From: Psychroflexus salarius
GTDB taxonomy: Bacteria; Bacteroidota; Bacteroidia; Flavobacteriales; Flavobacteriaceae
Length of the DNA stretch: 64,000 bases
Direction: 5' to 3'
Assembly (NCBI RefSeq): GCF_900129035.1
Contig: NZ_FQTW01000008.1
Span: 1 to 64,000 of the forward strand
Shown in pieces: positions 1 to 64,000 of this stretch. The notes beneath the pieces are model-generated. The model saw nothing but the letters and a program-made list of their open reading frames with translations, was not told the origin of the DNA and searched no databases. Made by a program: the position numbers and the translations under genes. Numbering within the stretch: the first letter of the stretch is position 1; each line of letters starts with the position of its first letter.

Positions 1-168
1 CGTTATGGGAAACACTTGTATAAATTAACACCAGATCAATCAGGTTGGGATGGGACTTATCAAGGTGAGGTTTTACCATCAGACGATTACTGGTTCACGA
101 TAGATTATGTAGAACCACGTACAGGAGAAAAAACAATATTTAAATCACACTTTACTTTAAAACGATAA
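1..168 (+). CDS. C-terminal end of a type IX secretion (type B sorting) protein, partial
   Basis: Frame 1 is open from the first base to a TAA at 166-168, giving the last 55 residues of a protein whose start lies outside the window. The tail contains GWDGTYQG, then LPSDDYWFTIDY, and ends FKSHFTLKR. This is the pattern of the gliding-motility-associated C-terminal domain (type B sorting signal) that directs large adhesins and enzymes through the type IX secretion system of Bacteroidota. The cargo domain cannot be seen, so no function beyond secretion is assigned. A 36-bp palindrome follows at once. Confidence 0.8.
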   Translation, partial: RYGKHLYKLTPDQSGWDGTYQGEVLPSDDYWFTIDYVEPRTGEKTIFKSHFTLKR

Positions 169-187
169 AACTTAAGTGTTCACATTT

Positions 188-223
188 AATCACAAAAGCT
201 GCAATATTGCAGCTTTTGTGATT
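188..223. terminator. Bidirectional terminator, 36-bp perfect palindrome
   Basis: Positions 188-223 form a perfect inverted repeat with arms AATCACAAAAGCTGCAAT and its complement and no spacer. It sits exactly between the stop of the secreted protein gene and the stop of the convergent apt gene. AT-rich flanks on both sides give a T-run for either direction. Confidence 0.75.
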
Positions 224-736
224 TTAATAGTTAAGTAAACTTCGGTATGGGTATTCAATAATTTTTTCTTTACCCTTTAAATCATTTAATTCGATTAAAA
301 AATTAAGTTCAATAATGTTTCCGCCTAATTTGTTAATTAGCTTACAAGCTGCTTGTGCAGTACCACCAGTAGCTAAAACATCATCATGAATAACAAGCCT
401 ATCATTTACGTTTAAGGCATCTCGATGAATTTCAATTTGATCAGTGCCATATTCTAAATCATAAGACTGACTTTCAACATCAAATGGTAATTTGCCTAGC
501 TTACGAATAGGTATAAAGCCAGCATTTAATTCACTTGCTAACAACATCCCAAAAAGAAAACCTCTCGATTCTATACCCACAACCTTTGTGATATGCTGAT
601 TCTTTAAAGGTTCTGCTAATTTCTTGACGACTTCTTTTGTTGCATCAGCATTCTGCAGCAAAGGTGTAATATCTTTATAGGAGATTCCTTTTTTAGGAAA
701 GTCATGAACTGTCCTGATATATTTTTCTAATTTCAT
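224..736 (-). CDS. apt: Adenine phosphoribosyltransferase
   Basis: This cytosolic purine salvage enzyme converts adenine and PRPP to AMP and pyrophosphate. The 170-residue product has the usual family length. It starts with the typical KYIRTVHDFPKKGI segment, has the IESRGF motif near residue 54-59, and carries the PRPP-binding loop at residues 114-127 (LVIHDDVLATGGTA), where IHDD replaces the more common VDD. The ATG at 736 gives the expected N terminus. The gene is monocistronic and convergent with the upstream secreted-protein gene. Confidence 0.95.
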   Translation of the reverse strand: MKLEKYIRTVHDFPKKGISYKDITPLLQNADATKEVVKKLAEPLKNQHITKVVGIESRGFLFGMLLASELNAGFIPIRKLGKLPFDVESQSYDLEYGTDQIEIHRDALNVNDRLVIHDDVLATGGTAQAACKLINKLGGNIIELNFLIELNDLKGKEKIIEYPYRSLLNY

Positions 737-778
737 AATTAAAACAAAGTATTTCTTTGGTAAAAGTATAAAAAGAAA

Positions 779-786
779 TATATTTG
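779..786 (+). promoter_or_regulatory. Candidate -7 element for tRNA-Arg
   Basis: TATATTTG matches the Bacteroidota -7 consensus TAnnTTTG and lies about 36 bp upstream of the mature tRNA 5' end, leaving a short 5' leader for RNase P to remove. No convincing -33 TTG was identified. Confidence 0.5.
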
Positions 787-821
787 CACCCGCTAAAACA
801 TATTCTATTTTAGCAAATTTA

Positions 822-895
822 GGCCACGTGGCGCAACTGAATAGCGCATCTGATTACGGCTCAGAAGGTTGCAGGTTTGAATCCTGCCGTGGTCA
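822..895 (+). tRNA. tRNA-Arg (anticodon ACG)
   Basis: The 74-nt sequence folds as a cloverleaf: acceptor GGCCACG with CGTGGTC, D-stem GCGC/GCGC, anticodon stem TCTGA/TCAGA with loop TTACGGC (anticodon 856-858), and T-stem GCAGG/CCTGC. ACG, deaminated to ICG, reads CGN arginine codons. A at position 20 agrees with arginine identity. The 3' CCA is not encoded; the discriminator is A895. Unusually, D-loop position 19 is A and T-loop position 56 is T, so the near-universal G19-C56 tertiary pair appears as A19-U56. Confidence 0.95.
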
Positions 896-900
896 CAAAT

Positions 901-942
901 TATCCCCAAACATAATTTTTTATGCTTGGGGATATTTTTTTA
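901..942 (+). terminator. Intrinsic terminator of tRNA-Arg
   Basis: TATCCCCAA (901-909) pairs with TTGGGGATA (926-934), extended inward by CATA/TATG across one mismatch. A run of Ts follows. It starts a few bases after the tRNA 3' end. Confidence 0.8.
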
Positions 943-1013
943 TTCCTCAATTTTAAAATCACACATCAAAAATTATAACTTTCTTAACATCAGACACTAA
1001 GTTAGAAGTATCG

Positions 1014-1027
1014 GTGACTTGGGTCAC
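1014..1027. promoter_or_regulatory. Possible Crp/Fnr-type site, or remnant of a tRNA 3' end
   Basis: GTGAC-TTGG-GTCAC is a palindrome of the same form as the sites near cydA and the copper receptor. A TACATTTT element ends 35.5 bp from its centre, a spacing like that of the other sites. However, 1022-1034 also repeats exactly the 13 bases GGTCACAAATTAT found at the tRNA-Arg 3' end (891-903). The palindrome may therefore be a by-product of a partial tRNA duplication. A terminator hairpin overlaps the would-be -7 element. Confidence 0.3.
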
Positions 1028-1037
1028 AAATTATTAT

Positions 1038-1074
1038 AAACCACATCTTACATTTTTTAAGATGTGGTTTTTTT
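1038..1074 (+). terminator. Intrinsic terminator-like hairpin
   Basis: AAACCACATCTTA (1038-1050) pairs perfectly with TAAGATGTGGTTT (1058-1070) around a 7-base loop, followed by TTTT. No gene lies between this hairpin and the tRNA terminator. It ends either read-through, a short unrecognised transcript, or a relic transcription unit. Confidence 0.7.
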
Positions 1075-1136
1075 ATAATCTTAAATGTAGAGTTTTTAAT
1101 TCTAAAATTATATTTTAGTGTGATATTTTATTAATC

Positions 1137-2969
1137 ATGCGGCAAATTATTTTATTGGTATTGGTTTTAAGCTCCATAGATTTTTGTTTTGGACAAACAC
1201 CTGAAATAGATCGTCTTTTTGAGCGAGGAGAAGTTAAGGAAGTAAAACAGCGATTAAAAAACAATCAATTTTCACCTAATAATAAGCTGTTAATCAAAGC
1301 CAACTATTTTAATTTTACTAAGCAACTTAATGAAGGCTTCAAGACATTAGCAAAATTAGATACCCTAGATTTAACAACTGATCAGAAAGCTTATTATTTC
1401 AATATTTTAGGCGATTTATACGACCGTAATACTAATTATGATTTAGCGGTAAATCATCTTCAGCGAGCTCAAGAATTATTCTTGAAAACAGGTCATGAAT
1501 TACGCTATAATGAAATTAATCTTGATTTATTTTATATTTTGCTTGAAGGCGATTTTATAGGTGAACGTACAAATTATCTTGATTTATATGCAAAGACAGC
1601 TAGAAAACTCAATAACTCTAATCAGTTAGCCAACCTTCAAATTGAACTTGCATTTAATAGTCTAGATACATTAGATAATTCAGCTTTTTTAAATTATTTT
1701 GATAAGGCATTTTATTATAACTCTTTAGATAAAAATCCTTTAACTTACGGTATGTTAAATGCTTATAAAGCATTGTTTTATATAGATGTTGAGTTTAATA
1801 AAGATTCGGCTAATGCCTATCTTCAAAAGTCACTCAAAATTTATGAAGATTTAAATCTACCAAACAAATCACTTCTTATTTATATTAATTTTAGTGAAGT
1901 AGAGCGCATTCAAGGTAATTATAAAGCCTCTATAAATTATTTAAAACAAGCTAACAACTACAGAAATCTCAGTTACGATTACGATTTAACAGCTTTTAAT
2001 TATGAATTACTTGCTCAAGATTATAAGGCACTTGGTCAATACGATTCGGCTTACTATTACCTTGATGCATCAATGAAATATCGCGATAGTTTAAATATAG
2101 AAAAGCAGAATATTGCCTTAACAAGATTTGAAACAGAACGTAAAGAGAAACAAAACTTAATCTTACGGCAAAAAAATGAACGGCAACAAAACCTCATTTA
2201 TGCTAGCTTAAGCGGTTTTGTTGTTGTCGTTTTTGTTTCATTTCTAGTCTACAAAAACATCAAGCGCAAACAATTAATCGCAGAACAGTCTACAGAAATT
2301 CAATTCCAGAAAAATCAGCAACTCTTAAAAGAACAAGAACTTAAATCTGTTGATGCTATGCTGAAGGGACAAGACAAAGAGCGTAAAAGAATTGCAAGTG
2401 ATTTACACGACCAAGTTGGTGGAAATTTAGCTTCAATTAATGCTTATTTTTCAGTGTTAAAAGATCAAATTTCAGATCAAAGTCAACGTGATGTCTTCAA
2501 TACAACTTATAATTTACTTTCTCAAACTTATAAGGATATACGTGCTTTAGCACATAAAAATAACGGCGGAATTTCAGCTGAAAAAAGTTTAGTTCGTTCT
2601 TTAAATGAATTAAAACAAACCATATCTCAACTTCATAATATACAAGTCAATCTTTCTGTATTTAATTCTGAAATTCAACTGCCATCTTATATTGAAGTTT
2701 CTTTGTTTAGGATTATACAAGAACTTTCTACAAATACCATTAAACATGCTGAAGCGACTCAACTTGATATTAATTTAAACGTTTACGAATCGTCTGTCAA
2801 TATTATTATTGAAGATAACGGAAAAGGTTTTGAACCTGAACAATTAAAAACTTCAGGAATGGGACTAAGTTCAATTCAAAAACGCGTTGAAGAGCTTGGC
2901 GGTACGTTTGATATTGATGCTAAGTTAGGTCGTGGTTCAACCTTTATAATTAATGTAAATTATGATTAG
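1137..2969 (+). CDS. TPR-containing sensor histidine kinase (NarL/LuxR-type system)
   Basis: The 610-residue protein has a signal peptide (first about 19 residues, ending CFGQ), then a periplasmic region of TPR-like helical repeats to about residue 340. A membrane segment lies near 353-372 and a coiled-coil linker follows. The HisKA_3 dimerisation/phosphoacceptor domain has His424 in [12 protein letters not shown], and the HATPase domain has an N box near [10 protein letters not shown] and DNGKGFEP and [10 protein letters not shown] boxes. This is the HPK7 (NarX/DegS) class that phosphorylates LuxR-type regulators. It overlaps the downstream regulator gene by 8 bp, so the pair is cotranscribed. 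The signal sensed is unknown. Confidence 0.93.
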
Positions 2970-3582
2970 AGTTGCCATAGCAGATGATCATCAATCGCTT
3001 TTAGATGGCTTTGCTTTAAAGATTAAACAAATGCCTAATTTTAAACTTGTTTTGCAAGCAACTTCAGCTGAAGCTTTATTTCTTAATTTAGAAATTTCAA
3101 ATGTAGATGTTGTTGTAACCGATATTAAAATGAATGGAATGAGTGGTATTCATTTAACTAAATTAATTTCTGAATCATTTAAAAATATAGGTGTTGTGGC
3201 CTTCTCAATGTTTGATCAAATATCAGCTGTCGATGAAATTAAAGCAGCAGGCGCTTCAGGTTATGTGGTTAAAACATCGCCCTTAGAAACTTTGTTTAAA
3301 GCCATAGAAACGGTTCACAGTGGCAGAAGTTTTTATGACGAAGCTATTTCTAGTTTAGCTGAAAATAATGAGTCTTCAAATTACAAATCATTACTTTCTA
3401 ATTCTGAAACAGAAATTTTAAATCTAATTGCTGAAGGAAAAACAAGTGAAGAAATTGCAGAAATTAGGCAATCAGCGTTAACCACAATTTATACCCACAG
3501 AAAAAACATCATACATAAGTTGAAGTTAAAAGGAAAAAGTGATCTTTTAAAGTTTGCCTTAGAAAACCGATTTCGTTTTTAA
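2962..3582 (+). CDS. LuxR-family response regulator
   Basis: The 206-residue product has an N-terminal receiver domain with the acidic pocket D8/D9, phosphoacceptor Asp54 in [10 protein letters not shown] and Lys in the VVKTSP segment. A C-terminal LuxR/GerE helix-turn-helix follows at about residues 140-200 ([19 protein letters not shown]). The start overlaps the kinase stop, so translational coupling is likely. It should be a DNA-binding transcriptional regulator activated by the TPR kinase; its targets are not evident here. Confidence 0.93.
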
Positions 3583-3599
3583 TTCTAAAATTTTAAAAA

Positions 3600-4526
3600 A
3601 TGTCCATAGTTTTAGTTTGTAACCATCGTGACCCAAAGCCTTGGGTAAAAGCCTTTAAGGATAAAAACCCAGATCTTGACATTCAGGTTTATCCAGACGT
3701 TAAAGATGTTAGTTCTATAAATTTTGCCATTTCTTGGCAACATGAACAAGGTGTTTTTGCTCAGTTTCCTAACCTTAAAGTTATCGCGTCAATGGGGGCT
3801 GGTGTTCACCACATTTTAAAAGATAAAACTATTCCTAAATCTGTTAAAGTCACTAGAATCGTAGATGATAATTTAACAAAAGATATGGCAGATTTTGTGC
3901 TATTAAATTGTTTATACGGTATTAGAAATTTAAAATTTCATGCTCAAAACCAACTTGATAAGCATTGGGAAATTAAATCTTATCAGCAGCCTGAAGCCGT
4001 AAAAGTCGGTGTCATGGGCTTTGGCGTTTTAGGCAAAGCAGCAGCAAAACAACTTAAGCTTAACAGATTTAAGGTTAATAGCTTATCAAAAAGTCGAAAA
4101 AACATTGAAGGTATTACCAGTTTTATAGAAGATGAACTTGACCAATTTCTAGCTGAAAGCCAAATTTTAGTTTGTTTATTACCGATTACTGAAGGTACAA
4201 AGGCTATTTTAAACTATAATAATTTAAAGAAGCTTCCTGAAAATGCTCAAGTTATTAATGTAGCAAGAGGTCAACATATGGTTGAAGATGATTTAATTCA
4301 ACTTTTAAACGAAGACCATCTTTCATTAGCTTGTTTAGATGTTTTTCAAACTGAACCCTTACCAACAGAATCTAAATTGTGGTCTCATCCAAAAGTTTCA
4401 GTAACACCTCATGTAGCTAGTATGACCGACCCTAATTCTGTGGTTAATCAAATTTTAGATAATTTCAACAGGATGGAAAACAATAAGAGACTTAAAAATG
4501 AGGTAGATAGAGAAAAAGCTTATTGA
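3600..4526 (+). CDS. D-2-hydroxyacid dehydrogenase (glyoxylate/hydroxypyruvate reductase GhrA-like)
   Basis: The 308-residue cytosolic NAD(P)-dependent enzyme has the Rossmann dinucleotide motif VGVMGFGVLG near residue 138 and the family pattern VINVARGQHMVEDDLIQLL. It also has an active-site SHPKVSVTPHVAS segment containing the catalytic His; the partner Glu is in LDVFQTEPLP. This arrangement resembles the GhrA subgroup that reduces glyoxylate and hydroxypyruvate, but substrate specificity cannot be read from the sequence. It begins 17 bp after the response regulator and may be in the same transcript. It ends adjacent to convergent crcB. Confidence 0.88.
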   Translation: MSIVLVCNHRDPKPWVKAFKDKNPDLDIQVYPDVKDVSSINFAISWQHEQGVFAQFPNLKVIASMGAGVHHILKDKTIPKSVKVTRIVDDNLTKDMADFVLLNCLYGIRNLKFHAQNQLDKHWEIKSYQQPEAVKVGVMGFGVLGKAAAKQLKLNRFKVNSLSKSRKNIEGITSFIEDELDQFLAESQILVCLLPITEGTKAILNYNNLKKLPENAQVINVARGQHMVEDDLIQLLNEDHLSLACLDVFQTEPLPTESKLWSHPKVSVTPHVASMTDPNSVVNQILDNFNRMENNKRLKNEVDREKAY

Positions 4527-4904
4527 TTAAAATTTGGTAATTAAAAATCCTACAGCTACAGCTAATAAACCAACCACTAAACTGCCTACAGCATAGATTA
4601 AAAATTGAAGATAATCGCCTTGCTTAAGTAACAGAAAATTATCGTAACTGAAACTTGAAAAAGTAGTAAAACCGCCACAAAAGCCTATGACAGCAAAGCT
4701 AATTAGATTTTGATTTTCAGGTTGCGATTTTAAAACATAACCTAATATAAGTCCAATAAAAAAGCTACCAATAACGTTAACACTGAGCGTTCCTAGATTG
4801 AATTTTATTAACTGATAGCTATTCATCAAGTGGCTTAGATAATAACGAACTATACTGCCTAAGCCACCACCAATAAAGATTAATAAAATACTCTTAAAGG
4901 ACAA
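4527..4904 (-). CDS. crcB: Fluoride ion channel CrcB/Fluc
   Basis: The 125-residue inner-membrane protein has four predicted transmembrane helices. Family hallmarks are GGGLGSIVRYYLS at the N terminus, the NVIGSFFIG segment with the pore Asn, and GFCGGFTTFSSFS, which carries the TTFSxF sodium/fluoride site. Such proteins export fluoride as antiparallel dimers. It lies one base downstream of pepT on the same strand and is likely co-transcribed with it. No fluoride riboswitch was recognised. Confidence 0.93.
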   Translation of the reverse strand: MSFKSILLIFIGGGLGSIVRYYLSHLMNSYQLIKFNLGTLSVNVIGSFFIGLILGYVLKSQPENQNLISFAVIGFCGGFTTFSSFSYDNFLLLKQGDYLQFLIYAVGSLVVGLLAVAVGFLITKF

Positions 4905-4905
4905 T

Positions 4906-6147
4906 TTAATTAGATTTTTTAGCCGTTAATTCGGCTATTTTAATGATAACTTCTGTGGCTTTGATTAGATTTTCTAAAGGTAAATATTCAAATTTTCCAT
5001 GAAAATTGTGTCCGCCAGCAAAAATATTAGGACATGGTAAACCCATATAACTAAGCTGCGCGCCATCAGTCCCACCGCGAATAGGTTTTAAAATAGGCGT
5101 AATATCTAAACTTTTCATGGCTTCTTCGGCAATATCTACAATATGTTTTACAGGTAAAACCTGTTCTTTCATATTAAAATATTGATCGTTCACTTCAACT
5201 GTTATGGCATCTTCACCATATTTGTCTTTTAATAATTGACCAAGTTTGTAAATAAGCTCTTTTCGGGCTTCAAATTTTGTTTTATCATGGTCGCGAATAA
5301 TGTAATGTAGATAGGCTTTTTCAACTTCTCCATTCATATCAGTTAAATGAAAGAAGCCTTCATAACCTTCAGTTTTTTCAGGGACTTCATTTTTAGGTAA
5401 ACTTTCTACAAATTCAGTCGCCATGTACATAGCATTCTTAAGTTTTCCTTTAGCATATCCTGGATGTACAATACGACCGTGAAAGTGTATTTTAGCTTCA
5501 GCGGCATTAAAATTTTCGTATTCTAATTCTCCTATTTCACTGCCATCCATGGTGTAAGCATATTCTGCACCAAATTTTTCAACATCAAATTTATGTGCGC
5601 CACGGCCAATTTCTTCATCAGGGGTAAAACCAACTCTTATTTTTCCGTGTTTAATTTCAGGATGTTTAATAAGATAAGCCATTGCTGAAACAATTTCAGT
5701 GACGCCAGCTTTATCATCTGCACCTAAAAGTGTTGTTCCGTCTGTCGTGATGATAGTGTTACCGATGTATTTGTTAAGGTCTTCAAAATAGGCTGGAGAA
5801 AGTATAATATCTTTGGCTTTGTTTAAAATTATATCGCCACCTTGATAATTTTCATGAATTTGTGGTTTAACATTGGTACCCGAAAAATCTGGTGAGGTGT
5901 CAAAATGAGAAATAAAACCAATAGTTGGGACCTCATGACTTACATTAGACGGCAAAGTAGCCATGATGTAAGCATTTTCATCTATGCTAACGTCTTCTAG
6001 ACCAATGTCTAATAATTCTTGATGTAGCTTTTTGGCTAAATTCCACTGCTTGTCTGTGCTTGGCGTCGATTTGGAGTGAGGATCACTCTGCGTGTCAATA
6101 GTTACATAGCTTATAAAGCGGTCAAGTAATTGTTTGGTGTCTAGCAT
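4906..6147 (-). CDS. pepT: Peptidase T (tripeptide aminopeptidase)
   Basis: This 413-residue M20-family zinc metallopeptidase removes N-terminal residues from tripeptides in the cytosol. Visible dizinc ligand motifs are [11 protein letters not shown] (His and Asp), GADDKAG (bridging Asp), PDEEIGRGA (catalytic Glu and ligand) and a C-terminal [10 protein letters not shown] segment. The length and the CPNIFAGG context match PepT rather than other M20 enzymes. The start ATG at 6147 is the only good one. It is followed closely by crcB. Confidence 0.95.
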
Positions 6148-6223
6148 CAGAAAAATTTTAGGTAAAAATACAGATTACATATGCTTTAAACCAATTATTT
6201 TTTAAAAAGCCTTTTAAATAGAT

Positions 6224-6231
6224 TACTTTTG
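6224..6231 (+). promoter_or_regulatory. Candidate -7 element for pyrD
   Basis: TACTTTTG matches TAnnTTTG. It lies 14 bp upstream of the GTG start of pyrD, so the transcript would have a very short leader. It supports the GTG choice. Confidence 0.55.
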
Positions 6232-6245
6232 CTAAAACTTCAGCA

Positions 6246-7268
6246 GTGTATAATTCTCTTATAAAGCCTTTATTATTTCAGTTTGATCCCGAAAAAATTC
6301 ATTATTTCAGCTTTAAGTCAATCAAGTTGTTGCATAAAATTCCATTTGTTGATCAACTCATTCGGAAACAGTTTTGCATACATTCTAAATCCTTAGAGCG
6401 AGAAGTTTTTGGAATTAAATTTCCTAATCCTGTTGGTTTAGCTGCAGGTTTTGATAAAGATGCAAAACTGATTAATGAATTGAATAACTTTGGGTTTGGT
6501 TTTATTGAAATAGGAACCTTAACCCCAAAACCCCAAGCTGGGAATCCCAAAAAACGTTTGTTTAGATTAATTGAAGACGAAGCTATTATTAATCGAATGG
6601 GATTTAATAATGAAGGTGTTATGGCAGCTGTAAAACGGTTGAAGTCTAAAGGTGAAATTATTATCGGTGGTAACATCGGTAAAAATAAAGTAACACCAAA
6701 CGCTGAAGCTATTAACGATTATGCGTATGCTTTTGAAGCTTTGTTTGAGGTTGTAGATTATTTTGTGGTTAATGTTAGTTCACCAAATACACCAAATCTA
6801 CGTGAACTTCAAGATAAAAGACCACTAACCAATTTATTGAGTCATTTAAAAGAATTAAATGCTAAAAAATCTAATCCAAAACCAATTTTGTTAAAAATCG
6901 CACCAGATTTAAATACTGCTCAACTTATAGATATTATCGATATTGTAGAGCAAACAGAAATTGATGGCTTAATAGCAACAAATACCACAATTAGTCGAGA
7001 TGGATTGCAATCAAAACACAAAGCCGAAGCAGGCGGATTGAGTGGTAAACCTTTAACAAAGCGCTCTACAGAAGCGATAAAATTTATTAAAGAACATCAA
7101 ACAGCTAGGTTTCCAGTCATTGCAGTTGGAGGTATAATGACAGCTCAGGATGCACTCGAAAAGTTAGAGGCTGGTGCCGATTTAATTCAGCTTTATACAG
7201 GTTTCGTTTTTCATGGGCCAAAACTGATCAAGTCTATTAACAAAGCAATTTTAAAGCGTAATAAATAA
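6246..7268 (+). CDS. pyrD: Dihydroorotate dehydrogenase (quinone), class 2
   Basis: This 340-residue FMN enzyme oxidises dihydroorotate to orotate in pyrimidine synthesis and passes electrons to quinone at the inner membrane. The class 2 N-terminal extension (about residues 1-45) is present. It is followed by [15 protein letters not shown], a GGNIGKNK segment, [14 protein letters not shown] with the catalytic Ser, and the phosphate-binding [11 protein letters not shown] and YTGFVFHGP motifs. The start is GTG at 6246; no closer in-frame ATG gives the expected N terminus. The next gene follows directly. Confidence 0.95.
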
Positions 7269-7877
7269 ATGTTAGCTCAACTGAGTAGCTTTTTATTAGC
7301 CTCAATTTTATTAACCTTAGCACCAGGACCAGATATTATCTATGTGTTAAGTCAAAGTATAGCTGGTGGTTTTAAGCGTGGACTCATCATTGCAGCTGGT
7401 TTAGTAAGCGGTATTATTTTTCATACGAGTTTATTGGCTTTTGGCGTTTCTGCACTTCTAATAGAATTTCCACAAGTATTTTTTACGTTAAAGTTAGTAG
7501 GAGCAGTTTATTTAATCTATTTAGCTTATCAAGTTTATAAGTCACCATCAGCTGAAATTCAAATAACTAAAGGGTCAAAATCATTAAATAATTATTTCAG
7601 AAAGGGATTGATTATGAATTTAATTAATCCTAAAGTGAGTTTATTTTTTTTAGCATTTTTTCCTGGATTTTTATGGAATGAGACAGAAAATACCATTTAT
7701 CAGTTTTACCTACTTGGTGGTGTTTTTATGTTGCAAGCTTTTGTGATTTTTAGCTTTGTTGCCTTTTTTTCAGATCGTTTAGCACAATATTTAAAACATC
7801 AAAAGCATTTTGGTGATAGCATGAAATATTTTCAAATCGTTATTTTTTTGCTTATTGCGGTTCTAATTTTAGTATAA
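7269..7877 (+). CDS. LysE/RhtB-family amino acid exporter
   Basis: The 202-residue integral membrane protein has about six hydrophobic helices. The family signature is near the N terminus (LAPGPDIIYVLSQSIAGG), and the conserved mid-protein motif is FRKGLIMNLINPKVSLFFLAF (in two parts). Relatives export lysine, threonine, homoserine or other small solutes; the substrate here is unknown. It begins immediately after the pyrD stop, so the two are probably one transcript. Confidence 0.9.
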   Translation: MLAQLSSFLLASILLTLAPGPDIIYVLSQSIAGGFKRGLIIAAGLVSGIIFHTSLLAFGVSALLIEFPQVFFTLKLVGAVYLIYLAYQVYKSPSAEIQITKGSKSLNNYFRKGLIMNLINPKVSLFFLAFFPGFLWNETENTIYQFYLLGGVFMLQAFVIFSFVAFFSDRLAQYLKHQKHFGDSMKYFQIVIFLLIAVLILV

Positions 7878-7920
7878 GTGTAATCAGATTAAAAATTTAG
7901 TGATAATCTTTCAAAACTTG

Positions 7921-7928
7921 TATATTTG
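7921..7928 (+). promoter_or_regulatory. Candidate -7 element for the HMG-CoA lyase-like gene
   Basis: TATATTTG matches TAnnTTTG and lies 21 bp upstream of the ATG at 7950. Confidence 0.5.
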
Positions 7929-7949
7929 ACGTCAAGTTAAAAAAAGCTT

Positions 7950-8801
7950 ATGAGTCGTGTAAAACTTATTGAATGCCCTAGAGATGCTATGCAAGGGATT
8001 AAACCTTTTATTTCAACACAACTCAAAGCTGATTATATTCAATCACTTTTAAAATGTGGTTTTGATACCATAGATTTTGGTAGTTTTGTATCACCAAAGG
8101 CCATACCGCAAATGCGTGACACGGCTGAAGTTTTGTCTAAGTTGGATTTAACAGAAGCCTCAAGTAAGCTTTTAGCTATTGTAGCAAACCTTAGAGGTGC
8201 CAAAGACGCTTGTCAATTTGAAGAAATTGATTATCTCGGCTATCCATTTTCAATTTCTGAAAATTTCCAAATGCGAAATACGCACAAAACAGTTGCTCAA
8301 TCAGTTGAAGTTTTACAAGATATCATTAACATTGCACATCGTTCAAACAAAAAGGTTGTCGCTTACTTATCAATGGGTTTTGGAAATCCATACGGCGATC
8401 CATGGAATGTTGACATTGTGGCTCAATGGACCCAAAAACTGGCTTCAATGGGTGTAGAAATTTTGTCTTTATCTGATACTGTGGGCACTTCAGATCGTGA
8501 AACTATTGCTTATTTGTTTTCAAATTTAATTCCTCAATATCCAAAAATAGAATTTGGCGCACATTTACATACCACACCAGATCAGTGGTTTGATAAAGTA
8601 GATGCAGCTTTTCTTGCAGGTTGTAAAAGATTTGATGGTGCTATAAAAGGTTTTGGTGGTTGCCCAATGGCAAAAGATAAGCTCACAGGAAATATGCCAA
8701 CCGAAAAATTAGTCTCTTATTTCAACAAAAAAAATACTGACTCTAATATCAAGATGACTAGTTTTGAAGCAGCTTATAACAAATCTTTGGAGGTTTTTTA
8801 A
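7950..8801 (+). CDS. Hydroxymethylglutaryl-CoA lyase-like enzyme
   Basis: This 283-residue DRE-TIM-type aldolase family protein probably cleaves HMG-CoA to acetoacetate and acetyl-CoA in leucine degradation. Seen are ECPRDAMQG (metal/catalytic Asp12), a GAHLHTT segment with the two metal-binding His residues, and the glycine loop IKGFGGCPMAKD with the candidate catalytic Cys238. The loop GFGNPYGD has Asn where many HMG-CoA lyases have Cys. The family is certain; the exact substrate is inferred and a related 2-hydroxyacyl-CoA lyase cannot be excluded. Confidence 0.85.
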   Translation: MSRVKLIECPRDAMQGIKPFISTQLKADYIQSLLKCGFDTIDFGSFVSPKAIPQMRDTAEVLSKLDLTEASSKLLAIVANLRGAKDACQFEEIDYLGYPFSISENFQMRNTHKTVAQSVEVLQDIINIAHRSNKKVVAYLSMGFGNPYGDPWNVDIVAQWTQKLASMGVEILSLSDTVGTSDRETIAYLFSNLIPQYPKIEFGAHLHTTPDQWFDKVDAAFLAGCKRFDGAIKGFGGCPMAKDKLTGNMPTEKLVSYFNKKNTDSNIKMTSFEAAYNKSLEVF

Positions 8802-8831
8802 CTAAAGTTAGTCACTTCATTATTTCTCTTT

Positions 8832-8839
8832 TACCTTTG
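8832..8839 (+). promoter_or_regulatory. -7 element placing rlmN on a leaderless transcript
   Basis: TACCTTTG matches TAnnTTTG and is followed after only four bases by the GTG start of rlmN. With the usual spacing from this element to the transcription start, the mRNA would begin at or next to the start codon. Confidence 0.55.
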
Positions 8840-8843
8840 CAAT

Positions 8844-9884
8844 GTGAAAGCAACTAAGAAAGATATACGTGCACTAAGTAAAAAAGACTTACAAGACTTT
8901 TTTGTATCTCAGGGAAAAAAAGCCTTTCGTGGCACACAAGTTTATGAATGGTTATGGCAAAAGTCCTGCTATAATTTTAATGAAATGACAAATATTTCGA
9001 AAGAAATTCGTGCCATGCTTGATGCAAATTTCGTGATTAATAATATCGAAGTTGATACCATGCAGCGCAGTCAAGATGGTACTATTAAAAATGCCGTTAA
9101 GTTACATGACGGCTTTACTGTCGAGTCTGTTTTAATTCCAACTTATTCGCGGACAACAGCATGTGTGTCATCTCAAGTTGGGTGTAGCTTAGATTGTAAA
9201 TTTTGTGCAACTGCACAACTCAAGCGTTTAAGGAATTTAAATGCAGATGAAATTTATGATCAAGTTGTTGCGATTGATCGAGAAAGTCGTTTATATAACA
9301 ACATGCCATTATCTAATATTGTTTACATGGGAATGGGAGAACCACTCATGAACTACAATAATGTTTTAAAATCGGTTGAAAAAATCACTTCTCCTGAAGG
9401 CTTAGGGATGTCTCCCAAGCGCATTACTTTATCTACTTCTGGAGTTCCAAAAATGATTAAAAAGTTAGCTGATGATCAAGTTAAATTTAATTTAGCGGTC
9501 TCTCTGCATTCAGCCAGAAATCAAGTTAGGACGCAAATTATGCCGTTCAATGCCAAATTTCCATTAGAAGATTTAGCAGAATCTTTAGAATATTGGTATC
9601 AAAAAACTGGTAAAGCGGTAACATACGAATATATAGTTTGGGATGGAATAAATGATTCTCGCGAAGATATTTCAGCCTTAATCGAGTTTTGTAAAATTAT
9701 CCCTTGTAAAGTCAATTTGATTGAATATAACCCAATTGATGATGGTGTTTTTAAACAAGGTTCAGATGCTTCAGTAGCCCAATATAAAAATGCTTTAGAA
9801 GCTAATCGAATTACAGTAACATTACGTCATTCTAGAGGAAAAGATATTGATGCAGCTTGCGGTCAATTAGCAAATAAACATTAA
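8844..9884 (+). CDS. rlmN: 23S rRNA (adenine2503-C2)-methyltransferase, radical SAM
   Basis: This 346-residue enzyme methylates C2 of A2503 in 23S rRNA and, in many bacteria, A37 of some tRNAs. It carries the radical-SAM cluster motif CSLDCKFC, the family motif VYMGMGEPLMNY, and the C-terminal Cys in DIDAACGQL that acts with a second conserved Cys in the ping-pong mechanism. The N-terminal domain includes KAFRGTQVYEWLW. The start is GTG at 8844: the overlapping ATG at 8842 meets a stop at once. A bidirectional terminator follows. Confidence 0.96.
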   Translation: MKATKKDIRALSKKDLQDFFVSQGKKAFRGTQVYEWLWQKSCYNFNEMTNISKEIRAMLDANFVINNIEVDTMQRSQDGTIKNAVKLHDGFTVESVLIPTYSRTTACVSSQVGCSLDCKFCATAQLKRLRNLNADEIYDQVVAIDRESRLYNNMPLSNIVYMGMGEPLMNYNNVLKSVEKITSPEGLGMSPKRITLSTSGVPKMIKKLADDQVKFNLAVSLHSARNQVRTQIMPFNAKFPLEDLAESLEYWYQKTGKAVTYEYIVWDGINDSREDISALIEFCKIIPCKVNLIEYNPIDDGVFKQGSDASVAQYKNALEANRITVTLRHSRGKDIDAACGQLANKH

Positions 9885-9904
9885 AATTATAATTTTAATA
9901 ATTA

Positions 9905-9934
9905 AAAAAACCCAGCATTTCTGCTGGGTTTTTT
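9905..9934. terminator. Bidirectional intrinsic terminator
   Basis: AAAAAACCCAGCA (9905-9917) pairs perfectly with TGCTGGGTTTTTT (9922-9934) around loop TTTC. It serves rlmN on the plus strand and the convergent secreted-protein gene on the minus strand. Confidence 0.9.
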
Positions 9935-9957
9935 GTTAGATTTAATTTAATATCTAA

Positions 9958-11136
9958 TTACTTTACAAACTTGAAAGTTTGAGTTTGACCGTTTATGCTA
10001 ACTTTAGAAATAAACATACCATTGTTAAGTTCATTTAAATCAACATTAACTTTAGAATTGTTAGGCTGTAAAGTTTTTACAACTTGACCTAGCATATTAT
10101 AAATTTCAACTTGGTTGATTTGATTGTTAGAACTGATAGATAAAACGTTGTTAGAAACAAAGTATTCAAATACTTTTTCTGCTTCAATTTCAGTGTTGTT
10201 AAGCGTGCTATCAGTTGTAAAAGACCATACTGTAGGATCACTTGATGGACCACCAGCACAGTTTTGAGGAATTACAGTCCAATAATAAGTTGTACTTACT
10301 TCGAAATAATTTTGGCCAGGTAGAAAAATATTCCCTGGATTATTAGTTGAAAATGTTCCGCTTATTGTATTTCCTTCAGGGTCAAGTGTAGGATCGTCAC
10401 TAATAACAATTAAGTAATCAGTCACGGGACCACCAGTTGCTGGAGCATCCCAACTAAAAGAAAGTTGAGTTTCGTCATTATCAGTCGTAGTCACCACAAC
10501 ATTAGAAGCAGCATCAGCTGGCATTGGGTTAATTGTTATGCCTGGAGCTGCATCAGTACATTGAAATACCTCAACATTATCAAAAGCCCAGCCCCATGAC
10601 CAATTTCCAGACCAGACAAATCTAACTTGGGCATTAGAAACACCTGCTAATTCTGATGTCACGTCAACTTCAACGTTTCCAAATTCAGAATCGTTTTGAT
10701 CGCCGCCTGGTGGAGTGGTGTAAGATTCAACTTCTACCCAGGTTGTACCATTATAAACTTCAACAGAAGCCTGCCCGCCAAACCCAGCTGTAAAAAAATG
10801 ACTATATTTCAATACAACGCTAGTTAAACTTGAACAGTCAAATACTGGACTTTCTAAAGCAGCGCTTTCTGCTGGACCATCACCATATCCATCACTATCG
10901 AATAATGCGTAATTTCCTGAAAAATTGGCAGCATCATAGTAAATAGTATTTGGTGAGTTATATCCAACGGCTTCACCATTTGTTCCAATTGTCCATATTT
11001 CTCCATTTCCTGCAATATCGTTATTATTCCAACCTGTTGGAATAGAAGTACTGCTTTCAAAATCTTCCGTAAGGACTACTTGAGAGTATCCTAATGAAAA
11101 CATGCATAAAGAAAATAATAAAGTAATTTTTTTCAT
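9958..11136 (-). CDS. Secreted choice-of-anchor J/fibronectin III protein with type IX (type A) sorting domain
   Basis: The 392-residue protein has a signal peptide (MKKITLLFSLCMFSLGYSQ). An N-terminal jelly-roll domain at about 20-190 begins TEDFESSTSIPTGW and ends WGWAFDNVEVFQC, the pattern of choice-of-anchor J/MAM-like domains. A fibronectin type III-like segment lies at about 195-305. A C-terminal sorting domain of about 75 residues (VEIYNMLGQVVKT, then FKFVK at the end) sends it through the type IX system. It is probably cell-surface or released; no catalytic residues were identified and the role is unknown. It is monocistronic. Confidence 0.85.
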   Translation of the reverse strand: MKKITLLFSLCMFSLGYSQVVLTEDFESSTSIPTGWNNNDIAGNGEIWTIGTNGEAVGYNSPNTIYYDAANFSGNYALFDSDGYGDGPAESAALESPVFDCSSLTSVVLKYSHFFTAGFGGQASVEVYNGTTWVEVESYTTPPGGDQNDSEFGNVEVDVTSELAGVSNAQVRFVWSGNWSWGWAFDNVEVFQCTDAAPGITINPMPADAASNVVVTTTDNDETQLSFSWDAPATGGPVTDYLIVISDDPTLDPEGNTISGTFSTNNPGNIFLPGQNYFEVSTTYYWTVIPQNCAGGPSSDPTVWSFTTDSTLNNTEIEAEKVFEYFVSNNVLSISSNNQINQVEIYNMLGQVVKTLQPNNSKVNVDLNELNNGMFISKVSINGQTQTFKFVK

Positions 11137-11223
11137 AGTGTGTGTATTTATAATTTAGCGGTAAATATAAATAAAGTTTAAGTTAATAAAAGTTTAAGCT
11201 TGTTAAAATCTAATAAACTTTGG

Positions 11224-11231
11224 TATTTTTG
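11224..11231 (+). promoter_or_regulatory. -7 element placing the prenyl synthase on a leaderless transcript
   Basis: TATTTTTG matches TAnnTTTG and ends four bases before the ATG at 11236, the same geometry as at rlmN. Confidence 0.55.
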
Positions 11232-11235
11232 AGAC

Positions 11236-12213
11236 ATGAAAGTCGTCTATCAAATTAAGCAACCTATCGCCCATGAAATGGAAGTTTTTGAGAAAAAATT
11301 CTCTTTATTTATGTCTTCTAAAGTTGCGCTTTTAAATAAAATTACCCATTTTATTGTTAACCGAAAAGGAAAACAAATGAGACCGATGTTTGTTTTTTTA
11401 GTTGCTAAAATGGTGTCTGATGGTGAGGTAAATGACCGTACTTATCGCGGTGCTTCAGTAATAGAATTAATACATACCGCTACTTTAGTGCACGATGATG
11501 TGGTTGACGACAGTAATCAACGTCGTGGTTTTTTTTCGATCAATGCGTTGTGGAAGAATAAAATTGCCGTTTTAGTTGGTGATTATCTCTTGTCTAAAGG
11601 TTTATTACTTTCAATTGATAATGATGATTTTGATCTTCTTAAAATTATTTCAGTGGCCGTGCGTGAAATGAGTGAAGGTGAATTATTACAAATAGAAAAG
11701 GCGAGACAACTTGATATTACTGAAGCTATTTATTATGAAATCATCCGGCAAAAAACAGCAACATTAATTGCAGCTTGTTGTAGCCTTGGTGCAGCCGCTG
11801 TAAAACCCAATTCATCTGATGTCAACGATATGCGAAAATTTGGCGAATTAATTGGTATGGCTTTTCAAATTAAAGACGACCTTTTTGATTATGGACAACA
11901 CAAAATAGGAAAGCCTACTGGCATTGATATTAAGGAGCAAAAAATGACTTTACCTTTAATATATGCGCTTAATCAAGCTTCAAAGAAAGATAAAAATTGG
12001 GTTATTAATTCTATCAAAAACCATAATAAAGATAAAAAGCGCGTTAATAAAGTAATAGATTTTGTAAAAAATTCTGGAGGTTTAGATTATGCCACCTCAA
12101 AGATGCATCAGTTTCAGGATGAAGCACTTCAAATTTTAGCCCAATATCCTGAATCTGATTATAAGTCATCCTTGAAATTAATGGTAGATTATGTGATTAA
12201 TCGCGAAAAATAA
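11236..12213 (+). CDS. Polyprenyl diphosphate synthase (long chain)
   Basis: This 325-residue trans-isoprenyl diphosphate synthase probably makes the octaprenyl or similar side chain of menaquinone. The first Asp-rich motif is D87-D88-V-V-D91 within VHDDVVDDSNQRRG, and the second is KDDLFDYGQ. KQMRP near residue 48 binds isopentenyl diphosphate. Residues just before the first Asp motif (HTATLVH) are small, consistent with a long-chain product; exact chain length is not certain. It is followed six bases later by dnaG, suggesting one transcript. Confidence 0.92.
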   Translation: MKVVYQIKQPIAHEMEVFEKKFSLFMSSKVALLNKITHFIVNRKGKQMRPMFVFLVAKMVSDGEVNDRTYRGASVIELIHTATLVHDDVVDDSNQRRGFFSINALWKNKIAVLVGDYLLSKGLLLSIDNDDFDLLKIISVAVREMSEGELLQIEKARQLDITEAIYYEIIRQKTATLIAACCSLGAAAVKPNSSDVNDMRKFGELIGMAFQIKDDLFDYGQHKIGKPTGIDIKEQKMTLPLIYALNQASKKDKNWVINSIKNHNKDKKRVNKVIDFVKNSGGLDYATSKMHQFQDEALQILAQYPESDYKSSLKLMVDYVINREK

Positions 12214-12219
12214 ATTAAT

Positions 12220-14181
12220 TTGATTACCAAACGCACTATAGAAAAAGTTTTTGATACCGCTCGGGTAGAAGAGGTAATAGGTGATTTTGTTAATCTTAAA
12301 AAATCAGGTTCAAACTTTAAAGGTTTAAGTCCGTTTAGCGAAGAGAAGACTCCAAGTTTTATGGTTTCACCAGTAAAACAAATTTGGAAAGATTTCTCGT
12401 CTGGCAAAGGTGGAAACGCAGTGAGTTTTATCATGGAACACGAACATTACTCGTATCCCGAAGCTATAAGATACTTAGCCAAAAAATATAATATTGAAAT
12501 TGAAGAAACTGAACAAACTTCAGAAGAAAAAGAAAAAGCTTCTGAACGTGAAAGCATGTTTCTAGTGTCTAAATTCGCAAATCAATTTTTTATAGACCAA
12601 TTACACCATTCTACTGAAGGTCAAACAATTGGTTTGTCATATTTCAAAGAACGCGGTTTTACTACTGAAACTATAAAAAAATTCGATCTAGGTTACTCGC
12701 CTGATCAATGGGAAGCTTTAACAAAAGCAGCAATCAATAAGGCTTACGAAAAAAAATATCTTGAAGCTACAGGCTTAACCATCACAAAAGACCAAAAATC
12801 TTTCGACCGGTTTAAAGGTCGTGTTATGTTTCCAATTCATTCTATGTCAGGACGTGTATTGGGCTTTGGCGGAAGAATTTTAGATAATTCTAAAAAAGCT
12901 GCGAAATATTTAAATTCGCCTGAAAGTGAAATTTACCATAAAAGTAAAATTTTATATGGTTTATACTATGGAAAGAAAGCCATTGCTCAACAAGATAATT
13001 GTTACTTAGTTGAAGGTTATACTGACGTTATTCAGTTACATCAAGCAGGAATTGAAAATGTGGTTTCTTCTTCAGGAACAGCCTTAACCGATCAACAAAT
13101 TCGGTTAATAAATCGCTTAACTAAAAACATTACCGTTTTGTTTGATGGCGACGCTGCAGGTTTGCGTGCTTCATTACGTAGTGTAAATATGATTTTAGCT
13201 CAGGATATGAATGTTAAGGTCTGCATGTTTCCTGAAGGCGAAGATCCTGATAGTTTTGCAAAAGCTAACTCAACCCATGTTATAGAGGAATACCTTGAAA
13301 CCAACGCAAAAGATTTTATCACATTTAAGGCATCGCTTTTAATCAAAGAAGCTGAAAATGATCCGATAAAAACTGCAGAAGTTATTCGCGATATAGTTGA
13401 AAGTATAGCTCAAGTTCCTGATCAAATTAAACGAGAACTTTATATTAGATCTTGCTCAAAGTTAATGGATGTTTCTGAGGCCGTTTTATTTAGTAGTTTA
13501 GATCAAATTTTGGCTAAATCTAGCCGCGATCAGCGCAAAAAAAATAAAAGTCAAGTACCACAATTAAGCAAAGTTGAAGAGACTACGACTACGACGAAAA
13601 AAATTAACCCTAAGATAGAGCTTGAGCGTATTATTATTGGCCTATTATTAAAATATGGTGATCAAGAAGCAGAATTTGAAGATTTTTTAATTGAAATTGA
13701 TGAAAAAGGTAACGAAGTTTTAAAGCCTATCATTAAAACACATAAAGTTTACGAAAAAATTTATCTTGATTTGCAAAGTGATGAAATTGAGTTTACGGAT
13801 GAAAATTTTAAGTTACTCTACCATTCTTTAATTGATGGACTATCAACCCAGAAAGAATTTAATGTCTCTAAATTTACAAGTAAACTCGACCAAACTATAG
13901 CAGAAGAAGCAACGAGTATCTTAATGAATTTTGAACGCTACGAATTACACAATTGGGAAAGCCAAAATATTTTTGTAAAACATAGAGACAAACTGGAACC
14001 TGCTGAGGTAACTGAAACAATTTTAAACCTTAGACGAATATTGATACATCAAAAAGTTGATGAAATGGGTGAGCTCCTTAAAAGTGGTGATCATGAAAAC
14101 CCTACTGAAGTTCTAGAAGAAACAATGGAGTATAAGCAACTCGAGGTTTTAATTGCTCGCAAATTAAACCGAATTATTTAA
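12220..14181 (+). CDS. dnaG: DNA primase DnaG with degenerate zinc-binding domain
   Basis: The 653-residue primase makes RNA primers for replication. The N-terminal CHC2-type domain (about 1-100) is recognisable, but all four zinc ligands are replaced: Ser37, Ser40, Asp58 and Ser61 stand where Cys, His, Cys and Cys are expected. The TOPRIM catalytic core is intact, with LVEGYTDVIQLHQ and LFDGDAAGLRAS. The C-terminal region (about 470-653) should bind DnaB helicase. The start is TTG at 12220, giving MITKRTIEKVFDTARVEEVI as expected for the family. The 3' end overlaps convergent nadE by 8 bp. Confidence 0.95.
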   Translation: MITKRTIEKVFDTARVEEVIGDFVNLKKSGSNFKGLSPFSEEKTPSFMVSPVKQIWKDFSSGKGGNAVSFIMEHEHYSYPEAIRYLAKKYNIEIEETEQTSEEKEKASERESMFLVSKFANQFFIDQLHHSTEGQTIGLSYFKERGFTTETIKKFDLGYSPDQWEALTKAAINKAYEKKYLEATGLTITKDQKSFDRFKGRVMFPIHSMSGRVLGFGGRILDNSKKAAKYLNSPESEIYHKSKILYGLYYGKKAIAQQDNCYLVEGYTDVIQLHQAGIENVVSSSGTALTDQQIRLINRLTKNITVLFDGDAAGLRASLRSVNMILAQDMNVKVCMFPEGEDPDSFAKANSTHVIEEYLETNAKDFITFKASLLIKEAENDPIKTAEVIRDIVESIAQVPDQIKRELYIRSCSKLMDVSEAVLFSSLDQILAKSSRDQRKKNKSQVPQLSKVEETTTTTKKINPKIELERIIIGLLLKYGDQEAEFEDFLIEIDEKGNEVLKPIIKTHKVYEKIYLDLQSDEIEFTDENFKLLYHSLIDGLSTQKEFNVSKFTSKLDQTIAEEATSILMNFERYELHNWESQNIFVKHRDKLEPAEVTETILNLRRILIHQKVDEMGELLKSGDHENPTEVLEETMEYKQLEVLIARKLNRII

Positions 14182-14950
14182 ATTCTGAAGGGATACTACA
14201 TATCGGTATAGGCTTCATTTTATGCTGATTAGCAGAATTTAAACTTTTATAAATCTTTAAAACTTCAGCTTGTCTACTGCTTAGTTCTTCTGGATTTCCT
14301 TCATATTGCATTGCCCATTCTAATTCATCATAACTCGCACCTAATTGGTCTTCATCACTTCGGCTATCACCAAAAAGTCCATCGGTTGGTTCGGCATTTT
14401 GAATAACATCTATAATGTTTAGCGTTTGAGCTAAGCTGTAAACTTCAGATTTCATTAAATCGGCAATCGGACTCAAATCTACACCGCCATCGCCGTATTT
14501 AGTATAAAAACCAACACCAAAATCTTCAACTTTATTACCTGTTCCTACAACTAAGTAATTGTGTAAACCTGCAAGATAATATAAGGTTGTCATGCGTAAT
14601 CGAGCGCGTGAGTTTCCTAGAGCTAAATCTTCTCGTTTTGAATTTGTTTTTGGTAAGCCCTGTTTAAATGCATCAAATGTTGGTGTTAAGTCGACTTCAA
14701 CTGATGAGACATTATTATAATTTGATTTTAACCATGCAATATGTTGTTGTGCTCGAGTAACTTGTGATATGTCTTGATGAATAGGCATTTCAACACAAAG
14801 TACTTTTTGTTTGGTCATTGCGCACAAAGTTGAAGTTACCGCAGAGTCAATTCCTCCTGAAACGCCAACTACAAAACCATTTAAATTGGTTTTGACAAGA
14901 TAATTATCTAGCCAATTTTTAATATAATTTATTATTTTTTCGTTTTGCAT
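14174..14950 (-). CDS. nadE: NH3-dependent NAD+ synthetase
   Basis: This 258-residue cytosolic enzyme amidates nicotinic acid adenine dinucleotide to NAD+ using ATP and ammonia. The ATP-pyrophosphatase P-loop is VGVSGGIDSAV near residue 29-38. Other conserved parts are GTGNKVEDFGVGFYTKYGDG (two segments), DLSPIADLMKSEV and the PTDGLF loop. No glutaminase domain is present, so ammonia is the nitrogen donor. It is divergent from gldB with about 60 bp between the true starts. Confidence 0.95.
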   Translation of the reverse strand: MQNEKIINYIKNWLDNYLVKTNLNGFVVGVSGGIDSAVTSTLCAMTKQKVLCVEMPIHQDISQVTRAQQHIAWLKSNYNNVSSVEVDLTPTFDAFKQGLPKTNSKREDLALGNSRARLRMTTLYYLAGLHNYLVVGTGNKVEDFGVGFYTKYGDGGVDLSPIADLMKSEVYSLAQTLNIIDVIQNAEPTDGLFGDSRSDEDQLGASYDELEWAMQYEGNPEELSSRQAEVLKIYKSLNSANQHKMKPIPICSIPSEFK

Positions 14951-14977
14951 GGCGTTAAATTTAAGTTCAAGATTAAC

Positions 14978-14985
14978 TACATTTG
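14978..14985 (+). promoter_or_regulatory. Candidate -7 element for gldB operon
   Basis: TACATTTG matches TAnnTTTG and lies 25 bp upstream of the ATG at 15011. Its position inside the longer open frame argues that gldB starts at 15011 and not at the ATG at 14945. Confidence 0.55.
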
Positions 14986-15010
14986 CATCAAATATATTAA
15001 AACAAAGTCA

Positions 15011-15985
15011 ATGTTATTCAAAACAATATTTAGAGTTTTATTAATTCTTGTGACCTGTGTTTATCTAACGTCTTGCGATTCAAAGAAATCGAAAATTATT
15101 GAGCGTATTGAAAATAAAAATTTAGACTTGAGCCTTATGCGTTTTGACCGTGAGTTTGCGGCATCTGATTCATTAGACCTAGAAAGCTTAAAAATAGGTT
15201 ATCCTTTTTTCTTCAACAGTGCTGTTCCTGACAGCTTGTGGTATAAAAAAATGAAAGACACATTACAAAACGAAATAAATCATGAGGTATTAAAAGCCTT
15301 TCCAGATTTTGATCAAGAAAAACAAGATATCGAGCGATTTTTTAAATATCTAAAATTTTATTTTACAGCATTTAAACACCCGACAATTGTTACAATTGCA
15401 GAAAGCGTTGATTATAAAAATAAAGTTGTTACCTCAGATTCTATCATCGTAATTTCATTAGATAACTATTTGGGACGCGAACATCGATTCTACGAAAGTT
15501 TCCCTGACTACATTAAAAACTATCAAGATAAAAAGTATTTAATGTCTGACGTTGCTGGTGCTTATGCTAAAAATGCTACTTTTGAACCCTTAGACCGACG
15601 CTTTATTTCATATATGATTTATCATGGTAAGCTGCTCTATTTTAAGGATTTGGTAATACCTTGGGAGAGTGATGCTGAAAAAATTCAGTATACAAAAGAG
15701 CAATTAGAATGGGCAGAATCTAATGAAACTAAGATTTGGGAGTTTTTTATTGATAAAGATTACGTCTTTTCAACACAGGCTGATTTGAAAGATCGTTTTA
15801 TTAATCCAGCACCATTTTCTAAATTTTATCTTGAATTAGATAATGATTCTTCACCTAGAATCGGGCAATATATCGGTTGGCAAATAGTTAGAGATTTCAT
15901 GAAAAATAACCCCGAAATTGAGCCTAATAAACTTATGTTGCTTGATGGGCAACAAATTTTTAAACAATCAAATTATAAACCTTAA
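15011..15985 (+). CDS. gldB: Gliding motility lipoprotein GldB
   Basis: The 324-residue lipoprotein is required for gliding motility in flavobacteria. The chosen ATG at 15011 gives a classical lipoprotein signal (MLFKTIFRVLLILVTCVYLTSC, lipobox LTSC), whereas the longer frame from 14945 would bury it behind a charged 22-residue extension. Family features include the start LSLMRFDREF, then PFFFNSAVPDSLW, and C-terminal PRIGQYIGWQIVRDF with KNNPEI. It is followed two bases later by gldC, the usual gldB-gldC arrangement. The precise molecular role of GldB is unknown. Confidence 0.92.
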   Translation: MLFKTIFRVLLILVTCVYLTSCDSKKSKIIERIENKNLDLSLMRFDREFAASDSLDLESLKIGYPFFFNSAVPDSLWYKKMKDTLQNEINHEVLKAFPDFDQEKQDIERFFKYLKFYFTAFKHPTIVTIAESVDYKNKVVTSDSIIVISLDNYLGREHRFYESFPDYIKNYQDKKYLMSDVAGAYAKNATFEPLDRRFISYMIYHGKLLYFKDLVIPWESDAEKIQYTKEQLEWAESNETKIWEFFIDKDYVFSTQADLKDRFINPAPFSKFYLELDNDSSPRIGQYIGWQIVRDFMKNNPEIEPNKLMLLDGQQIFKQSNYKP

Positions 15986-15987
15986 CT

Positions 15988-16317
15988 ATGGCAAAATCTG
16001 ATATTAACATACATATAGAGACCGACGAAAATAAAATTCCAGAATCTATTAATTGGTCAGCTAAAGATGGCGGCATTGAAAATGAATCTGCTAAAGCAGC
16101 GATGCTATCTATTTGGGATCATAAAACACAAGAAACTTTACGTATTGATTTATGGACAAAAGATATGCCTGTAGATGAAATGAAAAAGTTTTTTCATCAA
16201 ACCTTAGTAAGTATGGCGAGTACCTACAAAAGAGCTACTGATGATGATAAAATGGCAGCGACCTTTAACGATTTTTGCGATTATTTTGCTGAAAAACTAG
16301 ATTTAAAAAAAGAATAA
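15988..16317 (+). CDS. gldC: Gliding motility protein GldC
   Basis: The 109-residue soluble protein has no signal peptide. Conserved sequence includes SDINIHIETDENKIPE, ESAKAAMLSIWDHKTQETLRI (in two parts) and MPVDEMKKFFHQTL. In Flavobacterium, GldC increases gliding efficiency but is not essential, probably acting with GldB. It is coupled tightly to gldB and followed one base later by a gene of unknown function. Confidence 0.93.
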   Translation: MAKSDINIHIETDENKIPESINWSAKDGGIENESAKAAMLSIWDHKTQETLRIDLWTKDMPVDEMKKFFHQTLVSMASTYKRATDDDKMAATFNDFCDYFAEKLDLKKE

Positions 16318-16318
16318 G

Positions 16319-16687
16319 TTGTCTAAATTAATTTTTGTTTATAATGCTAATTCTGGCACTCGAAATGCTTTTAAAGAATCTTTGCAAAAATTATTGAACC
16401 CTCAGGCTTCAAATTGTCGGTTATGTAGTTTAACTTATGGGTTGACTTCAGAGAAGACGAAGTGGAGAAAATTTAAATTGCAAACTTCAACTGAAATGCA
16501 GTTTTTACACGCCGATGAGTTTATGTCTCAATTTAAATCAAAATTTGGTATTCAATATGAGTTGCCAGTTGTCCTTAAACAAAATCATTATGAATTAGAA
16601 CTTGTTCTTTCAGCTAAAGAAATCAATCAACTAGTTCATCTTGATCAACTAATAGATAAGTTGAAGCCTCATGTAACAAATGTTTAA
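16319..16687 (+). CDS. Conserved protein of unknown function in the gldBC operon
   Basis: I do not recognise a characterised family for this 122-residue product. It starts at a TTG one base after the gldC stop, giving [20 protein letters not shown]. It has a CRLC pair near residues 33-36 followed by SLTYG, a central basic segment (KTKWRKFK) and a C-terminal helical tail. No signal peptide or membrane segment is seen. Position suggests co-expression with gldB and gldC. Its 3' end overlaps the convergent GTPase gene by 4 bp. Confidence 0.75.
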
Positions 16688-17280
16688 AGGCTTTGGTTAA
16701 TTTGCTCAATGTAATTTAAAACTTCATCTCGACCAGTTTTTTTGCTAGAAGATGTTATAAATATGGGTGGTAATTCTGCCCAAGTTTCCATTAATTCTGT
16801 TGAGTAATTGGCGATATTATTTTCAACTTGATGTGACTTTAGTTTGTCTGATTTAGTGAAAATGATTGAAAATGGAATTTGATTTTTACCTAACCAAGTC
16901 ATAAATTCTATATCTATTGGCTGCGGTTCGTGTCTAATATCAACTAACAAAAAAGTATTAACCAACTGCGGACGTTTTCTAAAATAATCAGTTATATATT
17001 TTTGAAAGATTTTTTTTTCTTTTTTGCTCACCTTTGCATAGCCATAACCAGGTAAATCTACTAAATGCCAACTTTCATTAATTAAAAAGTGATTAATAAG
17101 TCTTGTTTTACCAGGTTTACCAGAGACTTTTGCCAAGCTCTTACGTTCTGTTAGCATGTTGATCAGTGAAGACTTTCCAACATTACTACGGCCAATAAAT
17201 GCGTATTCTGGTAGTGGCGAATTTGGGCATTTTGCTACATCGCTATTACTCATGACAAATTTTGCTGTTTTAATTTGCAT
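16684..17280 (-). CDS. engB: Ribosome biogenesis GTPase YsxC/EngB
   Basis: The 198-residue cytosolic GTPase acts in assembly of the large ribosomal subunit. Walker/G motifs are visible: G1 GRSNVGKSS near residue 31, G3 [13 protein letters not shown]4 FTKSDK, and G5 [11 protein letters not shown]. Length matches the family. The upstream hydrolase gene on the same strand stops 3 bp away, so the two form an operon. Confidence 0.95.
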
Positions 17281-17283
17281 GAT

Positions 17284-18048
17284 TTACAGATTTCGGCTAG
17301 TTAACCAGTTGTAAAGTAGTTCGTTAAATTTATTTGGATGCTCCATCATCGCAGCATGGCCACATTTGTCAATCCAATATAGATTAGAATCTGGTAATAG
17401 TTTATTGAAGTCTTCAGCTACATTTGGTGGTGTAACTGTATCTTGTTTTCCCCAAATGATGCATGTTGGCGTGCTCATTTTTGGTAAATCTTTTGCCATG
17501 TTATGCCTAATAGCACTTTTAGCAATCGCAAGCGTTCTTATTAATTTAGAACGGTCATTGACTGTGTTGTAAACATCATCAACAATGGCTTTAGTAGCCA
17601 CTTCTGGGTCATAAAATACATTTTCTGCTTTTTGCTTAATGTAGTCATAATCGCCACGCTTAGGGTAACTTTCGCCCATCGCGCTTTCATAAAGGCCAGA
17701 GCTTCCTGTAATTACAAGTGCTTTAACAATTTCAGGATATAATTTTGTAGTTAATAAACCTATATGTCCGCCGAGAGAATTACCGATGAGAACAACTTTG
17801 CCATATTGGCGTAAGTCAATAAATTCTTTTATGTAGGTTGTAATGGTTTTAATATTTGTTTTAAGCAATGGCAATTCGTAAAGCGGTAATTCAGGGATAA
17901 TAACTTTATAGCCTTTTTGTGGGAAAAAATTCATAACACCATCAAAATTACTTAAGCCGCCCATTAAGCCGTGTAAAATTACTAAGGGTTGACCTTCGCC
18001 GAATTCAAAAAACCTAAACTTGCCGTCTTGTTGTATGTGTTTTTCCAT
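17284..18048 (-). CDS. Alpha/beta hydrolase
   Basis: The 254-residue cytosolic protein has the full hydrolase fold: oxyanion region LHGLMGGLSNF, nucleophile elbow GNSLGGH (Ser), acidic residue in WGKQDTVTPP and catalytic His in DKCGHAAMMEHP. The substrate is unknown; esterases, haloperoxidases and C-C hydrolases share this pattern. It is cotranscribed with engB (3-bp gap) and divergent from mraZ. Confidence 0.88.
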   Translation of the reverse strand: MEKHIQQDGKFRFFEFGEGQPLVILHGLMGGLSNFDGVMNFFPQKGYKVIIPELPLYELPLLKTNIKTITTYIKEFIDLRQYGKVVLIGNSLGGHIGLLTTKLYPEIVKALVITGSSGLYESAMGESYPKRGDYDYIKQKAENVFYDPEVATKAIVDDVYNTVNDRSKLIRTLAIAKSAIRHNMAKDLPKMSTPTCIIWGKQDTVTPPNVAEDFNKLLPDSNLYWIDKCGHAAMMEHPNKFNELLYNWLTSRNL

Positions 18049-18261
18049 TAACTATCAATCTTTCAAACCTCAAATATAGTCATATTTATAAAAGCATTTT
18101 AGAATAATATCTATTCAATTTTAAATATTTGAATTTGAAACTTATCTCAAAACTAAACTTATTAACAATCAAGTAGTTCTGTTAGTTAAAGTGGCTAAAC
18201 CTTTGCTAATAAAGCCTTAACGAGTATTGGTAAAAAGTTTGTGTAAAAACTTATCAACAAT

Positions 18262-18285
18262 GTGGTAAAAAGTGGGATAATGTGG
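18262..18285 (+). promoter_or_regulatory. Probable MraZ operator (three GTGG repeats)
   Basis: GTGG occurs at 18262, 18272 and 18282, exactly 10 bp apart (GTGGTAAAAA, GTGGGATAAT, GTGGAAAAAA). MraZ of other bacteria binds direct repeats of this TGGG-like type at one-helical-turn spacing upstream of its own gene. These repeats end 12 bp before the -7 element, so bound MraZ would block the promoter. The remaining 18049-18261 is AT-rich with no recognised gene. Confidence 0.7.
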
Positions 18286-18297
18286 AAAAAAATTCAA

Positions 18298-18305
18298 TAT
18301 ATTTG
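18298..18305 (+). promoter_or_regulatory. -7 element of the dcw cluster promoter
   Basis: TATATTTG matches TAnnTTTG and lies 18 bp upstream of the mraZ ATG at 18324. An upstream in-frame ATG at 18282 lies within the operator and before this element, so it cannot be the start of a transcript made here. Confidence 0.65.
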
Positions 18306-18323
18306 AAGTGTAATTATACATTA

Positions 18324-18782
18324 ATGCTGAATTTTATCGGAACATATGAGTGCAAAATTGATGCAAAAGGCAGATTATCCTTGCCTTCAGCATTAAAAAA
18401 GCAATTAATGCCAGTCGTTGAAGAAGGTTTAGTGCTAAAGCGTTCAGTGTTTCAAAATTGTATAGAACTCTATCCTATGCAGGAATGGAATGCATTGATG
18501 AATAAAATAAATGGATTAAACCGATTTAAGAAGAAAAATAACGATTTCATTAGGAAGTTTACAGCTGGCGTAAAATTAGTTGAAGTCGATGCGAATTCTC
18601 GTGTTTTAATTCCAAAAGACTTAATTCAGTTCGCTGGTATTTCCAAAGAAATTGTCTTGTCATCGTCTGTTAATATTATTGAAGTCTGGGATAAAGAAAA
18701 TTATGAAAACGCTATAAATAAGGTTGACGATTTTGCTGATTTAGCAGAAGAAGTCATGGGAACTCAAGAAGATGAATACTAA
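18324..18782 (+). CDS. mraZ: Division/cell wall cluster transcriptional repressor MraZ
   Basis: The 152-residue protein (start at ATG 18324, giving MLNFIGTYECKIDAKGRLSL) has two AbrB-like half-domains with the DxxxR signatures DAKGR (residues 13-17) and DANSR. It is the usual first gene of the dcw cluster and in other bacteria represses that cluster. The longer frame from 18282 adds 14 residues overlapping the promoter and is rejected. The 3' end overlaps rsmH by 11 bp. Confidence 0.95.
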   Translation: MLNFIGTYECKIDAKGRLSLPSALKKQLMPVVEEGLVLKRSVFQNCIELYPMQEWNALMNKINGLNRFKKKNNDFIRKFTAGVKLVEVDANSRVLIPKDLIQFAGISKEIVLSSSVNIIEVWDKENYENAINKVDDFADLAEEVMGTQEDEY

Positions 18783-19674
18783 TTATCACATACCAGTTTT
18801 ACTAAAACAAAGCGTTGATGCATTGGTGTTAAACCCTGATGGTGTTTATGTTGATGCAACATTTGGTGGTGGTGGGCATTCTGCCGAAATTCTTTCTAGA
18901 TTAAGTTCTAAAGGTAAATTATTTGCTTTCGATCAGGATAAAGATGCACAGCAAAATAGTTTAAAAGATGATCGTTTCGAGTTGATAGAAGCTAATTTTA
19001 GATTTCTAAAACGCTTTTTGAAGTTTTTTAAAATTACTGAAGTTGATGGAATTTTAGCTGATTTTGGTGTTTCATCGCATCAGTTTGATATCCCTGAACG
19101 CGGGTTTTCAACACGTTTTGATGCGCAACTAGATATGCGCATGAATCAGAATGATAAACTCAGTGCTTATGAGCTCGTCAATACTTACGAAGAGCAAGAT
19201 TTAACGAGCTTATTCAGAACTTATGGTGAGTTAAAAATGGCGCCAAAATTGGCAAGAGCCATTATTAGTGAACGTTTAAATAAGCCTATTGAAACTACAT
19301 CGGAGTTAAATTCAGTTTTAGAACCATTGTTGCCAAAAACTAAGGTGTTTAAGTTTTTAGCTCAGATTTATCAAGCAATTCGCATTGAAGTGAATCAAGA
19401 AATGAAGGCGCTTGAGGAATTTTTGCTGCAAACACAAGACCTTGTTAAACCCTCGGGAAGGTTAAGTTTTATAACCTATCACTCATTAGAAGACCGTTTA
19501 GTGAAGCGTTATATTAGAGATGGTAATTTTACGGGTCAGGTAGAGAAAGATTTCTACGGGAATAAGCTTGCGCCTTTTAAAAAAGTAGGCCAGTTAATAA
19601 TTCCTGATAAGTCTGAAATCATTGATAATAGTAGGGCTAGAAGTGCCAAATTACGTATAGCTGAAAAATTATAA
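18772..19674 (+). CDS. rsmH: 16S rRNA (cytosine1402-N4)-methyltransferase
   Basis: The 300-residue SAM-dependent enzyme methylates N4 of C1402 in the ribosomal P site. Visible motifs include HIPVLLKQSVDAL, the SAM loop DATFGGGGHSAEIL, the catalytic-region LADFGVSSHQFD followed by RGFSTRFDAQLDMRM, and C-terminal SFITYHSLEDRLVKRY. It overlaps mraZ and is followed one base later by ftsL. Confidence 0.96.
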   Translation: MNTNYHIPVLLKQSVDALVLNPDGVYVDATFGGGGHSAEILSRLSSKGKLFAFDQDKDAQQNSLKDDRFELIEANFRFLKRFLKFFKITEVDGILADFGVSSHQFDIPERGFSTRFDAQLDMRMNQNDKLSAYELVNTYEEQDLTSLFRTYGELKMAPKLARAIISERLNKPIETTSELNSVLEPLLPKTKVFKFLAQIYQAIRIEVNQEMKALEEFLLQTQDLVKPSGRLSFITYHSLEDRLVKRYIRDGNFTGQVEKDFYGNKLAPFKKVGQLIIPDKSEIIDNSRARSAKLRIAEKL

Positions 19675-19675
19675 C

Positions 19676-19999
19676 ATGCAAAAAAGCGTTTTTGCCATAT
19701 TAAAAGGTGAGTTCTTGACCAACAAAGATGCTTCAAAAAATTGGAGTTTTATTTTGTTCTGTACGCTACTTGCTATTATTATGATTGCGAGTTCACACAC
19801 AGCTGAAAAGAAAGTTTTTAAAGTAGCTGAGCTTAATCAAGAAATTCAAGAACTAAGAAGTGAGTTTGTCGATTCTAGAAAAAGATTAATGCAGTTAAAA
19901 ATGGAGTCTAATATTGCTGAGATGATGAAACCAAAAGGAATTTTCACCTCAGATCAGCCAGCTATAAAAATTGTAATTGAGTCAGATGAATCTAACTGA
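19676..19999 (+). CDS. ftsL: FtsL-like divisome protein
   Basis: The 107-residue bitopic protein has a cytoplasmic start, one membrane helix at about residues 22-41 (WSFILFCTLLAIIMIAS) and a periplasmic coiled coil (LNQEIQELRSEFVDSRKRL). Sequence conservation in FtsL is low, so the assignment rests on topology, length and position between rsmH and ftsI. It would scaffold FtsW-FtsI with FtsQ/FtsB. The 3' end overlaps ftsI. Confidence 0.85.
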   Translation: MQKSVFAILKGEFLTNKDASKNWSFILFCTLLAIIMIASSHTAEKKVFKVAELNQEIQELRSEFVDSRKRLMQLKMESNIAEMMKPKGIFTSDQPAIKIVIESDESN

Positions 20000-21950
20000 T
20001 AAAGACATATTAAAACGCTATTATTTAATAGTTGTATTATTTGTGACAGTGGCACTTGCTATTGTTTACCAGCTTTTTAATATTCAATTTAATCAAGGTG
20101 ATTACTATACAGAATTGGCTCAAAATACGGTATATAAAAACTTTAAAATAGAGCCTAATCGCGGAAATATTTATGATGCTAATATGAACTTATTAGCAAC
20201 ATCAGTCACTAAATATGAAATTAGATTTGATCCAATTTCAGTAACAAAATCAAACTTCAACACTTACTTAAATCCGCTCTCAGATTCGCTTTCAAAAATG
20301 TTTTCAAAATCTTCAGCTTATTATAAAAATAAGCTTAAAAAAGCAAGAGCATTGAATAATCGCTACGTTTTTATTGCTAAAAATTTAGATTATTCAGAAT
20401 ATATCCGAATTAAAAATTTTCCGATGTTTAATCTAGGCGCTTACAAAGGAGGATTTATTGCTGAACAGTCAACTGTTAGAGAGCATCCATTAGGGAAAAT
20501 AGGTCGTCGAACTGTTGGTTACAATAATGTGGGTTTAGAAGGTGCTTTTGAAGATTATTTACAAGGCGAAAAAGGTCAAAGGCTTAAGCAAAAAATCGCA
20601 AAAGGGCAATGGAAGCCTTTAACTGATTTAAACCAAGTAGAACCAGTTGATGGTCTAGATGTTATATCAACGATAGATGTAAACATACAAGATATTACGC
20701 ATCACGCATTATTAGCGCAACTTGAATATTTTGAGGCTGAACACGGAACTGCTGTTGTAATGGAAACCAAAACAGGTGAAATTAAAGCTATTTCAAACCT
20801 TGGTTTAAGTAACGAACCTGGTAAATATTATGAAAAGCGTAACTATGCCGTATACGAACCTCACGAACCTGGCTCTACATATAAATTGATGAGCTTAGTT
20901 GCTGCGCTAGAAGATAATGTAGTTGATACTAGCACTGTAATTGATACAGAAAATGGTCGCTTAAAATATTTTGACCGCACTGTTTATGATTCTAAACGAG
21001 GTGGATATGGTAAGATTTCAGTTGCAAAAGCTTTTGAAGTTTCTTCAAACACCGCATTTGCTAAAATGATTTATGAAAACTATAAAAACCAACCAAATCA
21101 GTTTGTTGATCGTTTAAAAATGATGGGTTTAGATCAAAAAATTGGCCTTCAAATAAAAGGTGAAGGGCAACCGAGTATTCCTCACCCAAATGATTCAAAT
21201 TGGTACGGGACTACTTTACCATGGATGAGTTTCGGTTATGGTGTTTCACAAACAGCACTTCAAATTTTAAGTTTTTATAATGCCATCGCTAATGATGGCG
21301 TAATGGTAAAACCACGTTTTATAAAAGCTGTGCGTGACCGGCATAAGGTAATTGAGCAATACACAGAGCCGCAAATTACGGGAAGTGTTTGTTCTAAAGA
21401 AACAGCTAAACAAGTAAGAGCAATTTTAAAAAATGTTGTCAATAGAGGTACCGCAAGTAATATTTACTCGCCAAGATTTTCAATGGCTGGTAAAACTGGA
21501 ACTTGCCAAACTGAATATTGGGTAGAATCTGGTCGATACATTGCATCATTTGCAGGTTATTTTCCAGCAGACAAGCCTAAATACTCTTGCATTGTTGTCA
21601 TTCATAAGCCAAATCCTGAAAAAGGCTATTATGGTAGTACAGTTGCAGCACCAGTTTTTAAACGTATCGCTAAGAAAATTTATTCAGATACGCCTATTGA
21701 AGCCCGATTACCAAGAACAAAGTTAAACCAGTTACAGTTAACTGAACAAGATAATTACAATCAAGTGCTTAACAAATATAAAACCATCATGCCAAATTTA
21801 GTTGGTATGCCAGCTATGGATGCTATTTCAATCCTAGAAAATCTTGGTTTGAAGGCGAAATTATTTGGCGAAGGAAAAGTGATTAAGCAATCGCTTGCAC
21901 CAGGGAAGTCAGTTAAAGAAAATAAACAGATAAATTTAGTTTTAGGTTGA
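19986..21950 (+). CDS. ftsI: Septal penicillin-binding protein 3 / peptidoglycan D,D-transpeptidase FtsI with PASTA domain
   Basis: The bitopic divisome transpeptidase crosslinks septal peptidoglycan. There is one N-terminal membrane helix (about 13-32), a PBP dimerisation domain, then the catalytic domain with SxxK in EPGSTYKLM, SxN in VSSNTAF and KTG in AGKTGTCQT. A C-terminal PASTA domain (about 590-654, IMPNLVGMPAMDAISILE) follows. I prefer ATG 19986 (MNLTDKDILKRYY, 654 residues) to the in-frame TTG three codons upstream at 19977. Both overlap ftsL. The stop overlaps the murE start. Confidence 0.95.
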   Translation: MNLTDKDILKRYYLIVVLFVTVALAIVYQLFNIQFNQGDYYTELAQNTVYKNFKIEPNRGNIYDANMNLLATSVTKYEIRFDPISVTKSNFNTYLNPLSDSLSKMFSKSSAYYKNKLKKARALNNRYVFIAKNLDYSEYIRIKNFPMFNLGAYKGGFIAEQSTVREHPLGKIGRRTVGYNNVGLEGAFEDYLQGEKGQRLKQKIAKGQWKPLTDLNQVEPVDGLDVISTIDVNIQDITHHALLAQLEYFEAEHGTAVVMETKTGEIKAISNLGLSNEPGKYYEKRNYAVYEPHEPGSTYKLMSLVAALEDNVVDTSTVIDTENGRLKYFDRTVYDSKRGGYGKISVAKAFEVSSNTAFAKMIYENYKNQPNQFVDRLKMMGLDQKIGLQIKGEGQPSIPHPNDSNWYGTTLPWMSFGYGVSQTALQILSFYNAIANDGVMVKPRFIKAVRDRHKVIEQYTEPQITGSVCSKETAKQVRAILKNVVNRGTASNIYSPRFSMAGKTGTCQTEYWVESGRYIASFAGYFPADKPKYSCIVVIHKPNPEKGYYGSTVAAPVFKRIAKKIYSDTPIEARLPRTKLNQLQLTEQDNYNQVLNKYKTIMPNLVGMPAMDAISILENLGLKAKLFGEGKVIKQSLAPGKSVKENKQINLVLG

Positions 21951-23413
21951 AGTTATTAAAAGACATCTTATTAAACGTTGCTATAGAACAAGTTGTTGGT
22001 TCAACTTCAGTTGAAGTTGAGGCCTTGAGTTTTGACTCAAGAACTGTGAGTAAATCAACCTGTTTTATAGCCATTAGAGGCGAAAAAGCCAATGGTCATC
22101 ATTTTATCACTAAAGCAATTGACTCAGGTGCAAGTGCTATTATTTGTGATACTTTACCAGAACAACTGGTGAGTAATGTTACCTACATTCGAGTTGATGA
22201 TACGCGCGAAGCTTTAGCACATTTATCTCATAACTTTTATGGCCAACCATCACAAAAACTTCAACTAGTTGGTGTTACGGGTACAAATGGTAAAACCACT
22301 GTGAGCAGTTTATTATTTCAACTATTTAAAGACCTAGGTTTTTCAGTTGGGCTAATTTCCACAGTAGTTATAAAAATTAACGATAAAGATATACCTACAA
22401 ATCTCACAACACCAGATTCTATTACCATAAATAATACGATGAGTAAAATGGTTGAAGCTGGCGTAGACTACTGCTTTATGGAAGTGAGTTCTCACGGGAT
22501 TGATCAAAAACGCGCTTTAGGTTTAGACTTCGACGCAGCTATTTTTACTAATCTTTCACATGACCATTTAGATTATCACAATTCTTTTGAAGAATACAGA
22601 AACGTTAAAAAAAGACTTTTTGATCAGCTAAAACCTCAAGCCGTTGCAATTACCAATATTGATGATAAAAACGGGCGATTCATGTTGCAAAACACAAGCG
22701 CTAATCAATTAACTTATGCTATAAAGTCTATTGCTGATATAAAAGCTAAAATTTTAGAAAAGAATTTTGATGGACTTAAGCTTGATCTTGATGGGCAAGA
22801 AATTTGGTCGTCTTTTTTAGGAGAATTTAATGTCTACAATTTATTAGCTGTTTATGCCACAGCGCTTCAATTTTGTACTGATAAACTTCAAATTTTACAA
22901 GCAATTACACGCTTAAAACCAGTTGCTGGTAGATTTCAACACATGGTATCACCACATCAAAATATTCACGCAATTGTAGATTATGCGCATACACCAGATG
23001 CATTACAAAATGTCTTGAAATCGATAAATGCTATTCGCACTCACAACGAGACTTTAATAACTGTGGTTGGTTGTGGTGGAAACCGCGATAAAAGTAAACG
23101 CCCAAAAATGGGCAAAATTGCTACTCAGTTGAGTAATAAAGTAATTTTTACGAGTGATAATCCTCGATTTGAAGATCCTGATGAAATTATAGCAGATATA
23201 GAAACTGGTGTCGAGCCTCAAAATACATCTAAATACATTGCAATAAGCAATCGCGCACAAGCTATTAAAACCGCATGTCAGCAAGTACAACCTAATGATA
23301 TTATTTTAATAGCTGGAAAAGGACACGAAACTTATCAAGATACTAAAGGTATTAAACATGATTTTGATGATCGTGAGCATATTCTAGAAAACTTTAAATT
23401 ATTTAAGCTCTAA
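21947..23413 (+). CDS. murE: UDP-MurNAc-L-Ala-D-Glu:meso-diaminopimelate ligase
   Basis: The 488-residue cytosolic Mur ligase adds the third stem amino acid to the peptidoglycan precursor. The ATP loop is VTGTNGKTTVSSL, and the central domain contains MEVSSHGIDQKR and FTNLSHDHLDYH. The DNPR motif (TSDNPRFEDP) is the known marker for meso-diaminopimelate instead of lysine specificity. The start is TTG at 21947 in a TTGA overlap with the ftsI stop. Confidence 0.96.
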   Translation: MKLLKDILLNVAIEQVVGSTSVEVEALSFDSRTVSKSTCFIAIRGEKANGHHFITKAIDSGASAIICDTLPEQLVSNVTYIRVDDTREALAHLSHNFYGQPSQKLQLVGVTGTNGKTTVSSLLFQLFKDLGFSVGLISTVVIKINDKDIPTNLTTPDSITINNTMSKMVEAGVDYCFMEVSSHGIDQKRALGLDFDAAIFTNLSHDHLDYHNSFEEYRNVKKRLFDQLKPQAVAITNIDDKNGRFMLQNTSANQLTYAIKSIADIKAKILEKNFDGLKLDLDGQEIWSSFLGEFNVYNLLAVYATALQFCTDKLQILQAITRLKPVAGRFQHMVSPHQNIHAIVDYAHTPDALQNVLKSINAIRTHNETLITVVGCGGNRDKSKRPKMGKIATQLSNKVIFTSDNPRFEDPDEIIADIETGVEPQNTSKYIAISNRAQAIKTACQQVQPNDIILIAGKGHETYQDTKGIKHDFDDREHILENFKLFKL

Positions 23414-23416
23414 ACA

Positions 23417-24634
23417 ATGTTGTATAACTTATTTGAATTTTTAGAACAAAATTACGATTTGCCAGGTGCAAGATTGTTTGGTTACATCTCTTTTAGAGCA
23501 GCATTAGCCTTAATTATTGCCTTATTGTTTTCAACTGTTTTTGGGAAGCATATCATTTTACTACTTCAGCGCAAACAAGTTGGTGAAAGCGTAAGAGAGT
23601 TAGGTCTAGAAGGCCAGAAAGCAAAAGCAGGAACACCAACAATGGGTGGTTTAATTATTATTGCTGCAACTTTAGTCCCTGTACTTTTGCTTAATAATCT
23701 AAACAATATTTACATTTTGTTGCTGATTATTACAACCGTTTGGATGGGGTCTATCGGTTTTTTAGATGATTACATCAAAACCTTTAAAAAAAATAAAGAA
23801 GGTTTAAAAGGAAAATTTAAAGTTATAGGTCAAGTTGGTTTAGGCATTATTGTAGGTTCGGTAATGTATTTTCATGAAGATGTTACTGTAAAAGAAATTA
23901 CGGTAAAAGAAAATACACTCACTAATACTGAAGTTGTACAAAGTGAAGAGTTGAAGTCAACAACTACAACTATTCCGTTTGTTAAAAATAACGAACTTGA
24001 TTATTCAAAGGTATTAACCTGGATTTCAAATGACTTAAAACCTTTCGCTTGGTTAATTTTTATTCCAATTGTAATTTTTATTGTAACAGCGGTTTCAAAT
24101 GGCGCTAATTTAACAGACGGGATAGACGGTTTAGCAGCTGGAAGTTCAGCTATTATTGTACTTACGTTAGGCTTGTTTGCTTGGGTTTCAGGTAACCTTA
24201 TTTTCTCTGAATATCTAGATGTAATGTATATTCCAAGATCTGGAGAGATGACCATTTTTATAGCTGCATTTACGGGTTCACTTATTGGGTTTTTATGGTA
24301 TAATACCTTTCCAGCACAAGTTTTTATGGGTGATACTGGAAGTTTAACAATAGGCGGAATTATAGCGGTTATTGCAATTGCTACCCGAAAGGAGTTATTG
24401 ATACCTATTTTATGCGGAATCTTTTTTCTAGAAAACTTATCGGTGGTTTTACAAGTTGGGTGGTTTAAATATACTAAGAAAAAGTTTGGTGCTGGTAGAC
24501 GAATTTTTTTAATGTCTCCTTTACATCATCACTATCAAAAAAAAGGATTTCATGAAAGTAAAATTGTAGTGCGTTTCTGGATAATCGGTATTCTATTAGC
24601 TGTTATTAGTATTGTAACCTTGAAAATTAGATGA
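23417..24634 (+). CDS. mraY: Phospho-MurNAc-pentapeptide translocase MraY
   Basis: The 405-residue inner-membrane enzyme makes lipid I from UDP-MurNAc-pentapeptide and undecaprenyl phosphate. It has about ten membrane helices and the motifs AGTPTMGGL, the catalytic [29 protein letters not shown] and FMGDTGSL, plus a C-terminal [11 protein letters not shown]. It is longer than the usual 320-360 residues because of a hydrophilic insertion at about residues 155-195 between membrane segments. It overlaps murD by 4 bp. Confidence 0.96.
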
Positions 24635-25977
24635 TGAAAAATATTGTTGTACTTGGTGGTGGCGAAAGTGGTGTTGGTGCAGCTGTACTAGCAAAGCAAA
24701 AGATGTTTGCGGTATTTTTGAGTGATCAAGGTAAAATTAAACCGAAATACAAAAAAATACTTCAAAAGCATAGCATTGCCTTTGAAGATGAAGGACATAC
24801 AACAAGTGAAATTTTTAAAGCTGACATCGTTATTAAAAGTCCAGGTATACCAGATGATTTACTACTTATCAATAATTTAAGAAATCAAGGTGTCGAAGTA
24901 ATTTCAGAAATTGAATTTGCCTACCGATTTACCGATGCTACAATAATTGCTATAACAGGCTCTAATGGAAAAACAACTGTCACTAAAATGGTTTACCATA
25001 TTTTAGAGCAAGCCAATTTATCTGTTGCTATGGTTGGTAATGTTGGCGATAGTTTTGCCATGCATCTAGCCACTCAACCCGAAGTTGATAACTATGTCAT
25101 TGAAGTGAGTAGTTTTCAACTGGATAATTGTGTGAGTTTTAAACCTCATATTTCAATTTTAACTAATATAACACCAGATCATTTAGATCGATACAACAAT
25201 AACTTCAACTTGTACCGAAAAGCTAAATTTAAAATTCTTCAAAATCAAGGTCAGGACGATTTCTTTATATACAATGAAGATGATTTAGCCATTACTGAAT
25301 TTCTTCCGAAAATTTCAACTAACGTGCAACTCATTCCTTTTAGTAAAAAGCAACTAAAACAAAATATTGCTGCGTTTATTGAACAGAATACTATTAAAAT
25401 TAATCTTAATCAACAAAAAACATTTAATATGTCTATAAATAATTTAAACGTTAAAGGCACGCATAACGCACAAAATGCTATGGCAGCTTCTACGGCAGCC
25501 AGACTTTTAAAAATCAGAAAACAAACCATTCGTGAAAGTATGGAAAGTTTTCGAGGTGTTGAGCACCGCCTTGAAGAGGTAAAAGTTTTGAATAACGTGA
25601 ACTACATTAATGATTCTAAAGCAACAAACATTAACGCTACATTTTATGCTTTAGATAGCATGACTAAACCAACAGTATGGATTGTCGGTGGTGTTGATAA
25701 GGGAAACAATTACCAAGATTTGCTAGCATTAGTTAATGAACGCGTAAAAGCGATTGTCTGTCTCGGTATTGATAACTCTAAAATTATTGATGCTTTTGGA
25801 AAAACGGTCGATGAGCTTGTAGAGACTGCTAATATGGCTGATGCTGTTTTAGCAGCTCAGCATTTTTCAAATGCTGGTGATACGGTTTTATTATCGCCAG
25901 CATGTGCTAGTTTTGACCTGTTTGAAAATTATGAAGATCGCGGTAGACAGTTTAAAGAATGTGTGCGTAAACTATAA
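24631..25977 (+). CDS. murD: UDP-MurNAc-L-alanine:D-glutamate ligase
   Basis: The 448-residue Mur ligase adds D-glutamate. It has an N-terminal nucleotide-binding [13 protein letters not shown], the ATP loop [13 protein letters not shown], central VEVSSFQLD and [12 protein letters not shown], and C-terminal [15 protein letters not shown]. The start overlaps mraY (ATGATG context), consistent with coupled translation within the cluster. Confidence 0.96.
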
Positions 25978-25980
25978 TTA

Positions 25981-27186
25981 ATGCAGCAACTGTTTTCACA
26001 TATTAAAGGAGATAAATCTATTTGGGCTATTGTAGCTTTGATGGCTATATTTTCGTTTATGCCTGTTTTTAGTGCAAGCAGTAACTTGGCTTATTTAAAT
26101 GGTGGAGATGGTAATACTATAAGTTATTTAATAAAGCACTTTATTCATTTAGGTTTAGGGTTTGGATTAATGTACGCTGTTCATAAAGTGCCACTCCATT
26201 ATTTTAAGGGTATTTCTTTAATTATGTTGCCATTAGTTATCGTTTTACTTATTATTACACTTGCTCAAGGTACAACTATAGGTGGTGCTAATGCAAGTCG
26301 ATGGATTAGTATTCCAATTGTAAATCTGTCATTTCAAACCTCAAGTTTAGCTGGTGTTGTTTTATTAGTTTACGTTGCCAGATATTTAGCGAAGTATAAA
26401 GAACGTGACCTTAAATTTAAACAAAGTTTAGTATCGCTTTGGTTACCTGTTTTTGCAGTTGTCGGCTTAGTTTTACCAGCAAACTTTTCAACTGCAGCCT
26501 TATTGTTTTTTATGGTAATTTTAGTTGTTTACATTGGTAAATATCCACTGAAATACCTCGGATTTATCCTAGGAATAGGATTAGTAATGCTTTCTATCTT
26601 TGTATTAACAGCCAAAGCTTTTCCAGGTTTATTTCCTAATCGTGTAGATACTTGGATGAGCAGAATTGAAAATTTTTCTGAACCAGATGGCGATGAACAA
26701 TATCAAGTTGAAAAAGCTAAAATTGCTATTGCAACTGGTGGTTTAACAGGTAATGGCATTGGCAAAAGTGTTCAACGTCACTTTTTACCGCAATCATCAT
26801 CAGATTTTATATATGCAATAGTTGTAGAAGAAATGGGATTGTTTGGCGGTCTTGGCGTTGTTTTAGCCTATCTTTTATTATTGTTTAGAATTAGTATTGT
26901 TGCTTCAAAATCTTCAAACCTCTTTGGTAAATTAATTACAATTGCTGTTGGGTTACCTATTATTTTTCAGGCTTTGATTAATATGAGTGTTGCAGTTGAG
27001 TTGCTACCGGTTACTGGGCAAACCTTGCCTCTAATTAGTAGTGGTGGAAGCTCTATCTGGATGACATGTATTTCAATAGGCATTATTTTAAGTGTGAGCA
27101 ACAAAGAAGACAATCAAACAAAAGAGACATCAGTTTCTAATGAAACTGAAGATAATCCTTTAGAAGTTTTAAGCGAAACGATATGA
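25981..27186 (+). CDS. ftsW: Septal peptidoglycan polymerase FtsW (SEDS family)
   Basis: The 401-residue membrane protein has about ten helices. It is the SEDS glycosyltransferase that works with FtsI at the septum. Conserved parts are GGANASRWISIP, NFSTAALLFFMVI with the catalytic-region Asp replaced in context by the downstream acidic loop, and the C-terminal VELLPVTGQTLPLISSGGSS (two segments). It is followed by murG with a 4-bp overlap. Confidence 0.95.
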   Translation: MQQLFSHIKGDKSIWAIVALMAIFSFMPVFSASSNLAYLNGGDGNTISYLIKHFIHLGLGFGLMYAVHKVPLHYFKGISLIMLPLVIVLLIITLAQGTTIGGANASRWISIPIVNLSFQTSSLAGVVLLVYVARYLAKYKERDLKFKQSLVSLWLPVFAVVGLVLPANFSTAALLFFMVILVVYIGKYPLKYLGFILGIGLVMLSIFVLTAKAFPGLFPNRVDTWMSRIENFSEPDGDEQYQVEKAKIAIATGGLTGNGIGKSVQRHFLPQSSSDFIYAIVVEEMGLFGGLGVVLAYLLLLFRISIVASKSSNLFGKLITIAVGLPIIFQALINMSVAVELLPVTGQTLPLISSGGSSIWMTCISIGIILSVSNKEDNQTKETSVSNETEDNPLEVLSETI

Positions 27187-28274
27187 AGCAACCAAAATAC
27201 ATCATATCAGGTGGCGGAACCGGTGGACATATTTTTCCGGCTGTAGCCATTGCAGATGCACTGAAACAAGAAAACCCTGAAACTTCAATACTGTTTATTG
27301 GCGCTAAAGGTAAAATGGAAATGGAAAAAATTCCGCAATTGGGTTACAATATTAAAGGTTTGTGGATCAGCGGAATTCAACGAAAAATAGATTTAAGTAA
27401 CTTATTGTTTCCACTAAAATTAATTGTGAGTTTAATTAAAGCTGTTTTTATTATTATAAAATTTAAGCCAAACGCGGTTATTGGTACAGGCGGTTTTGCT
27501 TCGGCGCCAACCCTAAAAGCAGCACAATGGTTAGGTTACCCAACCTTAATTCAAGAACAAAATTCTTATGCTGGCGTAACTAATAAGTGGCTATCTGCTA
27601 AAGCAAAATCAATTTGTGTGGCTTACCCGAATATGGAACGCTATTTCCCGAAGCAAAAATTAAAATTTACAGGAAACCCTATTCGCAATAGTCTTTTGGC
27701 AAACCAATTGAATTCTTCAGAAGCTAAAGAAAAACTTCATTTAGAGCAAAAATTAACGCTTTTTGTTGTTGGTGGAAGTTTAGGTTCTCAGCGCATTAAT
27801 CAATTAATAAATTCAAATTTAGAGTGGTTGATTTCAGAAGATTTGCAACTCATATGGCAAACAGGAAAAATTTATTACCAAACCTATCAATCAAAACAAT
27901 CTAAATCCGTTAAGGTCAAGCAGTTTATAGAAGATATGAATTTAGCTTATTCAGCTGCTGATATTATTATTTCTCGTGCTGGGGCTGGTACGGTGAGTGA
28001 ACTGGCTACTGTAGGTAAGCCTGTTTTGTTTATTCCATCTCCAAACGTAGCCGAGAATCATCAATTTAAAAATGCTCAATCTATCTGTGATCAAAATGCA
28101 GGTGTTATGATTGAAGAACAAAATTTAGAGGCCGAATTCCAAGACTTAATGAGTCAACTAATTACCGATCAAAATTTAAAGGTAAAATTAGCTAATAATT
28201 TGAAGAATTTAGCAAAACCTGAAGCCACTCAACATATTGTAGATGAAGTAAAACGCATTCAAAAGCCTTTATGA
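27183..28274 (+). CDS. murG: UDP-GlcNAc:lipid I N-acetylglucosaminyltransferase
   Basis: The 363-residue peripheral membrane GT28 enzyme converts lipid I to lipid II. It has the N-terminal glycine loop ISGGGTGGHIFPAVAIA, IGTGGFASAPTLKAA, IQEQNSYAGVTN and the UDP-GlcNAc-binding ISRAGAGTVSELATVGKP (two segments). Its start overlaps ftsW and its end overlaps murC, each by 4 bp. Confidence 0.96.
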   Translation: MKQPKYIISGGGTGGHIFPAVAIADALKQENPETSILFIGAKGKMEMEKIPQLGYNIKGLWISGIQRKIDLSNLLFPLKLIVSLIKAVFIIIKFKPNAVIGTGGFASAPTLKAAQWLGYPTLIQEQNSYAGVTNKWLSAKAKSICVAYPNMERYFPKQKLKFTGNPIRNSLLANQLNSSEAKEKLHLEQKLTLFVVGGSLGSQRINQLINSNLEWLISEDLQLIWQTGKIYYQTYQSKQSKSVKVKQFIEDMNLAYSAADIIISRAGAGTVSELATVGKPVLFIPSPNVAENHQFKNAQSICDQNAGVMIEEQNLEAEFQDLMSQLITDQNLKVKLANNLKNLAKPEATQHIVDEVKRIQKPL

Positions 28275-29626
28275 TAATGAAACATTTAACCAGCTATAAG
28301 ACTATTTTTTGCATCGGTATTGGCGGTATTGGTATGAGTGCAATTGCGCGTTATTTTAATAATAATAATGCAAAAGTTTTTGGTTATGATCGTACAGCAT
28401 CTAAGTTAACGCAACAATTAGAGCTTGAAGGTATTTCAATACAAACAAGTTTAGATACTCAACATCTAAAACCTTTATCACCTGAAGACACTTTAGTGAT
28501 TTACACAGCTGCCATCAGTCAACAAAATGAACTATTAACTTATTTTAAATCTAAAGGGTTTGATTGTTACAAGCGGGCAAGAGTTTTAGGTGAAATAACC
28601 AAAGATAAGCCAACTTTAGCCATAGCTGGAACTCACGGTAAAACCACAACATCAGCTATTTTAGCGCATCTTTTATTTGAAGCTCAAATTAATTTTACCG
28701 GATTTTTAGGTGGTGTAGTTAATAATTTTGATTCAAATTATATTTCCACTGGATGTGATTTATTTGTGGTTGAAGCCGATGAGTTTGATCGCTCATTTCT
28801 CTACCTTCAACCGACTAAGGCTTGCGTGATTGCTCAAGATCCAGACCATTTAGATATTTATGAAACTACAGAACAATTCAATCAAACATTTAAAGAATTT
28901 GTTCAATTAATACCAGATTCATCTCATGTCTTTTTAGGTCCTCAGGTTAATTTAAACGGAATTAATTTAGAACTTAATTCATTAGGTAAGTTTACATTAT
29001 CAAATGTTAAGGTGGTTGATGAAGCATTTCAATTTGATTTTAAACTCAATGACGTTGAATTGAAGTCGGTGAGAAGTAATCTACCAGGTTTGCATAACTG
29101 CATAAACTCAGCTTTAGCTCTAGCATTAGCCATTTCTGAATTTCCAGAAAAAGCTGAAGTTTTTGCAAAAGCCATTTCAACTTTTAAAGGCATTAAACGC
29201 CGTTTTAACAAAGTTATAGATACTGAAGATTTAGTATTGATAGATGATTATGCGCATCATCCAACAGAAATTGAAGCGGTTTACCAAACTTTAAAAGAAC
29301 TTTACCCAAATAAACGAAAAATGGTGGTTTTTCAGCCCCATTTATTTAGTAGAACACGCGATTTTGAAACTGATTTTACTTCAGTTTTAAAACAATTTGA
29401 TGTAGTTGCTTTGTTAGAGGTTTATCCAGCTCGTGAAGCGCCAATTAAAGGTGTTAATTCTACTTTTTTGGCACAAAAAATAGGCAATCATGCAAAAGTA
29501 ATTTCAAAAGAAAGTATTTATCAAGAAGTACTTTCTAGCCAATGTGAAGTTGTTGCCATGCTAGGCGCTGGCGATATAGGTGTAGAAGTGAGTAATTTAA
29601 CTAAACAATTAAAAACCAATGTTTAA
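28271..29626 (+). CDS. murC: UDP-MurNAc:L-alanine ligase
   Basis: The 451-residue cytosolic ligase adds the first stem residue. Motifs are IGIGGIGMSAIARYF at the N terminus, the ATP loop AGTHGKTTTSAIL, VEADEFDRSFL and the C-terminal IDDYAHHPTEIEAV. ATG 28271 overlaps murG; a second in-frame ATG at 28277 is an equally possible start. It overlaps ftsQ by 8 bp. Confidence 0.96.
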   Translation: MIMKHLTSYKTIFCIGIGGIGMSAIARYFNNNNAKVFGYDRTASKLTQQLELEGISIQTSLDTQHLKPLSPEDTLVIYTAAISQQNELLTYFKSKGFDCYKRARVLGEITKDKPTLAIAGTHGKTTTSAILAHLLFEAQINFTGFLGGVVNNFDSNYISTGCDLFVVEADEFDRSFLYLQPTKACVIAQDPDHLDIYETTEQFNQTFKEFVQLIPDSSHVFLGPQVNLNGINLELNSLGKFTLSNVKVVDEAFQFDFKLNDVELKSVRSNLPGLHNCINSALALALAISEFPEKAEVFAKAISTFKGIKRRFNKVIDTEDLVLIDDYAHHPTEIEAVYQTLKELYPNKRKMVVFQPHLFSRTRDFETDFTSVLKQFDVVALLEVYPAREAPIKGVNSTFLAQKIGNHAKVISKESIYQEVLSSQCEVVAMLGAGDIGVEVSNLTKQLKTNV

Positions 29627-30338
29627 TATGAAATACATACGATTGGTATTGATTTTACTCCTAATGTTAGGCTTATTTGGGTTTGCAAACTCCATAAATA
29701 ACAAACGAAAGTTAGGTGATATTAAGATAAATTTTAATAACAACGCAGCACTTTTTGTAACTGCCGAATCTGTTGAAAACTTGTTAATAGATAATCTTAA
29801 AGACTCCTTAAATAGTTATAAATATATGTTAGATTTGAAAGGTTTAGAGCATTTGCTCAATAAGCATGATATGATTAAATCGGCTGATATATTTTCAGAC
29901 ATTAAAGGTAATTTAGGCGTTATTATTTCACAACGGCAACCCATTGCAAGATTTTTTGATGGCGACTTCAACTATATCGATGAGCAAGGCTTATTAATGC
30001 CGTTATCTCATCAATTTTCAGCGCGAGTTCCTTTAGTTTACGGATTTTCTTCTGAAGAAATTTCAACAATTTATCCACTTTTATTAAAGATTCGTAAGGA
30101 TGAATTTTTAAAAAAGCATATCATTGCAATCCGAAAAAATTCAAAAAATCAGACTATAAAATTAAATGTTAGGAATCAAGACTTTAGCATTAATCTTGGT
30201 AAGATTGAAGCTTTAGAACTGAAATTTACTAACTATAAAGCTTTCTATTTAAAAGCAAAAGAAGAACAAAAATTAAACGATTACAAATCGGTGAATTTGC
30301 AATTTGGCAATCAAGTGGTTTGTACATTTAAGCAATAG
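29619..30338 (+). CDS. ftsQ: Cell division protein FtsQ-like
   Basis: The 239-residue bitopic protein has one N-terminal membrane helix (about 8-24) and a periplasmic POTRA-like region followed by a beta domain. The segment LLNKHDMIKSADIFSDIKG, with QRQPIARFFDGDFNYID after it, is typical of flavobacterial FtsQ. Identity rests on topology and on the conserved position between murC and ftsA. An in-frame ATG at 29628 is an alternative start. Confidence 0.88.
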   Translation: MFNMKYIRLVLILLLMLGLFGFANSINNKRKLGDIKINFNNNAALFVTAESVENLLIDNLKDSLNSYKYMLDLKGLEHLLNKHDMIKSADIFSDIKGNLGVIISQRQPIARFFDGDFNYIDEQGLLMPLSHQFSARVPLVYGFSSEEISTIYPLLLKIRKDEFLKKHIIAIRKNSKNQTIKLNVRNQDFSINLGKIEALELKFTNYKAFYLKAKEEQKLNDYKSVNLQFGNQVVCTFKQ

Positions 30339-30342
30339 GTGA

Positions 30343-31752
30343 ATGATGGAAAATGAAAACATTGCAGTAGGTTTAGATATCGGTACAACTAAAATTGTTG
30401 CCATGATTGGTCGTGAAAACGAATATGGCAAAGTAGAAATTTTAGGTATTGGCCGCACTAAAAGTCTTGGTGTACATCGTGGTGTTGTAAACAACATTAC
30501 ACAAACAATACAGTCAATCCAGCAAGCACTACAACAGGCAGAAGCTAACTCTCAACTAAAAGTTGATGCCGTAACAGTTGGTATTGCAGGACAGCACATT
30601 CGCAGTTTACAGCATAGTGATTATATCACAAGAAACGATGTTGAAGAAGTTATTAACGACGATGATATAGATTCACTCTGCAATCAAGTGCATAAATTAG
30701 TGATGCTTCCTGGCGAAGAAATTATTCATGTGCTACCTCAAGAATACAAAGTTGATGGCCAATCTGAAATCACTGAGCCAAGAGGTATGTCAGGTGGTCG
30801 TTTAGAAGCTAATTTTCATGTGGTTGTTGGTCAAATTTCATCTATTCGTAACATTGCACGTTGCGTTCAAAATTCAGGCTTAGAACTAAAAGGGATGACA
30901 CTTGAACCTTTAGCTTCTGCTAATGCTGTTTTGAGCCAAGAAGAAAAAGAAGCAGGCGTTGCATTAATTGATATTGGTGGCGGTACTACCGATTTAGCTA
31001 TTTTTAAAGACGGCATTATTCGTCATACAGCAGTTATTCCATTTGGTGGCAATGTGGTTACTGAAGATATTAAAGAAGGCTGCTCAATTATCGAAAAACA
31101 AGCTGAATTATTAAAAGTGAAATTTGGTTCTGCTTGGCCAGGTGAAAATAAAGAAAATGAAATTGTCTCTATTCCTGGTTTACGCGGTCGTGACCCAAAA
31201 GAGATTTCGCTGAAAAATCTATCTAAAATTATACATTTTAGAGCAGTTGAAATTATTGAACAAGTCTTTTTAGAGATTAAAAATTACGGTCACGAAGAGC
31301 AAAAAAAGAAACTTATTGCCGGTATTGTGATTACAGGCGGTGGCGCTCAACTAAAACATTTAAAACAATTAGTTGAATATGTTACCGGAATGGATACTAG
31401 AATTGGCTATCCTAATGAACACTTAGCAGGTGATACTGATGATGAAATTGCAAGCCCGATGTATGCCACGGCTGTTGGCTTGGTTATGGACGGACTGAAA
31501 CGTAACTTAGAATTACAAAAAGAATTAGAAAGCAAAAAAGCAGATGAAGTTAGTGATGAAGCTGAAACAACCACATCTGATGAACATCAGGATAATGCAT
31601 CATCAACTGAAGCAGAACAAAATCAAGAGCAAAAATACGAAGATTCATTCTTGAATGATAACTACGGCGCCAAAAGACCAGCCGAACCTAAGAAAAGTTT
31701 TTTCGATAAATTTTTTGATAAGGTAAAAGATTTTTTAGACAAAGCAGAATAA
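30343..31752 (+). CDS. ftsA: Cell division protein FtsA
   Basis: The 469-residue actin-like ATPase tethers FtsZ to the membrane. Phosphate loops are visible at VGLDIGTTKIVAMIG and LIDIGGGTTDLAIF, with the adenosine motif ITGGGAQLKHL. After an acidic, low-complexity linker (about 390-450) the C terminus ends in an amphipathic helix, SFFDKFFDKVKDFLDKA, the expected membrane-targeting sequence. ftsZ follows after 34 bp. Confidence 0.96.
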   Translation: MMENENIAVGLDIGTTKIVAMIGRENEYGKVEILGIGRTKSLGVHRGVVNNITQTIQSIQQALQQAEANSQLKVDAVTVGIAGQHIRSLQHSDYITRNDVEEVINDDDIDSLCNQVHKLVMLPGEEIIHVLPQEYKVDGQSEITEPRGMSGGRLEANFHVVVGQISSIRNIARCVQNSGLELKGMTLEPLASANAVLSQEEKEAGVALIDIGGGTTDLAIFKDGIIRHTAVIPFGGNVVTEDIKEGCSIIEKQAELLKVKFGSAWPGENKENEIVSIPGLRGRDPKEISLKNLSKIIHFRAVEIIEQVFLEIKNYGHEEQKKKLIAGIVITGGGAQLKHLKQLVEYVTGMDTRIGYPNEHLAGDTDDEIASPMYATAVGLVMDGLKRNLELQKELESKKADEVSDEAETTTSDEHQDNASSTEAEQNQEQKYEDSFLNDNYGAKRPAEPKKSFFDKFFDKVKDFLDKAE

Positions 31753-31786
31753 TTTCAAAAGTAAGAATACACAAAAACAACATATT

Positions 31787-33661
31787 ATGGGCTCAGAATT
31801 AGATAACATTGCATTCGATTTACCAAAAAATCAGTCAAACGTCATTAAAGTAATCGGTGTTGGTGGCGGTGGCTCAAACGCTATTAATCACATGTTTAGC
31901 CAAGGCATCAAAGGTGTAGATTTTGTGATTTGTAATACCGATGCTCAAGCTTTAGAAAGTAGTCCAGTTCCGAATAAAATACAGCTTGGTGTTAATTTAA
32001 CCGAAGGATTAGGCGCTGGCGCAAACCCTGAAATTGGAAAAGAAGCCGCACAAGAATCTTCAGAAGATATTAAAAATCTACTTGGTAAAAATACTAAAAT
32101 GGTTTTTGTTACTGCAGGAATGGGAGGCGGAACAGGAACTGGTGCAGCACCAGTAATTGCCCAGCTTTCACGTGACTTAGATATCTTAACTGTTGGTATA
32201 GTAACTATTCCCTTTCAGTTTGAAGGTAAAACACGTAATGACCAAGCACAAATAGGTGTTGAAGAGTTACGCCGAAATGTAGATTCTTTAATTGTTATTA
32301 ATAACAATAAATTACGTGAAGTTTATGGAAACCTTGGTTTCAAAGCTGGTTTCTCTAAAGCCGATGAGGTTTTAGCAACTGCATCTAGAGGTATTGCAGA
32401 AGTAATAACGCATCATTACACGCAAAACATTGACCTTCGTGATGCTAAAACAGTTTTAAGTAATAGTGGTACTGCAATTATGGGCTCTGGAACAGCTTCA
32501 GGTACCAACCGTTCTAATATTGCTATTGAAAAAGCACTTGATTCTCCTTTATTAAACGATAATAAAATTACAGGTGCCCAGAATGTACTTTTATTAATTG
32601 TTTCTGGTAGAGAAGAAATTACAATTGATGAAATTGGAGAAATTAACGATCATATTCAAGCTGAAGCAGGTAACAGCGCTAATATTATTATGGGTGTTGG
32701 TGAAGATGAAAGCTTAGAAGAGTCAATTTCAGTAACCGTTATTGCTACTGGTTTTAATACCGAACAGCAAGATGTGATCGTTAATACCGAAACAAAAAAA
32801 ATTATTCATACGCTTGAAGATGAGCAAAAGGTAGAGCAAGATTTGATGCCTAAAGACGACTTTAAAGCAAAACCAAAAGCTCCAAGAGCAACAGAAGAAC
32901 CTAAAAAAATTATTCACACCTTAGATTTAGATGAAGCTGAAGATAATGAACCAAAGCCGAATAACCAGTCTAGTAAAATTAACGATATAGAGGTTAATTA
33001 CGAAGCTGTTAATAATGATATTGAATTTGAAATTCACGAAAAACCAGCCGTAAATGAGACAAAACCTGAACAGGCTGAAGGTCAAGATGATGAGTTTTTA
33101 CAATTCGATTTAAATTCGTCATATCCTGATGAAACTATTAATAAAGAACGCCAATTATCAGCTGAAGAAATACGCCAAATTGAAGTTCATAACTTTGAAG
33201 AAATAAAATTTCAGCCTAAGTCAGAAAATGAAGTTAAGCGTTATAATTTAGAAGATTTCGAAGAGGAGCAATTCGAAAGTGTTTCACAGAAAACTTCAAC
33301 CCAACCTAAAAAAGTTGAAGAACCTCAAGAAGAAGATTTATTTACCACTTCTATAAGAGATACGGAATCTGTCCAAAATACTAATGACTCGCAAGAAGTT
33401 GACCCATTTAATTCATCTATTTCAGAATTAGCCGCAAGAGCAGAAGAGCGACGTGCTAAAATGAAGCAGTTTAATTACAAGTTTAATCGTAGTAACAATA
33501 TAGATGATATAGAAAAACAACCTGCTTATAAACGTGCAGGAGTAGAGCTTAAGGAACACCAACGTAATGCTCAAAGTATATCAAGAACATCATTAGAATC
33601 TAATGAAGATGGTATTAACTTTAAATCTAACAACTCATTTTTACATGATAATGTCGATTAA
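31787..33661 (+). CDS. ftsZ: Cell division GTPase FtsZ with long C-terminal tail
   Basis: The 624-residue tubulin homologue forms the Z ring. The GTPase core (about 1-320) has IGVGGGGSNAINHM, the signature GMGGGTGTGAAPV and the T7-loop region NIDLRDAKTVL. The remaining about 300 residues are an acidic, probably disordered linker in which KKIIHTL occurs twice (near residues 337 and 372). The conserved C-terminal peptide is NSFLHDNVD. FtsZ is usually about 380-400 residues; long linkers are common in this group. A strong terminator closes the cluster. Confidence 0.96.
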   Translation: MGSELDNIAFDLPKNQSNVIKVIGVGGGGSNAINHMFSQGIKGVDFVICNTDAQALESSPVPNKIQLGVNLTEGLGAGANPEIGKEAAQESSEDIKNLLGKNTKMVFVTAGMGGGTGTGAAPVIAQLSRDLDILTVGIVTIPFQFEGKTRNDQAQIGVEELRRNVDSLIVINNNKLREVYGNLGFKAGFSKADEVLATASRGIAEVITHHYTQNIDLRDAKTVLSNSGTAIMGSGTASGTNRSNIAIEKALDSPLLNDNKITGAQNVLLLIVSGREEITIDEIGEINDHIQAEAGNSANIIMGVGEDESLEESISVTVIATGFNTEQQDVIVNTETKKIIHTLEDEQKVEQDLMPKDDFKAKPKAPRATEEPKKIIHTLDLDEAEDNEPKPNNQSSKINDIEVNYEAVNNDIEFEIHEKPAVNETKPEQAEGQDDEFLQFDLNSSYPDETINKERQLSAEEIRQIEVHNFEEIKFQPKSENEVKRYNLEDFEEEQFESVSQKTSTQPKKVEEPQEEDLFTTSIRDTESVQNTNDSQEVDPFNSSISELAARAEERRAKMKQFNYKFNRSNNIDDIEKQPAYKRAGVELKEHQRNAQSISRTSLESNEDGINFKSNNSFLHDNVD

Positions 33662-33680
33662 TTTTGAAGTCGTATATAAC

Positions 33681-33711
33681 AAAAAACCTGTCTGGATAAG
33701 ACAGGTTTTTT
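33681..33711. terminator. Terminator of the dcw cluster
   Basis: AAAAAACCTGTCT (33681-33693) pairs perfectly with AGACAGGTTTTTT (33699-33711) around a 5-base loop, 20 bp after the ftsZ stop. The hairpin can act in both directions. Confidence 0.9.
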
Positions 33712-33804
33712 GTTAATTATCCATAACGATAAAGCTAGGATGCATTTCAACAGTAGAAATAACCGAATTTGAAATTAACTAGACAGAGTTTAATTTACAC
33801 ACCC

Positions 33805-33865
33805 AAAAATAACTGGATTTTTATTAGGGTTTTAGCTCAGTTCTTTGTTGTGTCCAGTTATTTTT
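33805..33865 (-). terminator. Inverted repeat at the 3' end of the Fic gene
   Basis: AAAAATAACTGGA (33805-33817) is the exact complement of TCCAGTTATTTTT (33853-33865), separated by 35 bp. The right arm includes the Fic stop codon region. On the minus strand the structure ends in TTTTT and may be a terminator with an unusually large loop. Confidence 0.4.
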
Positions 33866-34811
33866 TTCGATAAATTGTTTTGCTTTTTTCTCCTACTTTT
33901 TCAAATATTTTTAATTCTACTCCTTTTTTTAAATCTCTGCTTGCTGTCGCTGAAGAAATATCTTTAAAAATGTCCATATAATCTTTTCTCGAAAATTCGG
34001 TTTTGTTCAAAGAGGTAAAATACTCCAATCTGTCTTTTTCGTTTAATGTTCGATTGTTAAAGTCCAATAATTCGCTTATCGAAATATCAATTACATTAAG
34101 CATATACTCAATGAACTTTGTTGATTGTCCTGATTTGTCGCTATCTGCTAATGCTTTATAATATTTCTCTTGGTCTTTGCTGATTAAAGTCTCAAATGGC
34201 AAAAATTCAAAGATTGGATATTTTTCCATTAAAATTAAAGTTTGCCATAAACGCCCCATTCTTCCGTTTCCATCTAAAAATGGATGTATAAATTCCATTT
34301 CATAATGAAAAACACAACTTTTTATTAATTCAATCTCGTCCGACTTTTTCAAGTATTGAAAAAGGTTCTTCATTAAATAAGGAACATTTTCAAAAGGTGG
34401 CGCCAAGTGTTCAACTTTTGAACCTTTTACGATTCCAACACTTTGATTTCTGTATTTTCCAGCGTTTTCAATTAAGCCTTCCATTAAATCTAGGTGTGCT
34501 TTTAAAAATGATTTTTCATTGAAAGGTTTATAATCTTTTAATTTTTCGTAGATTTTAATTGCATTTAAAACTTCGATAACATCTTTTTTTGGGCCAATTA
34601 CTTTTTTATTCTCTAGAAGTGCTGTTATTTGTTCTTCTGTAAGCGTGTTTCCTTCTATTTTTAAAGAAGAATGAATAGTTTTAATTTTATTCTGTTTTCT
34701 TAATTTAGGTGAAGGTTTGTTTAATAAATTAGCGTTTACTTCTCCCATTTTCTCTGAAATAGAGGTTATTTGTTTTAAAATAGAAGATGTTATTTCGTAA
34801 GGTGGTTTCAT
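33858..34811 (-). CDS. Fic family protein (probable AMP transferase), class II
   Basis: The 317-residue protein has an N-terminal Fic_N region with the inhibitory motif S49-LKI-E53-G54-N55, and the catalytic motif HPFLDGNGRMGR starting at His176. A C-terminal helical/winged-helix-like part (about 240-317) completes it. Fic proteins usually transfer AMP from ATP to Ser/Thr/Tyr of target proteins; the N-terminal Glu blocks the active site until released. The target is unknown and no antitoxin gene is adjacent. Surrounding intergenic DNA is unusually long for this window. Confidence 0.88.
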   Translation of the reverse strand: MKPPYEITSSILKQITSISEKMGEVNANLLNKPSPKLRKQNKIKTIHSSLKIEGNTLTEEQITALLENKKVIGPKKDVIEVLNAIKIYEKLKDYKPFNEKSFLKAHLDLMEGLIENAGKYRNQSVGIVKGSKVEHLAPPFENVPYLMKNLFQYLKKSDEIELIKSCVFHYEMEFIHPFLDGNGRMGRLWQTLILMEKYPIFEFLPFETLISKDQEKYYKALADSDKSGQSTKFIEYMLNVIDISISELLDFNNRTLNEKDRLEYFTSLNKTEFSRKDYMDIFKDISSATASRDLKKGVELKIFEKVGEKSKTIYRKK

Positions 34812-35039
34812 TTTATGATAATATCATTTGATACTATCAAAGATACATTCATTTAGCATTAATTATGTATTGAAACGGAATTTTTTAATTGGGCACAACA
34901 CAAAATAACCACTATTTTGGTATAATCATGACCATATCTCAGAAGAATATCATTTAAAAAGATAGAACAAAATTTTATAGATAATGTTAGTGAGATGTTT
35001 GTTATTTAAACGTTTAATCTTTAATCAAAACTTTTGACG

Positions 35040-35495
35040 TTATTTCCAAAATGAGTTAGGCCAATAAGGGCAGTTTAGCTGTACTTTATGGTTTTTTGCA
35101 TAATTTTCAAGCTCAGAATCACTAAGTTTAATTTGCAATTCAGGAAATAATTTGCGTTCCTCAAATCTTACATAATCAATCAAAGTCTTTTGAATTTCAT
35201 TAATATGTAATTCTTCTATATGATTGGCCTTTATAAGTTGCTCTATTTTTTCATGATATTCTTGTGCTGTATTTGTAAGCTTAGAGACTTCAACTGAAAT
35301 AGGAAATAGATAAACTTCTTCTTGTTGAAAGTGAATTTTAAGGTATTCTTCCCAAAACCAGTCGATATAATTTTTTATTTCAACTAATTCAGCTTTTTTA
35401 AGACCTTTCTTTAAACGTAAAGCAAATACCAAAATGTCGTGATGTTCCCGACTTAGATTTTGTAATGCTGTATGTCTTTTAAGCGGTTTTGGCAT
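35040..35495 (-). CDS. Hemerythrin-like (HHE) domain protein
   Basis: The 151-residue soluble four-helix protein has His18/His19 in REHHD, H55-x3-E59 and His81, all positions used for a di-iron site. The fourth-helix position that normally supplies HxxxE reads Y108-VRF-E112, so one usual iron ligand is Tyr. It follows cydB by 64 bp on the same strand, suggesting a role in oxygen or nitric oxide handling alongside the bd oxidase. Function is inferred. The 228 bp to the right (34812-35039, before Fic) holds no recognised feature. Confidence 0.8.
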   Translation of the reverse strand: MPKPLKRHTALQNLSREHHDILVFALRLKKGLKKAELVEIKNYIDWFWEEYLKIHFQQEEVYLFPISVEVSKLTNTAQEYHEKIEQLIKANHIEELHINEIQKTLIDYVRFEERKLFPELQIKLSDSELENYAKNHKVQLNCPYWPNSFWK

Positions 35496-35559
35496 AGACC
35501 AAATGTCCTTAATTTTAGGTGTAAATAAGCAATTGTGTTAAAAAAATATGATTCGAAAT

Positions 35560-36597
35560 TTAATAACCAGTTTGGTTATGTTTTACTTTTCCCCAAAATG
35601 TTCTATAAACAAAATAACTGTACAATAATACTAAAGGTCCGCCGATAGCTACAAAACCCATCATAATTTTCAAGGTTTTAATCGATGCTGCTGCATTGTA
35701 AATGGTAATGCTATTTTCTATACTTGGGTTAGACATTAATAGTCTTGGATACAATTCAAAAGCCACAATTACAAGTAATAAGGAAATGGTAATACTTGTA
35801 AAAATAAAGGCCCAGCCATATTTTTTCTTACTAGCTAATCTAGGTACGTTGGCAATGCTTAAAAACACCAATAAAGGCACTATAAATAAAACTTTGTTTT
35901 CTTCAAAAACAACTAGCAAATGGTCTAGATATAAAAAGCCGTAGCCCGTGGTAATAATATAAGCGATGATAAAAAAGGCCATTCCTTTTTTTAAAAAACC
36001 TTGAATCCTATCAAATAATTTGCCTTCCGTTTTAAGCAGTAGATAAATAGCACCATGCATCATGAAGAGTGCTAAACTTGTAACGCCAACTAAAATTGAA
36101 AAAGGATTGAGAAATTCAAAAAAGCCGCGTCCAACATATTCGTAGTTTTGATCGAGTGGCATTCCGTTAAGAATGTTTCCTAAAACTACACCCAATAGAA
36201 ATGCCAGCATGATACTAGAAATAGAATAGCTCCAATCCCACAATCTTCTCCACCAAAGCATGTCTTCCATATTTCTAAATTTGATTGAAATACCTCGAAA
36301 AATAATAAAAAGTAAAAATAAAATGAATGGCGTGTACATAGCCGAAAATAAAGTACCATAAAAAACAGGGAAACCAGCAAATAATGTTCCGCCGCCAATA
36401 ACCAACCAAACTTCGTTTCCATGCCAAGTAGGGTCAATGGCTTTTAACGCGGTTTCTCTACTTGTATTTTTTCTAAAAAACATATGCCAAGCACCAGCTC
36501 CAAAATCAAATCCATCTAAAATGGCATAGCCAGAAAAAAGTGCTCCGACGACTAAAAACCACCAAGTTGGATAATCTATTCCTAATAAAGTTTCCAT
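35560..36597 (-). CDS. cydB: Cytochrome bd ubiquinol/menaquinol oxidase subunit II
   Basis: The 345-residue inner-membrane protein has about eight helices. Subunit II marker sequences are WWFLVVGALFSGYAILDGFD with GAGAWH following, DPTWHGNEVWLVIGGG (in two parts), and FRGISIKFR. With CydA it forms the high-affinity quinol oxidase used at low oxygen and resistant to sulfide. It starts 6 bp after cydA, so the two are one operon. The small CydX subunit was not identified. Confidence 0.95.
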   Translation of the reverse strand: METLLGIDYPTWWFLVVGALFSGYAILDGFDFGAGAWHMFFRKNTSRETALKAIDPTWHGNEVWLVIGGGTLFAGFPVFYGTLFSAMYTPFILFLLFIIFRGISIKFRNMEDMLWWRRLWDWSYSISSIMLAFLLGVVLGNILNGMPLDQNYEYVGRGFFEFLNPFSILVGVTSLALFMMHGAIYLLLKTEGKLFDRIQGFLKKGMAFFIIAYIITTGYGFLYLDHLLVVFEENKVLFIVPLLVFLSIANVPRLASKKKYGWAFIFTSITISLLLVIVAFELYPRLLMSNPSIENSITIYNAAASIKTLKIMMGFVAIGGPLVLLYSYFVYRTFWGKVKHNQTGY

Positions 36598-36603
36598 AAT
36601 ATT

Positions 36604-37980
36604 TTATTTAGTAACTACTTCAGCTATTTCTTTATTTAAACTACCATCATCAAAGTTAATATCACTGTCAGGACCGCTTTTAATTTTCTTATTCATTAAG
36701 TAAATGAATAAAAGAAATAAAACGAAATAAACAACAAAGAATAAGATTAATGAGAATAAGACCTGATTGGCTTGTACGCTTTTAGATAAAGCATCAGAAG
36801 TTCTTAGTAAACCGTAGACCACCCAAGGCTGTCTGCCCATTTCAGCCGCAAACCAGCCAAATTGATTGGCTAATTGTGGCAATAGTGCTGTAAAAACAAA
36901 AGTCCATAACAACCATTTTTTCTGAAAGAGTTTGCCACGTTTCCACTGCCACAAAGCAAATAAGCTTAAAGCAATAAGAAACATGCCAATGGCCACCATT
37001 AAATGATAAAATTGAAAAACTGCGTTGACTTGTGGTGGTTGGTCTTCTTTTGGAAATGCATCTAAACCCGTTACAGGTGTTTCAAAGTCTTGGTGTAACA
37101 TAAATGAAAGTCCTCCAGGTACTTTTAAACCGCTAACTTCTTTATTTTCTTTATTTACCCAACCCAGCAAGTATAAATCTGCTGGTGCAGATTTTTCAAA
37201 GTGGCCTTCCATAGCGGCCAACTTTGCAGGCTGATTAACAGCAACGCCTTCAGCAGAACTATGACCTGTAAATAATTGAGCTAAAGAGGCAACAGCTGCA
37301 ACAATTAAAGTTATTTTGAATGCTTTTTTTGATAAGAATACAAATCGCCCTTTTAAAATATAATAAGCATGAACACTTAAAATTAAAAAAGTTCCTGCTA
37401 AAAATGCACCAAGCCAAACATGCGTTAATCGATCTACAGATGAAGGATTAAAAACCATAGCCCAAAAATCGACTATTTCTGCTCTGGCTTGCATTCCTTC
37501 GCCTACAATATGATAACCAGCAGGCGTTTGTTGCCAAGAATTGGCTACAACGATCCACACTGCAGAGAACATCGAGCCTAAAAAAACAGCCCAAGTAGCT
37601 ACTAAATGTACCCAAGGTTTTACACGATTCCATCCAAAAAGCAAGACACCTAAAGCACTACTTTCTAGAGCAAAGGCAAAAATACCTTCAGCAGCGAGTG
37701 CACTACCAAAAATATCACCAACATAACGCGAGTATGTTGCCCAATTGGTTCCGAACTCAAATTCCATAACAATACCAGTTACCACACCAATACCAAAAGT
37801 AATTGCAAAAATTTTAGTCCAAAATTTAGCAAGAACCTCATATTCTTTAAGTTTAGTACGCAAATACATACTTTCAAAAACGACCATGATTAGACCAATA
37901 CCAATACTTAGAGGCGGATAGATATAGTGAAAAGCAACGGTAAAGGCAAATTGGATACGTGAGAGAATTTCTACATCCAT
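36604..37980 (-). CDS. cydA: Cytochrome bd oxidase subunit I
   Basis: The 458-residue inner-membrane protein binds hemes b558, b595 and d. Heme-ligand regions are recognisable: FTVAFHYIYPPLSIG (His near residue 18), and GWFAAEMGRQPWVVYGLLRT around the C-terminal catalytic region. The length indicates a short Q-loop form. The promoter region carries a Crp/Fnr-type palindrome and a perfect TAATTTTG -7 element. cydB follows directly. Confidence 0.96.
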   Translation of the reverse strand: MDVEILSRIQFAFTVAFHYIYPPLSIGIGLIMVVFESMYLRTKLKEYEVLAKFWTKIFAITFGIGVVTGIVMEFEFGTNWATYSRYVGDIFGSALAAEGIFAFALESSALGVLLFGWNRVKPWVHLVATWAVFLGSMFSAVWIVVANSWQQTPAGYHIVGEGMQARAEIVDFWAMVFNPSSVDRLTHVWLGAFLAGTFLILSVHAYYILKGRFVFLSKKAFKITLIVAAVASLAQLFTGHSSAEGVAVNQPAKLAAMEGHFEKSAPADLYLLGWVNKENKEVSGLKVPGGLSFMLHQDFETPVTGLDAFPKEDQPPQVNAVFQFYHLMVAIGMFLIALSLFALWQWKRGKLFQKKWLLWTFVFTALLPQLANQFGWFAAEMGRQPWVVYGLLRTSDALSKSVQANQVLFSLILFFVVYFVLFLLFIYLMNKKIKSGPDSDINFDDGSLNKEIAEVVTK

Positions 37981-37993
37981 AACTTTTTTTTTA

Positions 37994-38001
37994 CAAAATT
38001 A
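37994..38001 (-). promoter_or_regulatory. -7 element of cydAB
   Basis: On the minus strand the bases read TAATTTTG, a perfect TAnnTTTG. It lies 13 bp upstream of the cydA start and its last base is 37.5 bp from the centre of the palindrome at 38025-38038. Confidence 0.6.
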
Positions 38002-38024
38002 AAGCATTCTAATTCCTTTGTCGG

Positions 38025-38038
38025 GTAACTATTGTTAC
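38025..38038. promoter_or_regulatory. Crp/Fnr-family operator upstream of cydA
   Basis: GTAAC-TATT-GTTAC is a perfect interrupted palindrome. Its position relative to the cydA -7 element fits an activator bound near -41. The same pattern occurs upstream of the SQR and TauE genes. A weaker copy, TAACATTGGTTA, lies at 38053-38064 between this site and the next. Confidence 0.7.
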
Positions 38039-38066
38039 AGACGAAGTAAATTTAACATTGGTTATA

Positions 38067-38084
38067 TTGTGACTTTAGTCACAA
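38067..38084. promoter_or_regulatory. Crp/Fnr-family operator upstream of the copper-receptor genes
   Basis: TTGTGACTTTAGTCACAA is a perfect 18-bp palindrome with a 4-bp centre. Its centre is 35.5 bp upstream of the end of the plus-strand -7 element TATCTTTG at 38104-38111, the position expected for a class II activator site. Confidence 0.72.
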
Positions 38085-38103
38085 AAGAAATTCCAGAGCT
38101 TTG

Positions 38104-38111
38104 TATCTTTG
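38104..38111 (+). promoter_or_regulatory. -7 element for the small cysteine protein and TonB receptor
   Basis: TATCTTTG matches TAnnTTTG and lies 16 bp before the ATG at 38128. Translation cannot start at the upstream in-frame TTG at 38101 because that codon overlaps the promoter. Confidence 0.65.
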
Positions 38112-38127
38112 CAATAGAAATAAATCA

Positions 38128-38493
38128 ATGAAAAATAAAGCCATCTTATTAGTTATTTTAATAAGTCTTTTTACTTTAAAGAGTGGCTTTTTAATGTCTT
38201 ATTATTTAGCGTTCACTAACAATTTTATTGAAAACTTTTGTGCTAATAAAGACCAACCAGAATTAGAGTGTGATGGAAAGTGTTTTTTGTCTAAAATGCT
38301 AGATAAGTCACCAACTGATGATCACACAAGTTCTTTTAAGTTGTTTGTTGAAAATGAGCTTATTTATGTCTTATCACTTAATTCACTTTTTGGTTTTGCG
38401 CCAGTAGAGCCAAATTCTTCAAAATTTGCATACATTAATTTTTATAACGGCAGGAGCTTAGATAGCTTGATTAAACCACCAGAACTATTGTAG
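38128..38493 (+). CDS. Small cysteine-containing protein upstream of a TonB receptor
   Basis: The 121-residue product has an N-terminal hydrophobic helix (about 5-27) that is a signal anchor or signal peptide. After it come Cys38 (NFCANKD) and a C48-DGK-C52 pair followed by FLSKML. Small proteins with this N/D-GKC pattern recur next to TonB-dependent receptors in Bacteroidota as far as I recall, but I know of no established function. The cysteines and the neighbouring putative copper receptor suggest metal binding in the periplasm. ATG 38128 is chosen over the TTG at 38101, which lies in the promoter. Confidence 0.72.
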   Translation: MKNKAILLVILISLFTLKSGFLMSYYLAFTNNFIENFCANKDQPELECDGKCFLSKMLDKSPTDDHTSSFKLFVENELIYVLSLNSLFGFAPVEPNSSKFAYINFYNGRSLDSLIKPPELL

Positions 38494-38540
38494 ATTTTTC
38501 AGGATTCTATAATAATGTTTAATCAAGTAATTAAAAACAA

Positions 38541-40820
38541 ATGAAAAAATTGTATTTAGCAATGTTACTGTTATGTACAGCAGTAAGCTTTGCTCAAACT
38601 CGTGTATTTAAAATTGTAGATAAAAACACACAGAAAGAATTAACTTCGGCCTATGCCGAAAACACAACAACTAATGCTATAATTTATGCTACTGCTGAAG
38701 GCTTGGCACTTCAGGTACAACAAAGCTATCGCATTAAAAACTTAGGTTATCAACCAGTTGAGGTTGAAATTACTTCAACTACTCCAAAAATTATAGTGCT
38801 TCAGCCAAAAGTAAATAGTTTAGCTGAAGTTCTAATTACAGGTAATCGGCTTCAAGATCCTGTAATGACTATGGTAAAGCCAGATATTTCAAAATATGTT
38901 GTTCAACCAAAAAATGTAGCTGATTTATTTTCGGGACTAAATGGGTTCTCGTTAATAAAACGCGGTAATTACGCTATAGATCCAAGCTTTAGAGCAGCTC
39001 AGTACGAACAACTCAATATTCAATATGATGGAGGCACTAAAGTTATGCATGCATGTCCTAATCGTATGGATCCTATAACTAGTCACGTTTCACCAGAAGA
39101 AATTGCTAAAATTGAAGTTATTAAAGGTCCGTTTAGTATGCGTTATGGCGCTACTTTTGGTGGTGTTGTGAATTTAGTTACGCAATCAGCTCAAAACTAC
39201 AAGCAAGGCGTTTCTGGATCTGTATCTTCAGGTTATGAAACCAATGGAAATGCTTTAACCACAATGGCTAAAGTGAATTACGTTGATGAAAAGTTTGATT
39301 TAGGTGTCAACTATGGTTACCGCGATTTCGGTAACTACGAAGATGGCTCTAATACCGAGATACCAAGTAGTTTTAGAAGTATTGATTACGGCATAAATTT
39401 AGGTTATAATTTTACCGAGCAACAACGACTTCAACTTAATTGGCGTCAATCATTTGGTCGTGATGTTTTACATGCTTCTTTGCCTATGGATACAGAATAT
39501 GACGATTCATCTATTGCTTCTTTAGATTATCATATTAAGGAATTATCTGAAGGTGTTAATGCTTTAAAATTTAAGTTATATTATTCATTTGTTGACCATT
39601 TAATGACAAATGAAAATAGACCAAATCGATCAATAGTTGAAGCAAGTTCGCCAGTAGAGTCCATAACAACTGGCGGTAAATTAGAAGTTGATTGGCAATT
39701 ATCTGAAGAAATTCGAGTATTTAGTGGTTTTGATGCACAACTATTAGCTAGAGATGGTTCACGAACACGCGTTGTTAAACAAAACATGATGGGAATGCCG
39801 TTACCTGAAGCTCAGGTATTTGTAGATAAAATTTGGCAAGATTCTTATGTTAACACGTTTGGTTTTTTTAATGAAGCCAAATGGAAGCTTTTAGAGCAAA
39901 CATCTTTAACATTGGGAGCAAGACTTGATTTAGTAACTTCAGATATTAAGGATCCAGAAGCCGATTTTGAAGACTTATATCCTAACTTAGGCGAGCGTGA
40001 AGAATACAACTTCAGTTTTACAGCATCTTTAACTCAAGATTTAAATGAATATTCAACATTAGAGTTTGCCTTTGGTCGCGGTCTTCGATCAGCTAATATG
40101 ATTGAGCGATATATCAATCATTTTTCTGTAGGTTCAGATCCTTACGAATATATTGGTAACCCAAATCTTGACGCTGAAGTTAATAATCAATTTGAAGTTA
40201 AATATGCTTCTAATTATGCAATTAATCATGGCTTTTTTAAGGGAATAAGTTTCGAAGCATCTGCTTATTATTCAATATTTGAAAATTATATTGCACCATT
40301 GATAGACACAAGTCTAAATCGGAAATATATGCCAAATCAAGAACCAATTCATCCAAAAGTGTTTAGAAATTTAGATGACGCTTATAAATACGGTTTTGAA
40401 ACTAGTTTTAACTTAGCTTTACCAAACGATTTTAATTTAAATTGGCAATCTGCTTATGTTATGACCAAAAATGAAGATCTTGATGAAGCTTTACCATTAA
40501 CGCCGCCATGGCGAAACAGGTTTACATTGGCATATACCACCAATACATTTTGGAGTGAATTAGCTTATCAAGTTGTAAGTAAACAAGATGAACTTTCAAC
40601 CTCTTTTGGTGAAGTTGAAACGTCAGCGTGGCAAACATTAGATTTTAAAGCTGGTTTAAATTATAAATCTTATCAATTTGGTGTAGCTGTACTTAATATT
40701 TTTGATGAATTTTATAATAACCACCTCAATTTTGCTTTTACTAATCAAGATGGTTTTTCAAGACGACCAATTACTGAACCAGGTCGAAATTTTAGCGTAT
40801 TCGCCAAGTATAAATTTTAG
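38541..40820 (+). CDS. TonB-dependent outer-membrane receptor, probably for copper
   Basis: The 759-residue protein has a signal peptide (MKKLYLAMLLLCTAVSFAQ), a short carboxypeptidase-regulatory-like N-terminal domain (about 20-95), a plug domain (about 100-235) and a 22-strand barrel ending GRNFSVFAKYKF. In the plug, H170-A-C172-P-N-R-M176-D-P reproduces the CxxxM arrangement that binds copper in the OprC/NosA receptors. This supports copper import, though the second OprC ligand pair was not located. It shares a Crp/Fnr-type promoter with the small cysteine protein 47 bp upstream. Confidence 0.85.
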   Translation: MKKLYLAMLLLCTAVSFAQTRVFKIVDKNTQKELTSAYAENTTTNAIIYATAEGLALQVQQSYRIKNLGYQPVEVEITSTTPKIIVLQPKVNSLAEVLITGNRLQDPVMTMVKPDISKYVVQPKNVADLFSGLNGFSLIKRGNYAIDPSFRAAQYEQLNIQYDGGTKVMHACPNRMDPITSHVSPEEIAKIEVIKGPFSMRYGATFGGVVNLVTQSAQNYKQGVSGSVSSGYETNGNALTTMAKVNYVDEKFDLGVNYGYRDFGNYEDGSNTEIPSSFRSIDYGINLGYNFTEQQRLQLNWRQSFGRDVLHASLPMDTEYDDSSIASLDYHIKELSEGVNALKFKLYYSFVDHLMTNENRPNRSIVEASSPVESITTGGKLEVDWQLSEEIRVFSGFDAQLLARDGSRTRVVKQNMMGMPLPEAQVFVDKIWQDSYVNTFGFFNEAKWKLLEQTSLTLGARLDLVTSDIKDPEADFEDLYPNLGEREEYNFSFTASLTQDLNEYSTLEFAFGRGLRSANMIERYINHFSVGSDPYEYIGNPNLDAEVNNQFEVKYASNYAINHGFFKGISFEASAYYSIFENYIAPLIDTSLNRKYMPNQEPIHPKVFRNLDDAYKYGFETSFNLALPNDFNLNWQSAYVMTKNEDLDEALPLTPPWRNRFTLAYTTNTFWSELAYQVVSKQDELSTSFGEVETSAWQTLDFKAGLNYKSYQFGVAVLNIFDEFYNNHLNFAFTNQDGFSRRPITEPGRNFSVFAKYKF

Positions 40821-40839
40821 ATAAAAATGGTTTGCACAA

Positions 40840-40869
40840 AAAAAGGTCAACTAATCAGTTGACCTTTTT
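40840..40869. terminator. Bidirectional terminator between TonB receptor and SQR genes
   Basis: AAAAAGGTCAACT (40840-40852) pairs perfectly with AGTTGACCTTTTT (40857-40869) around AATC, between two convergent genes. Confidence 0.9.
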
Positions 40870-40890
40870 GTTTTTTAGGTTGAAACTAAA

Positions 40891-42147
40891 TTAAACAGCT
40901 TCCCCTTTCATCATTTTATTCCAGTATAAATAAGGTAGTCCATATTTTTTAAGCATCCATAATCGCCAATGTTCCTTAGCAGAATTAAAAACTAGCATCT
41001 GCTTGAGTTTTGGATCTGGTGTAAAATTACCTTCATAATCAAATTCTGCAAGCGTCATTTTACCATAACCGGTTACTAACGGACAAGAAGAGTAGCCTTG
41101 ATAAGAATCATTATTCGCTTCTTGATTACTCATGAGTTTTAAAATGTTGTCAACTAAAACAGGTACTTGCTTTCTTATGGCTGCACCAGTTTTAGCCGTA
41201 GGTAAGCCAGCAACATCACCTAGCCCAAAAATAGTTGGATATTTATTATGTTGAAGTGTATTGATATTGACATCAAGCCACCCATCTTTATTGGCCAATT
41301 CAGAATCACGAACAAATTTTGGTGCAGCTTGAGGTGGAGCGATATGCAGCATGTCAAATGGAACTTCTATATTAGCTACCCCGCTAATTTTTTCACCAAT
41401 TTCTTTAGATTCATTGGTTACACATTGGTTTTCATCATCTCCTGTGTATGAGAAAATAATTTTTTTGTTTTTTGCATCAATATGTCTTGGTGCATAAAAC
41501 GGTTTGAACACCATACCGTAACGTTCTACAACTCTAGTTAAAGTATCACGAATAGGCTTAACACCAAATAGCACTGAACCAGGCGTAGCAAACACAACTT
41601 TAGAGTCGATTTTGTTTTTTCTAAAATAATCTGCAGCTAAATAGGCAATTTTTTGTGGAGCTCCACCGCACTTTATAGGAGTTGTAGGTTGAGTGAAAAT
41701 AGCATTACCACCTTTAAAGTTTTTAATGACTTCCCAAGTGTGTTTAGGGTCGGTATAATTACTACAAACCACACCTTTACCTAAAGACTCTTCAAGACCG
41801 TCAATTTGTTTAGGGTCCATAACTAAACCTGGAGATACAACTAAATATTTGTAACCAATAGAACCATTGTTTTTGGTTTCGACAATGTTTTCTGTAGCAT
41901 TAAATTTCGTGGCATAATCCTTAATCCATTTAGCGCCTTCCGGAATTAAGTCTTTCATTGGTTTAGCAGTATCTTCATAATTGTAAGTTCCTGCACCAAC
42001 TAAAGTCCAAGCTGGCTGATAATAATGGGTGTCAGCTGGCTCTATGATAGCAATGTCTAATGTTTTGTCTTTTTTTAGAAGTTGCGCAGCCGTCATGATG
42101 CCGCCTGTACCACCTCCGATAATTAAAATATCATGTGATGAGTTCAT
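40891..42147 (-). CDS. sqr: Sulfide:quinone oxidoreductase
   Basis: The 418-residue FAD enzyme of the membrane surface oxidises sulfide and reduces quinone. It has the Rossmann motif ILIIGGGTGGIMTA at the N terminus, a second nucleotide region, and three cysteines placed as in characterised SQRs: Cys128 (GVVCSNY), Cys160 (PTTPIKCGGAPQK) and Cys355 (SSCPLVTGYGK). The last two are the pair that forms the polysulfide bridge. Its promoter carries a Crp/Fnr-type palindrome at 42201-42214. It may detoxify sulfide or feed electrons to cytochrome bd. Confidence 0.9.
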   Translation of the reverse strand: MNSSHDILIIGGGTGGIMTAAQLLKKDKTLDIAIIEPADTHYYQPAWTLVGAGTYNYEDTAKPMKDLIPEGAKWIKDYATKFNATENIVETKNNGSIGYKYLVVSPGLVMDPKQIDGLEESLGKGVVCSNYTDPKHTWEVIKNFKGGNAIFTQPTTPIKCGGAPQKIAYLAADYFRKNKIDSKVVFATPGSVLFGVKPIRDTLTRVVERYGMVFKPFYAPRHIDAKNKKIIFSYTGDDENQCVTNESKEIGEKISGVANIEVPFDMLHIAPPQAAPKFVRDSELANKDGWLDVNINTLQHNKYPTIFGLGDVAGLPTAKTGAAIRKQVPVLVDNILKLMSNQEANNDSYQGYSSCPLVTGYGKMTLAEFDYEGNFTPDPKLKQMLVFNSAKEHWRLWMLKKYGLPYLYWNKMMKGEAV

Positions 42148-42200
42148 AAGAAGTTTTATTTAAAATTTAATAAAATTATGAAAAATCTATAACGTTATAT

Positions 42201-42214
42201 GTAACTAAAGTTAC
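42201..42214. promoter_or_regulatory. Crp/Fnr-family operator upstream of sqr
   Basis: GTAAC-TAAA-GTTAC, extending to a 16-bp palindrome TGTAACTAAAGTTACA. A minus-strand -7-like TAATTTTA (42171-42178) ends 36.5 bp from its centre. A second palindrome, ATAACGTTAT, lies between them at 42189-42198. Confidence 0.68.
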
Positions 42215-42247
42215 AATTGTTTAGCTTATCCTTAAGCAGATGGCTTT

Positions 42248-42928
42248 TTATTTATTAAGAATAAAATTAATAGCTGATTTTATATGTAAATCGGTAGTTT
42301 TTAAAAAAGGGACAACTGATTTTTCATCTTTTAATAGAATTGGGAGTTCTGTGCAGCCTAAGATAGCAGCATCAATTCTTTCTTGATGTGTTTTTATGAG
42401 TTCTTTATAAAATTGTTTAGCTTCAGATGTAAACTGGCCTTGTGTGAGTTCTTTAGAAACGTAATAATGAGACTTATTAATATTACTTTCAGAAGGAATG
42501 ACAATTTTCAAACCATAGTTTTCTGCTAGGTAATCTTTCAAAAAAGCTTTGGTAGTTGTTGGTTTATTACCAAGTAGTAATAAAGATTTGTAGTTGTATT
42601 TTTTGGCTTCTTGACCTATAGCGTCTGCAATGTGTAAAAATGGAATATCAATTTTAGGTTGTACAAATTCAACAGCCATGTGAGGTGTGTTAGCGCAAAT
42701 TATGATTGCTTCAGCACCGGCTTTTTGTAGCTTTTGAGCAACTTTTAGATAAGTAGAGTTAATCTCATCAATATCTTGCCGTCTCATAACATCTATATTA
42801 ATACTATAGATTAGTAACTCAGGATTAGCATCAAAACCAATTTGTTTACTAACACCTTCGTTAATCAACTTATAATATTCTAAAGTTGAATGATAAGAGG
42901 TACCGCCAATGAGTCCAAGTAGTTTCAT
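42248..42928 (-). CDS. Aspartate/glutamate racemase family protein
   Basis: The 226-residue cytosolic protein belongs to the two-cysteine Asp/Glu racemase family. It starts MKLLGLIGGTSYHSTLEYYK and has one catalytic Cys in IICANTPHMA and the other in AILGCTELPILL. The likely substrate is aspartate, by resemblance to YgeA/aspartate racemases, but relatives include hydantoin racemases and maleate isomerases. It is one base downstream of the carbonic anhydrase gene, so it belongs to the TauE operon; its link to sulfur metabolism is not obvious. Confidence 0.88.
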   Translation of the reverse strand: MKLLGLIGGTSYHSTLEYYKLINEGVSKQIGFDANPELLIYSINIDVMRRQDIDEINSTYLKVAQKLQKAGAEAIIICANTPHMAVEFVQPKIDIPFLHIADAIGQEAKKYNYKSLLLLGNKPTTTKAFLKDYLAENYGLKIVIPSESNINKSHYYVSKELTQGQFTSEAKQFYKELIKTHQERIDAAILGCTELPILLKDEKSVVPFLKTTDLHIKSAINFILNK

Positions 42929-42929
42929 A

Positions 42930-43700
42930 TCAAAAATGACTTAATTTAATGATTCTTCCATTCTGAGGTTTATGGTCGCGATAATTATTAATTGGCATAA
43001 AACCTCTCAGAAGTTCTACTTGAGCTTCAGATACATTAATTGGTTCTTTAAATACAAACCATGTCACATTTTCTGTGCAAGGCGGCGTGGTTAAAGAGCC
43101 TTTATAAGTAAAATAGTTTTGGTTTTCAGGTAGTGTAGATTGTATATCAAAACTTTTATTAATTAATTTTGATTCATCTTGTTCTAAGGGTAAAAAGCGC
43201 TCAAGAAATTCAAATGGTTCACTGTTTTTTCCTTCTTTTGCCATGATTCCTAGAACACATATTTCTCCTTCTTCAGAGGTGTGAACCAAATGTATTTCAA
43301 GTGGATAACGCACACCTTCAATTAAGTGTTCTGCTGGTTCATGAAAATGAAATTGAACTAAATTAAAACGTTTGTCGTTATAAATTAAATAATCTCCTTT
43401 CTCAAAATTGTATTTTATGGTATGTCCATTGTTTTCTACACTATGAATTTTCGTACTATCTGCATAATGTAAATCAAGTGGGTTTAGATTTTTGTCTTCG
43501 CTGAAGTTAACTAAGTTTATTGGAGATTGAAATAATCCGCTACATTGATTGTTTTTTTCTAGTTCGTCCCAATGTTCAGGTCCTGTTTCGCCTTCGTAGC
43601 TCCAATGGTTTTGATTAGCGTTTTTGTCAGTTGCACTTTCAGTACCACAACTTGTTACTACAATCAGGATAAGAAATATAGATTTAATTTTGTTCATCAC
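42930..43700 (-). CDS. Alpha-type carbonic anhydrase lipoprotein
   Basis: The 256-residue periplasmic zinc enzyme interconverts CO2 and bicarbonate. It has a lipoprotein signal with lipobox VTSC, followed by WSYEGETGPEHWDEL and QSPINLVNF. Zinc ligands are in VQFHFHEPAEH and the downstream LEIHLVH, and the substrate pocket in SLTTPPCTENVTWFVF. It overlaps the cytochrome gene upstream by 17 bp, indicating tight coupling within the operon. Confidence 0.93.
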   Translation of the reverse strand: MMNKIKSIFLILIVVTSCGTESATDKNANQNHWSYEGETGPEHWDELEKNNQCSGLFQSPINLVNFSEDKNLNPLDLHYADSTKIHSVENNGHTIKYNFEKGDYLIYNDKRFNLVQFHFHEPAEHLIEGVRYPLEIHLVHTSEEGEICVLGIMAKEGKNSEPFEFLERFLPLEQDESKLINKSFDIQSTLPENQNYFTYKGSLTTPPCTENVTWFVFKEPINVSEAQVELLRGFMPINNYRDHKPQNGRIIKLSHF

Positions 43701-44688
43701 TTTTAAAACTTATGCTCCAAATTCCTCTAACTTCGTTAGTTTGGTAACCAACTGCCTGATCTTTAGGATACAATTTCAATATTTTATTGTAGTCGCTTTT
43801 TGCAATTGTTTTATTTGGTGTACCATGGCATTTTAAACACATATTATTGGTTACAATAGGATAATAAAAGTTAGTTTGGCCATTATTTTTTTCTACAATT
43901 GGTTTGATGTCTTCACTGTTAGCTAATAAAGACTTAAACGTTTTAATATGTTTTACCTCTATGTTACTGGCAGCGTTTGAAGGATTTCTTGGCTGGTCCG
44001 TAACACGTTTGATTTTGACATTATGATAGTTAGCCATCGAGTCGGTGAGTGGTAAAGCTTGTTCGTTACAAAAACTTAAAGCATGACTAACGCCTTTTTT
44101 CTGAATAGCTCCCATTAAATTTTGACCTAAGACAGCTTTTGTAGATTTAGCATAATGCATACCTCTTTCTGCATCTGTTTTTGGTTGTGATTTACCCAGT
44201 TTTTTTTGTTTGCCTTTTTTTCTTCCTTTGCCCTTATGCTGTTTAAAATCACTTGGTTTTTCAATATTGTAATTATATAAATAGTGTGCAATAGCATTAA
44301 TATCTTTCTCTTTAAATACTTGGTAAGGCATGAGTCCAAATTTGTCTATTGCGCCTTTCATGATTGCTTTCTCTTTAGTTGGCTTCTCTAAAAATGTCCA
44401 TATTTTAGCCGTAAATTCTTCTTCTGAATTATATTTTTTTAGATAATGATTTTTAATTGCGATAAATGGAGGTGCAATCCTGTTTTCTTTTTTAGCTTTA
44501 GGATTATGGCAAACATAGCACTGATTTTCCATCAAAGTTTTCCCTTTAGAGGCTAACTCAGTTTGCGCTATTTCAGCTTCAGAAACATCTACATATTTAT
44601 TATTTTCATTTGCTTCAGTTTTAGTTGAAGTTTGACAACTCACTAGTGCTAATGAAATTACTGAAATCAGGCTTAATATTTTATTCAT
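43684..44688 (-). CDS. Lipoprotein fusion of cytochrome c and DUF3365 (Tll0287-like) heme domain
   Basis: The 334-residue lipoprotein (lipobox VSC at Cys18) has a cytochrome c domain with C57-YV-C60-H61 at residues about 45-150. A highly basic linker (GKGRKKGKQKK) at about 155-170 joins it to a DUF3365 domain with C284-LK-C287-H288. The conserved ALPLTDSMAN region lies in the second domain. DUF3365 proteins bind heme c and are suspected redox sensors or carriers. Placement between a sulfur-anion exporter and carbonic anhydrase suggests electron transfer in the periplasm; the donor is unknown. Confidence 0.85.
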   Translation of the reverse strand: MNKILSLISVISLALVSCQTSTKTEANENNKYVDVSEAEIAQTELASKGKTLMENQCYVCHNPKAKKENRIAPPFIAIKNHYLKKYNSEEEFTAKIWTFLEKPTKEKAIMKGAIDKFGLMPYQVFKEKDINAIAHYLYNYNIEKPSDFKQHKGKGRKKGKQKKLGKSQPKTDAERGMHYAKSTKAVLGQNLMGAIQKKGVSHALSFCNEQALPLTDSMANYHNVKIKRVTDQPRNPSNAASNIEVKHIKTFKSLLANSEDIKPIVEKNNGQTNFYYPIVTNNMCLKCHGTPNKTIAKSDYNKILKLYPKDQAVGYQTNEVRGIWSISFKSDEQN

Positions 44689-44695
44689 GTTTAAG

Positions 44696-45496
44696 TTATT
44701 TAGTGAATTCTTTAAAGATAATGTAAATTCCCATGACTAAGACAAACCAGCCAAAGCCTTTCTTTAGTTTTTTACCATCAATAAATTTGTTAAGCCAAAT
44801 GCCGATGAAGATACCAACAACTGAAAGTGCTGTAAAGCTTAAAAGGAAATTCCATTCAATTTCAAGATTCTGAACATCGCCAATAAAACCAATTAATGAT
44901 TTTATAGCGATGATCAACAATGAAGTTGCCACCGCTTTTTTCATAGGTAATTTTGCTAAAATCACCAGTGCAGGAATTATTAAAAATCCACCACCAGCTC
45001 CAACAATTCCTGTTAATGTACCTACAACAAAACCTTCTATAATAATTAATGGATAGTTGTATTGTATAGTTTGGTGCTCATCTGTTGCCTTATTTTTACT
45101 CTTTATCATTGAGTAAGATGCTAATATCATTATCACAGCAAAAAAGAGCATGATGGCAATATTCTTAGTAATTAAAAAACCACCAACACTAAATAACTCA
45201 TCTGGGATAAACGGGATTAAAAATTTACGAGTAACATAAACCGCAATAAAAGCAGGAATGGCAAAGACAATAGCTGTTCTAAAATCTACTAGTTTTTTTT
45301 GCATATTTCTAAACGCACCGACCAAAGAAGATACACCAACCACAAAAAGTGAATATGCCGTAGCGATTACTGGGTCTTCAGATAATAAATATACTAAAAC
45401 AGGAACAGTTAATATAGAGCCGCCACCACCAATTAAACCTAAAACGAGCCCTATAATTAAAGCGCCAACGTAACCAAGAATTTCTATAATTTCCAT
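44696..45496 (-). CDS. TauE/SafE family sulfite/sulfur-anion exporter
   Basis: The inner-membrane protein has about eight helices and the family's duplicated motif, seen at GLVLGLIGGGGSILTVPVLV near the N terminus and GTLTGIVGAGGGFLIIPALV in the second half. Relatives export sulfite, sulfoacetate or import thiosulfate-type anions. I place the start at ATG 45496 (MEIIEILGYVG, 266 residues). The longer frame from 45550 overlaps the Crp/Fnr palindrome and -7 element. The cytochrome gene follows after 7 bp. Confidence 0.9.
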   Translation of the reverse strand: MEIIEILGYVGALIIGLVLGLIGGGGSILTVPVLVYLLSEDPVIATAYSLFVVGVSSLVGAFRNMQKKLVDFRTAIVFAIPAFIAVYVTRKFLIPFIPDELFSVGGFLITKNIAIMLFFAVIMILASYSMIKSKNKATDEHQTIQYNYPLIIIEGFVVGTLTGIVGAGGGFLIIPALVILAKLPMKKAVATSLLIIAIKSLIGFIGDVQNLEIEWNFLLSFTALSVVGIFIGIWLNKFIDGKKLKKGFGWFVLVMGIYIIFKEFTK

Positions 45497-45513
45497 AGTA
45501 ATTAAATAAAATT

Positions 45514-45521
45514 CAAAATTA
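45514..45521 (-). promoter_or_regulatory. -7 element of the TauE-cytochrome-carbonic anhydrase operon
   Basis: On the minus strand the bases read TAATTTTG, identical to the cydA element. It lies 17 bp before the ATG at 45496 and ends 36.5 bp from the palindrome centre. Confidence 0.62.
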
Positions 45522-45543
45522 ACTTTATTCTTCAGTAGTAGCA

Positions 45544-45557
45544 GTAACATTGGTTAC
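45544..45557. promoter_or_regulatory. Crp/Fnr-family operator upstream of the TauE operon
   Basis: GTAAC-ATTG-GTTAC is a perfect interrupted palindrome whose inner 12 bases (TAACATTGGTTA) recur at 38053-38064 near cydA. The distance to the minus-strand -7 element matches the other sites; the distance to the plus-strand yqeY element (44.5 bp) does not. Confidence 0.7.
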
Positions 45558-45587
45558 AGTGCACTTTAAATACAACAAGTCTTTGCG

Positions 45588-45595
45588 TATATTTG
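45588..45595 (+). promoter_or_regulatory. Candidate -7 element for yqeY
   Basis: TATATTTG matches TAnnTTTG, 16 bp upstream of the ATG at 45612. Confidence 0.55.
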
Positions 45596-45611
45596 CTAAA
45601 AATAAGCAATT

Positions 45612-46061
45612 ATGTCTCTAGAAAAACAAGTTATGGAAAAAATGAAGGCGGCTATGAAAGCTAAAGATAGCGTCGCCTTAGGATCTTTAAGATCGATAAA
45701 AAATGAATTATTAAAAGCCAAAACATCTTCAGGTTCAGCTGAAGAATTGAGTGAAGCTGAGGAACTCAAGCTATTACAAAAGTTAGTGAAACAACGTAAA
45801 GAGAGTGCTCAAGTTTATCAAGAACAAGGTCGTGAAGATTTAGCTGAAGCTGAATTGAGTGAAGCAAAAATTATTGAAACTTTTTTACCTGAACAATTAT
45901 CTGAAGAAGAAATTGAAGCGAAAGTTAAAGCAATAATAACTGAAGTTAATGCTGAAGGTATGAAGGATATGGGTAAAGTTATGGGTTTAGCCTCTAAGCA
46001 ATTGGCTGGGAAAGCTGATGGCAAAACTATTTCTAAGCTTGTAAAACAGCATTTATCGTAA
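45612..46061 (+). CDS. yqeY: GatB/YqeY domain protein
   Basis: The 149-residue soluble helical protein matches the YqeY family: EKMKAAMKAKDSVALGSLRSI at the N terminus (two segments), LLQKLVKQRKESA, and the C-terminal MGKVMGLASKQLAGKADGK (two parts) that resembles the tRNA-binding tail of GatB. Its function is unsettled; a role in tRNA-dependent amidation has been proposed. In flavobacteria it is commonly found next to ftsZ, which here lies 12 kb upstream. Confidence 0.93.
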   Translation: MSLEKQVMEKMKAAMKAKDSVALGSLRSIKNELLKAKTSSGSAEELSEAEELKLLQKLVKQRKESAQVYQEQGREDLAEAELSEAKIIETFLPEQLSEEEIEAKVKAIITEVNAEGMKDMGKVMGLASKQLAGKADGKTISKLVKQHLS

Positions 46062-46082
46062 AGGCTTTTAGCTATTTCACAT

Positions 46083-46124
46083 AAAAACAAAACCCCAAAA
46101 CTTTAGTTTTGGGGTTTTGTTTTT
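46083..46124. terminator. Bidirectional terminator after yqeY
   Basis: A perfect 19-bp stem pairs 46083-46101 with 46106-46124 (core ACCCCAAAAC/GTTTTGGGGT) around loop TTTA, between convergent yqeY and the DUF3276 gene. Confidence 0.92.
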
Positions 46125-46139
46125 AAAAAAAGTAGATTT

Positions 46140-46514
46140 TTATATATCGTCAAACTTTACATCAGTAAAAGCTTTTGTTTCTTCTAAAACATTTTCATGA
46201 CTAAGGTTGTTTTCTTTTTTGAAGTCACTTTGATGTCGCTCACTAATCACTTCTTCGCCTTTTTCATTAACAATAAACTGTGTGGCTTCTTCTAAGGCTT
46301 CTTTAAACCCATCAAAATCTTCTTTGTAAAGATAAATTTTGTGCTTTTTATAAAAAAATGAACCATCATCATTTGTAAACTTTTTACTTTCAGTAATTGT
46401 TAGATAATAGTCATCTGCTTTTGTAGAACGTACGTCAAAAAAATAAGTTCTTCTACCAGCTCTAATCACCCTTGAAAAGATGTCGTCATTCTTCATCATG
46501 CCTTGATCACTCAT
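46140..46514 (-). CDS. DUF3276 (PUR-alpha-like nucleic-acid-binding) protein
   Basis: The 124-residue protein has the Bacteroidota PUR-family pattern FSRVIRAGRRTYFFDVRST, DYYLTITESKKF and KHKIYLYKEDFDGFKEAL. Related proteins bind single-stranded nucleic acid through a PUR repeat dimer; the cellular role in flavobacteria is not known to me. It is monocistronic. Confidence 0.88.
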   Translation of the reverse strand: MSDQGMMKNDDIFSRVIRAGRRTYFFDVRSTKADDYYLTITESKKFTNDDGSFFYKKHKIYLYKEDFDGFKEALEEATQFIVNEKGEEVISERHQSDFKKENNLSHENVLEETKAFTDVKFDDI

Positions 46515-46579
46515 AATAATTTTTTGATTTGTTTAAGTGTCAAAAATCATAAAAAAAAATAAAAAAAACCAAGCTTTAC

Positions 46580-48361
46580 TTAGGTTTCTTTTTTGGTAAG
46601 TTGTTTTTCGTAAAGCGACTTATAATAACCTTTAGTTTTAACAAGTTGGTTGTGAGTGCCTTCTTGAATAATTTTGCCGTTGTCTAAAACCAAAACTTTG
46701 TTTGCAGTTCTAGCTGAAGAAGCTCTATGGCTTACAATTACAGCTGTTTTTTTACTTGAAATTTCATTAAGGTTGTTAAATATTTCTTCTTCAGTTTCGG
46801 TATCAACTGCCGAAAGGCAATCATCAAATAAAACAATATTAGGATTTTTAATAATAGCTCTAGCGATAGAAACACGTTGTTTTTGCCCACCTGATAGCGT
46901 GATGCCTCGTTCACCTAACACAGTATCATAAGATTTACTGAAGTTTTTAATATTGTTGTGAACTGCAGCATATTTAGCTGCTTTTATAATATCATCTTCA
47001 GTGGCATCATGTTTTCCAAATTTAATATTCTCTCGTATACTTTCACTAAACAAAAATGCATCTTGAGGTACATATCCAATTTGCTTTCTAAGTTCAAATA
47101 AGTTAAAACTCTCAATGGGCTGATCATCTATTAAAATTTCGCCTTCAGTGACATCATAAAGCCTGCCGATGAGCTCAAGAATGGTTGATTTTCCTGAGCC
47201 TGTTTTTCCTAAAATTACCAAACTATTTCCAGGTTCTAAAACAAATGAAATATTTTTTAGCGCTGTAATATTGGTATCTTCGTAAGTGAAGCTTACGTTT
47301 TTAAATTCAATTTTGCCTTTAATTTTTTGATTTCGGTCTGACGTATTTTTAACACTTGGTTTTTCACTTAAGAATTCGTTTATTCTAACTTGAGAGGCTT
47401 CAGCTTGTTGAATCATAGAGGTAATCCAGCCAACTGATGCCACAGGCCAAGTAAGCATATTTACATATAATATAAACTCAATTATTACACCAACGCTTTC
47501 AATTTGGCCATCAATATATTGCTGCCCACCTACATAAATTACAATAAGGTTACTAAAGCCAATCAATAACACCATTAACGGGAAAAATATGGCTTGAACT
47601 CTAGCTAAGTCTACATTCTTTAAATTACTTTCTTCAGCTAAACCTTTAAAGTCGCTTTTAAATTTAGGCTGAATACCATAAGATTTTATGACTGCAATTC
47701 CGCTAAAACTTTCTTGCGTAAAAGTGTTTAATCGGGATAAAAATTGCTGTACAATTGTACTACGTTTATTAATAGCGACACTTAATCTGTATATAGCAAC
47801 CGATAAAATGGGCAGAGGTATTAAAGTGTATAAAGTAAGCATTGGTGCAGCACTAACCATGTATGAAATAACCACAACAAACAAGGTTAAGGTTTGTACA
47901 CCATACATTAAAGCGGGACCAACATACATTCTTACTTTTGAAACGTCTTCAGATATACGATTCATTAAATCACCTGTTCTATTTCTCTTATAAAAATTAA
48001 GTGATAAGTTTTGGTATTGTTCAAATACTTCATTTTTAAGGTCATATTCAATAAAGCGAGATACTACAATAAAGGTTTGCCGCATCAAAAATGTAAAAAT
48101 GGCTGAAGCCAAAGCGGCTCCAATAATCAATGCAATATTCAGCATTAATTCATTTTTAACGACTTCTAAATCAGTAATTTCATTATTCAAGTAGCGTTCA
48201 ATAACCGTAGTAGAGTTTCTGATAAGTTGTGGTGTAAAAATGGCAAACACACGAGCACCAATTGTAATGATAAGCCCTAGCAATAGTCGCCACTTATACT
48301 TGTAGAGGTATTTATTAAGATGCTTTAATGCTTTCAACTGGTTTAATTTGTAAGACTGCAA
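46580..48361 (-). CDS. ABC transporter, fused permease and ATPase (exporter type)
   Basis: The 593-residue half-transporter has an ABC type 1 membrane domain of six helices (about 20-310) and a nucleotide-binding domain (about 340-590). Walker A is LGKTGSGKST, the signature LSGGQKQRVSIARAI, and Walker B VLFDDCLSAVD. It should work as a homodimer exporting lipids, peptides or drugs, in the MsbA/MdlB class; substrate unknown. Divergent from nusB with about 130 bp between. Confidence 0.93.
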   Translation of the reverse strand: MQSYKLNQLKALKHLNKYLYKYKWRLLLGLIITIGARVFAIFTPQLIRNSTTVIERYLNNEITDLEVVKNELMLNIALIIGAALASAIFTFLMRQTFIVVSRFIEYDLKNEVFEQYQNLSLNFYKRNRTGDLMNRISEDVSKVRMYVGPALMYGVQTLTLFVVVISYMVSAAPMLTLYTLIPLPILSVAIYRLSVAINKRSTIVQQFLSRLNTFTQESFSGIAVIKSYGIQPKFKSDFKGLAEESNLKNVDLARVQAIFFPLMVLLIGFSNLIVIYVGGQQYIDGQIESVGVIIEFILYVNMLTWPVASVGWITSMIQQAEASQVRINEFLSEKPSVKNTSDRNQKIKGKIEFKNVSFTYEDTNITALKNISFVLEPGNSLVILGKTGSGKSTILELIGRLYDVTEGEILIDDQPIESFNLFELRKQIGYVPQDAFLFSESIRENIKFGKHDATEDDIIKAAKYAAVHNNIKNFSKSYDTVLGERGITLSGGQKQRVSIARAIIKNPNIVLFDDCLSAVDTETEEEIFNNLNEISSKKTAVIVSHRASSARTANKVLVLDNGKIIQEGTHNQLVKTKGYYKSLYEKQLTKKET

Positions 48362-48461
48362 ATGTAATATTATTCAGTTTAGCGCTATTGCTACTAACAT
48401 AAGTTTAATAGAGAAGTTGACTAAAAATCTAATAAAATTGAATTACTCTTATTTTAAATCT

Positions 48462-48469
48462 TATTTTTG
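48462..48469 (+). promoter_or_regulatory. Candidate -7 element for nusB
   Basis: TATTTTTG matches TAnnTTTG, 20 bp upstream of the ATG at 48490. Confidence 0.5.
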
Positions 48470-48489
48470 CAAACTGAAAATTTTATTAA

Positions 48490-49431
48490 ATGCTTACAAG
48501 ACGCCATATTCGTGCTAAAGTTATGCAATCTATCTATGCCTTTAATAAAGGAAATAGAGAAGTGATGCAAACAGAACAAAAGTTTCTAAAGAAAAGCATG
48601 AAAGATATGCATGACTTATTCTTGCTTAATTTAAGTCTATTAGTTGAAGTTAAAGAAATAGCTTCAAACTATTACGAATTAAGTAAAAAGAAGTTTTTAG
48701 CAACCGAAGCCGATCGCCAACCTAACTTAAATTTCACTAATAATAAGCTAATTCAAAAGCTAGAAGATGAGTCTAACTTGTTTGATCTTTTGTCTAATCG
48801 AAAGTTAAATCAATGGAAACATGACGATGAGGTTCCAAAACAAATTTGGGAAGATTGTTTAAAAAGCGAGTTTTATTCAGATTACAATTCTCAAAAACAA
48901 TCATCATTTAAAGATGACAAAAATTTTGTTATTGAATTATTCAAAAAGATCATCGCTCCAAATGATTTTTTATACGATTATTATGAAGATAACAAGCTAA
49001 CTTGGATAGATGATTTCCCGATTGTTAACACGAGTTTAGTTAAATTTTTGAGTAATATTTCTGAAGACGATGAACAAATTAAAGTTCCTCAACTTTTCGC
49101 TAATTTAGATGATGAAGATTTTGCCAACAGATTATTTACAAAATCTTTACTGTTTAATGAAGAGTTTGAAACAGCTTTAGTAGGGAAAACACCAAATTGG
49201 GATAAAGACCGAATTGCAGAGCTTGATCGGATATTAATTAAAATGGCGCTTTGCGAATTCACACAATTTTCAAGCATTCCTATTCGAGTAACAATTAATG
49301 AATATTTAGAGTTAGCTAAAAATTATTCAACGCCTAAAAGCGCAACATTTATAAACGGTGTGCTTGATAAACTATCTAAAGAGTTTGAAGAATCTGGAAA
49401 AATTAATAAAATAGGACGTGGATTGATGTAA
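48490..49431 (+). CDS. nusB: Transcription antitermination factor NusB (long form)
   Basis: The 313-residue protein is over twice the usual NusB length of about 140. The first segment, MLTRRHIRAKVMQSIYAFNKG, resembles the RNA-binding start of NusB. The classical C-terminal helices appear at about 220-300, with TPNWDKDRIAELDRILIKMAL, SSIPIRVTINEYLELAK and FINGVLDKL. A roughly 100-residue insertion lies between. NusB binds boxA RNA with S10 in rRNA antitermination. It leads a run with the DUF1573 and yajC genes. Confidence 0.92.
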   Translation: MLTRRHIRAKVMQSIYAFNKGNREVMQTEQKFLKKSMKDMHDLFLLNLSLLVEVKEIASNYYELSKKKFLATEADRQPNLNFTNNKLIQKLEDESNLFDLLSNRKLNQWKHDDEVPKQIWEDCLKSEFYSDYNSQKQSSFKDDKNFVIELFKKIIAPNDFLYDYYEDNKLTWIDDFPIVNTSLVKFLSNISEDDEQIKVPQLFANLDDEDFANRLFTKSLLFNEEFETALVGKTPNWDKDRIAELDRILIKMALCEFTQFSSIPIRVTINEYLELAKNYSTPKSATFINGVLDKLSKEFEESGKINKIGRGLM

Positions 49432-49446
49432 TCATCGTTTTTTTTA

Positions 49447-49454
49447 TATTTTTG
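49447..49454 (+). promoter_or_regulatory. Candidate -7 element for the DUF1573 gene and yajC
   Basis: TATTTTTG matches TAnnTTTG, 22 bp upstream of the ATG at 49477. Confidence 0.5.
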
Positions 49455-49476
49455 AATAAATTTAAATTTAGTAAAA

Positions 49477-49953
49477 ATGAAAAGAATTTTTTTATCATTA
49501 TTAGCCGTTGGTGCATTGAGTTTAACCTCATGTAAACAAAATGCAGCTGAAGAAGTTGATACTAAAAAAGCAGAAACAGCAGCAGTACAAGATTCTAAAG
49601 AGCAAAAGTTTCCAGAAATGCAGTTCGATGAATCAATGCACGATTTTGGAACAATTAATGAAGGCGATATCGTAGAGCATGTATTTACATTTACCAATAC
49701 TGGTGAGGCGCCACTTGTAATTACAAACGCAAAAGGAAGTTGTGGTTGTACAGTACCTACTTATCCAAGAAATGAGCAAATCATGCCTGGCGATAAAGGT
49801 GAAATGACCGTAAAATTTAATTCTAATGGTAAGCCTAACCAACAAATGAAAAGCATTAGAATTACTGCCAATACAGAAAAAGGTACTGAAACTCTAAGAA
49901 TTAAGGCTTTTGTAAATCCTAAAAATCCTAAAGCTGGTTCTCCAGTAAAATAA
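49477..49953 (+). CDS. DUF1573 domain lipoprotein
   Basis: The 158-residue lipoprotein has lipobox LTSC at residues about 17-20, a low-complexity Ala/Glu/Lys stretch, then one DUF1573 immunoglobulin-like domain. It begins FGTINEGDIVEHVFTFTNTG and includes ITNAKGSCGCTVPTYP and a GEMTVKFNSNGK segment. Such proteins are common in Bacteroidota envelopes and their function is unknown. It is separated from yajC by one base, so both are cotranscribed. Confidence 0.9.
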   Translation: MKRIFLSLLAVGALSLTSCKQNAAEEVDTKKAETAAVQDSKEQKFPEMQFDESMHDFGTINEGDIVEHVFTFTNTGEAPLVITNAKGSCGCTVPTYPRNEQIMPGDKGEMTVKFNSNGKPNQQMKSIRITANTEKGTETLRIKAFVNPKNPKAGSPVK

Positions 49954-49954
49954 T

Positions 49955-50251
49955 ATGGAGCAATTACAAAGTTTTTTACCTTTAGTCTTAATATTTGTTG
50001 TGCTTTATTTTTTCATGATTAGACCACAAATGAAAAAACAAAAGCAAGAAAAAAACTTTATTAATGACATTAAAAAAGGTGATCGTATTGTTACAAAAAG
50101 TGGTTTACACGGTAAAGTAGCAGATACTAGTGAAAAGTTAGATGCTATTATTATCGAAACAGGTTCTGGGAAAATGACTTTTGATAAGTCAGCGATTTCT
50201 CTAGAATTAACAAGTAAACTAAACAATCCTAAAGAAGATAAAAAGAAATAA
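49955..50251 (+). CDS. yajC: Preprotein translocase accessory subunit YajC
   Basis: The 98-residue inner-membrane protein has one N-terminal helix followed by the signature FFMIRPQMKKQKQEKNF and a small basic domain containing KKGDRIVTKSGLHGKVADT (two parts). YajC associates with SecDF. A terminator lies 27 bp after the stop. Confidence 0.95.
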   Translation: MEQLQSFLPLVLIFVVLYFFMIRPQMKKQKQEKNFINDIKKGDRIVTKSGLHGKVADTSEKLDAIIIETGSGKMTFDKSAISLELTSKLNNPKEDKKK

Positions 50252-50277
50252 TCTTTTTTTGAGATCTAAATTTACAT

Positions 50278-50305
50278 AAGCTATCTTTAACGAGATAGCT
50301 TTTTT
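50278..50305 (+). terminator. Terminator after yajC
   Basis: AAGCTATCT (50278-50286) pairs with AGATAGCTT (50293-50301) around a 6-base loop, followed by a T-run. Confidence 0.8.
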
Positions 50306-50317
50306 AATTTTTAAACA

Positions 50318-50875
50318 ATGGCATTAACAGAATCAAACCCAATTGAAATAGGCTTTAAAGCACCAGACTTTACATTACAAGACAGTGTTTCTAATGAAGT
50401 TTTTGAACTTTATAAAGATTTACGCGGTGAAAAAGGAACTGTAATTATGTTTATATGTAATCATTGTCCTTATGTTGTGCATGTGATTGAAGAATTAGTC
50501 CGTATAGCCAATGATTATCGTGTTACCGGATTTAGCTTTGTCGCTATTTCGAGTAATGATATTTTAAAATATCCTCAAGATTCACCTCAAAAAATGTATG
50601 AATTTGCACGAGAACATGATTTTCCGTTTCCATATTTATATGATGAAACTCAATTAATCGCAAAGGCTTATCAAGCTATGTGCACACCAGATATTTATGT
50701 ATTCGATAGAGACCTTAAGCTAAATTACCACGGACAGATAGATGACTCGCGACCTCAAAACAATATCCCAATTTCAGGGACTTCATTAAGGCAAGCTTTA
50801 GACTTTATATTAAGTAATAAGTCGCCTATAAAAACTCAAAAACCTGCCATGGGTTGCGGAATTAAATGGAAATAA
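50318..50875 (+). CDS. Thioredoxin-family protein (AhpC/TSA or ResA-like fold)
   Basis: The 185-residue protein has no signal peptide. After a KAPDFTLQD segment typical of peroxiredoxin/thioredoxin-like proteins comes the redox pair CNHCPYVVHV near residue 47, then CTPDIYVFDRDLKLNYHGQ and an RQALDFIL tail with a C-terminal MGCGIKW. It is likely a cytosolic disulfide reductase or peroxidase-like protein; the partner is unknown. Confidence 0.88.
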   Translation: MALTESNPIEIGFKAPDFTLQDSVSNEVFELYKDLRGEKGTVIMFICNHCPYVVHVIEELVRIANDYRVTGFSFVAISSNDILKYPQDSPQKMYEFAREHDFPFPYLYDETQLIAKAYQAMCTPDIYVFDRDLKLNYHGQIDDSRPQNNIPISGTSLRQALDFILSNKSPIKTQKPAMGCGIKWK

Positions 50876-50876
50876 A

Positions 50877-50897
50877 AAGCCTCTAAGTAAGAGGCTT
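50877..50897 (-). terminator. Terminator of the NUMOD4/HNH gene
   Basis: AAGCCTCT (50877-50884) pairs with AGAGGCTT (50890-50897) around AAGTA. Only the minus strand continues into a T-rich tract, so it probably ends transcription from the right. Confidence 0.65.
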
Positions 50898-50925
50898 AAA
50901 TTCAAATTTATCGGTTTAAGTCAAG

Positions 50926-51471
50926 TTAAATTTTAACGTGAGTCCAGTTTTTTCCTTTTTTGATGCGGTAAAGTTGCATTTCAGAAATTTGAAACTTTTT
51001 TGCTAAATCACGCATTTTATATTTGCGGTTTGGACTATTTAGCATGCGCTTAATTTTTCTAACATCATCTTCGCTTAGCTTAGAATTTTTGACCATCTTA
51101 GACTTGGCTAGCCATTTAGGGTTTTTAAATTGATGTTTTTCTTTTTCTTTTTTATTAGCCCATGCCAAGTTAGAAACGTGATTATTTTGCTTATCGTAGT
51201 CTTTATGAATCACAAAGATTTGATCGTCTCTTTTATCTAAAAAAGTTTCAGCAATCAATTTATGTAAATATCTGGATCTATTGCCGCCAGCTTTTAAAGT
51301 GATACTTACACTTGCGTAACCGTTTATATTACCAAGCTTTACGGGCCAAGTTTTACCTGTTTTTTTTATTCGTCTTGCGTCACCGAGATTAGAGACTTCA
51401 ATGCTCTGATTTTCTTTAAATTGCGGTTCAAGTTCAACCGTTCTCCATTCTTCTTCTTGATTTTTAGTCAT
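50926..51471 (-). CDS. NUMOD4/HNH-like protein with C-terminal helix-turn-helix
   Basis: The 181-residue protein begins with a NUMOD4-like module (WRTVELEPQF, IEVSNLGDARRI). An HNH_3-like module follows, with RYLHKLIAETF, VIHKDYDKQNNHVSNLAW. The C-terminal part (about 125-175) is a helix-turn-helix of the NUMOD/resolvase kind (MRDLAKKFQISEMQLYRIKKG). This is the layout of GIY-YIG/HNH homing endonucleases, but the gene is free-standing, not in an intron or intein. It may be a domesticated DNA-binding protein; nuclease activity is unproven. Confidence 0.8.
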   Translation of the reverse strand: MTKNQEEEWRTVELEPQFKENQSIEVSNLGDARRIKKTGKTWPVKLGNINGYASVSITLKAGGNRSRYLHKLIAETFLDKRDDQIFVIHKDYDKQNNHVSNLAWANKKEKEKHQFKNPKWLAKSKMVKNSKLSEDDVRKIKRMLNSPNRKYKMRDLAKKFQISEMQLYRIKKGKNWTHVKI

Positions 51472-51494
51472 GATTTAAAATTTTGGGGTACAGA

Positions 51495-51502
51495 CAAATA
51501 TA
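51495..51502 (-). promoter_or_regulatory. Candidate -7 element of the NUMOD4/HNH gene
   Basis: On the minus strand the bases read TATATTTG, 23 bp upstream of the ATG at 51471. Confidence 0.5.
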
Positions 51503-51520
51503 TATAAAAATGAAATATAA

Positions 51521-52141
51521 TTAAACAATTGATTTAAAGAATCTTAAAAAAAATAGTTTAATATGATATTTTATGTAAGTTTTTGATTTTAACGCTGATG
51601 CGTTGTGATTATGTTTAAAACTATCTAAGGCATTTTGAAGATCACCTTTAGCTTCAATAAAGTCCCAAAATGTCTTAAAATCATTTTCAATATGATCTAT
51701 ATCAATCACCAAGGTATGCTTTTGCTTATTGATAAAATTTTCAATAGTCGTTGTCATATTATCTACAAAATCAGTTGAAATTTGCTCTATTTGCTTTGCA
51801 TTAAGTTTTTCGGTTGGTGTTTTTTTTATACCGTCACAGTAAGCTTTAAAAATACTATTCGGGTAATAAGTTCTCTTGGTAAAACTTTTGGCCACTTTAG
51901 CAGAATCACGTTTAAGGTAAATATACTTGGCTTTGTTGCCATAGTATTTTTCAAGTCGTCCTAAATCCCAAATTAATCGGTTATCAGCCTCGATGTGTTG
52001 ATCAGGAAACTCAAAACGCTCTTTACCTAGTAAGCGTGATTTTGTTTCGTGTCCACATGTGAAATTGGTTATGTGTTTGCAAGCTTTTATAAAACTTACT
52101 GAACCAGACCTTCCTGTACATAAAATGAAAATATGAGCCAT
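51521..52141 (-). CDS. Sulfotransferase-like P-loop protein
   Basis: The 206-residue protein begins MAHIFILCTGRSGSVSF, a phosphosulfate-binding loop as in PAPS-dependent sulfotransferases. A later IYLKRDSAKVAKSF segment resembles the second PAPS-binding element. The ATG at 52141 is chosen because it puts this loop at the N terminus and starts one base after the upstream ATPase stop. The longer frame to 52174 adds an unsupported extension. Acceptor substrate unknown. Its place at the end of a cobalamin-type ABC operon is unexpected. Confidence 0.78.
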   Translation of the reverse strand: MAHIFILCTGRSGSVSFIKACKHITNFTCGHETKSRLLGKERFEFPDQHIEADNRLIWDLGRLEKYYGNKAKYIYLKRDSAKVAKSFTKRTYYPNSIFKAYCDGIKKTPTEKLNAKQIEQISTDFVDNMTTTIENFINKQKHTLVIDIDHIENDFKTFWDFIEAKGDLQNALDSFKHNHNASALKSKTYIKYHIKLFFLRFFKSIV

Positions 52142-52142
52142 A

Positions 52143-52910
52143 TTATAATTTAAATAGTAATTGATTTTCATCAAACTTAATCATGTTTGAAGGAAACAAT
52201 TGATTTAAAATTCCAGTAGAAGCTAATTTTTTTGGTGATCCGAAATGTGTTGAACCCTCATGAATCAAAATAATCTTATCACAAAGTTGAAGTGATAAAT
52301 TTATTTCATGCGTTGCGAAAATAACCGCTTTATTCTTTTGTTCACTAATATTTTGCAACAGCTTAAAGGTTTGTATCTTGTGATACATATCTAAATGTGT
52401 TGTTGGTTCATCTAAAATAATGAGTGGTGTTTGTTGGGCAATAACTCTCGCAATCATGACCTTTTGAAACTGACCATCGCTTAAGTTGCTACATTTTGTG
52501 TTAAGTGGTTTTGTTATACCAACATCTCTTGCGGCATTTACAATTTGTTTTTGGTCTTCTCGGGTTAATTTTCCAATCCAATTTGTGTAAGGATGTCTAC
52601 CAAGCGCAATCACTTCAGCTATGCTTAATGTTTTATTGATATTTTGATTGGCATACACTAATCCCATTTGTCTTGCCCTTGACTTTAGGTCGTAAGATTC
52701 AATAGGTTTTCGATTCAAAAAGACTTTTCCGCTGATAGCTGTTTCCATTTGCGAAATTGTTTTCAGTAGCGTTGATTTTCCAGCACCATTAATACCAATA
52801 ACACCAATTAATTCACTTTGATTCACAGCAATATTGATGTTATTAATAATAGCAGAATTTTGGTAACCTATACTTAGATTTTCAGTATGTAAAATCATTT
52901 TACGCTCCAT
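52143..52910 (-). CDS. Cobalamin/siderophore-type ABC transporter ATPase (BtuD-like)
   Basis: The cytosolic ATPase of the FecCDE/BtuCD class has Walker A IGINGAGKSTLL, signature LSDGQFQKVMIARVI and Walker B LIILDEPTTHLD. Chosen start ATG 52910 (MERKMILHTENL, 255 residues) overlaps the permease stop as TAATG. The upstream in-frame ATG at 52946 lies inside the permease gene. With the adjacent permease and binding protein, and the nearby cobalamin riboswitch, vitamin B12 is the likely substrate. Confidence 0.88.
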   Translation of the reverse strand: MERKMILHTENLSIGYQNSAIINNINIAVNQSELIGVIGINGAGKSTLLKTISQMETAISGKVFLNRKPIESYDLKSRARQMGLVYANQNINKTLSIAEVIALGRHPYTNWIGKLTREDQKQIVNAARDVGITKPLNTKCSNLSDGQFQKVMIARVIAQQTPLIILDEPTTHLDMYHKIQTFKLLQNISEQKNKAVIFATHEINLSLQLCDKIILIHEGSTHFGSPKKLASTGILNQLFPSNMIKFDENQLLFKL

Positions 52911-53929
52911 TAAAAACGAATGTATTTTTGTTTCACTAATAACCAAATAACCACTGGCGCACCTATAATTGATGTTACAGCGTTAATAGGTAAACTCAAT
53001 TCAGAAAATGGTAATTGCGCTATACTATCGCAAAGTAGTAGGAGAGAAGCGCCAAACAAAACAACACTTGGCACCAAAATAATATGATTAGTTGTTTTAA
53101 CTAATTGTCTAGTCAGGTGTGGCACAGCTAAACCTATAAATGCAATAGGTCCCGTAAATGCTGTAATTGCGCCTGCCACTAAGCAAGTTGCCGTAATTAC
53201 TAATAAACGGGTTTGTTTAATGTTAATGCCGAGGCTAGTCGCGTAGTGTTCACCCATCAGCAATGCATTAAGTGGCTTAATTAAAATGATGCTTAACAAA
53301 ATACCTAAACCGCAGCAAATACTTAATAAACCGATTTCAGACCAACTAAGGTTTCCTAAACTTCCTAAAGACCAAAATATGTATTTTTGAAGTTCATCTG
53401 AACTACTAAAAAATGATAAAACATTTACAATAGCACTTGTAATGCTTGAAAACATCAATCCGACAATCAATAGAGCCATGGTGTCTTTTAGACGTTTAGC
53501 TGTGGCTAAAATTGAGAGCATAACTAAAAAACTTCCCAAACTAGAGGCTAAAACAATCACCCAACGTTCGCTGATTTCTGCACTTAAAACAAAACCCAAA
53601 CTTGAGCTACCCAAAACAACCAAGGCAACACCTAAACTTGCGCCACTGCTTAAACCTAAAACATAAGGTCCAGCTAAAGGGTTTCTAAAAAGTGTCTGCA
53701 TTAAAAGTCCGCATAAGGATAAGGCACCACCAACCAAAATACTCGTGATAGTTTTTGGTAATCTGTAATTTTGAATAATATATTGCCAGGTCTCGTTATC
53801 AAGTGTTTGAAAACTGAGCGCTTTTAAAACCTCTAAAAATGGAATATAGACTGAACCTAAACTTAAACTCAACAATAACAAGGCAACAAAACAGAAGCTT
53901 AATAATAAAATTGATTTTGAAGTTTGCAT
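52910..53929 (-). CDS. FecCD/BtuC-family ABC permease
   Basis: The 339-residue inner-membrane protein has about ten helices and the family features RLPKTITSILVGGALSLCGLLMQTLFRNPLA (two parts), GPYVLGLSSGASLG and GPIAFIGLAVPHLTRQLV. It forms the pore for B12 or ferric siderophores. It overlaps the binding-protein gene by one base and the ATPase gene by one base, so the operon is btuF-btuC-btuD-like. Confidence 0.92.
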   Translation of the reverse strand: MQTSKSILLLSFCFVALLLLSLSLGSVYIPFLEVLKALSFQTLDNETWQYIIQNYRLPKTITSILVGGALSLCGLLMQTLFRNPLAGPYVLGLSSGASLGVALVVLGSSSLGFVLSAEISERWVIVLASSLGSFLVMLSILATAKRLKDTMALLIVGLMFSSITSAIVNVLSFFSSSDELQKYIFWSLGSLGNLSWSEIGLLSICCGLGILLSIILIKPLNALLMGEHYATSLGINIKQTRLLVITATCLVAGAITAFTGPIAFIGLAVPHLTRQLVKTTNHIILVPSVVLFGASLLLLCDSIAQLPFSELSLPINAVTSIIGAPVVIWLLVKQKYIRF

Positions 53930-55062
53930 TATTGAAGCGGACTAAAAAAATGAAGATTGTAATTAGGTAATAATTCAGGATGAAAAATTTTCACTAAGTC
54001 TTTTAACACTAAATCAGGCCTGTTAGGTGCAAGCTCGTAAAATAAAACACCACCAGTTTCACCTTTCTGTTGAGCAACGCTGTAAACTGTCTTTTTGCTA
54101 AAGGCTTTAAATTTTTTATAATGTGGCTGGTCGTTTAGCATCGCTTCATAGCTTGTATAACTCCCTGGAGATATCCAAATATCGGCTTCACTGGCTTTAT
54201 TTAAAACACTTTCAAAAGCCAAAGCTAAGCTTCCAGAACCAGATATATTTTTATACATATAGTTAGCATTAGCGTCTTTAATAAATTGTGCTTGCCAACT
54301 TGTTCCATTTGGTAAATACCATTTATCATTATATAAACTACCGGAAATCACTTTAGGTTTATTTTTAGCAGTCTTGGCCAATTGTTTAGTTTTATGATAA
54401 GCATTTTCTATGGCTTCAAATTGTTGTTGTGCAAGTTTATTTTTATTAAACAAGGCGCCAAAAAACTTGATCCATTCGGCTTTTCCTAAAGGTGTAGATT
54501 CTACCCAATCGCCATTATATAAAATAGGAATTCCAGCTTTTTCAAAAACAGAATAAGCTTTATTTGCACCATCAACACTAAAACCTACAAAAACATCTGG
54601 ATTGAGGTTTAAAATGAGTTCGGTGGTAAGTTGTTGATTTTGGCCAACATCGGTTATTTTACCAGCTTTAATACGTTTACGAGCTGCTTTTGAAGAAATA
54701 AAATCAGTATTAGGAAAGCCGACTAATTTATTCAAAACACCTAAACTCTCAGCCGAAGGAATATGTGTTGTAGAACTTAGTATATAGCTTGAAATTGGAG
54801 TTGAAATGACTGCATCAAAATTTCCTTTATCTTGTTCATGGGTTGAAGTATATTGTACTAAATAGCGATAATTTTGTTTACTATTAGGCCATGGTTTTTC
54901 AACTTCTATAATGGCAAAATCTTTGTAAACTTCAATTGAAAATCCTTTGGCATGCTTGACGGAATAGCCTAATTGTTTTGATTCAATTTTAGTAGTTTCT
55001 TTAGAAGAATTTTGGCAGCCAAGTACGAAAGCAGTACATAAAATGTAAAAGAAATATTTCAC
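53929..55062 (-). CDS. ABC transporter substrate-binding lipoprotein (BtuF-like)
   Basis: The 377-residue lipoprotein (lipobox VLGC near residue 16) has the periplasmic-binding-protein type III fold: VGFPNTDFISSKAAR near the N-terminal lobe, LNLNPDVFVGFS, and a long connecting helix FNKNKLAQQQFEAIE. Relatives bind cobalamin, heme or siderophores. It heads the ABC operon and is divergent from the riboswitch-controlled receptor, which favours cobalamin. No riboswitch is seen on its own strand. Confidence 0.88.
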   Translation of the reverse strand: MKYFFYILCTAFVLGCQNSSKETTKIESKQLGYSVKHAKGFSIEVYKDFAIIEVEKPWPNSKQNYRYLVQYTSTHEQDKGNFDAVISTPISSYILSSTTHIPSAESLGVLNKLVGFPNTDFISSKAARKRIKAGKITDVGQNQQLTTELILNLNPDVFVGFSVDGANKAYSVFEKAGIPILYNGDWVESTPLGKAEWIKFFGALFNKNKLAQQQFEAIENAYHKTKQLAKTAKNKPKVISGSLYNDKWYLPNGTSWQAQFIKDANANYMYKNISGSGSLALAFESVLNKASEADIWISPGSYTSYEAMLNDQPHYKKFKAFSKKTVYSVAQQKGETGGVLFYELAPNRPDLVLKDLVKIFHPELLPNYNLHFFSPLQ

Positions 55063-55124
55063 TAACTTTTTTTAACAAATGTAAGATTATTTCGAGTTAT
55101 GATTAAAATTCAGAAGCTTTTGTT

Positions 55125-55132
55125 TACTTTTG
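55125..55132 (+). promoter_or_regulatory. -7 element of the cobalamin riboswitch transcript
   Basis: TACTTTTG matches TAnnTTTG and ends eight bases before the first bases of the riboswitch. Confidence 0.55.
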
Positions 55133-55140
55133 TTACGAAT

Positions 55141-55326
55141 TTGGTATGCTGAATTAGGGTTTAATTCAGCAATTAAAAGGGAATTTCGTTAAAATCGAAA
55201 GCTGTTCCCGCAACTGTAAGCTATGTGCACTTAGTGCATGTTTTGTAATTAAAAAACTTCAATAACCACTGTTTCATATAGAAATGGGAAGGTTTTTACA
55301 AAAACGCAAGCCAGGAGACCTGCCAT
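55141..55326 (+). promoter_or_regulatory. Cobalamin (AdoCbl) riboswitch
   Basis: The conserved core is complete and in order: AAAAGGGAA near 55176, GAAAGCTGTTCCCGCAACTGT near 55197-55217 (two segments), CCACTG near 55266, GGGAAGGT near 55286 and the B12 box AGCCAGGAGACCTGCC at 55309-55324. Downstream a small hairpin (AATCTT with AAGATT, 55345-55362) ends nine bases before the receptor start and may form the expression platform. It should lower synthesis of the TonB receptor and lipoprotein when cobalamin is plentiful. Confidence 0.95.
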
Positions 55327-55371
55327 ATTCTTAAATCAAGTCATAATCTTCGGGATAAAGATTGTACGTTT

Positions 55372-57207
55372 ATGAAACAGTTTAGAGCTCACATTTTTGT
55401 GTGCTTGTGTTTGGTTGTATCCTCTGCACTTGCGCAACTAGATAGTATTCAGCAATTAGACGAAGTCGTGTTAAGTGATCGTCAGTTGCAGCAATTTTCT
55501 GTAGGGCAAAATCTGATTGAAATTCCTGAATCAAGAAAGCGCATTACGGCTAATAAATTAAGCGATTTACTTCTCGAAAACTCAACTATTCACATTAGGC
55601 AAAACGGCTATGGAATGGTAGCTTCAGCAAGTTTTCGAGGCACAACCGCTCAGCAAACAGCCGTTGTTTGGAACGGTATTAACATAAATTCTCAATTTAA
55701 TGGCCAAACTGATTTTAACACCATGCCAACTTATGGCTATTCAGAGATTTCAATTCGTCCTGGTGGTGGCAGTTTACTCTATGGCTCAGGTGCAGTTGGT
55801 GGCAGTATTCATTTAAATAATCAACTGTATTTTAGAGACACAACTCAGGTTAAATTATTTTCTCAAATTGGTAGTTTTAATACTTTCGAAAATTTTATAG
55901 AAACTAAACATTCAACCGAAAAGACAAGCTTAAAGTTTAACTTAAATCGGTCTGCATCTGATAATGATTACCCGATTTTAGGAAGTTCTAGGACTAATTT
56001 AAACGGTCAATTTGAGCAGTGGTCGGCGCATTTAAGCTTTGCCTATAAATTATCACAAAATTCACAACTTAACTATCATGGTCAATTTTACGATGGTTTA
56101 CGACATTTTTCAGTTTTGCGTCCATCAGAAAATAAATCAAATTACAGCAATACAGATAGCCGAAACTTAATTGAATGGGAATATGATAAAAACGATTTTA
56201 AATCGGTTGTTAAATACGCGTTTTTGCATGAAGCATTTGAGTATAACCAGAATATTGAAACCAATTTAAGTACAGCTAATAAAGCCAATACACATCTTGT
56301 AAAAACTGAAGTTTACCAAAATTACGGTAAGCTAGATACCAATTTTAATATTTCAATAAAACAGACTGCTGCCGATGGCGATAATATTATAGATGAACAT
56401 ATACAGCATTTAAATTTTTCAACTTTATTAAATTATAATTCAAAATGGGCAACCTTAAGTCTTGGTTTAAGACAAGAATTTTCAAATTTCTTTGATAGTC
56501 CATTACTTTATACGATTGGCGCTGAACTTCCCGTAACTTCAGCTTACAATTTAAAATTAAGTCATTCAAAAAATTTCAGGCAACCCAGTTTAAACGATTT
56601 ATTTTGGGTAGAAGGGACAACCAACCTTCAACCTGAAACAGCACTTCAATATGAAGCCTCGCATCAATTTAACTTTAAACACCAATCTCTAAGTTTTCAG
56701 CTTACCGGATTTTTCAATGATATTTCTCAAATGATTAGGTGGTTACCAGACCAAACTTCAACTTGGAAACCCGAAAATGTTGATGAAGTAAAAACTTATG
56801 GCTTGACGACTTCAATTTCTAAAGAATTTAAGTTGATGCCAATTCACTTCAAAACACAGTTAAATTATGAATTTACTAAAGCTATTGATGCAAGAACCCA
56901 GCGACAACTCACTTTTACACCACAACATTCGGCTTTTTTAAATTTAGATTTACAGTATAAAACTTTTGCCTTAAATTTTACACAAACTTATACTGGTAAA
57001 GCTTTTACAAGAACAGATAACGCGCCTAATGAAATATTAGAGGATTTTTGGCTGAGCCATTTAAATCTTGCTTATCAACCAAAACAGATCGACTTTTTTA
57101 GTGTTAATATCGGTTTTAAAAATCTATTTAATCAAGCTTACCAAACCATAGAAAACCGACCAATGCCAGGTCACCAATTTTACGTAAACACAATTATTAA
57201 TCTATAA
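55372..57207 (+). CDS. btuB: TonB-dependent outer-membrane cobalamin receptor (BtuB-like)
   Basis: The 611-residue receptor has a signal peptide ending SALAQ. A plug domain (about 25-150) includes RGTTAQQTAVVWNGININSQ (two parts), and a 22-strand barrel ends PGHQFYVNTIINL. It has no carboxypeptidase-like N-terminal domain and is as short as BtuB. The cobalamin riboswitch directly upstream gives the substrate. The gene for a BtuG-like lipoprotein starts 9 bp later, in the same transcript. Confidence 0.93.
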   Translation: MKQFRAHIFVCLCLVVSSALAQLDSIQQLDEVVLSDRQLQQFSVGQNLIEIPESRKRITANKLSDLLLENSTIHIRQNGYGMVASASFRGTTAQQTAVVWNGININSQFNGQTDFNTMPTYGYSEISIRPGGGSLLYGSGAVGGSIHLNNQLYFRDTTQVKLFSQIGSFNTFENFIETKHSTEKTSLKFNLNRSASDNDYPILGSSRTNLNGQFEQWSAHLSFAYKLSQNSQLNYHGQFYDGLRHFSVLRPSENKSNYSNTDSRNLIEWEYDKNDFKSVVKYAFLHEAFEYNQNIETNLSTANKANTHLVKTEVYQNYGKLDTNFNISIKQTAADGDNIIDEHIQHLNFSTLLNYNSKWATLSLGLRQEFSNFFDSPLLYTIGAELPVTSAYNLKLSHSKNFRQPSLNDLFWVEGTTNLQPETALQYEASHQFNFKHQSLSFQLTGFFNDISQMIRWLPDQTSTWKPENVDEVKTYGLTTSISKEFKLMPIHFKTQLNYEFTKAIDARTQRQLTFTPQHSAFLNLDLQYKTFALNFTQTYTGKAFTRTDNAPNEILEDFWLSHLNLAYQPKQIDFFSVNIGFKNLFNQAYQTIENRPMPGHQFYVNTIINL

Positions 57208-57216
57208 ACACACATC

Positions 57217-58251
57217 ATGAACATTAAATTATTTTTTTTATCAATTTTCAGCTTTTTAATCCTTACGTCTTGTAGTGACGATGATTTTGGTATTCCGGTA
57301 GAATTAGAAGGCGATTTTGCCAATGGCATTTTTATTTTAAATGAAGGTAATTCAGCTGGCGGAAGTTTAAGTTTTATGACTTCAGATTTTTCAGAAATTA
57401 CTCAAAATGCCTATCAAAGCGTTAATCCTGACGATGATTTAGGTTTATTTGTTCAATCGATTTTTTTTGATGAACAATTTGCGTACATCATTTCCAATGG
57501 TTCAAACATGATTACCATTGTTAATCGCTACACTTTAGAATTTGTAGACCGTATCGATAGTGGTTTAAACGTTCCGAGGTACGGCCTTATCTTAAATGGC
57601 AAGGCTTATGTTACCAATCAGGCTGATTTTTCGACTACTGCTGATGATTATGTCGCCGTAATTGATCTTGCATCAAGAACCTTAGAAAATACCATTGTTT
57701 TAGGCAATTATGCTGAAAAAATTTATGAATTTGAAAATAAAATTTATGTTCAGAATGCTAGCTATGGCTTTGGTAATCAGATTTCAAAACTGAATATTGA
57801 AAACCAGACGGTAGAGCAAAATTTAAGTTTTTCTTCGGCCATTTCAGATACATATTTAAGCAATGGTAACCTTTATGTCTTGGCTCAAGATGAAATCACT
57901 CAAGTAAACCTCACCAATTTCCAAACATCATCAACATGGAGTTTAGCTGAGACTCACGTTGGGGCTTCACGTTTAGCAGTTGAAGGTAACGCGATTTATT
58001 TTACCAGTAGCAATTCGGTTTACAACTTCACAACCTCTGATGATACTATTTCGGAAACAGCATTATTTAATTATGAAACTACTTCAGCTTTTGGTACATT
58101 TTACGGTTTTGATGTGCATAATGGCTTCATTTATCTATCCGATGGAGCTGATTTTGCTTCAAATGGCTTTATTCAAATTAGAAACTCACAAGGAGATTTA
58201 ATTAAAGAACAGGAAGTCGGCATTGGGCCAAACTCTTTTTATTTTAACTAG
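57217..58251 (+). CDS. BtuG-like surface lipoprotein (DUF5074/YncE-type beta-propeller)
   Basis: The 344-residue lipoprotein has the lipobox LTSC, then SDDD, an acidic patch right after the Cys that matches the export signal of surface lipoproteins in Bacteroidota. The rest is a repeating beta pattern (FILNEGNSAGGSL, YIISNGSNMITIVNR, VAVIDLASRTLENTIVLG and similar blades) of a seven-bladed propeller. Bacteroides BtuG has this fold, binds B12 very tightly and caps BtuB. Gene position after btuB under a B12 riboswitch supports the same role. Confidence 0.83.
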   Translation: MNIKLFFLSIFSFLILTSCSDDDFGIPVELEGDFANGIFILNEGNSAGGSLSFMTSDFSEITQNAYQSVNPDDDLGLFVQSIFFDEQFAYIISNGSNMITIVNRYTLEFVDRIDSGLNVPRYGLILNGKAYVTNQADFSTTADDYVAVIDLASRTLENTIVLGNYAEKIYEFENKIYVQNASYGFGNQISKLNIENQTVEQNLSFSSAISDTYLSNGNLYVLAQDEITQVNLTNFQTSSTWSLAETHVGASRLAVEGNAIYFTSSNSVYNFTTSDDTISETALFNYETTSAFGTFYGFDVHNGFIYLSDGADFASNGFIQIRNSQGDLIKEQEVGIGPNSFYFN

Positions 58252-58274
58252 ATAAAATTTTGTTGATTAAAGTT

Positions 58275-58298
58275 AAGCCACTTTCGGGTGGCTTTTTT
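58275..58298. terminator. Bidirectional terminator after the B12 receptor operon
   Basis: AAGCCAC (58275-58281) pairs with GTGGCTT (58288-58294) around TTTCGG, with a T-run after it. The 3' end reaches the stop region of the convergent sugar transferase gene. Confidence 0.85.
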
Positions 58299-59673
58299 AT
58301 TGACCTCGAAAAAAGATAACCGTACTTAAAGTTTTAACAATAATTCTAAAATCTATAAATGCGCTACGGTGTTTTATATAATATAAATCATATTGAAGCT
58401 TTTCGATGGTTTCAGCATCACTTGAAGCGTATTTAGCATTTACTTGAGCCCAACCGGTTACACCTGGTTTTATGACGTGTCTAATTTCATAAAACGGAAT
58501 TGTTTTGGCTAACTCTTTTACAAATTCTGGGCGCTCAGGTCGCGGGCCAATTAGGCTCATGTCGCCTTTCAGAATATTGATAAACTGTGGGATTTCATCT
58601 AATCTTGTTTTACGTAAAAACTTACCAAACTTTGTTATTCGCATGTCATTTTTAGTAGCCCATTGCGCACCATAAATTTCAGCATTTTTTATCATTGAGC
58701 GTAACTTGATAATTTTAAATGCTTTGCCGTTTTTACCGATTCTTTTTTGAGAATAAAATAGAGGACCACGATTAGCAACTAAGTTACCAATTAATACGAT
58801 TGGTAAAAGTAGTGAAGCACTCAGCAAACCTAAAGTGCTAACTGTAATATCTAAGCTTCTTAAAAACAGCAAATAGAGCTTGTTTTGATTGTTTCTGCTG
58901 AACGGGAAATAGCAATAAAAATCATTACCAATATGCTGTACAGGTACTTTGTTGGTCAGTTCTTCGTAGACATGAGAATAAGATTTAATTGGATAGCCAA
59001 TTTGAAGCAGTGGCAGAAGTAATTTTTGTAATTCAGTGCTGACACCTCTAAATGAATTTGTGACAACGATTTCACTGATTTTGTAATCTTCTAAAAGCTT
59101 TTCAAGATTATTTTTGTCAAATTCAATACATTTTTCAGCATTTTGTGGCTGCTGTGAGAAATAACCGACAACTTCATAATTGGGATCAAAAATTTGAAGT
59201 TCTTTTTTAATTGAGTCAGCATCAAAATCGTCACCAATGAGTAATGCACGTTTATAAAATCTTGGCGAAGCTATTAAGCCAATATAAGCAATACGCCAAA
59301 TGAAAATGCTGATGTAAATAACGACAAAAAAGATGAGTATCTGTAGTCTGTTTTCAGGTAATTGAGGTGTTAAAATTGGCGTAAAAAGGTAAAATGCAAC
59401 TGTAAAAAATGTTGTGAGTAAAAGGTTTTTTGCGGTTGTAAATCTAGACTCTGCATTGCGTAAGTGATAAATTTCGAAAACAGTGCCAAAACTAAAAATA
59501 TAAAAAGCCAGTACAACGATATTAATCGCATAACTTTGATAAAATGTAAAATAGTTAAAAAAATCAAAACGCGAAACCACATATAGACACGACCAAGCTA
59601 CTATTATATCAATAATTCTTAGCAATATCTTACGCTCAGATATTTCAAAATGAGTTCCTTTTTTAAGAGGCAT
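58297..59673 (-). CDS. Polyprenyl-phosphate sugar-1-phosphate transferase (exopolysaccharide initiation)
   Basis: The 458-residue inner-membrane protein has about four N-terminal helices, a central CoA-binding-like domain (about 140-250) and a C-terminal bacterial sugar transferase domain. That domain carries GPLFYSQKRIGKNGKAFKIIKLRSM (two parts), TRLDEIPQFINILKGDMSLIGPRPERPEF (two parts) and GWAQVNAKYA. It transfers a sugar phosphate to undecaprenyl phosphate, starting capsule or exopolysaccharide synthesis. No other polysaccharide gene is adjacent. Confidence 0.93.
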   Translation of the reverse strand: MPLKKGTHFEISERKILLRIIDIIVAWSCLYVVSRFDFFNYFTFYQSYAINIVVLAFYIFSFGTVFEIYHLRNAESRFTTAKNLLLTTFFTVAFYLFTPILTPQLPENRLQILIFFVVIYISIFIWRIAYIGLIASPRFYKRALLIGDDFDADSIKKELQIFDPNYEVVGYFSQQPQNAEKCIEFDKNNLEKLLEDYKISEIVVTNSFRGVSTELQKLLLPLLQIGYPIKSYSHVYEELTNKVPVQHIGNDFYCYFPFSRNNQNKLYLLFLRSLDITVSTLGLLSASLLLPIVLIGNLVANRGPLFYSQKRIGKNGKAFKIIKLRSMIKNAEIYGAQWATKNDMRITKFGKFLRKTRLDEIPQFINILKGDMSLIGPRPERPEFVKELAKTIPFYEIRHVIKPGVTGWAQVNAKYASSDAETIEKLQYDLYYIKHRSAFIDFRIIVKTLSTVIFFRGQ

Positions 59674-59776
59674 TTTTGGTTAGTTTAATACAAATTTAAA
59701 AAAATAATGATAGTACTTTGCATTTTATTATAATTACGAAGAATTATAAATTTAGGTTCACTTTTAAACAAATAAA

Positions 59777-61348
59777 TTGAAAACATTACTTTACTATATT
59801 CTATCAGGATTTCTACTAGCTTTTGCATGGCCAACTAATGGATTTAGCTTATTGATTTTTATTGCTTTTGTACCACTTCTATTTAAGAATTATAATTTAG
59901 TTAAACACGGCTATTCCCATACAAAACTTTTCTTTTTAAATTATTTGAGTTTTGTTGTATGGAATTTTATTTCTACAGGTTGGCTATATTACTCTTCAAG
60001 TTTTGGGATGCTATTTGCAGTTTTGGTCAATAGTGCGTTGATGAGTCTTGTGATGTTAGTTGTTATTAAATTTATTAAAAAACTAAACTTCATAGCTTCA
60101 GCAAGTTTGTTTATAAGTTTATGGCTTTCGTTTGAATATCTGCATTATCACTGGGAGTTTTCTTGGCCATGGTTAACTTTAGGAAACGTGTTTTCAGAAT
60201 CGATTAGTTTTATTCAATGGTATGAATATACAGGTGTTTTTGGCGGATCGCTTTGGGTGTTATTAGTTAACATAGTTATTTTAAAATCTGTGTTATTATT
60301 CAATCAATACAAGGAAAAAGCGATTATCTATAGAGCTATTTTTAAAACAGTTTTGCTTGTTGGTTTACCTATTGTTTTAAGTGTTTTAATTAAGCCAAGC
60401 ACTTCAACTAAATCGTATATCGAAACCATTGTTTTGCAGCCTAATATAGATCCTTATGAAGAGAAATATAATTTAACAGATGCCCAAATAAAGCAACAAC
60501 TTTTAGAACAAGTGATGCCATTATTAAAGCCAGAGCATAGGCAACTGATTTTAGCACCAGAAACGGTTTTTGCTAATGGTACCGAATTTAAAAGTTATAA
60601 GTATTCTCACGCCAAAGATTTTACTAAACAAGTTTTATTAAAAAATCCGAATGCCCAAATATTAATGGGAATTTCTGCTTATGAGCTCATTAGGGACCAA
60701 TCTCAATTAACACTTCAAAGCAATTATTTGAGAAAAAATTTGTGGTATAATGATTACAACTCTGCCGTCTTTCAAAATAAAGATACTTTAAACTTTTATC
60801 ATAAATCAAAGTTAGTGGTCGGTGTAGAAAATTTTCCTTACAAAGGCCTATTAGAACCAATTTTAGGCAATGTTATGCTTGATTTAGGTGGCACTGTAGC
60901 GACTAAAACCACTCAGGCTAATCGCGAAGTTTTCTCTACAAATACCGACCTAAAAGTGGCACCCATTATTTGTTATGAATCTGTTTACGGCGAGTATGTA
61001 ACAAATTACGTGAAAAATAAAGCCAATGTTTTAGCCATTATCACCAACGATGCTTGGTGGGATGATACTCAGGGATATCAGCAACATTGGAGTTACGCCA
61101 AGCTTCGAGCCATCGAAACGAGAAAAGCAGTTGCTAGATCAGCTAATACAGGAATTTCAGGTTTTATCGATCGTGATGGAAGCGAACTAAGTCGATCAAA
61201 ATATAATACCAAAACAGCACTGGTTGAAAAACTACCAATTTATACGTCTGAGCCTACCTTTTATGTAACTTACGGTAATGTAATTCCAAGATTAGCTTTG
61301 TTACTGGCAGGGTTAATTGTGTTATTTTCAATTACGAGACGGCGTTAA
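59777..61348 (+). CDS. lnt: Apolipoprotein N-acyltransferase
   Basis: The 523-residue inner-membrane enzyme adds the third acyl chain to lipoproteins. About six helices precede a nitrilase-like periplasmic domain with the triad Glu in LAPETVFANG, Lys in YHKSKLVVGVENFP and Cys in PIICYESVYGEY. The N terminus has FAWPTNGFSLL as in the family. The start is TTG at 59777; no upstream in-frame ATG is available. The 3' end overlaps convergent pssA by 4 bp. Confidence 0.95.
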   Translation: MKTLLYYILSGFLLAFAWPTNGFSLLIFIAFVPLLFKNYNLVKHGYSHTKLFFLNYLSFVVWNFISTGWLYYSSSFGMLFAVLVNSALMSLVMLVVIKFIKKLNFIASASLFISLWLSFEYLHYHWEFSWPWLTLGNVFSESISFIQWYEYTGVFGGSLWVLLVNIVILKSVLLFNQYKEKAIIYRAIFKTVLLVGLPIVLSVLIKPSTSTKSYIETIVLQPNIDPYEEKYNLTDAQIKQQLLEQVMPLLKPEHRQLILAPETVFANGTEFKSYKYSHAKDFTKQVLLKNPNAQILMGISAYELIRDQSQLTLQSNYLRKNLWYNDYNSAVFQNKDTLNFYHKSKLVVGVENFPYKGLLEPILGNVMLDLGGTVATKTTQANREVFSTNTDLKVAPIICYESVYGEYVTNYVKNKANVLAIITNDAWWDDTQGYQQHWSYAKLRAIETRKAVARSANTGISGFIDRDGSELSRSKYNTKTALVEKLPIYTSEPTFYVTYGNVIPRLALLLAGLIVLFSITRRR

Positions 61349-62061
61349 ATCCTTTTTTTTAAATTTAATACGAGATTAAGCAAAATGTAAAACCCAATAA
61401 TCAAAGGGATTGCCTTCAGCTGAAGTGTGATTAAAAGTATAATTGAAACAACGATTATTACATACCGAAACCAGTTTTCATTTAGATTGAAATTAGAAAA
61501 TTTAAACGAAAACAAGGCTAAGTTTGCATTCAGTAAATAACTGCTAACTAAAGTCAATAAAAGTAAAGTTTCAATTTTAAAACCAAATTGAAGCGGTTCA
61601 GTTAAAATAGCGACACTAATAATTAAAATGGCATTTGCCGGCGTTGGTAAACCAATAAAATTCTCAGTTTGGGCTTCATCAATATTAAATTTTGCTAAGC
61701 GATAGGCCGAAGCTAGAGTAATTAAAAAACCCAACAAAGCAAGACTGTCTAAAGTAAAAAAATCGAAATTAGATAAAGAAAAATCAGGATTTATTGTAGT
61801 TCCTATTAATTGAAACATCACTAATCCAGGAACAAATCCACTAGTAACCATATCGGCTAAAGAGTCTAATTGAAGTCCTAATTCGCTGCTAACTTTTAAA
61901 ATACGAGCAAAAAACCCATCAAAAAAATCAAAGAAAATCCCTAAAAACACAAAAAAACCAGCCCATAAATAATCACCTTGAAATGCATAAATACTAGCCA
62001 AACAACCTGAAAATAAGTTGAGTAAAGTGATGATATTTGGGATTTGAGCCTTTAGATTCAT
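61345..62061 (-). CDS. pssA: CDP-diacylglycerol--serine O-phosphatidyltransferase
   Basis: The 238-residue inner-membrane enzyme makes phosphatidylserine. It has the CDP-alcohol phosphotransferase motif, read here as FFDFFDGFFARILKVSSELGLQLDSLADMV split over two helices, matching DG-x2-AR-x8-G-x3-D-x3-D. It also has GLPTPANAI, typical of PssA. About eight membrane helices are predicted. The promoter region is shared with the divergent PorV/PorQ-family gene. Confidence 0.93.
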   Translation of the reverse strand: MNLKAQIPNIITLLNLFSGCLASIYAFQGDYLWAGFFVFLGIFFDFFDGFFARILKVSSELGLQLDSLADMVTSGFVPGLVMFQLIGTTINPDFSLSNFDFFTLDSLALLGFLITLASAYRLAKFNIDEAQTENFIGLPTPANAILIISVAILTEPLQFGFKIETLLLLTLVSSYLLNANLALFSFKFSNFNLNENWFRYVIIVVSIILLITLQLKAIPLIIGFYILLNLVLNLKKRI

Positions 62062-62154
62062 CCTAGAGTTTTTTAATTATAATTAAAACAATTTTGTGAA
62101 TGCAAGTTTACAGAATTTAAGACATAATTACTATTGTAGCTCTTTAAAACGCAA

Positions 62155-62162
62155 TATATTTG
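62155..62162 (+). promoter_or_regulatory. Candidate -7 element for the PorV/PorQ-family gene
   Basis: TATATTTG matches TAnnTTTG, 28 bp upstream of the GTG start at 62191. Confidence 0.5.
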
Positions 62163-62190
62163 AACTTTTTAAGTTTAAATCTAAAAAACT

Positions 62191-63261
62191 GTGCCTAAGC
62201 AACTATTGCTTTTAAGTATTTTAATGATTAGTGCTTTCAGTAGCGCACAAAGCTCACGGAAATATTCTAATGAGTTTTTAAATATTGGCGTAGATGCAAG
62301 AGCATTTGGTATGTCTAACGCTATGACTGCCATTAGCAAAGATGTAAATGCTGTGTATTGGAATCCTGCTGGTTTAACTCAGCTTGAAGACAATCAAATG
62401 AGTTTAATGCATGCCAATTATTTCGCCAATATTGCCACTTACAATTACGCTGCATTTGCCAAACCAATAGACGATGTTTCATCTTTTGGTATTAGTGTTA
62501 TTCGGTTTGGAGTAGATGATATTTTAAACACAACCCAATTAATTGATGATCAAGGTAATATCGACTATAATCGTATCAGTTTATTTTCAACAGCCGATTA
62601 TGCCTTTACGTTTTCATATGCTCGTAAAATGAGACTACAAGGCTTTTCGTATGGCGTGAATGCTAAAATAATTAGACGTGTTATAGGAGATTTTGGATCA
62701 GCTTGGGGGTTTGGTTTCGACGCAGGTATTCAATTTAAATCTAATTCTTGGGAGTTTGGCATTATGGCAAGAGATATTACAACTACCTATAATTCATGGA
62801 CTTTTGATGAAGAACAACTCGAAACAATTCGTGCTGCAGTTGAAGGTCAAAACCAGAGTATACCTGAAGATACTGAAATTACTTTACCAAAATTAGAATT
62901 GGGTATTGCTAAATCTTTTGAAATTAATAGAGATTTTAGCATGTCTACAGCGTTAAATCTTAATACACGTTTTGCACAAACCAATGACTTAATTTCAACT
63001 TCAAATATAAGTATGACTCCAGCATTTGGTTTCGACTTAGGTTACATTAACATGATTTATTTGCGTGGTGGTGTTGGTAATTTTCAAACCATAACGCAGC
63101 TTGATGGAAGCGATAATATAGGATTTCAACCTAACATAGGTGTTGGTTTCGTGTACAAAGGCATTCAAATTGATTATGCTTTAACCGATATTGGTGATCA
63201 AAGCGCTTCATTATATTCAAATGTGTTTTCACTTAAAATTGATTGGCAGTTTTTCAGATAA
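62191..63261 (+). CDS. PorV/PorQ family outer-membrane protein
   Basis: The 356-residue protein has a signal peptide ending FSSAQ, then the family start SRKYSNEFLNIGVDARAFGMSNAMTA (two parts) with AVYWNPAGL. A FadL-like 14-strand barrel follows and ends in an aromatic residue pair (WQFFR). PorV and PorQ-type proteins serve the type IX secretion system, PorV as a shuttle for sorted cargo; whether this is PorV itself or a paralogue cannot be decided here because porU, gldJ and sov are not adjacent. The start is GTG at 62191. Confidence 0.87.
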   Translation: MPKQLLLLSILMISAFSSAQSSRKYSNEFLNIGVDARAFGMSNAMTAISKDVNAVYWNPAGLTQLEDNQMSLMHANYFANIATYNYAAFAKPIDDVSSFGISVIRFGVDDILNTTQLIDDQGNIDYNRISLFSTADYAFTFSYARKMRLQGFSYGVNAKIIRRVIGDFGSAWGFGFDAGIQFKSNSWEFGIMARDITTTYNSWTFDEEQLETIRAAVEGQNQSIPEDTEITLPKLELGIAKSFEINRDFSMSTALNLNTRFAQTNDLISTSNISMTPAFGFDLGYINMIYLRGGVGNFQTITQLDGSDNIGFQPNIGVGFVYKGIQIDYALTDIGDQSASLYSNVFSLKIDWQFFR

Positions 63262-63294
63262 TTGGAAATTTTCAAATAATGTTGGAATATTTCC
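63262..63294 (+). promoter_or_regulatory. Tandem operator-like repeats upstream of the S24 repressor
   Basis: TTGGAAATTTTC (from 63262) and TTGGAATATTTCC (from 63282) are near-palindromic repeats exactly 20 bp apart. They lie over and just upstream of the -33 TTG (63282-63284) of the repressor promoter, which fits autoregulation. Confidence 0.45.
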
Positions 63295-63304
63295 TTTTTT
63301 CAGC

Positions 63305-63312
63305 TATATTTG
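63305..63312 (+). promoter_or_regulatory. -7 element placing the S24 repressor on a leaderless transcript
   Basis: TATATTTG matches TAnnTTTG and ends three bases before the ATG at 63316. A TTG at 63282-63284 is 20 bp upstream, a good -33 spacing. Confidence 0.6.
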
Positions 63313-63315
63313 AAT

Positions 63316-64000
63316 ATGAAAGTAAGTTACCCCATTGAAGCCAAACGTTTTAAAGAAATACGGCAGTCACTTAATTTTACTCAATCTCAATTTGCAGAAG
63401 AACTTTCATTAGGCAATTCTACCGCAGATATTGAACGTGGTAAAACACGTATTACTGGAGAAACCGTAGCATTGTTAATGCAAAAGTATCAGATAAATCC
63501 GATGTGGCTGTATGGTAAATCTCACGACAAACACATAAAAATCTCAGCATTTAATGTGATGCCTAAAGTTGTTACTTTAGATAACGACACCGAACATGAA
63601 AACATGCTCATGGTAAGTCAAAAAGCAGCCGCTGGTTACCCAAGCAATATTCAAGATGCTTCTTGGTATAAAAAATTACCAGCCTTCAACATGCCAATAC
63701 CACAATTTAGAAATGCCACATACCGCGGTTTTCAAGTTGAAGGCGACAGTATGCTGCCTAATTTATACCCTGGCGATTGGGTTTTAGCCAAGTCTTTAGA
63801 AGACATCAGTTCAGCCTCAAGCCATAAAATGTATGTTGTTGTACTAGACGATTCGGTGTTGGTAAAAAAAATCAGCCTAAATCCTAATCGAGATGAAATT
63901 CTTTTAATTTCAACAAATGAAAATTACCCACCAATTTTCGTAGAGCCAGAACGAGTCCTTGAAATATGGGAAGTAACAAGTAAGTTAACTTTTAGTCTAG
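63316..64000 (+). CDS. XRE-family/LexA-like S24 peptidase transcriptional repressor, partial
   Basis: The frame is open from ATG 63316 to the window edge (228 codons; the end is missing). Residues about 8-65 form a helix-turn-helix (RFKEIRQSLNFTQSQFAEEL, then INPMWLYGKS). Residues about 98-220 form an S24 domain with nucleophile Ser145 in EGDSMLPN and the base Lys184 or Lys185 in VLVKKISL. An Ala106-Gly107 bond in KAAAGYP lies 38 residues before Ser145, like the self-cleavage site of LexA and CI. It is probably an autoregulated stress or element-linked repressor. Confidence 0.88.
   Translation, partial: MKVSYPIEAKRFKEIRQSLNFTQSQFAEELSLGNSTADIERGKTRITGETVALLMQKYQINPMWLYGKSHDKHIKISAFNVMPKVVTLDNDTEHENMLMVSQKAAAGYPSNIQDASWYKKLPAFNMPIPQFRNATYRGFQVEGDSMLPNLYPGDWVLAKSLEDISSASSHKMYVVVLDDSVLVKKISLNPNRDEILLISTNENYPPIFVEPERVLEIWEVTSKLTFSL

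Follow-up and report, generated by a model that had tools for sequence, protein, structure and literature searches.

In the Crp/Fnr family, the oxygen sensor FNR carries four cluster cysteines, three of them close to the N-terminus, NtcA of cyanobacteria is a 2-oxoglutarate sensor for nitrogen that recognises GTA half-sites, and the phosphate-binding cassette of Escherichia coli CRP comprises Glu72, Arg82 and Ser83. The persulfide sensors BigR/SqrR (ArsR family) and CstR are repressors from other families. Positions 72, 82 and 83 are the numbers given for the CRP cassette in PMC6603298. Control of sulfide oxidation operons is attributed to BigR in the accessible part of PMC5823870, and HcpR2, another Crp/Fnr protein, is already credited with the operator GTAACnnnnGTTAC in the accessible part of Rodionov et al. 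(2005, PMC1274295).

Here we compare these systems with promoters in a 64,000-nucleotide stretch of DNA (the window) and in the rest of its genome, where a Crp/Fnr protein encoded on contig C18 (the C18 regulator) is the probable owner of a strict palindrome, GTAAC-N4-GTTAC. This protein resembles E. coli CRP at class II promoters in its fold, in the TGTnA-N6-TnACA geometry and in an operator expected at about -41.5, but has Cys77-x5-Cys83-Cys84 for the cAMP phosphate cassette, Val for Glu181, and a TAnnTTTG promoter. Arg-Val at CRP positions 180/181 is shared with NtcA in the alignments, whereas the aligned-chain cassette of NtcA lacks the cysteines. HcpR2, taken by its description in the same part of Rodionov et al., is alike in family, in operator and in a substitution of CRP Glu181 that goes with A for G; however, it regulates hcp and has Pro at 181, whereas the C18 regulator has Val, the cysteine cassette and predicted sulfide oxidation targets, with no hcp. 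Sulfide oxidation operons, controlled by BigR/SqrR and CstR, would be controlled here as well, but by a Crp/Fnr protein at predicted class II activator sites. A second, predicted system resembles FixL-FixJ-FixK in its PAS kinase, receiver and Crp-type output and in its sites at cbb3, ccoI-like and hemN-like genes, but combines receiver and Crp/Fnr output in one protein.

Palindromes, promoters and genes in the window

A sequence-only reading of the window had described four promoter palindromes, and all are present where it placed them: GTAACTATTGTTAC at 38025-38038 ahead of cydA, TTGTGACTTTAGTCACAA at 38067-38084 (core GTGACTTTAGTCAC at 38069-38082) ahead of a copper receptor, GTAACTAAAGTTAC at 42201-42214 ahead of sqr, and GTAACATTGGTTAC at 45544-45557 ahead of tauE. 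Remeasured from the palindrome centre to the last base of the -7 element, its spacings of 37.5 bp (cydA), 35.5 bp (receptor), 36.5 bp (sqr) and 36.5 bp (tauE) are correct, as is its count of three perfect -7 elements. These are TAATTTTG at 37994-38001 for cydA and at 45514-45521 for tauE (both minus strand), and TATCTTTG at 38104-38111 (plus strand) for the receptor; the sqr element, TAATTTTA at 42171-42178 (minus strand), matches at 5/6 positions. Read towards their genes on the minus strand, the cydA, sqr and tauE sites are GTAACAATAGTTAC, GTAACTTTAGTTAC and GTAACCAATGTTAC, predicted operators of the C18 regulator, and the plus-strand site facing the receptor genes (TGTGA-N6-TCACA, FNR/CRP type) is probably a different operator. 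A weaker copy, TAAC-N4-GTTA at 38053-38064 (minus strand), exists as that reading had it but is not conserved and its role is doubtful: among the eight cydA loci with a strict site (400 bp searched), only the window's own has such a second copy.

GTNAC-N4-GTNAC occurs six times in the window against 0.44 expected, a number reached by 0 of 100 shuffles; the two further matches lie at 1014 (intergenic) and 3619 (within an ORF). Enrichment in the window is no longer clear once one mismatch is tolerated (17 matches versus 11.6; 7 of 100 shuffles reach 17).

The cydA promoter precedes genes for cytochrome bd oxidase subunits I (cydA, 36604-37980, minus strand; best models at E about 5e-92, below curated cut-offs) and II (cydB, 35560-36597, minus strand; TIGR00203 over cut-off). 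The first gene of the receptor promoter (38128-38493, plus strand; the called ORF starts further upstream, with TTG at 38101) encodes a small protein with a C-x3-C motif (CDGKC), and the second a TonB-dependent receptor (38541-40820, plus strand), whose nearest NCBIfam model, 'copper', falls below its cut-off. Of 30 receptor loci fetched, 25 have a C(D/K/N/E)GK(C/T) frame upstream of the receptor. The sqr product (40891-42147, minus strand) is a sulfide:quinone oxidoreductase-like flavoprotein (SQR_III at E 1.2e-65, below cut-off; Pyr_redox_2). The tauE run, also on the minus strand, encodes by domain matches a TauE/SafE-family sulfite exporter (tauE, 44696-45496), a protein with cytochrome c and Tll0287-like domains (43684-44688) and a eukaryotic-type carbonic anhydrase (42930-43700), and ends with an aspartate/glutamate racemase family protein (42248-42928; TIGR00035 over cut-off). 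The tauE start at MEIIEILG is likelier, because the longer ORF would reach into the operator.

The strict palindrome across the genome and the family

Scanned genome-wide, as the sequence-only reading had suggested, the loose GTnAC form shows no enrichment (20 sites versus 21 for the reversed control), whereas the strict form has seven copies versus one for its reversed control, those of cydAB, sqr and tauE among them. Fourteen loose sites lie outside the window, ten within ORFs (one a doubtful ORF of 94 aa) and the remaining four all strict. Six of the seven strict sites are intergenic, and the one at C33:187739 reaches into the end of the upstream ORF; the intergenic tauE site overlaps only an upstream-extended ORF start. 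Every strict site has a gene-facing -7 element (at least 5/6) at 36.5 bp (six sites) or 37.5 bp (cydA). When operator and -7 element at 36.5 bp are sought together with 0-1 mismatch, six of the seven match and nothing else in the genome does; the cydA site, with two mismatches, ties with seven others, and at up to three mismatches there is no excess (61 matches versus 58 for the reversed control).

Across 80 named regulator loci, 244 strict sites occur in 79, against a mean of 1.6 and a maximum of 13 for 59 permuted palindromes; spacers of 0-3 or 5-10 instead of N4 give 0-2 matches. Of 488 strict-site flanks, 229 carry a -7 element at precisely 36.5 bp, every other distance occurring 1-14 times; this sharp peak falls at the class II distance for the start position expected from sequence. 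Genes within 350 bp after these sites encode PDO (58), TauE (45), YeeE (27), SQR (17), rhodanese (15), the regulator (10), peroxiredoxin (8), and cydA, a cytochrome and TolC (2 each), while at 58 sites the gene ahead is unlabelled. Regulon content is dominated by genes for oxidising sulfide, transporting sulfur and handling sulfite/thiosulfate. Lipid hydroxylase and DUF983 genes, with no obvious role in sulfide, also occur in the regulons of relatives.

An exact strict site precedes 25 of 30 fetched sqr orthologues. In the 400 bp upstream of cydA orthologues it is found in just 8 of 30 (16 of 30 within one mismatch), and cytochrome bd is therefore a non-universal regulon member. Of 199 genomes sampled from this Flavobacteriaceae-like family of marine bacteria, 167 encode the C18-type regulator; strict sites reach 1.89 per Mb in these versus 0.72 per Mb in the 32 regulator-negative genomes (p 4e-11; control p 0.09), which hold a background of 50 sites in 69 Mb. 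The sqr gene occurs in 39 regulator-positive and no regulator-negative genomes, and cydA in 66 and one, respectively. The claim that cydA, sqr and the tauE operon share a Crp/Fnr-type site at class II distance is thus upheld, with conservation across the family.

A candidate regulator on contig C18

The Crp/Fnr protein that had been postulated to be encoded elsewhere has a strong candidate in the 209-aa C18 regulator (C18:322316-322945), whose gene directly precedes one strict palindrome copy and rhodanese/persulfide-dioxygenase-like genes. Its cNMP-binding-like domain and Crp HTH (PF00027 and PF13545) score over cut-off, and the best fold matches are 3dv8, CRP, NtcA and FNR. The three cysteines occupy the cAMP phosphate site of CRP. 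A cAMP-binding CRP was rejected, since GETCAMTLSCCTTNHKS takes the place of the phosphate cassette when the protein is aligned to CRP, and the NCBIfam CRP model scores 55.6 bits where its cut-off is 266; a 4Fe-4S FNR was rejected likewise, as only C77, C83 and C84 are present, with no N-terminal cluster motif.

C77, C83, C84 and Val183 (CRP position 181) are invariant in 30 of 30 near orthologues. Among 60 distant ones C77 is always kept, and Cys83/Cys84 are lost in many (CGG in 18 of 60), some adjoining sulfur genes. Of 29 distant loci whose protein has V at position 183, 12 have the strict site and 17 lack it, and of 31 with E none has it; TTGA-N6-TCAA is also commoner with V (11/29 versus 3/31, p 0.014), TGAT-N4-ATCA does not differ between V and E loci, and GTGAC-N4-GTCAC is rare in both (1/29 and 3/31). 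A tree-corrected V/E test, with three supported pairs only, is underpowered.

The identical motif could mean that the C18 regulator is HcpR2, the nitrosative-stress regulator with GTAACnnnnGTTAC (Rodionov et al. 2005, PMC1274295, accessible part). We regard this as highly improbable: hcp (PF03063) is missing here and from 198 of 199 genomes of the family, the exception being one 42-residue piece in G146; HcpR2 has, in that part of the source, mostly Pro at the CRP-181 position, against Val here; and the regulon concerns sulfur, not nitrogen. Because Cys77-x5-Cys83-Cys84 lies at the cAMP-phosphate site of CRP, we infer instead a persulfide-responsive class II activator.

The receptor site and the proposed mechanism

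The four window palindromes appear to represent two operators, the strict GTAAC type and the receptor type. The proposal of one operator for all four promoters is not supported at the receptor, where GTGAC-N4-GTCAC matches FNR-like TGAY-N4-RTCA sites before cbb3 genes and probably fits that regulon better. TGAY-N4-RTCA (at most one mismatch) has 30 genome matches versus 5 for the reversed control, cbb3, ccoI and hemN among them. A GTGAC-type site (0-1 mismatch) faces the receptor in 16 of 30 receptor orthologues, the window's own counted, and is found in 16 of 25 genomes with a REC-Crp protein versus 0 of 5 without (p 0.014). The own REC-Crp, a REC-cNMP-HTH protein on contig C11, fuses a receiver to a Crp/Fnr output and is accompanied by a PAS histidine kinase, FixL-like by eye. 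Strict sites number one in 30 REC-Crp loci versus 42 in 25 of 30 regulator loci. We infer that the C11 protein reads the receptor site and that its kinase senses oxygen.

The N4 geometry is identical at all four palindromes and the spacings are near-equal, as would be expected if one Crp/Fnr protein read all of them as a single degenerate GTnAC operator. Nine GTGAC-N4-GTCAC copies occur in 9 of 80 regulator loci (permuted mean 1.6), hybrid half-sites stand before lipid hydroxylase and SCO-like genes and at the receptors of loci L204 and L207, and in L215 (genome G179) the only site near the receptor is GTAAC, with a perfect -7 element at 36.5 bp on both sides. We still think a single operator unlikely: the loose pattern is unenriched; a receptor-facing GTGAC and a GTAAC (0-1 mismatch) pointing the other way co-exist in 5 of 30 receptor loci (the own locus, L208, L210, L220 and L222); the strict site goes with V at position 183; and the GTGAC site (0-1 mismatch) occurs only with REC-Crp, though CTGAC-N4-GTCAG, with a -7 element at 36.5 bp, is present in G135, a genome without REC-Crp. 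In L209 and L219 GTAAC is present, with no GTGAC site at the receptor. The split being blurred in some relatives, we temper the strength of the two-operator explanation accordingly.

Nor is 'low-oxygen/sulfide' supported as a single signal. The GTAAC regulator might sense low oxygen, or general thiol/oxidative stress, the sulfur genes being a consequence of life at an oxic-anoxic interface; three cysteines could make a disulfide or bind metal, peroxiredoxin adjoins eight sites, and cydAB is a classic low-oxygen target. This too seems improbable, since the low-oxygen-type genes inspected (the ccoNO run, ccoI-like and hemN-like) carry the other operator, the regulon is mainly sulfur oxidation, transport and sulfite/thiosulfate handling, and the protein has three cysteines only and no N-terminal cluster motif.

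The explanation that we consider likely as a whole builds on the operator, spacing, conservation, gene content and linkage to the regulator gene observed above; binding, activation and persulfide as the signal are its conjectural steps. A dimer of the C18 activator would bind GTAAC-N4-GTTAC (consensus TGTAAC-N4-GTTAC) with its centre 36.5 bp upstream of the last -7 base, which puts it near -41.5 relative to the expected start, as at class II sites. It would switch on seven promoters: cydAB, sqr and tauE-cytochrome-carbonic anhydrase in the window and, elsewhere, the rhodanese/persulfide-dioxygenase-like genes, a YeeE/YedE sulfur transporter, a TolC/membrane-fusion-like efflux pair and a TehB/TPMT-like methyltransferase. 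Most likely, the signal would be sulfide-derived persulfide or polysulfide, and Cys77, together with Cys83/Cys84, would sense it in the segment whose counterpart in CRP binds the cAMP phosphate. Sulfide sulfur would be oxidised and exported, and respiration maintained via cytochrome bd; bd-type oxidases resist sulfide in E. coli, according to the accessible part of PMC4815019. The receptor palindrome at 38067-38084 would belong to a low-oxygen regulon that includes the cbb3 oxidase.

On balance, and with less assurance, we favour a broader view: a Crp/Fnr subfamily may have swapped the cAMP phosphate cassette for a Cys-x5-Cys-Cys persulfide sensor and become a sulfide master activator acting through a near-invariant class II promoter, coupling sulfide oxidation to a switch to cytochrome bd. 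Copper for cbb3, which is sulfide-sensitive, would be supplied under a second operator, controlled by oxygen, within the divergent promoter region shared with cydAB. The regulon, the regulator and the sensor cassette would be new, the motif GTAACnnnnGTTAC being already credited to HcpR2. To our knowledge, the known bacterial sulfide sensors all come from families other than Crp/Fnr. If true, a Crp/Fnr activator with a cysteine cassette in its nucleotide site would represent a novel way of sensing, found in most sampled genomes of the family, and because the promoter is near-invariant, regulon prediction in such genomes would be direct. The V/E residue swap together with the A/G base difference would offer natural test cases for the Crp/Fnr recognition code, and the cydAB/copper-receptor divergent promoter would make the choice between copper-free bd and copper-dependent cbb3 testable at a single locus.

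Strict operator sites in the genome and their promoters

The sequence-only reading had placed one Crp/Fnr-type operator, GTnAC-N4-GTnAC, at four promoters in the window, those of cydA (38025), a copper-type TonB receptor (38067), sqr, encoding sulfide:quinone oxidoreductase (SQR; 42201), and tauE (45544); its coordinates and its distances to a TAnnTTTG-like element agree with ours. TAnnTTTG is the -7 element of Bacteroidetes promoters. The loose pattern has 6 matches in the window versus 0.44 expected, and in the whole genome (2.53 Mb, 47 contigs) 20 sites versus 21 for the reversed control, so the loose form was rejected as a single regulon. In contrast, the strict form, GTAAC-N4-GTTAC, is found seven times versus once for its reversed control, and all seven copies have a -7 element (at least 5/6 matches) toward the gene, at 36.5 bp in every case except cydA (37.5 bp). 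Three copies precede cydA, sqr and tauE. The other four precede a TolC/membrane-fusion-like pair, named by eye (contig C4, 78312), a TehB/TPMT-like methyltransferase (C18, 317598), a rhodanese together with a metallo-beta-lactamase/rhodanese protein of persulfide dioxygenase (PDO) architecture (C18, 322954), and a YeeE/YedE sulfur transporter (C33, 187739); gene labels are family matches unless stated to be by eye.

Searched as one pattern with 0-1 mismatch, the operator and a -7 element at 36.5 bp return only the six exact-spacing sites. The cydA promoter has two mismatches to this pattern, tied with seven others, and with up to three mismatches there is no excess over the control (61 versus 58), so weaker regulon members could not be listed. 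The weak copy at 38053 is not conserved and was rejected as an operator. An intergenic site at 1014-1027 of the window, GTGACTTGGGTCAC, has an imperfect -7 at 35.5 bp and lies within a terminator-like stretch.

The sqr site, predicted to be kept in relatives, is exact within 400 bp in 25 of the 30 fetched orthologues (the best 30 of 39 genomes), beginning 61-82 bp ahead of the match start, and is present with at most one mismatch in 27. Conservation at cydA is partial, with an exact site in only 8 of the best 30 of 67 genomes and one with at most one mismatch in 16. The fetched family promoters of these two genes have the -7 element at 36.5 bp in 26 of 33 cases, at 35.5 bp in one and at 37.5 bp in two.

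The candidate regulator and its recognition helix

The regulator had been expected to lie outside the window, and the candidate among the three cNMP-domain proteins of this genome is a 209-aa Crp/Fnr protein on C18, whose gene ends 8 bases ahead of the operator at 322954, followed by the rhodanese and dioxygenase genes. Of the other two, the REC-cNMP-HTH protein of C11 (REC-Crp) was rejected as owner of GTAAC, with one strict site among 30 loci (the best 30 of 86 genomes). The 189-aa protein of C33 is an unlikely owner: its recognition helix carries Pro-Glu-Ser, a Pfam search gave no HTH match for it, and its 12-kb stretch (L021) has no GTnAC site. The nearest named relative of the 209-aa regulator is from Psychroflexus (70% identity), so the family was taken as Flavobacteriaceae-like. 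Of the 199 family genomes, 167 encode an orthologue (E <= 1e-20; the best 30 were fetched), and in a sample of 296 genomes of the phylum, 116 have a more distant one (E <= 1e-25).

Among 80 named regulator loci (1.58 Mb, chosen by similarity as the top 80 of at least 591 stretches), 79 contain the strict operator, with 244 copies in all, while 59 other palindromes of the same letters average 1.6 copies (13 at most). Changing the spacer from 4 to any other length between 0 and 10 leaves 0-2 sites. Genes within 350 bp behind these sites encode PDO (58), TauE (45), YeeE/YedE (27), SQR (17), rhodanese (15), the regulator itself (10) and peroxiredoxin (8), with cydA, cytochrome and TolC at two each; 58 sites have no labelled gene, four of these being inside ORFs. 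Among the unlabelled neighbours that were read, Pfam identified SulP sulfate permease, a sulfite-oxidase-like molybdoprotein, a SoxA/TsdA-type cytochrome, DsrE, a second flavoprotein, DUF983 and a fatty-acid hydroxylase. The last two carry strict operators in relatives (L130, 9605-9994 for DUF983 and 16012-16887 for the hydroxylase), and at their apparent counterparts in this genome the sites are degraded or hybrid (L360, L363). The tauE run of the window encodes a cytochrome c fused to a Tll0287-like domain (43684-44688), with relatives in 23 of the 80 loci.

Spacing at these promoters is nearly fixed. The 244 sites have 488 flanks, and in 229 of these a -7 element (at least 5/6) ends exactly 36.5 bp from the operator centre, versus 1-14 flanks at each of the remaining distances between 15.5 and 85.5 bp; 223 of the 244 sites have one at 35.5-37.5 bp on a side (16-26 at control offsets). 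The gene-ward consensus in the 80 loci is T-G-T-A-A-C-N4-G-T-T-A-C-(T)-(G), 20 bp, TAnnTTTG, and no other conserved -33 element was seen in the flanks. Because of this fixed spacing, the operator appears to occupy the position of a class II activator. No promoter consensus was found in the available part of the B. thetaiotaomicron transcriptome paper (PMC10994844).

Across the 199 genomes, the density of strict sites is 1.89 per Mb in the 167 regulator-positive and 0.72 per Mb in the 32 regulator-negative ones (p 4e-11), versus p 0.09 for the reversed control. The regulator is present in 39/39 sqr genomes and 66/67 cydA genomes; in G023, the remaining cydA genome, no site within two mismatches precedes cydA. 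Since regulator-negative genomes tend to be smaller, lifestyle may explain part of both the density contrast and the co-occurrence. One genome, G195, has 28 strict sites (control 4), the highest of the 199, which may reflect a repeat or a much larger regulon.

The recognition helix of the regulator reads T-S-R182-V183-V184-x-S186-R187, with V183 aligned with Glu181 of CRP. Sixty distant homologues, from 86 matching genomes outside the family and hand-picked to be well spread and to lie away from contig ends, have Val (29) or Glu (31) at this position. With relatedness not removed, strict GTAAC sites are found in 12/29 Val versus 0/31 Glu loci (p 3.7e-5) and GTAA-N6-TTAC in 16/29 versus 8/31 (p 0.034), while GTGA-N6-TCAC (3/29 versus 14/31, p 0.0038) and TGAC-N4-GTCA (1/29 versus 7/31, p 0.053) are commoner in Glu loci; four control palindromes show no difference. 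Against a simple Val/Glu rule, TTGA-N6-TCAA is commoner in Val loci (11/29 versus 3/31, p 0.014), TGAT-N4-ATCA shows no difference (13 and 14) and few loci of either kind have GTGAC-N4-GTCAC (1 and 3). On a tree, residue and operator show seven changes, with only three supported independent pairs, which is not significant. Specificity mutants of CAP at E181 have reportedly been made; these were sought as support and not found in the open papers examined.

Both the 180/181 recognition code and a GTAAC-type motif are prior art, because Rodionov et al. (2005, PMC1274295), in the part available, gave a correlation of residues 180/181 with the operator and the HcpR2 motif GTAACnnnnGTTAC with Pro181. 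The regulator appears not to be HcpR2, from which it was set apart without a tree, since it has valine (V183) instead of Pro181, its regulon differs, and hcp is absent in 198 of the 199 family genomes (the other, G146, has one 42-residue piece). No print record of such a regulator was found, a weak result as the search wording was partly unable to match 'Crp/Fnr'.

The copper-receptor site and a probable second operator

The claim of one operator at four promoters stands for cydA, sqr and tauE but probably not for the receptor, whose palindrome, TTGTGACTTTAGTCACAA, is of the GTGAC-N4-GTCAC type. This type (0-1 mismatch) is found in 16 of 30 fetched receptor orthologues, our own and two hybrid sites included (the best 30 of 37 genomes), with the receptor-facing -7 at 36.5 bp in 12, 35.5 bp in two and 37.5 bp in one. 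An opposite-facing GTAAC operator (0-1 mismatch) lies in the same region in 5 of the 30 loci (our own, L208, L210, L220 and L222), and by position comparison the divergent gene is cydA in G049, G076, G133, G179 and G184. It occurs only in genomes with REC-Crp (16/25 versus 0/5, p 0.014). A motif-free scan of the REC-Crp loci gave five class II palindromes, all xTGAT-N4-rTCAx-like, and none at two control spacings; the receptor loci gave 14, versus 1 and 0. In this genome, TGAY-N4-RTCA with a -7 element 36.5 bp away (at most one mismatch) has 30 matches versus 5 for the reversed control; the receptor site in the window, spaced at 35.5 bp, is missed by this exact pattern. Genes were read at about half of the 30 matches and include a hemN-like gene, a ccoNO-holding run, a ccoI-like ATPase, FixH-like and universal-stress-like genes (both named by eye) and unrelated genes. 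Because the receptor GTGAC site tracks REC-Crp and TGAY sites precede cbb3-type genes, copper uptake is most simply viewed as a putative part of a low-oxygen cbb3 regulon.

In relatives the split is blurred. The two hybrid receptor sites, at L204 and L207, are equally near to GTAAC; L209 and L219 carry GTAAC and lack a GTGAC-type site; and in G135, which has no REC-Crp, a perfect CTGAC-N4-GTCAG stands 36.5 bp from a -7. At L215 (genome G179) GTAAC alone is near the receptor and is flanked on either side, 36.5 bp away, by a perfect -7, so that this receptor may be under the sulfide regulator. Given this blurring, a single degenerate GTnAC operator serving all four palindromes keeps some probability, and we regard it as unlikely.

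Three gene arrangements were also seen. A small CDGKC protein is encoded at 38128-38493 of the window, with no match in Pfam or NCBIfam, and in 25/30 fetched loci a frame carrying a motif of this kind is found immediately 5' of the receptor. At L020, 6139-8416, the REC-cNMP-HTH regulator and a PAS histidine kinase are encoded by overlapping ORFs, the PAS stretch being FixL-like by eye, and at L411, 11548-13746, a single 732-aa ORF fuses the cbb3 COX1 subunit with FixO.

A putative cysteine sensor and the predicted sulfide response

C77-x5-C83-C84 is invariant in 30 near orthologues of the regulator; C77 is found in 60/60 distant homologues and the CC pair in 17/60. The stretch aligns onto the cAMP phosphate cassette of CRP, where cAMP contacts include residues 71, 72, 82, 83, 127 and 128 according to the available part of PMC6603298. 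The structure model, which matches 3dv8, CRP, NtcA and FNR, is fair (mean pLDDT 83, falling to 70 over residues 71-80 and 56 over 81-90). We infer, as the least secure step, that a Cys77 persulfide, or a bridge to Cys83/84, might replace cAMP as the activating event.

The resulting mechanism rests on sequence throughout, and on loci that were best-scoring or hand-picked. As sulfide rises, SQR and chance chemistry would make persulfide; the modified regulator dimer would bind TGTAAC-N4-GTTAC and bring polymerase in at the class II position. SQR, PDO, rhodanese and the sulfite and sulfur transporters would then remove sulfur, while cytochrome bd, of a type that sulfide does not inhibit in E. coli (PMC4815019, in the part available), would maintain electron flow once haem-copper oxidases are poisoned. 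With the receptor split blurred, we consider this main explanation probable, and lean only slightly toward the fuller proposal that the regulator is a sulfide master activator with a cysteine persulfide sensor and that copper supply through the receptor is on a separate oxygen operator. Through that other operator, low oxygen alone would act on haem synthesis, on copper uptake and on cbb3 with its copper ATPase.
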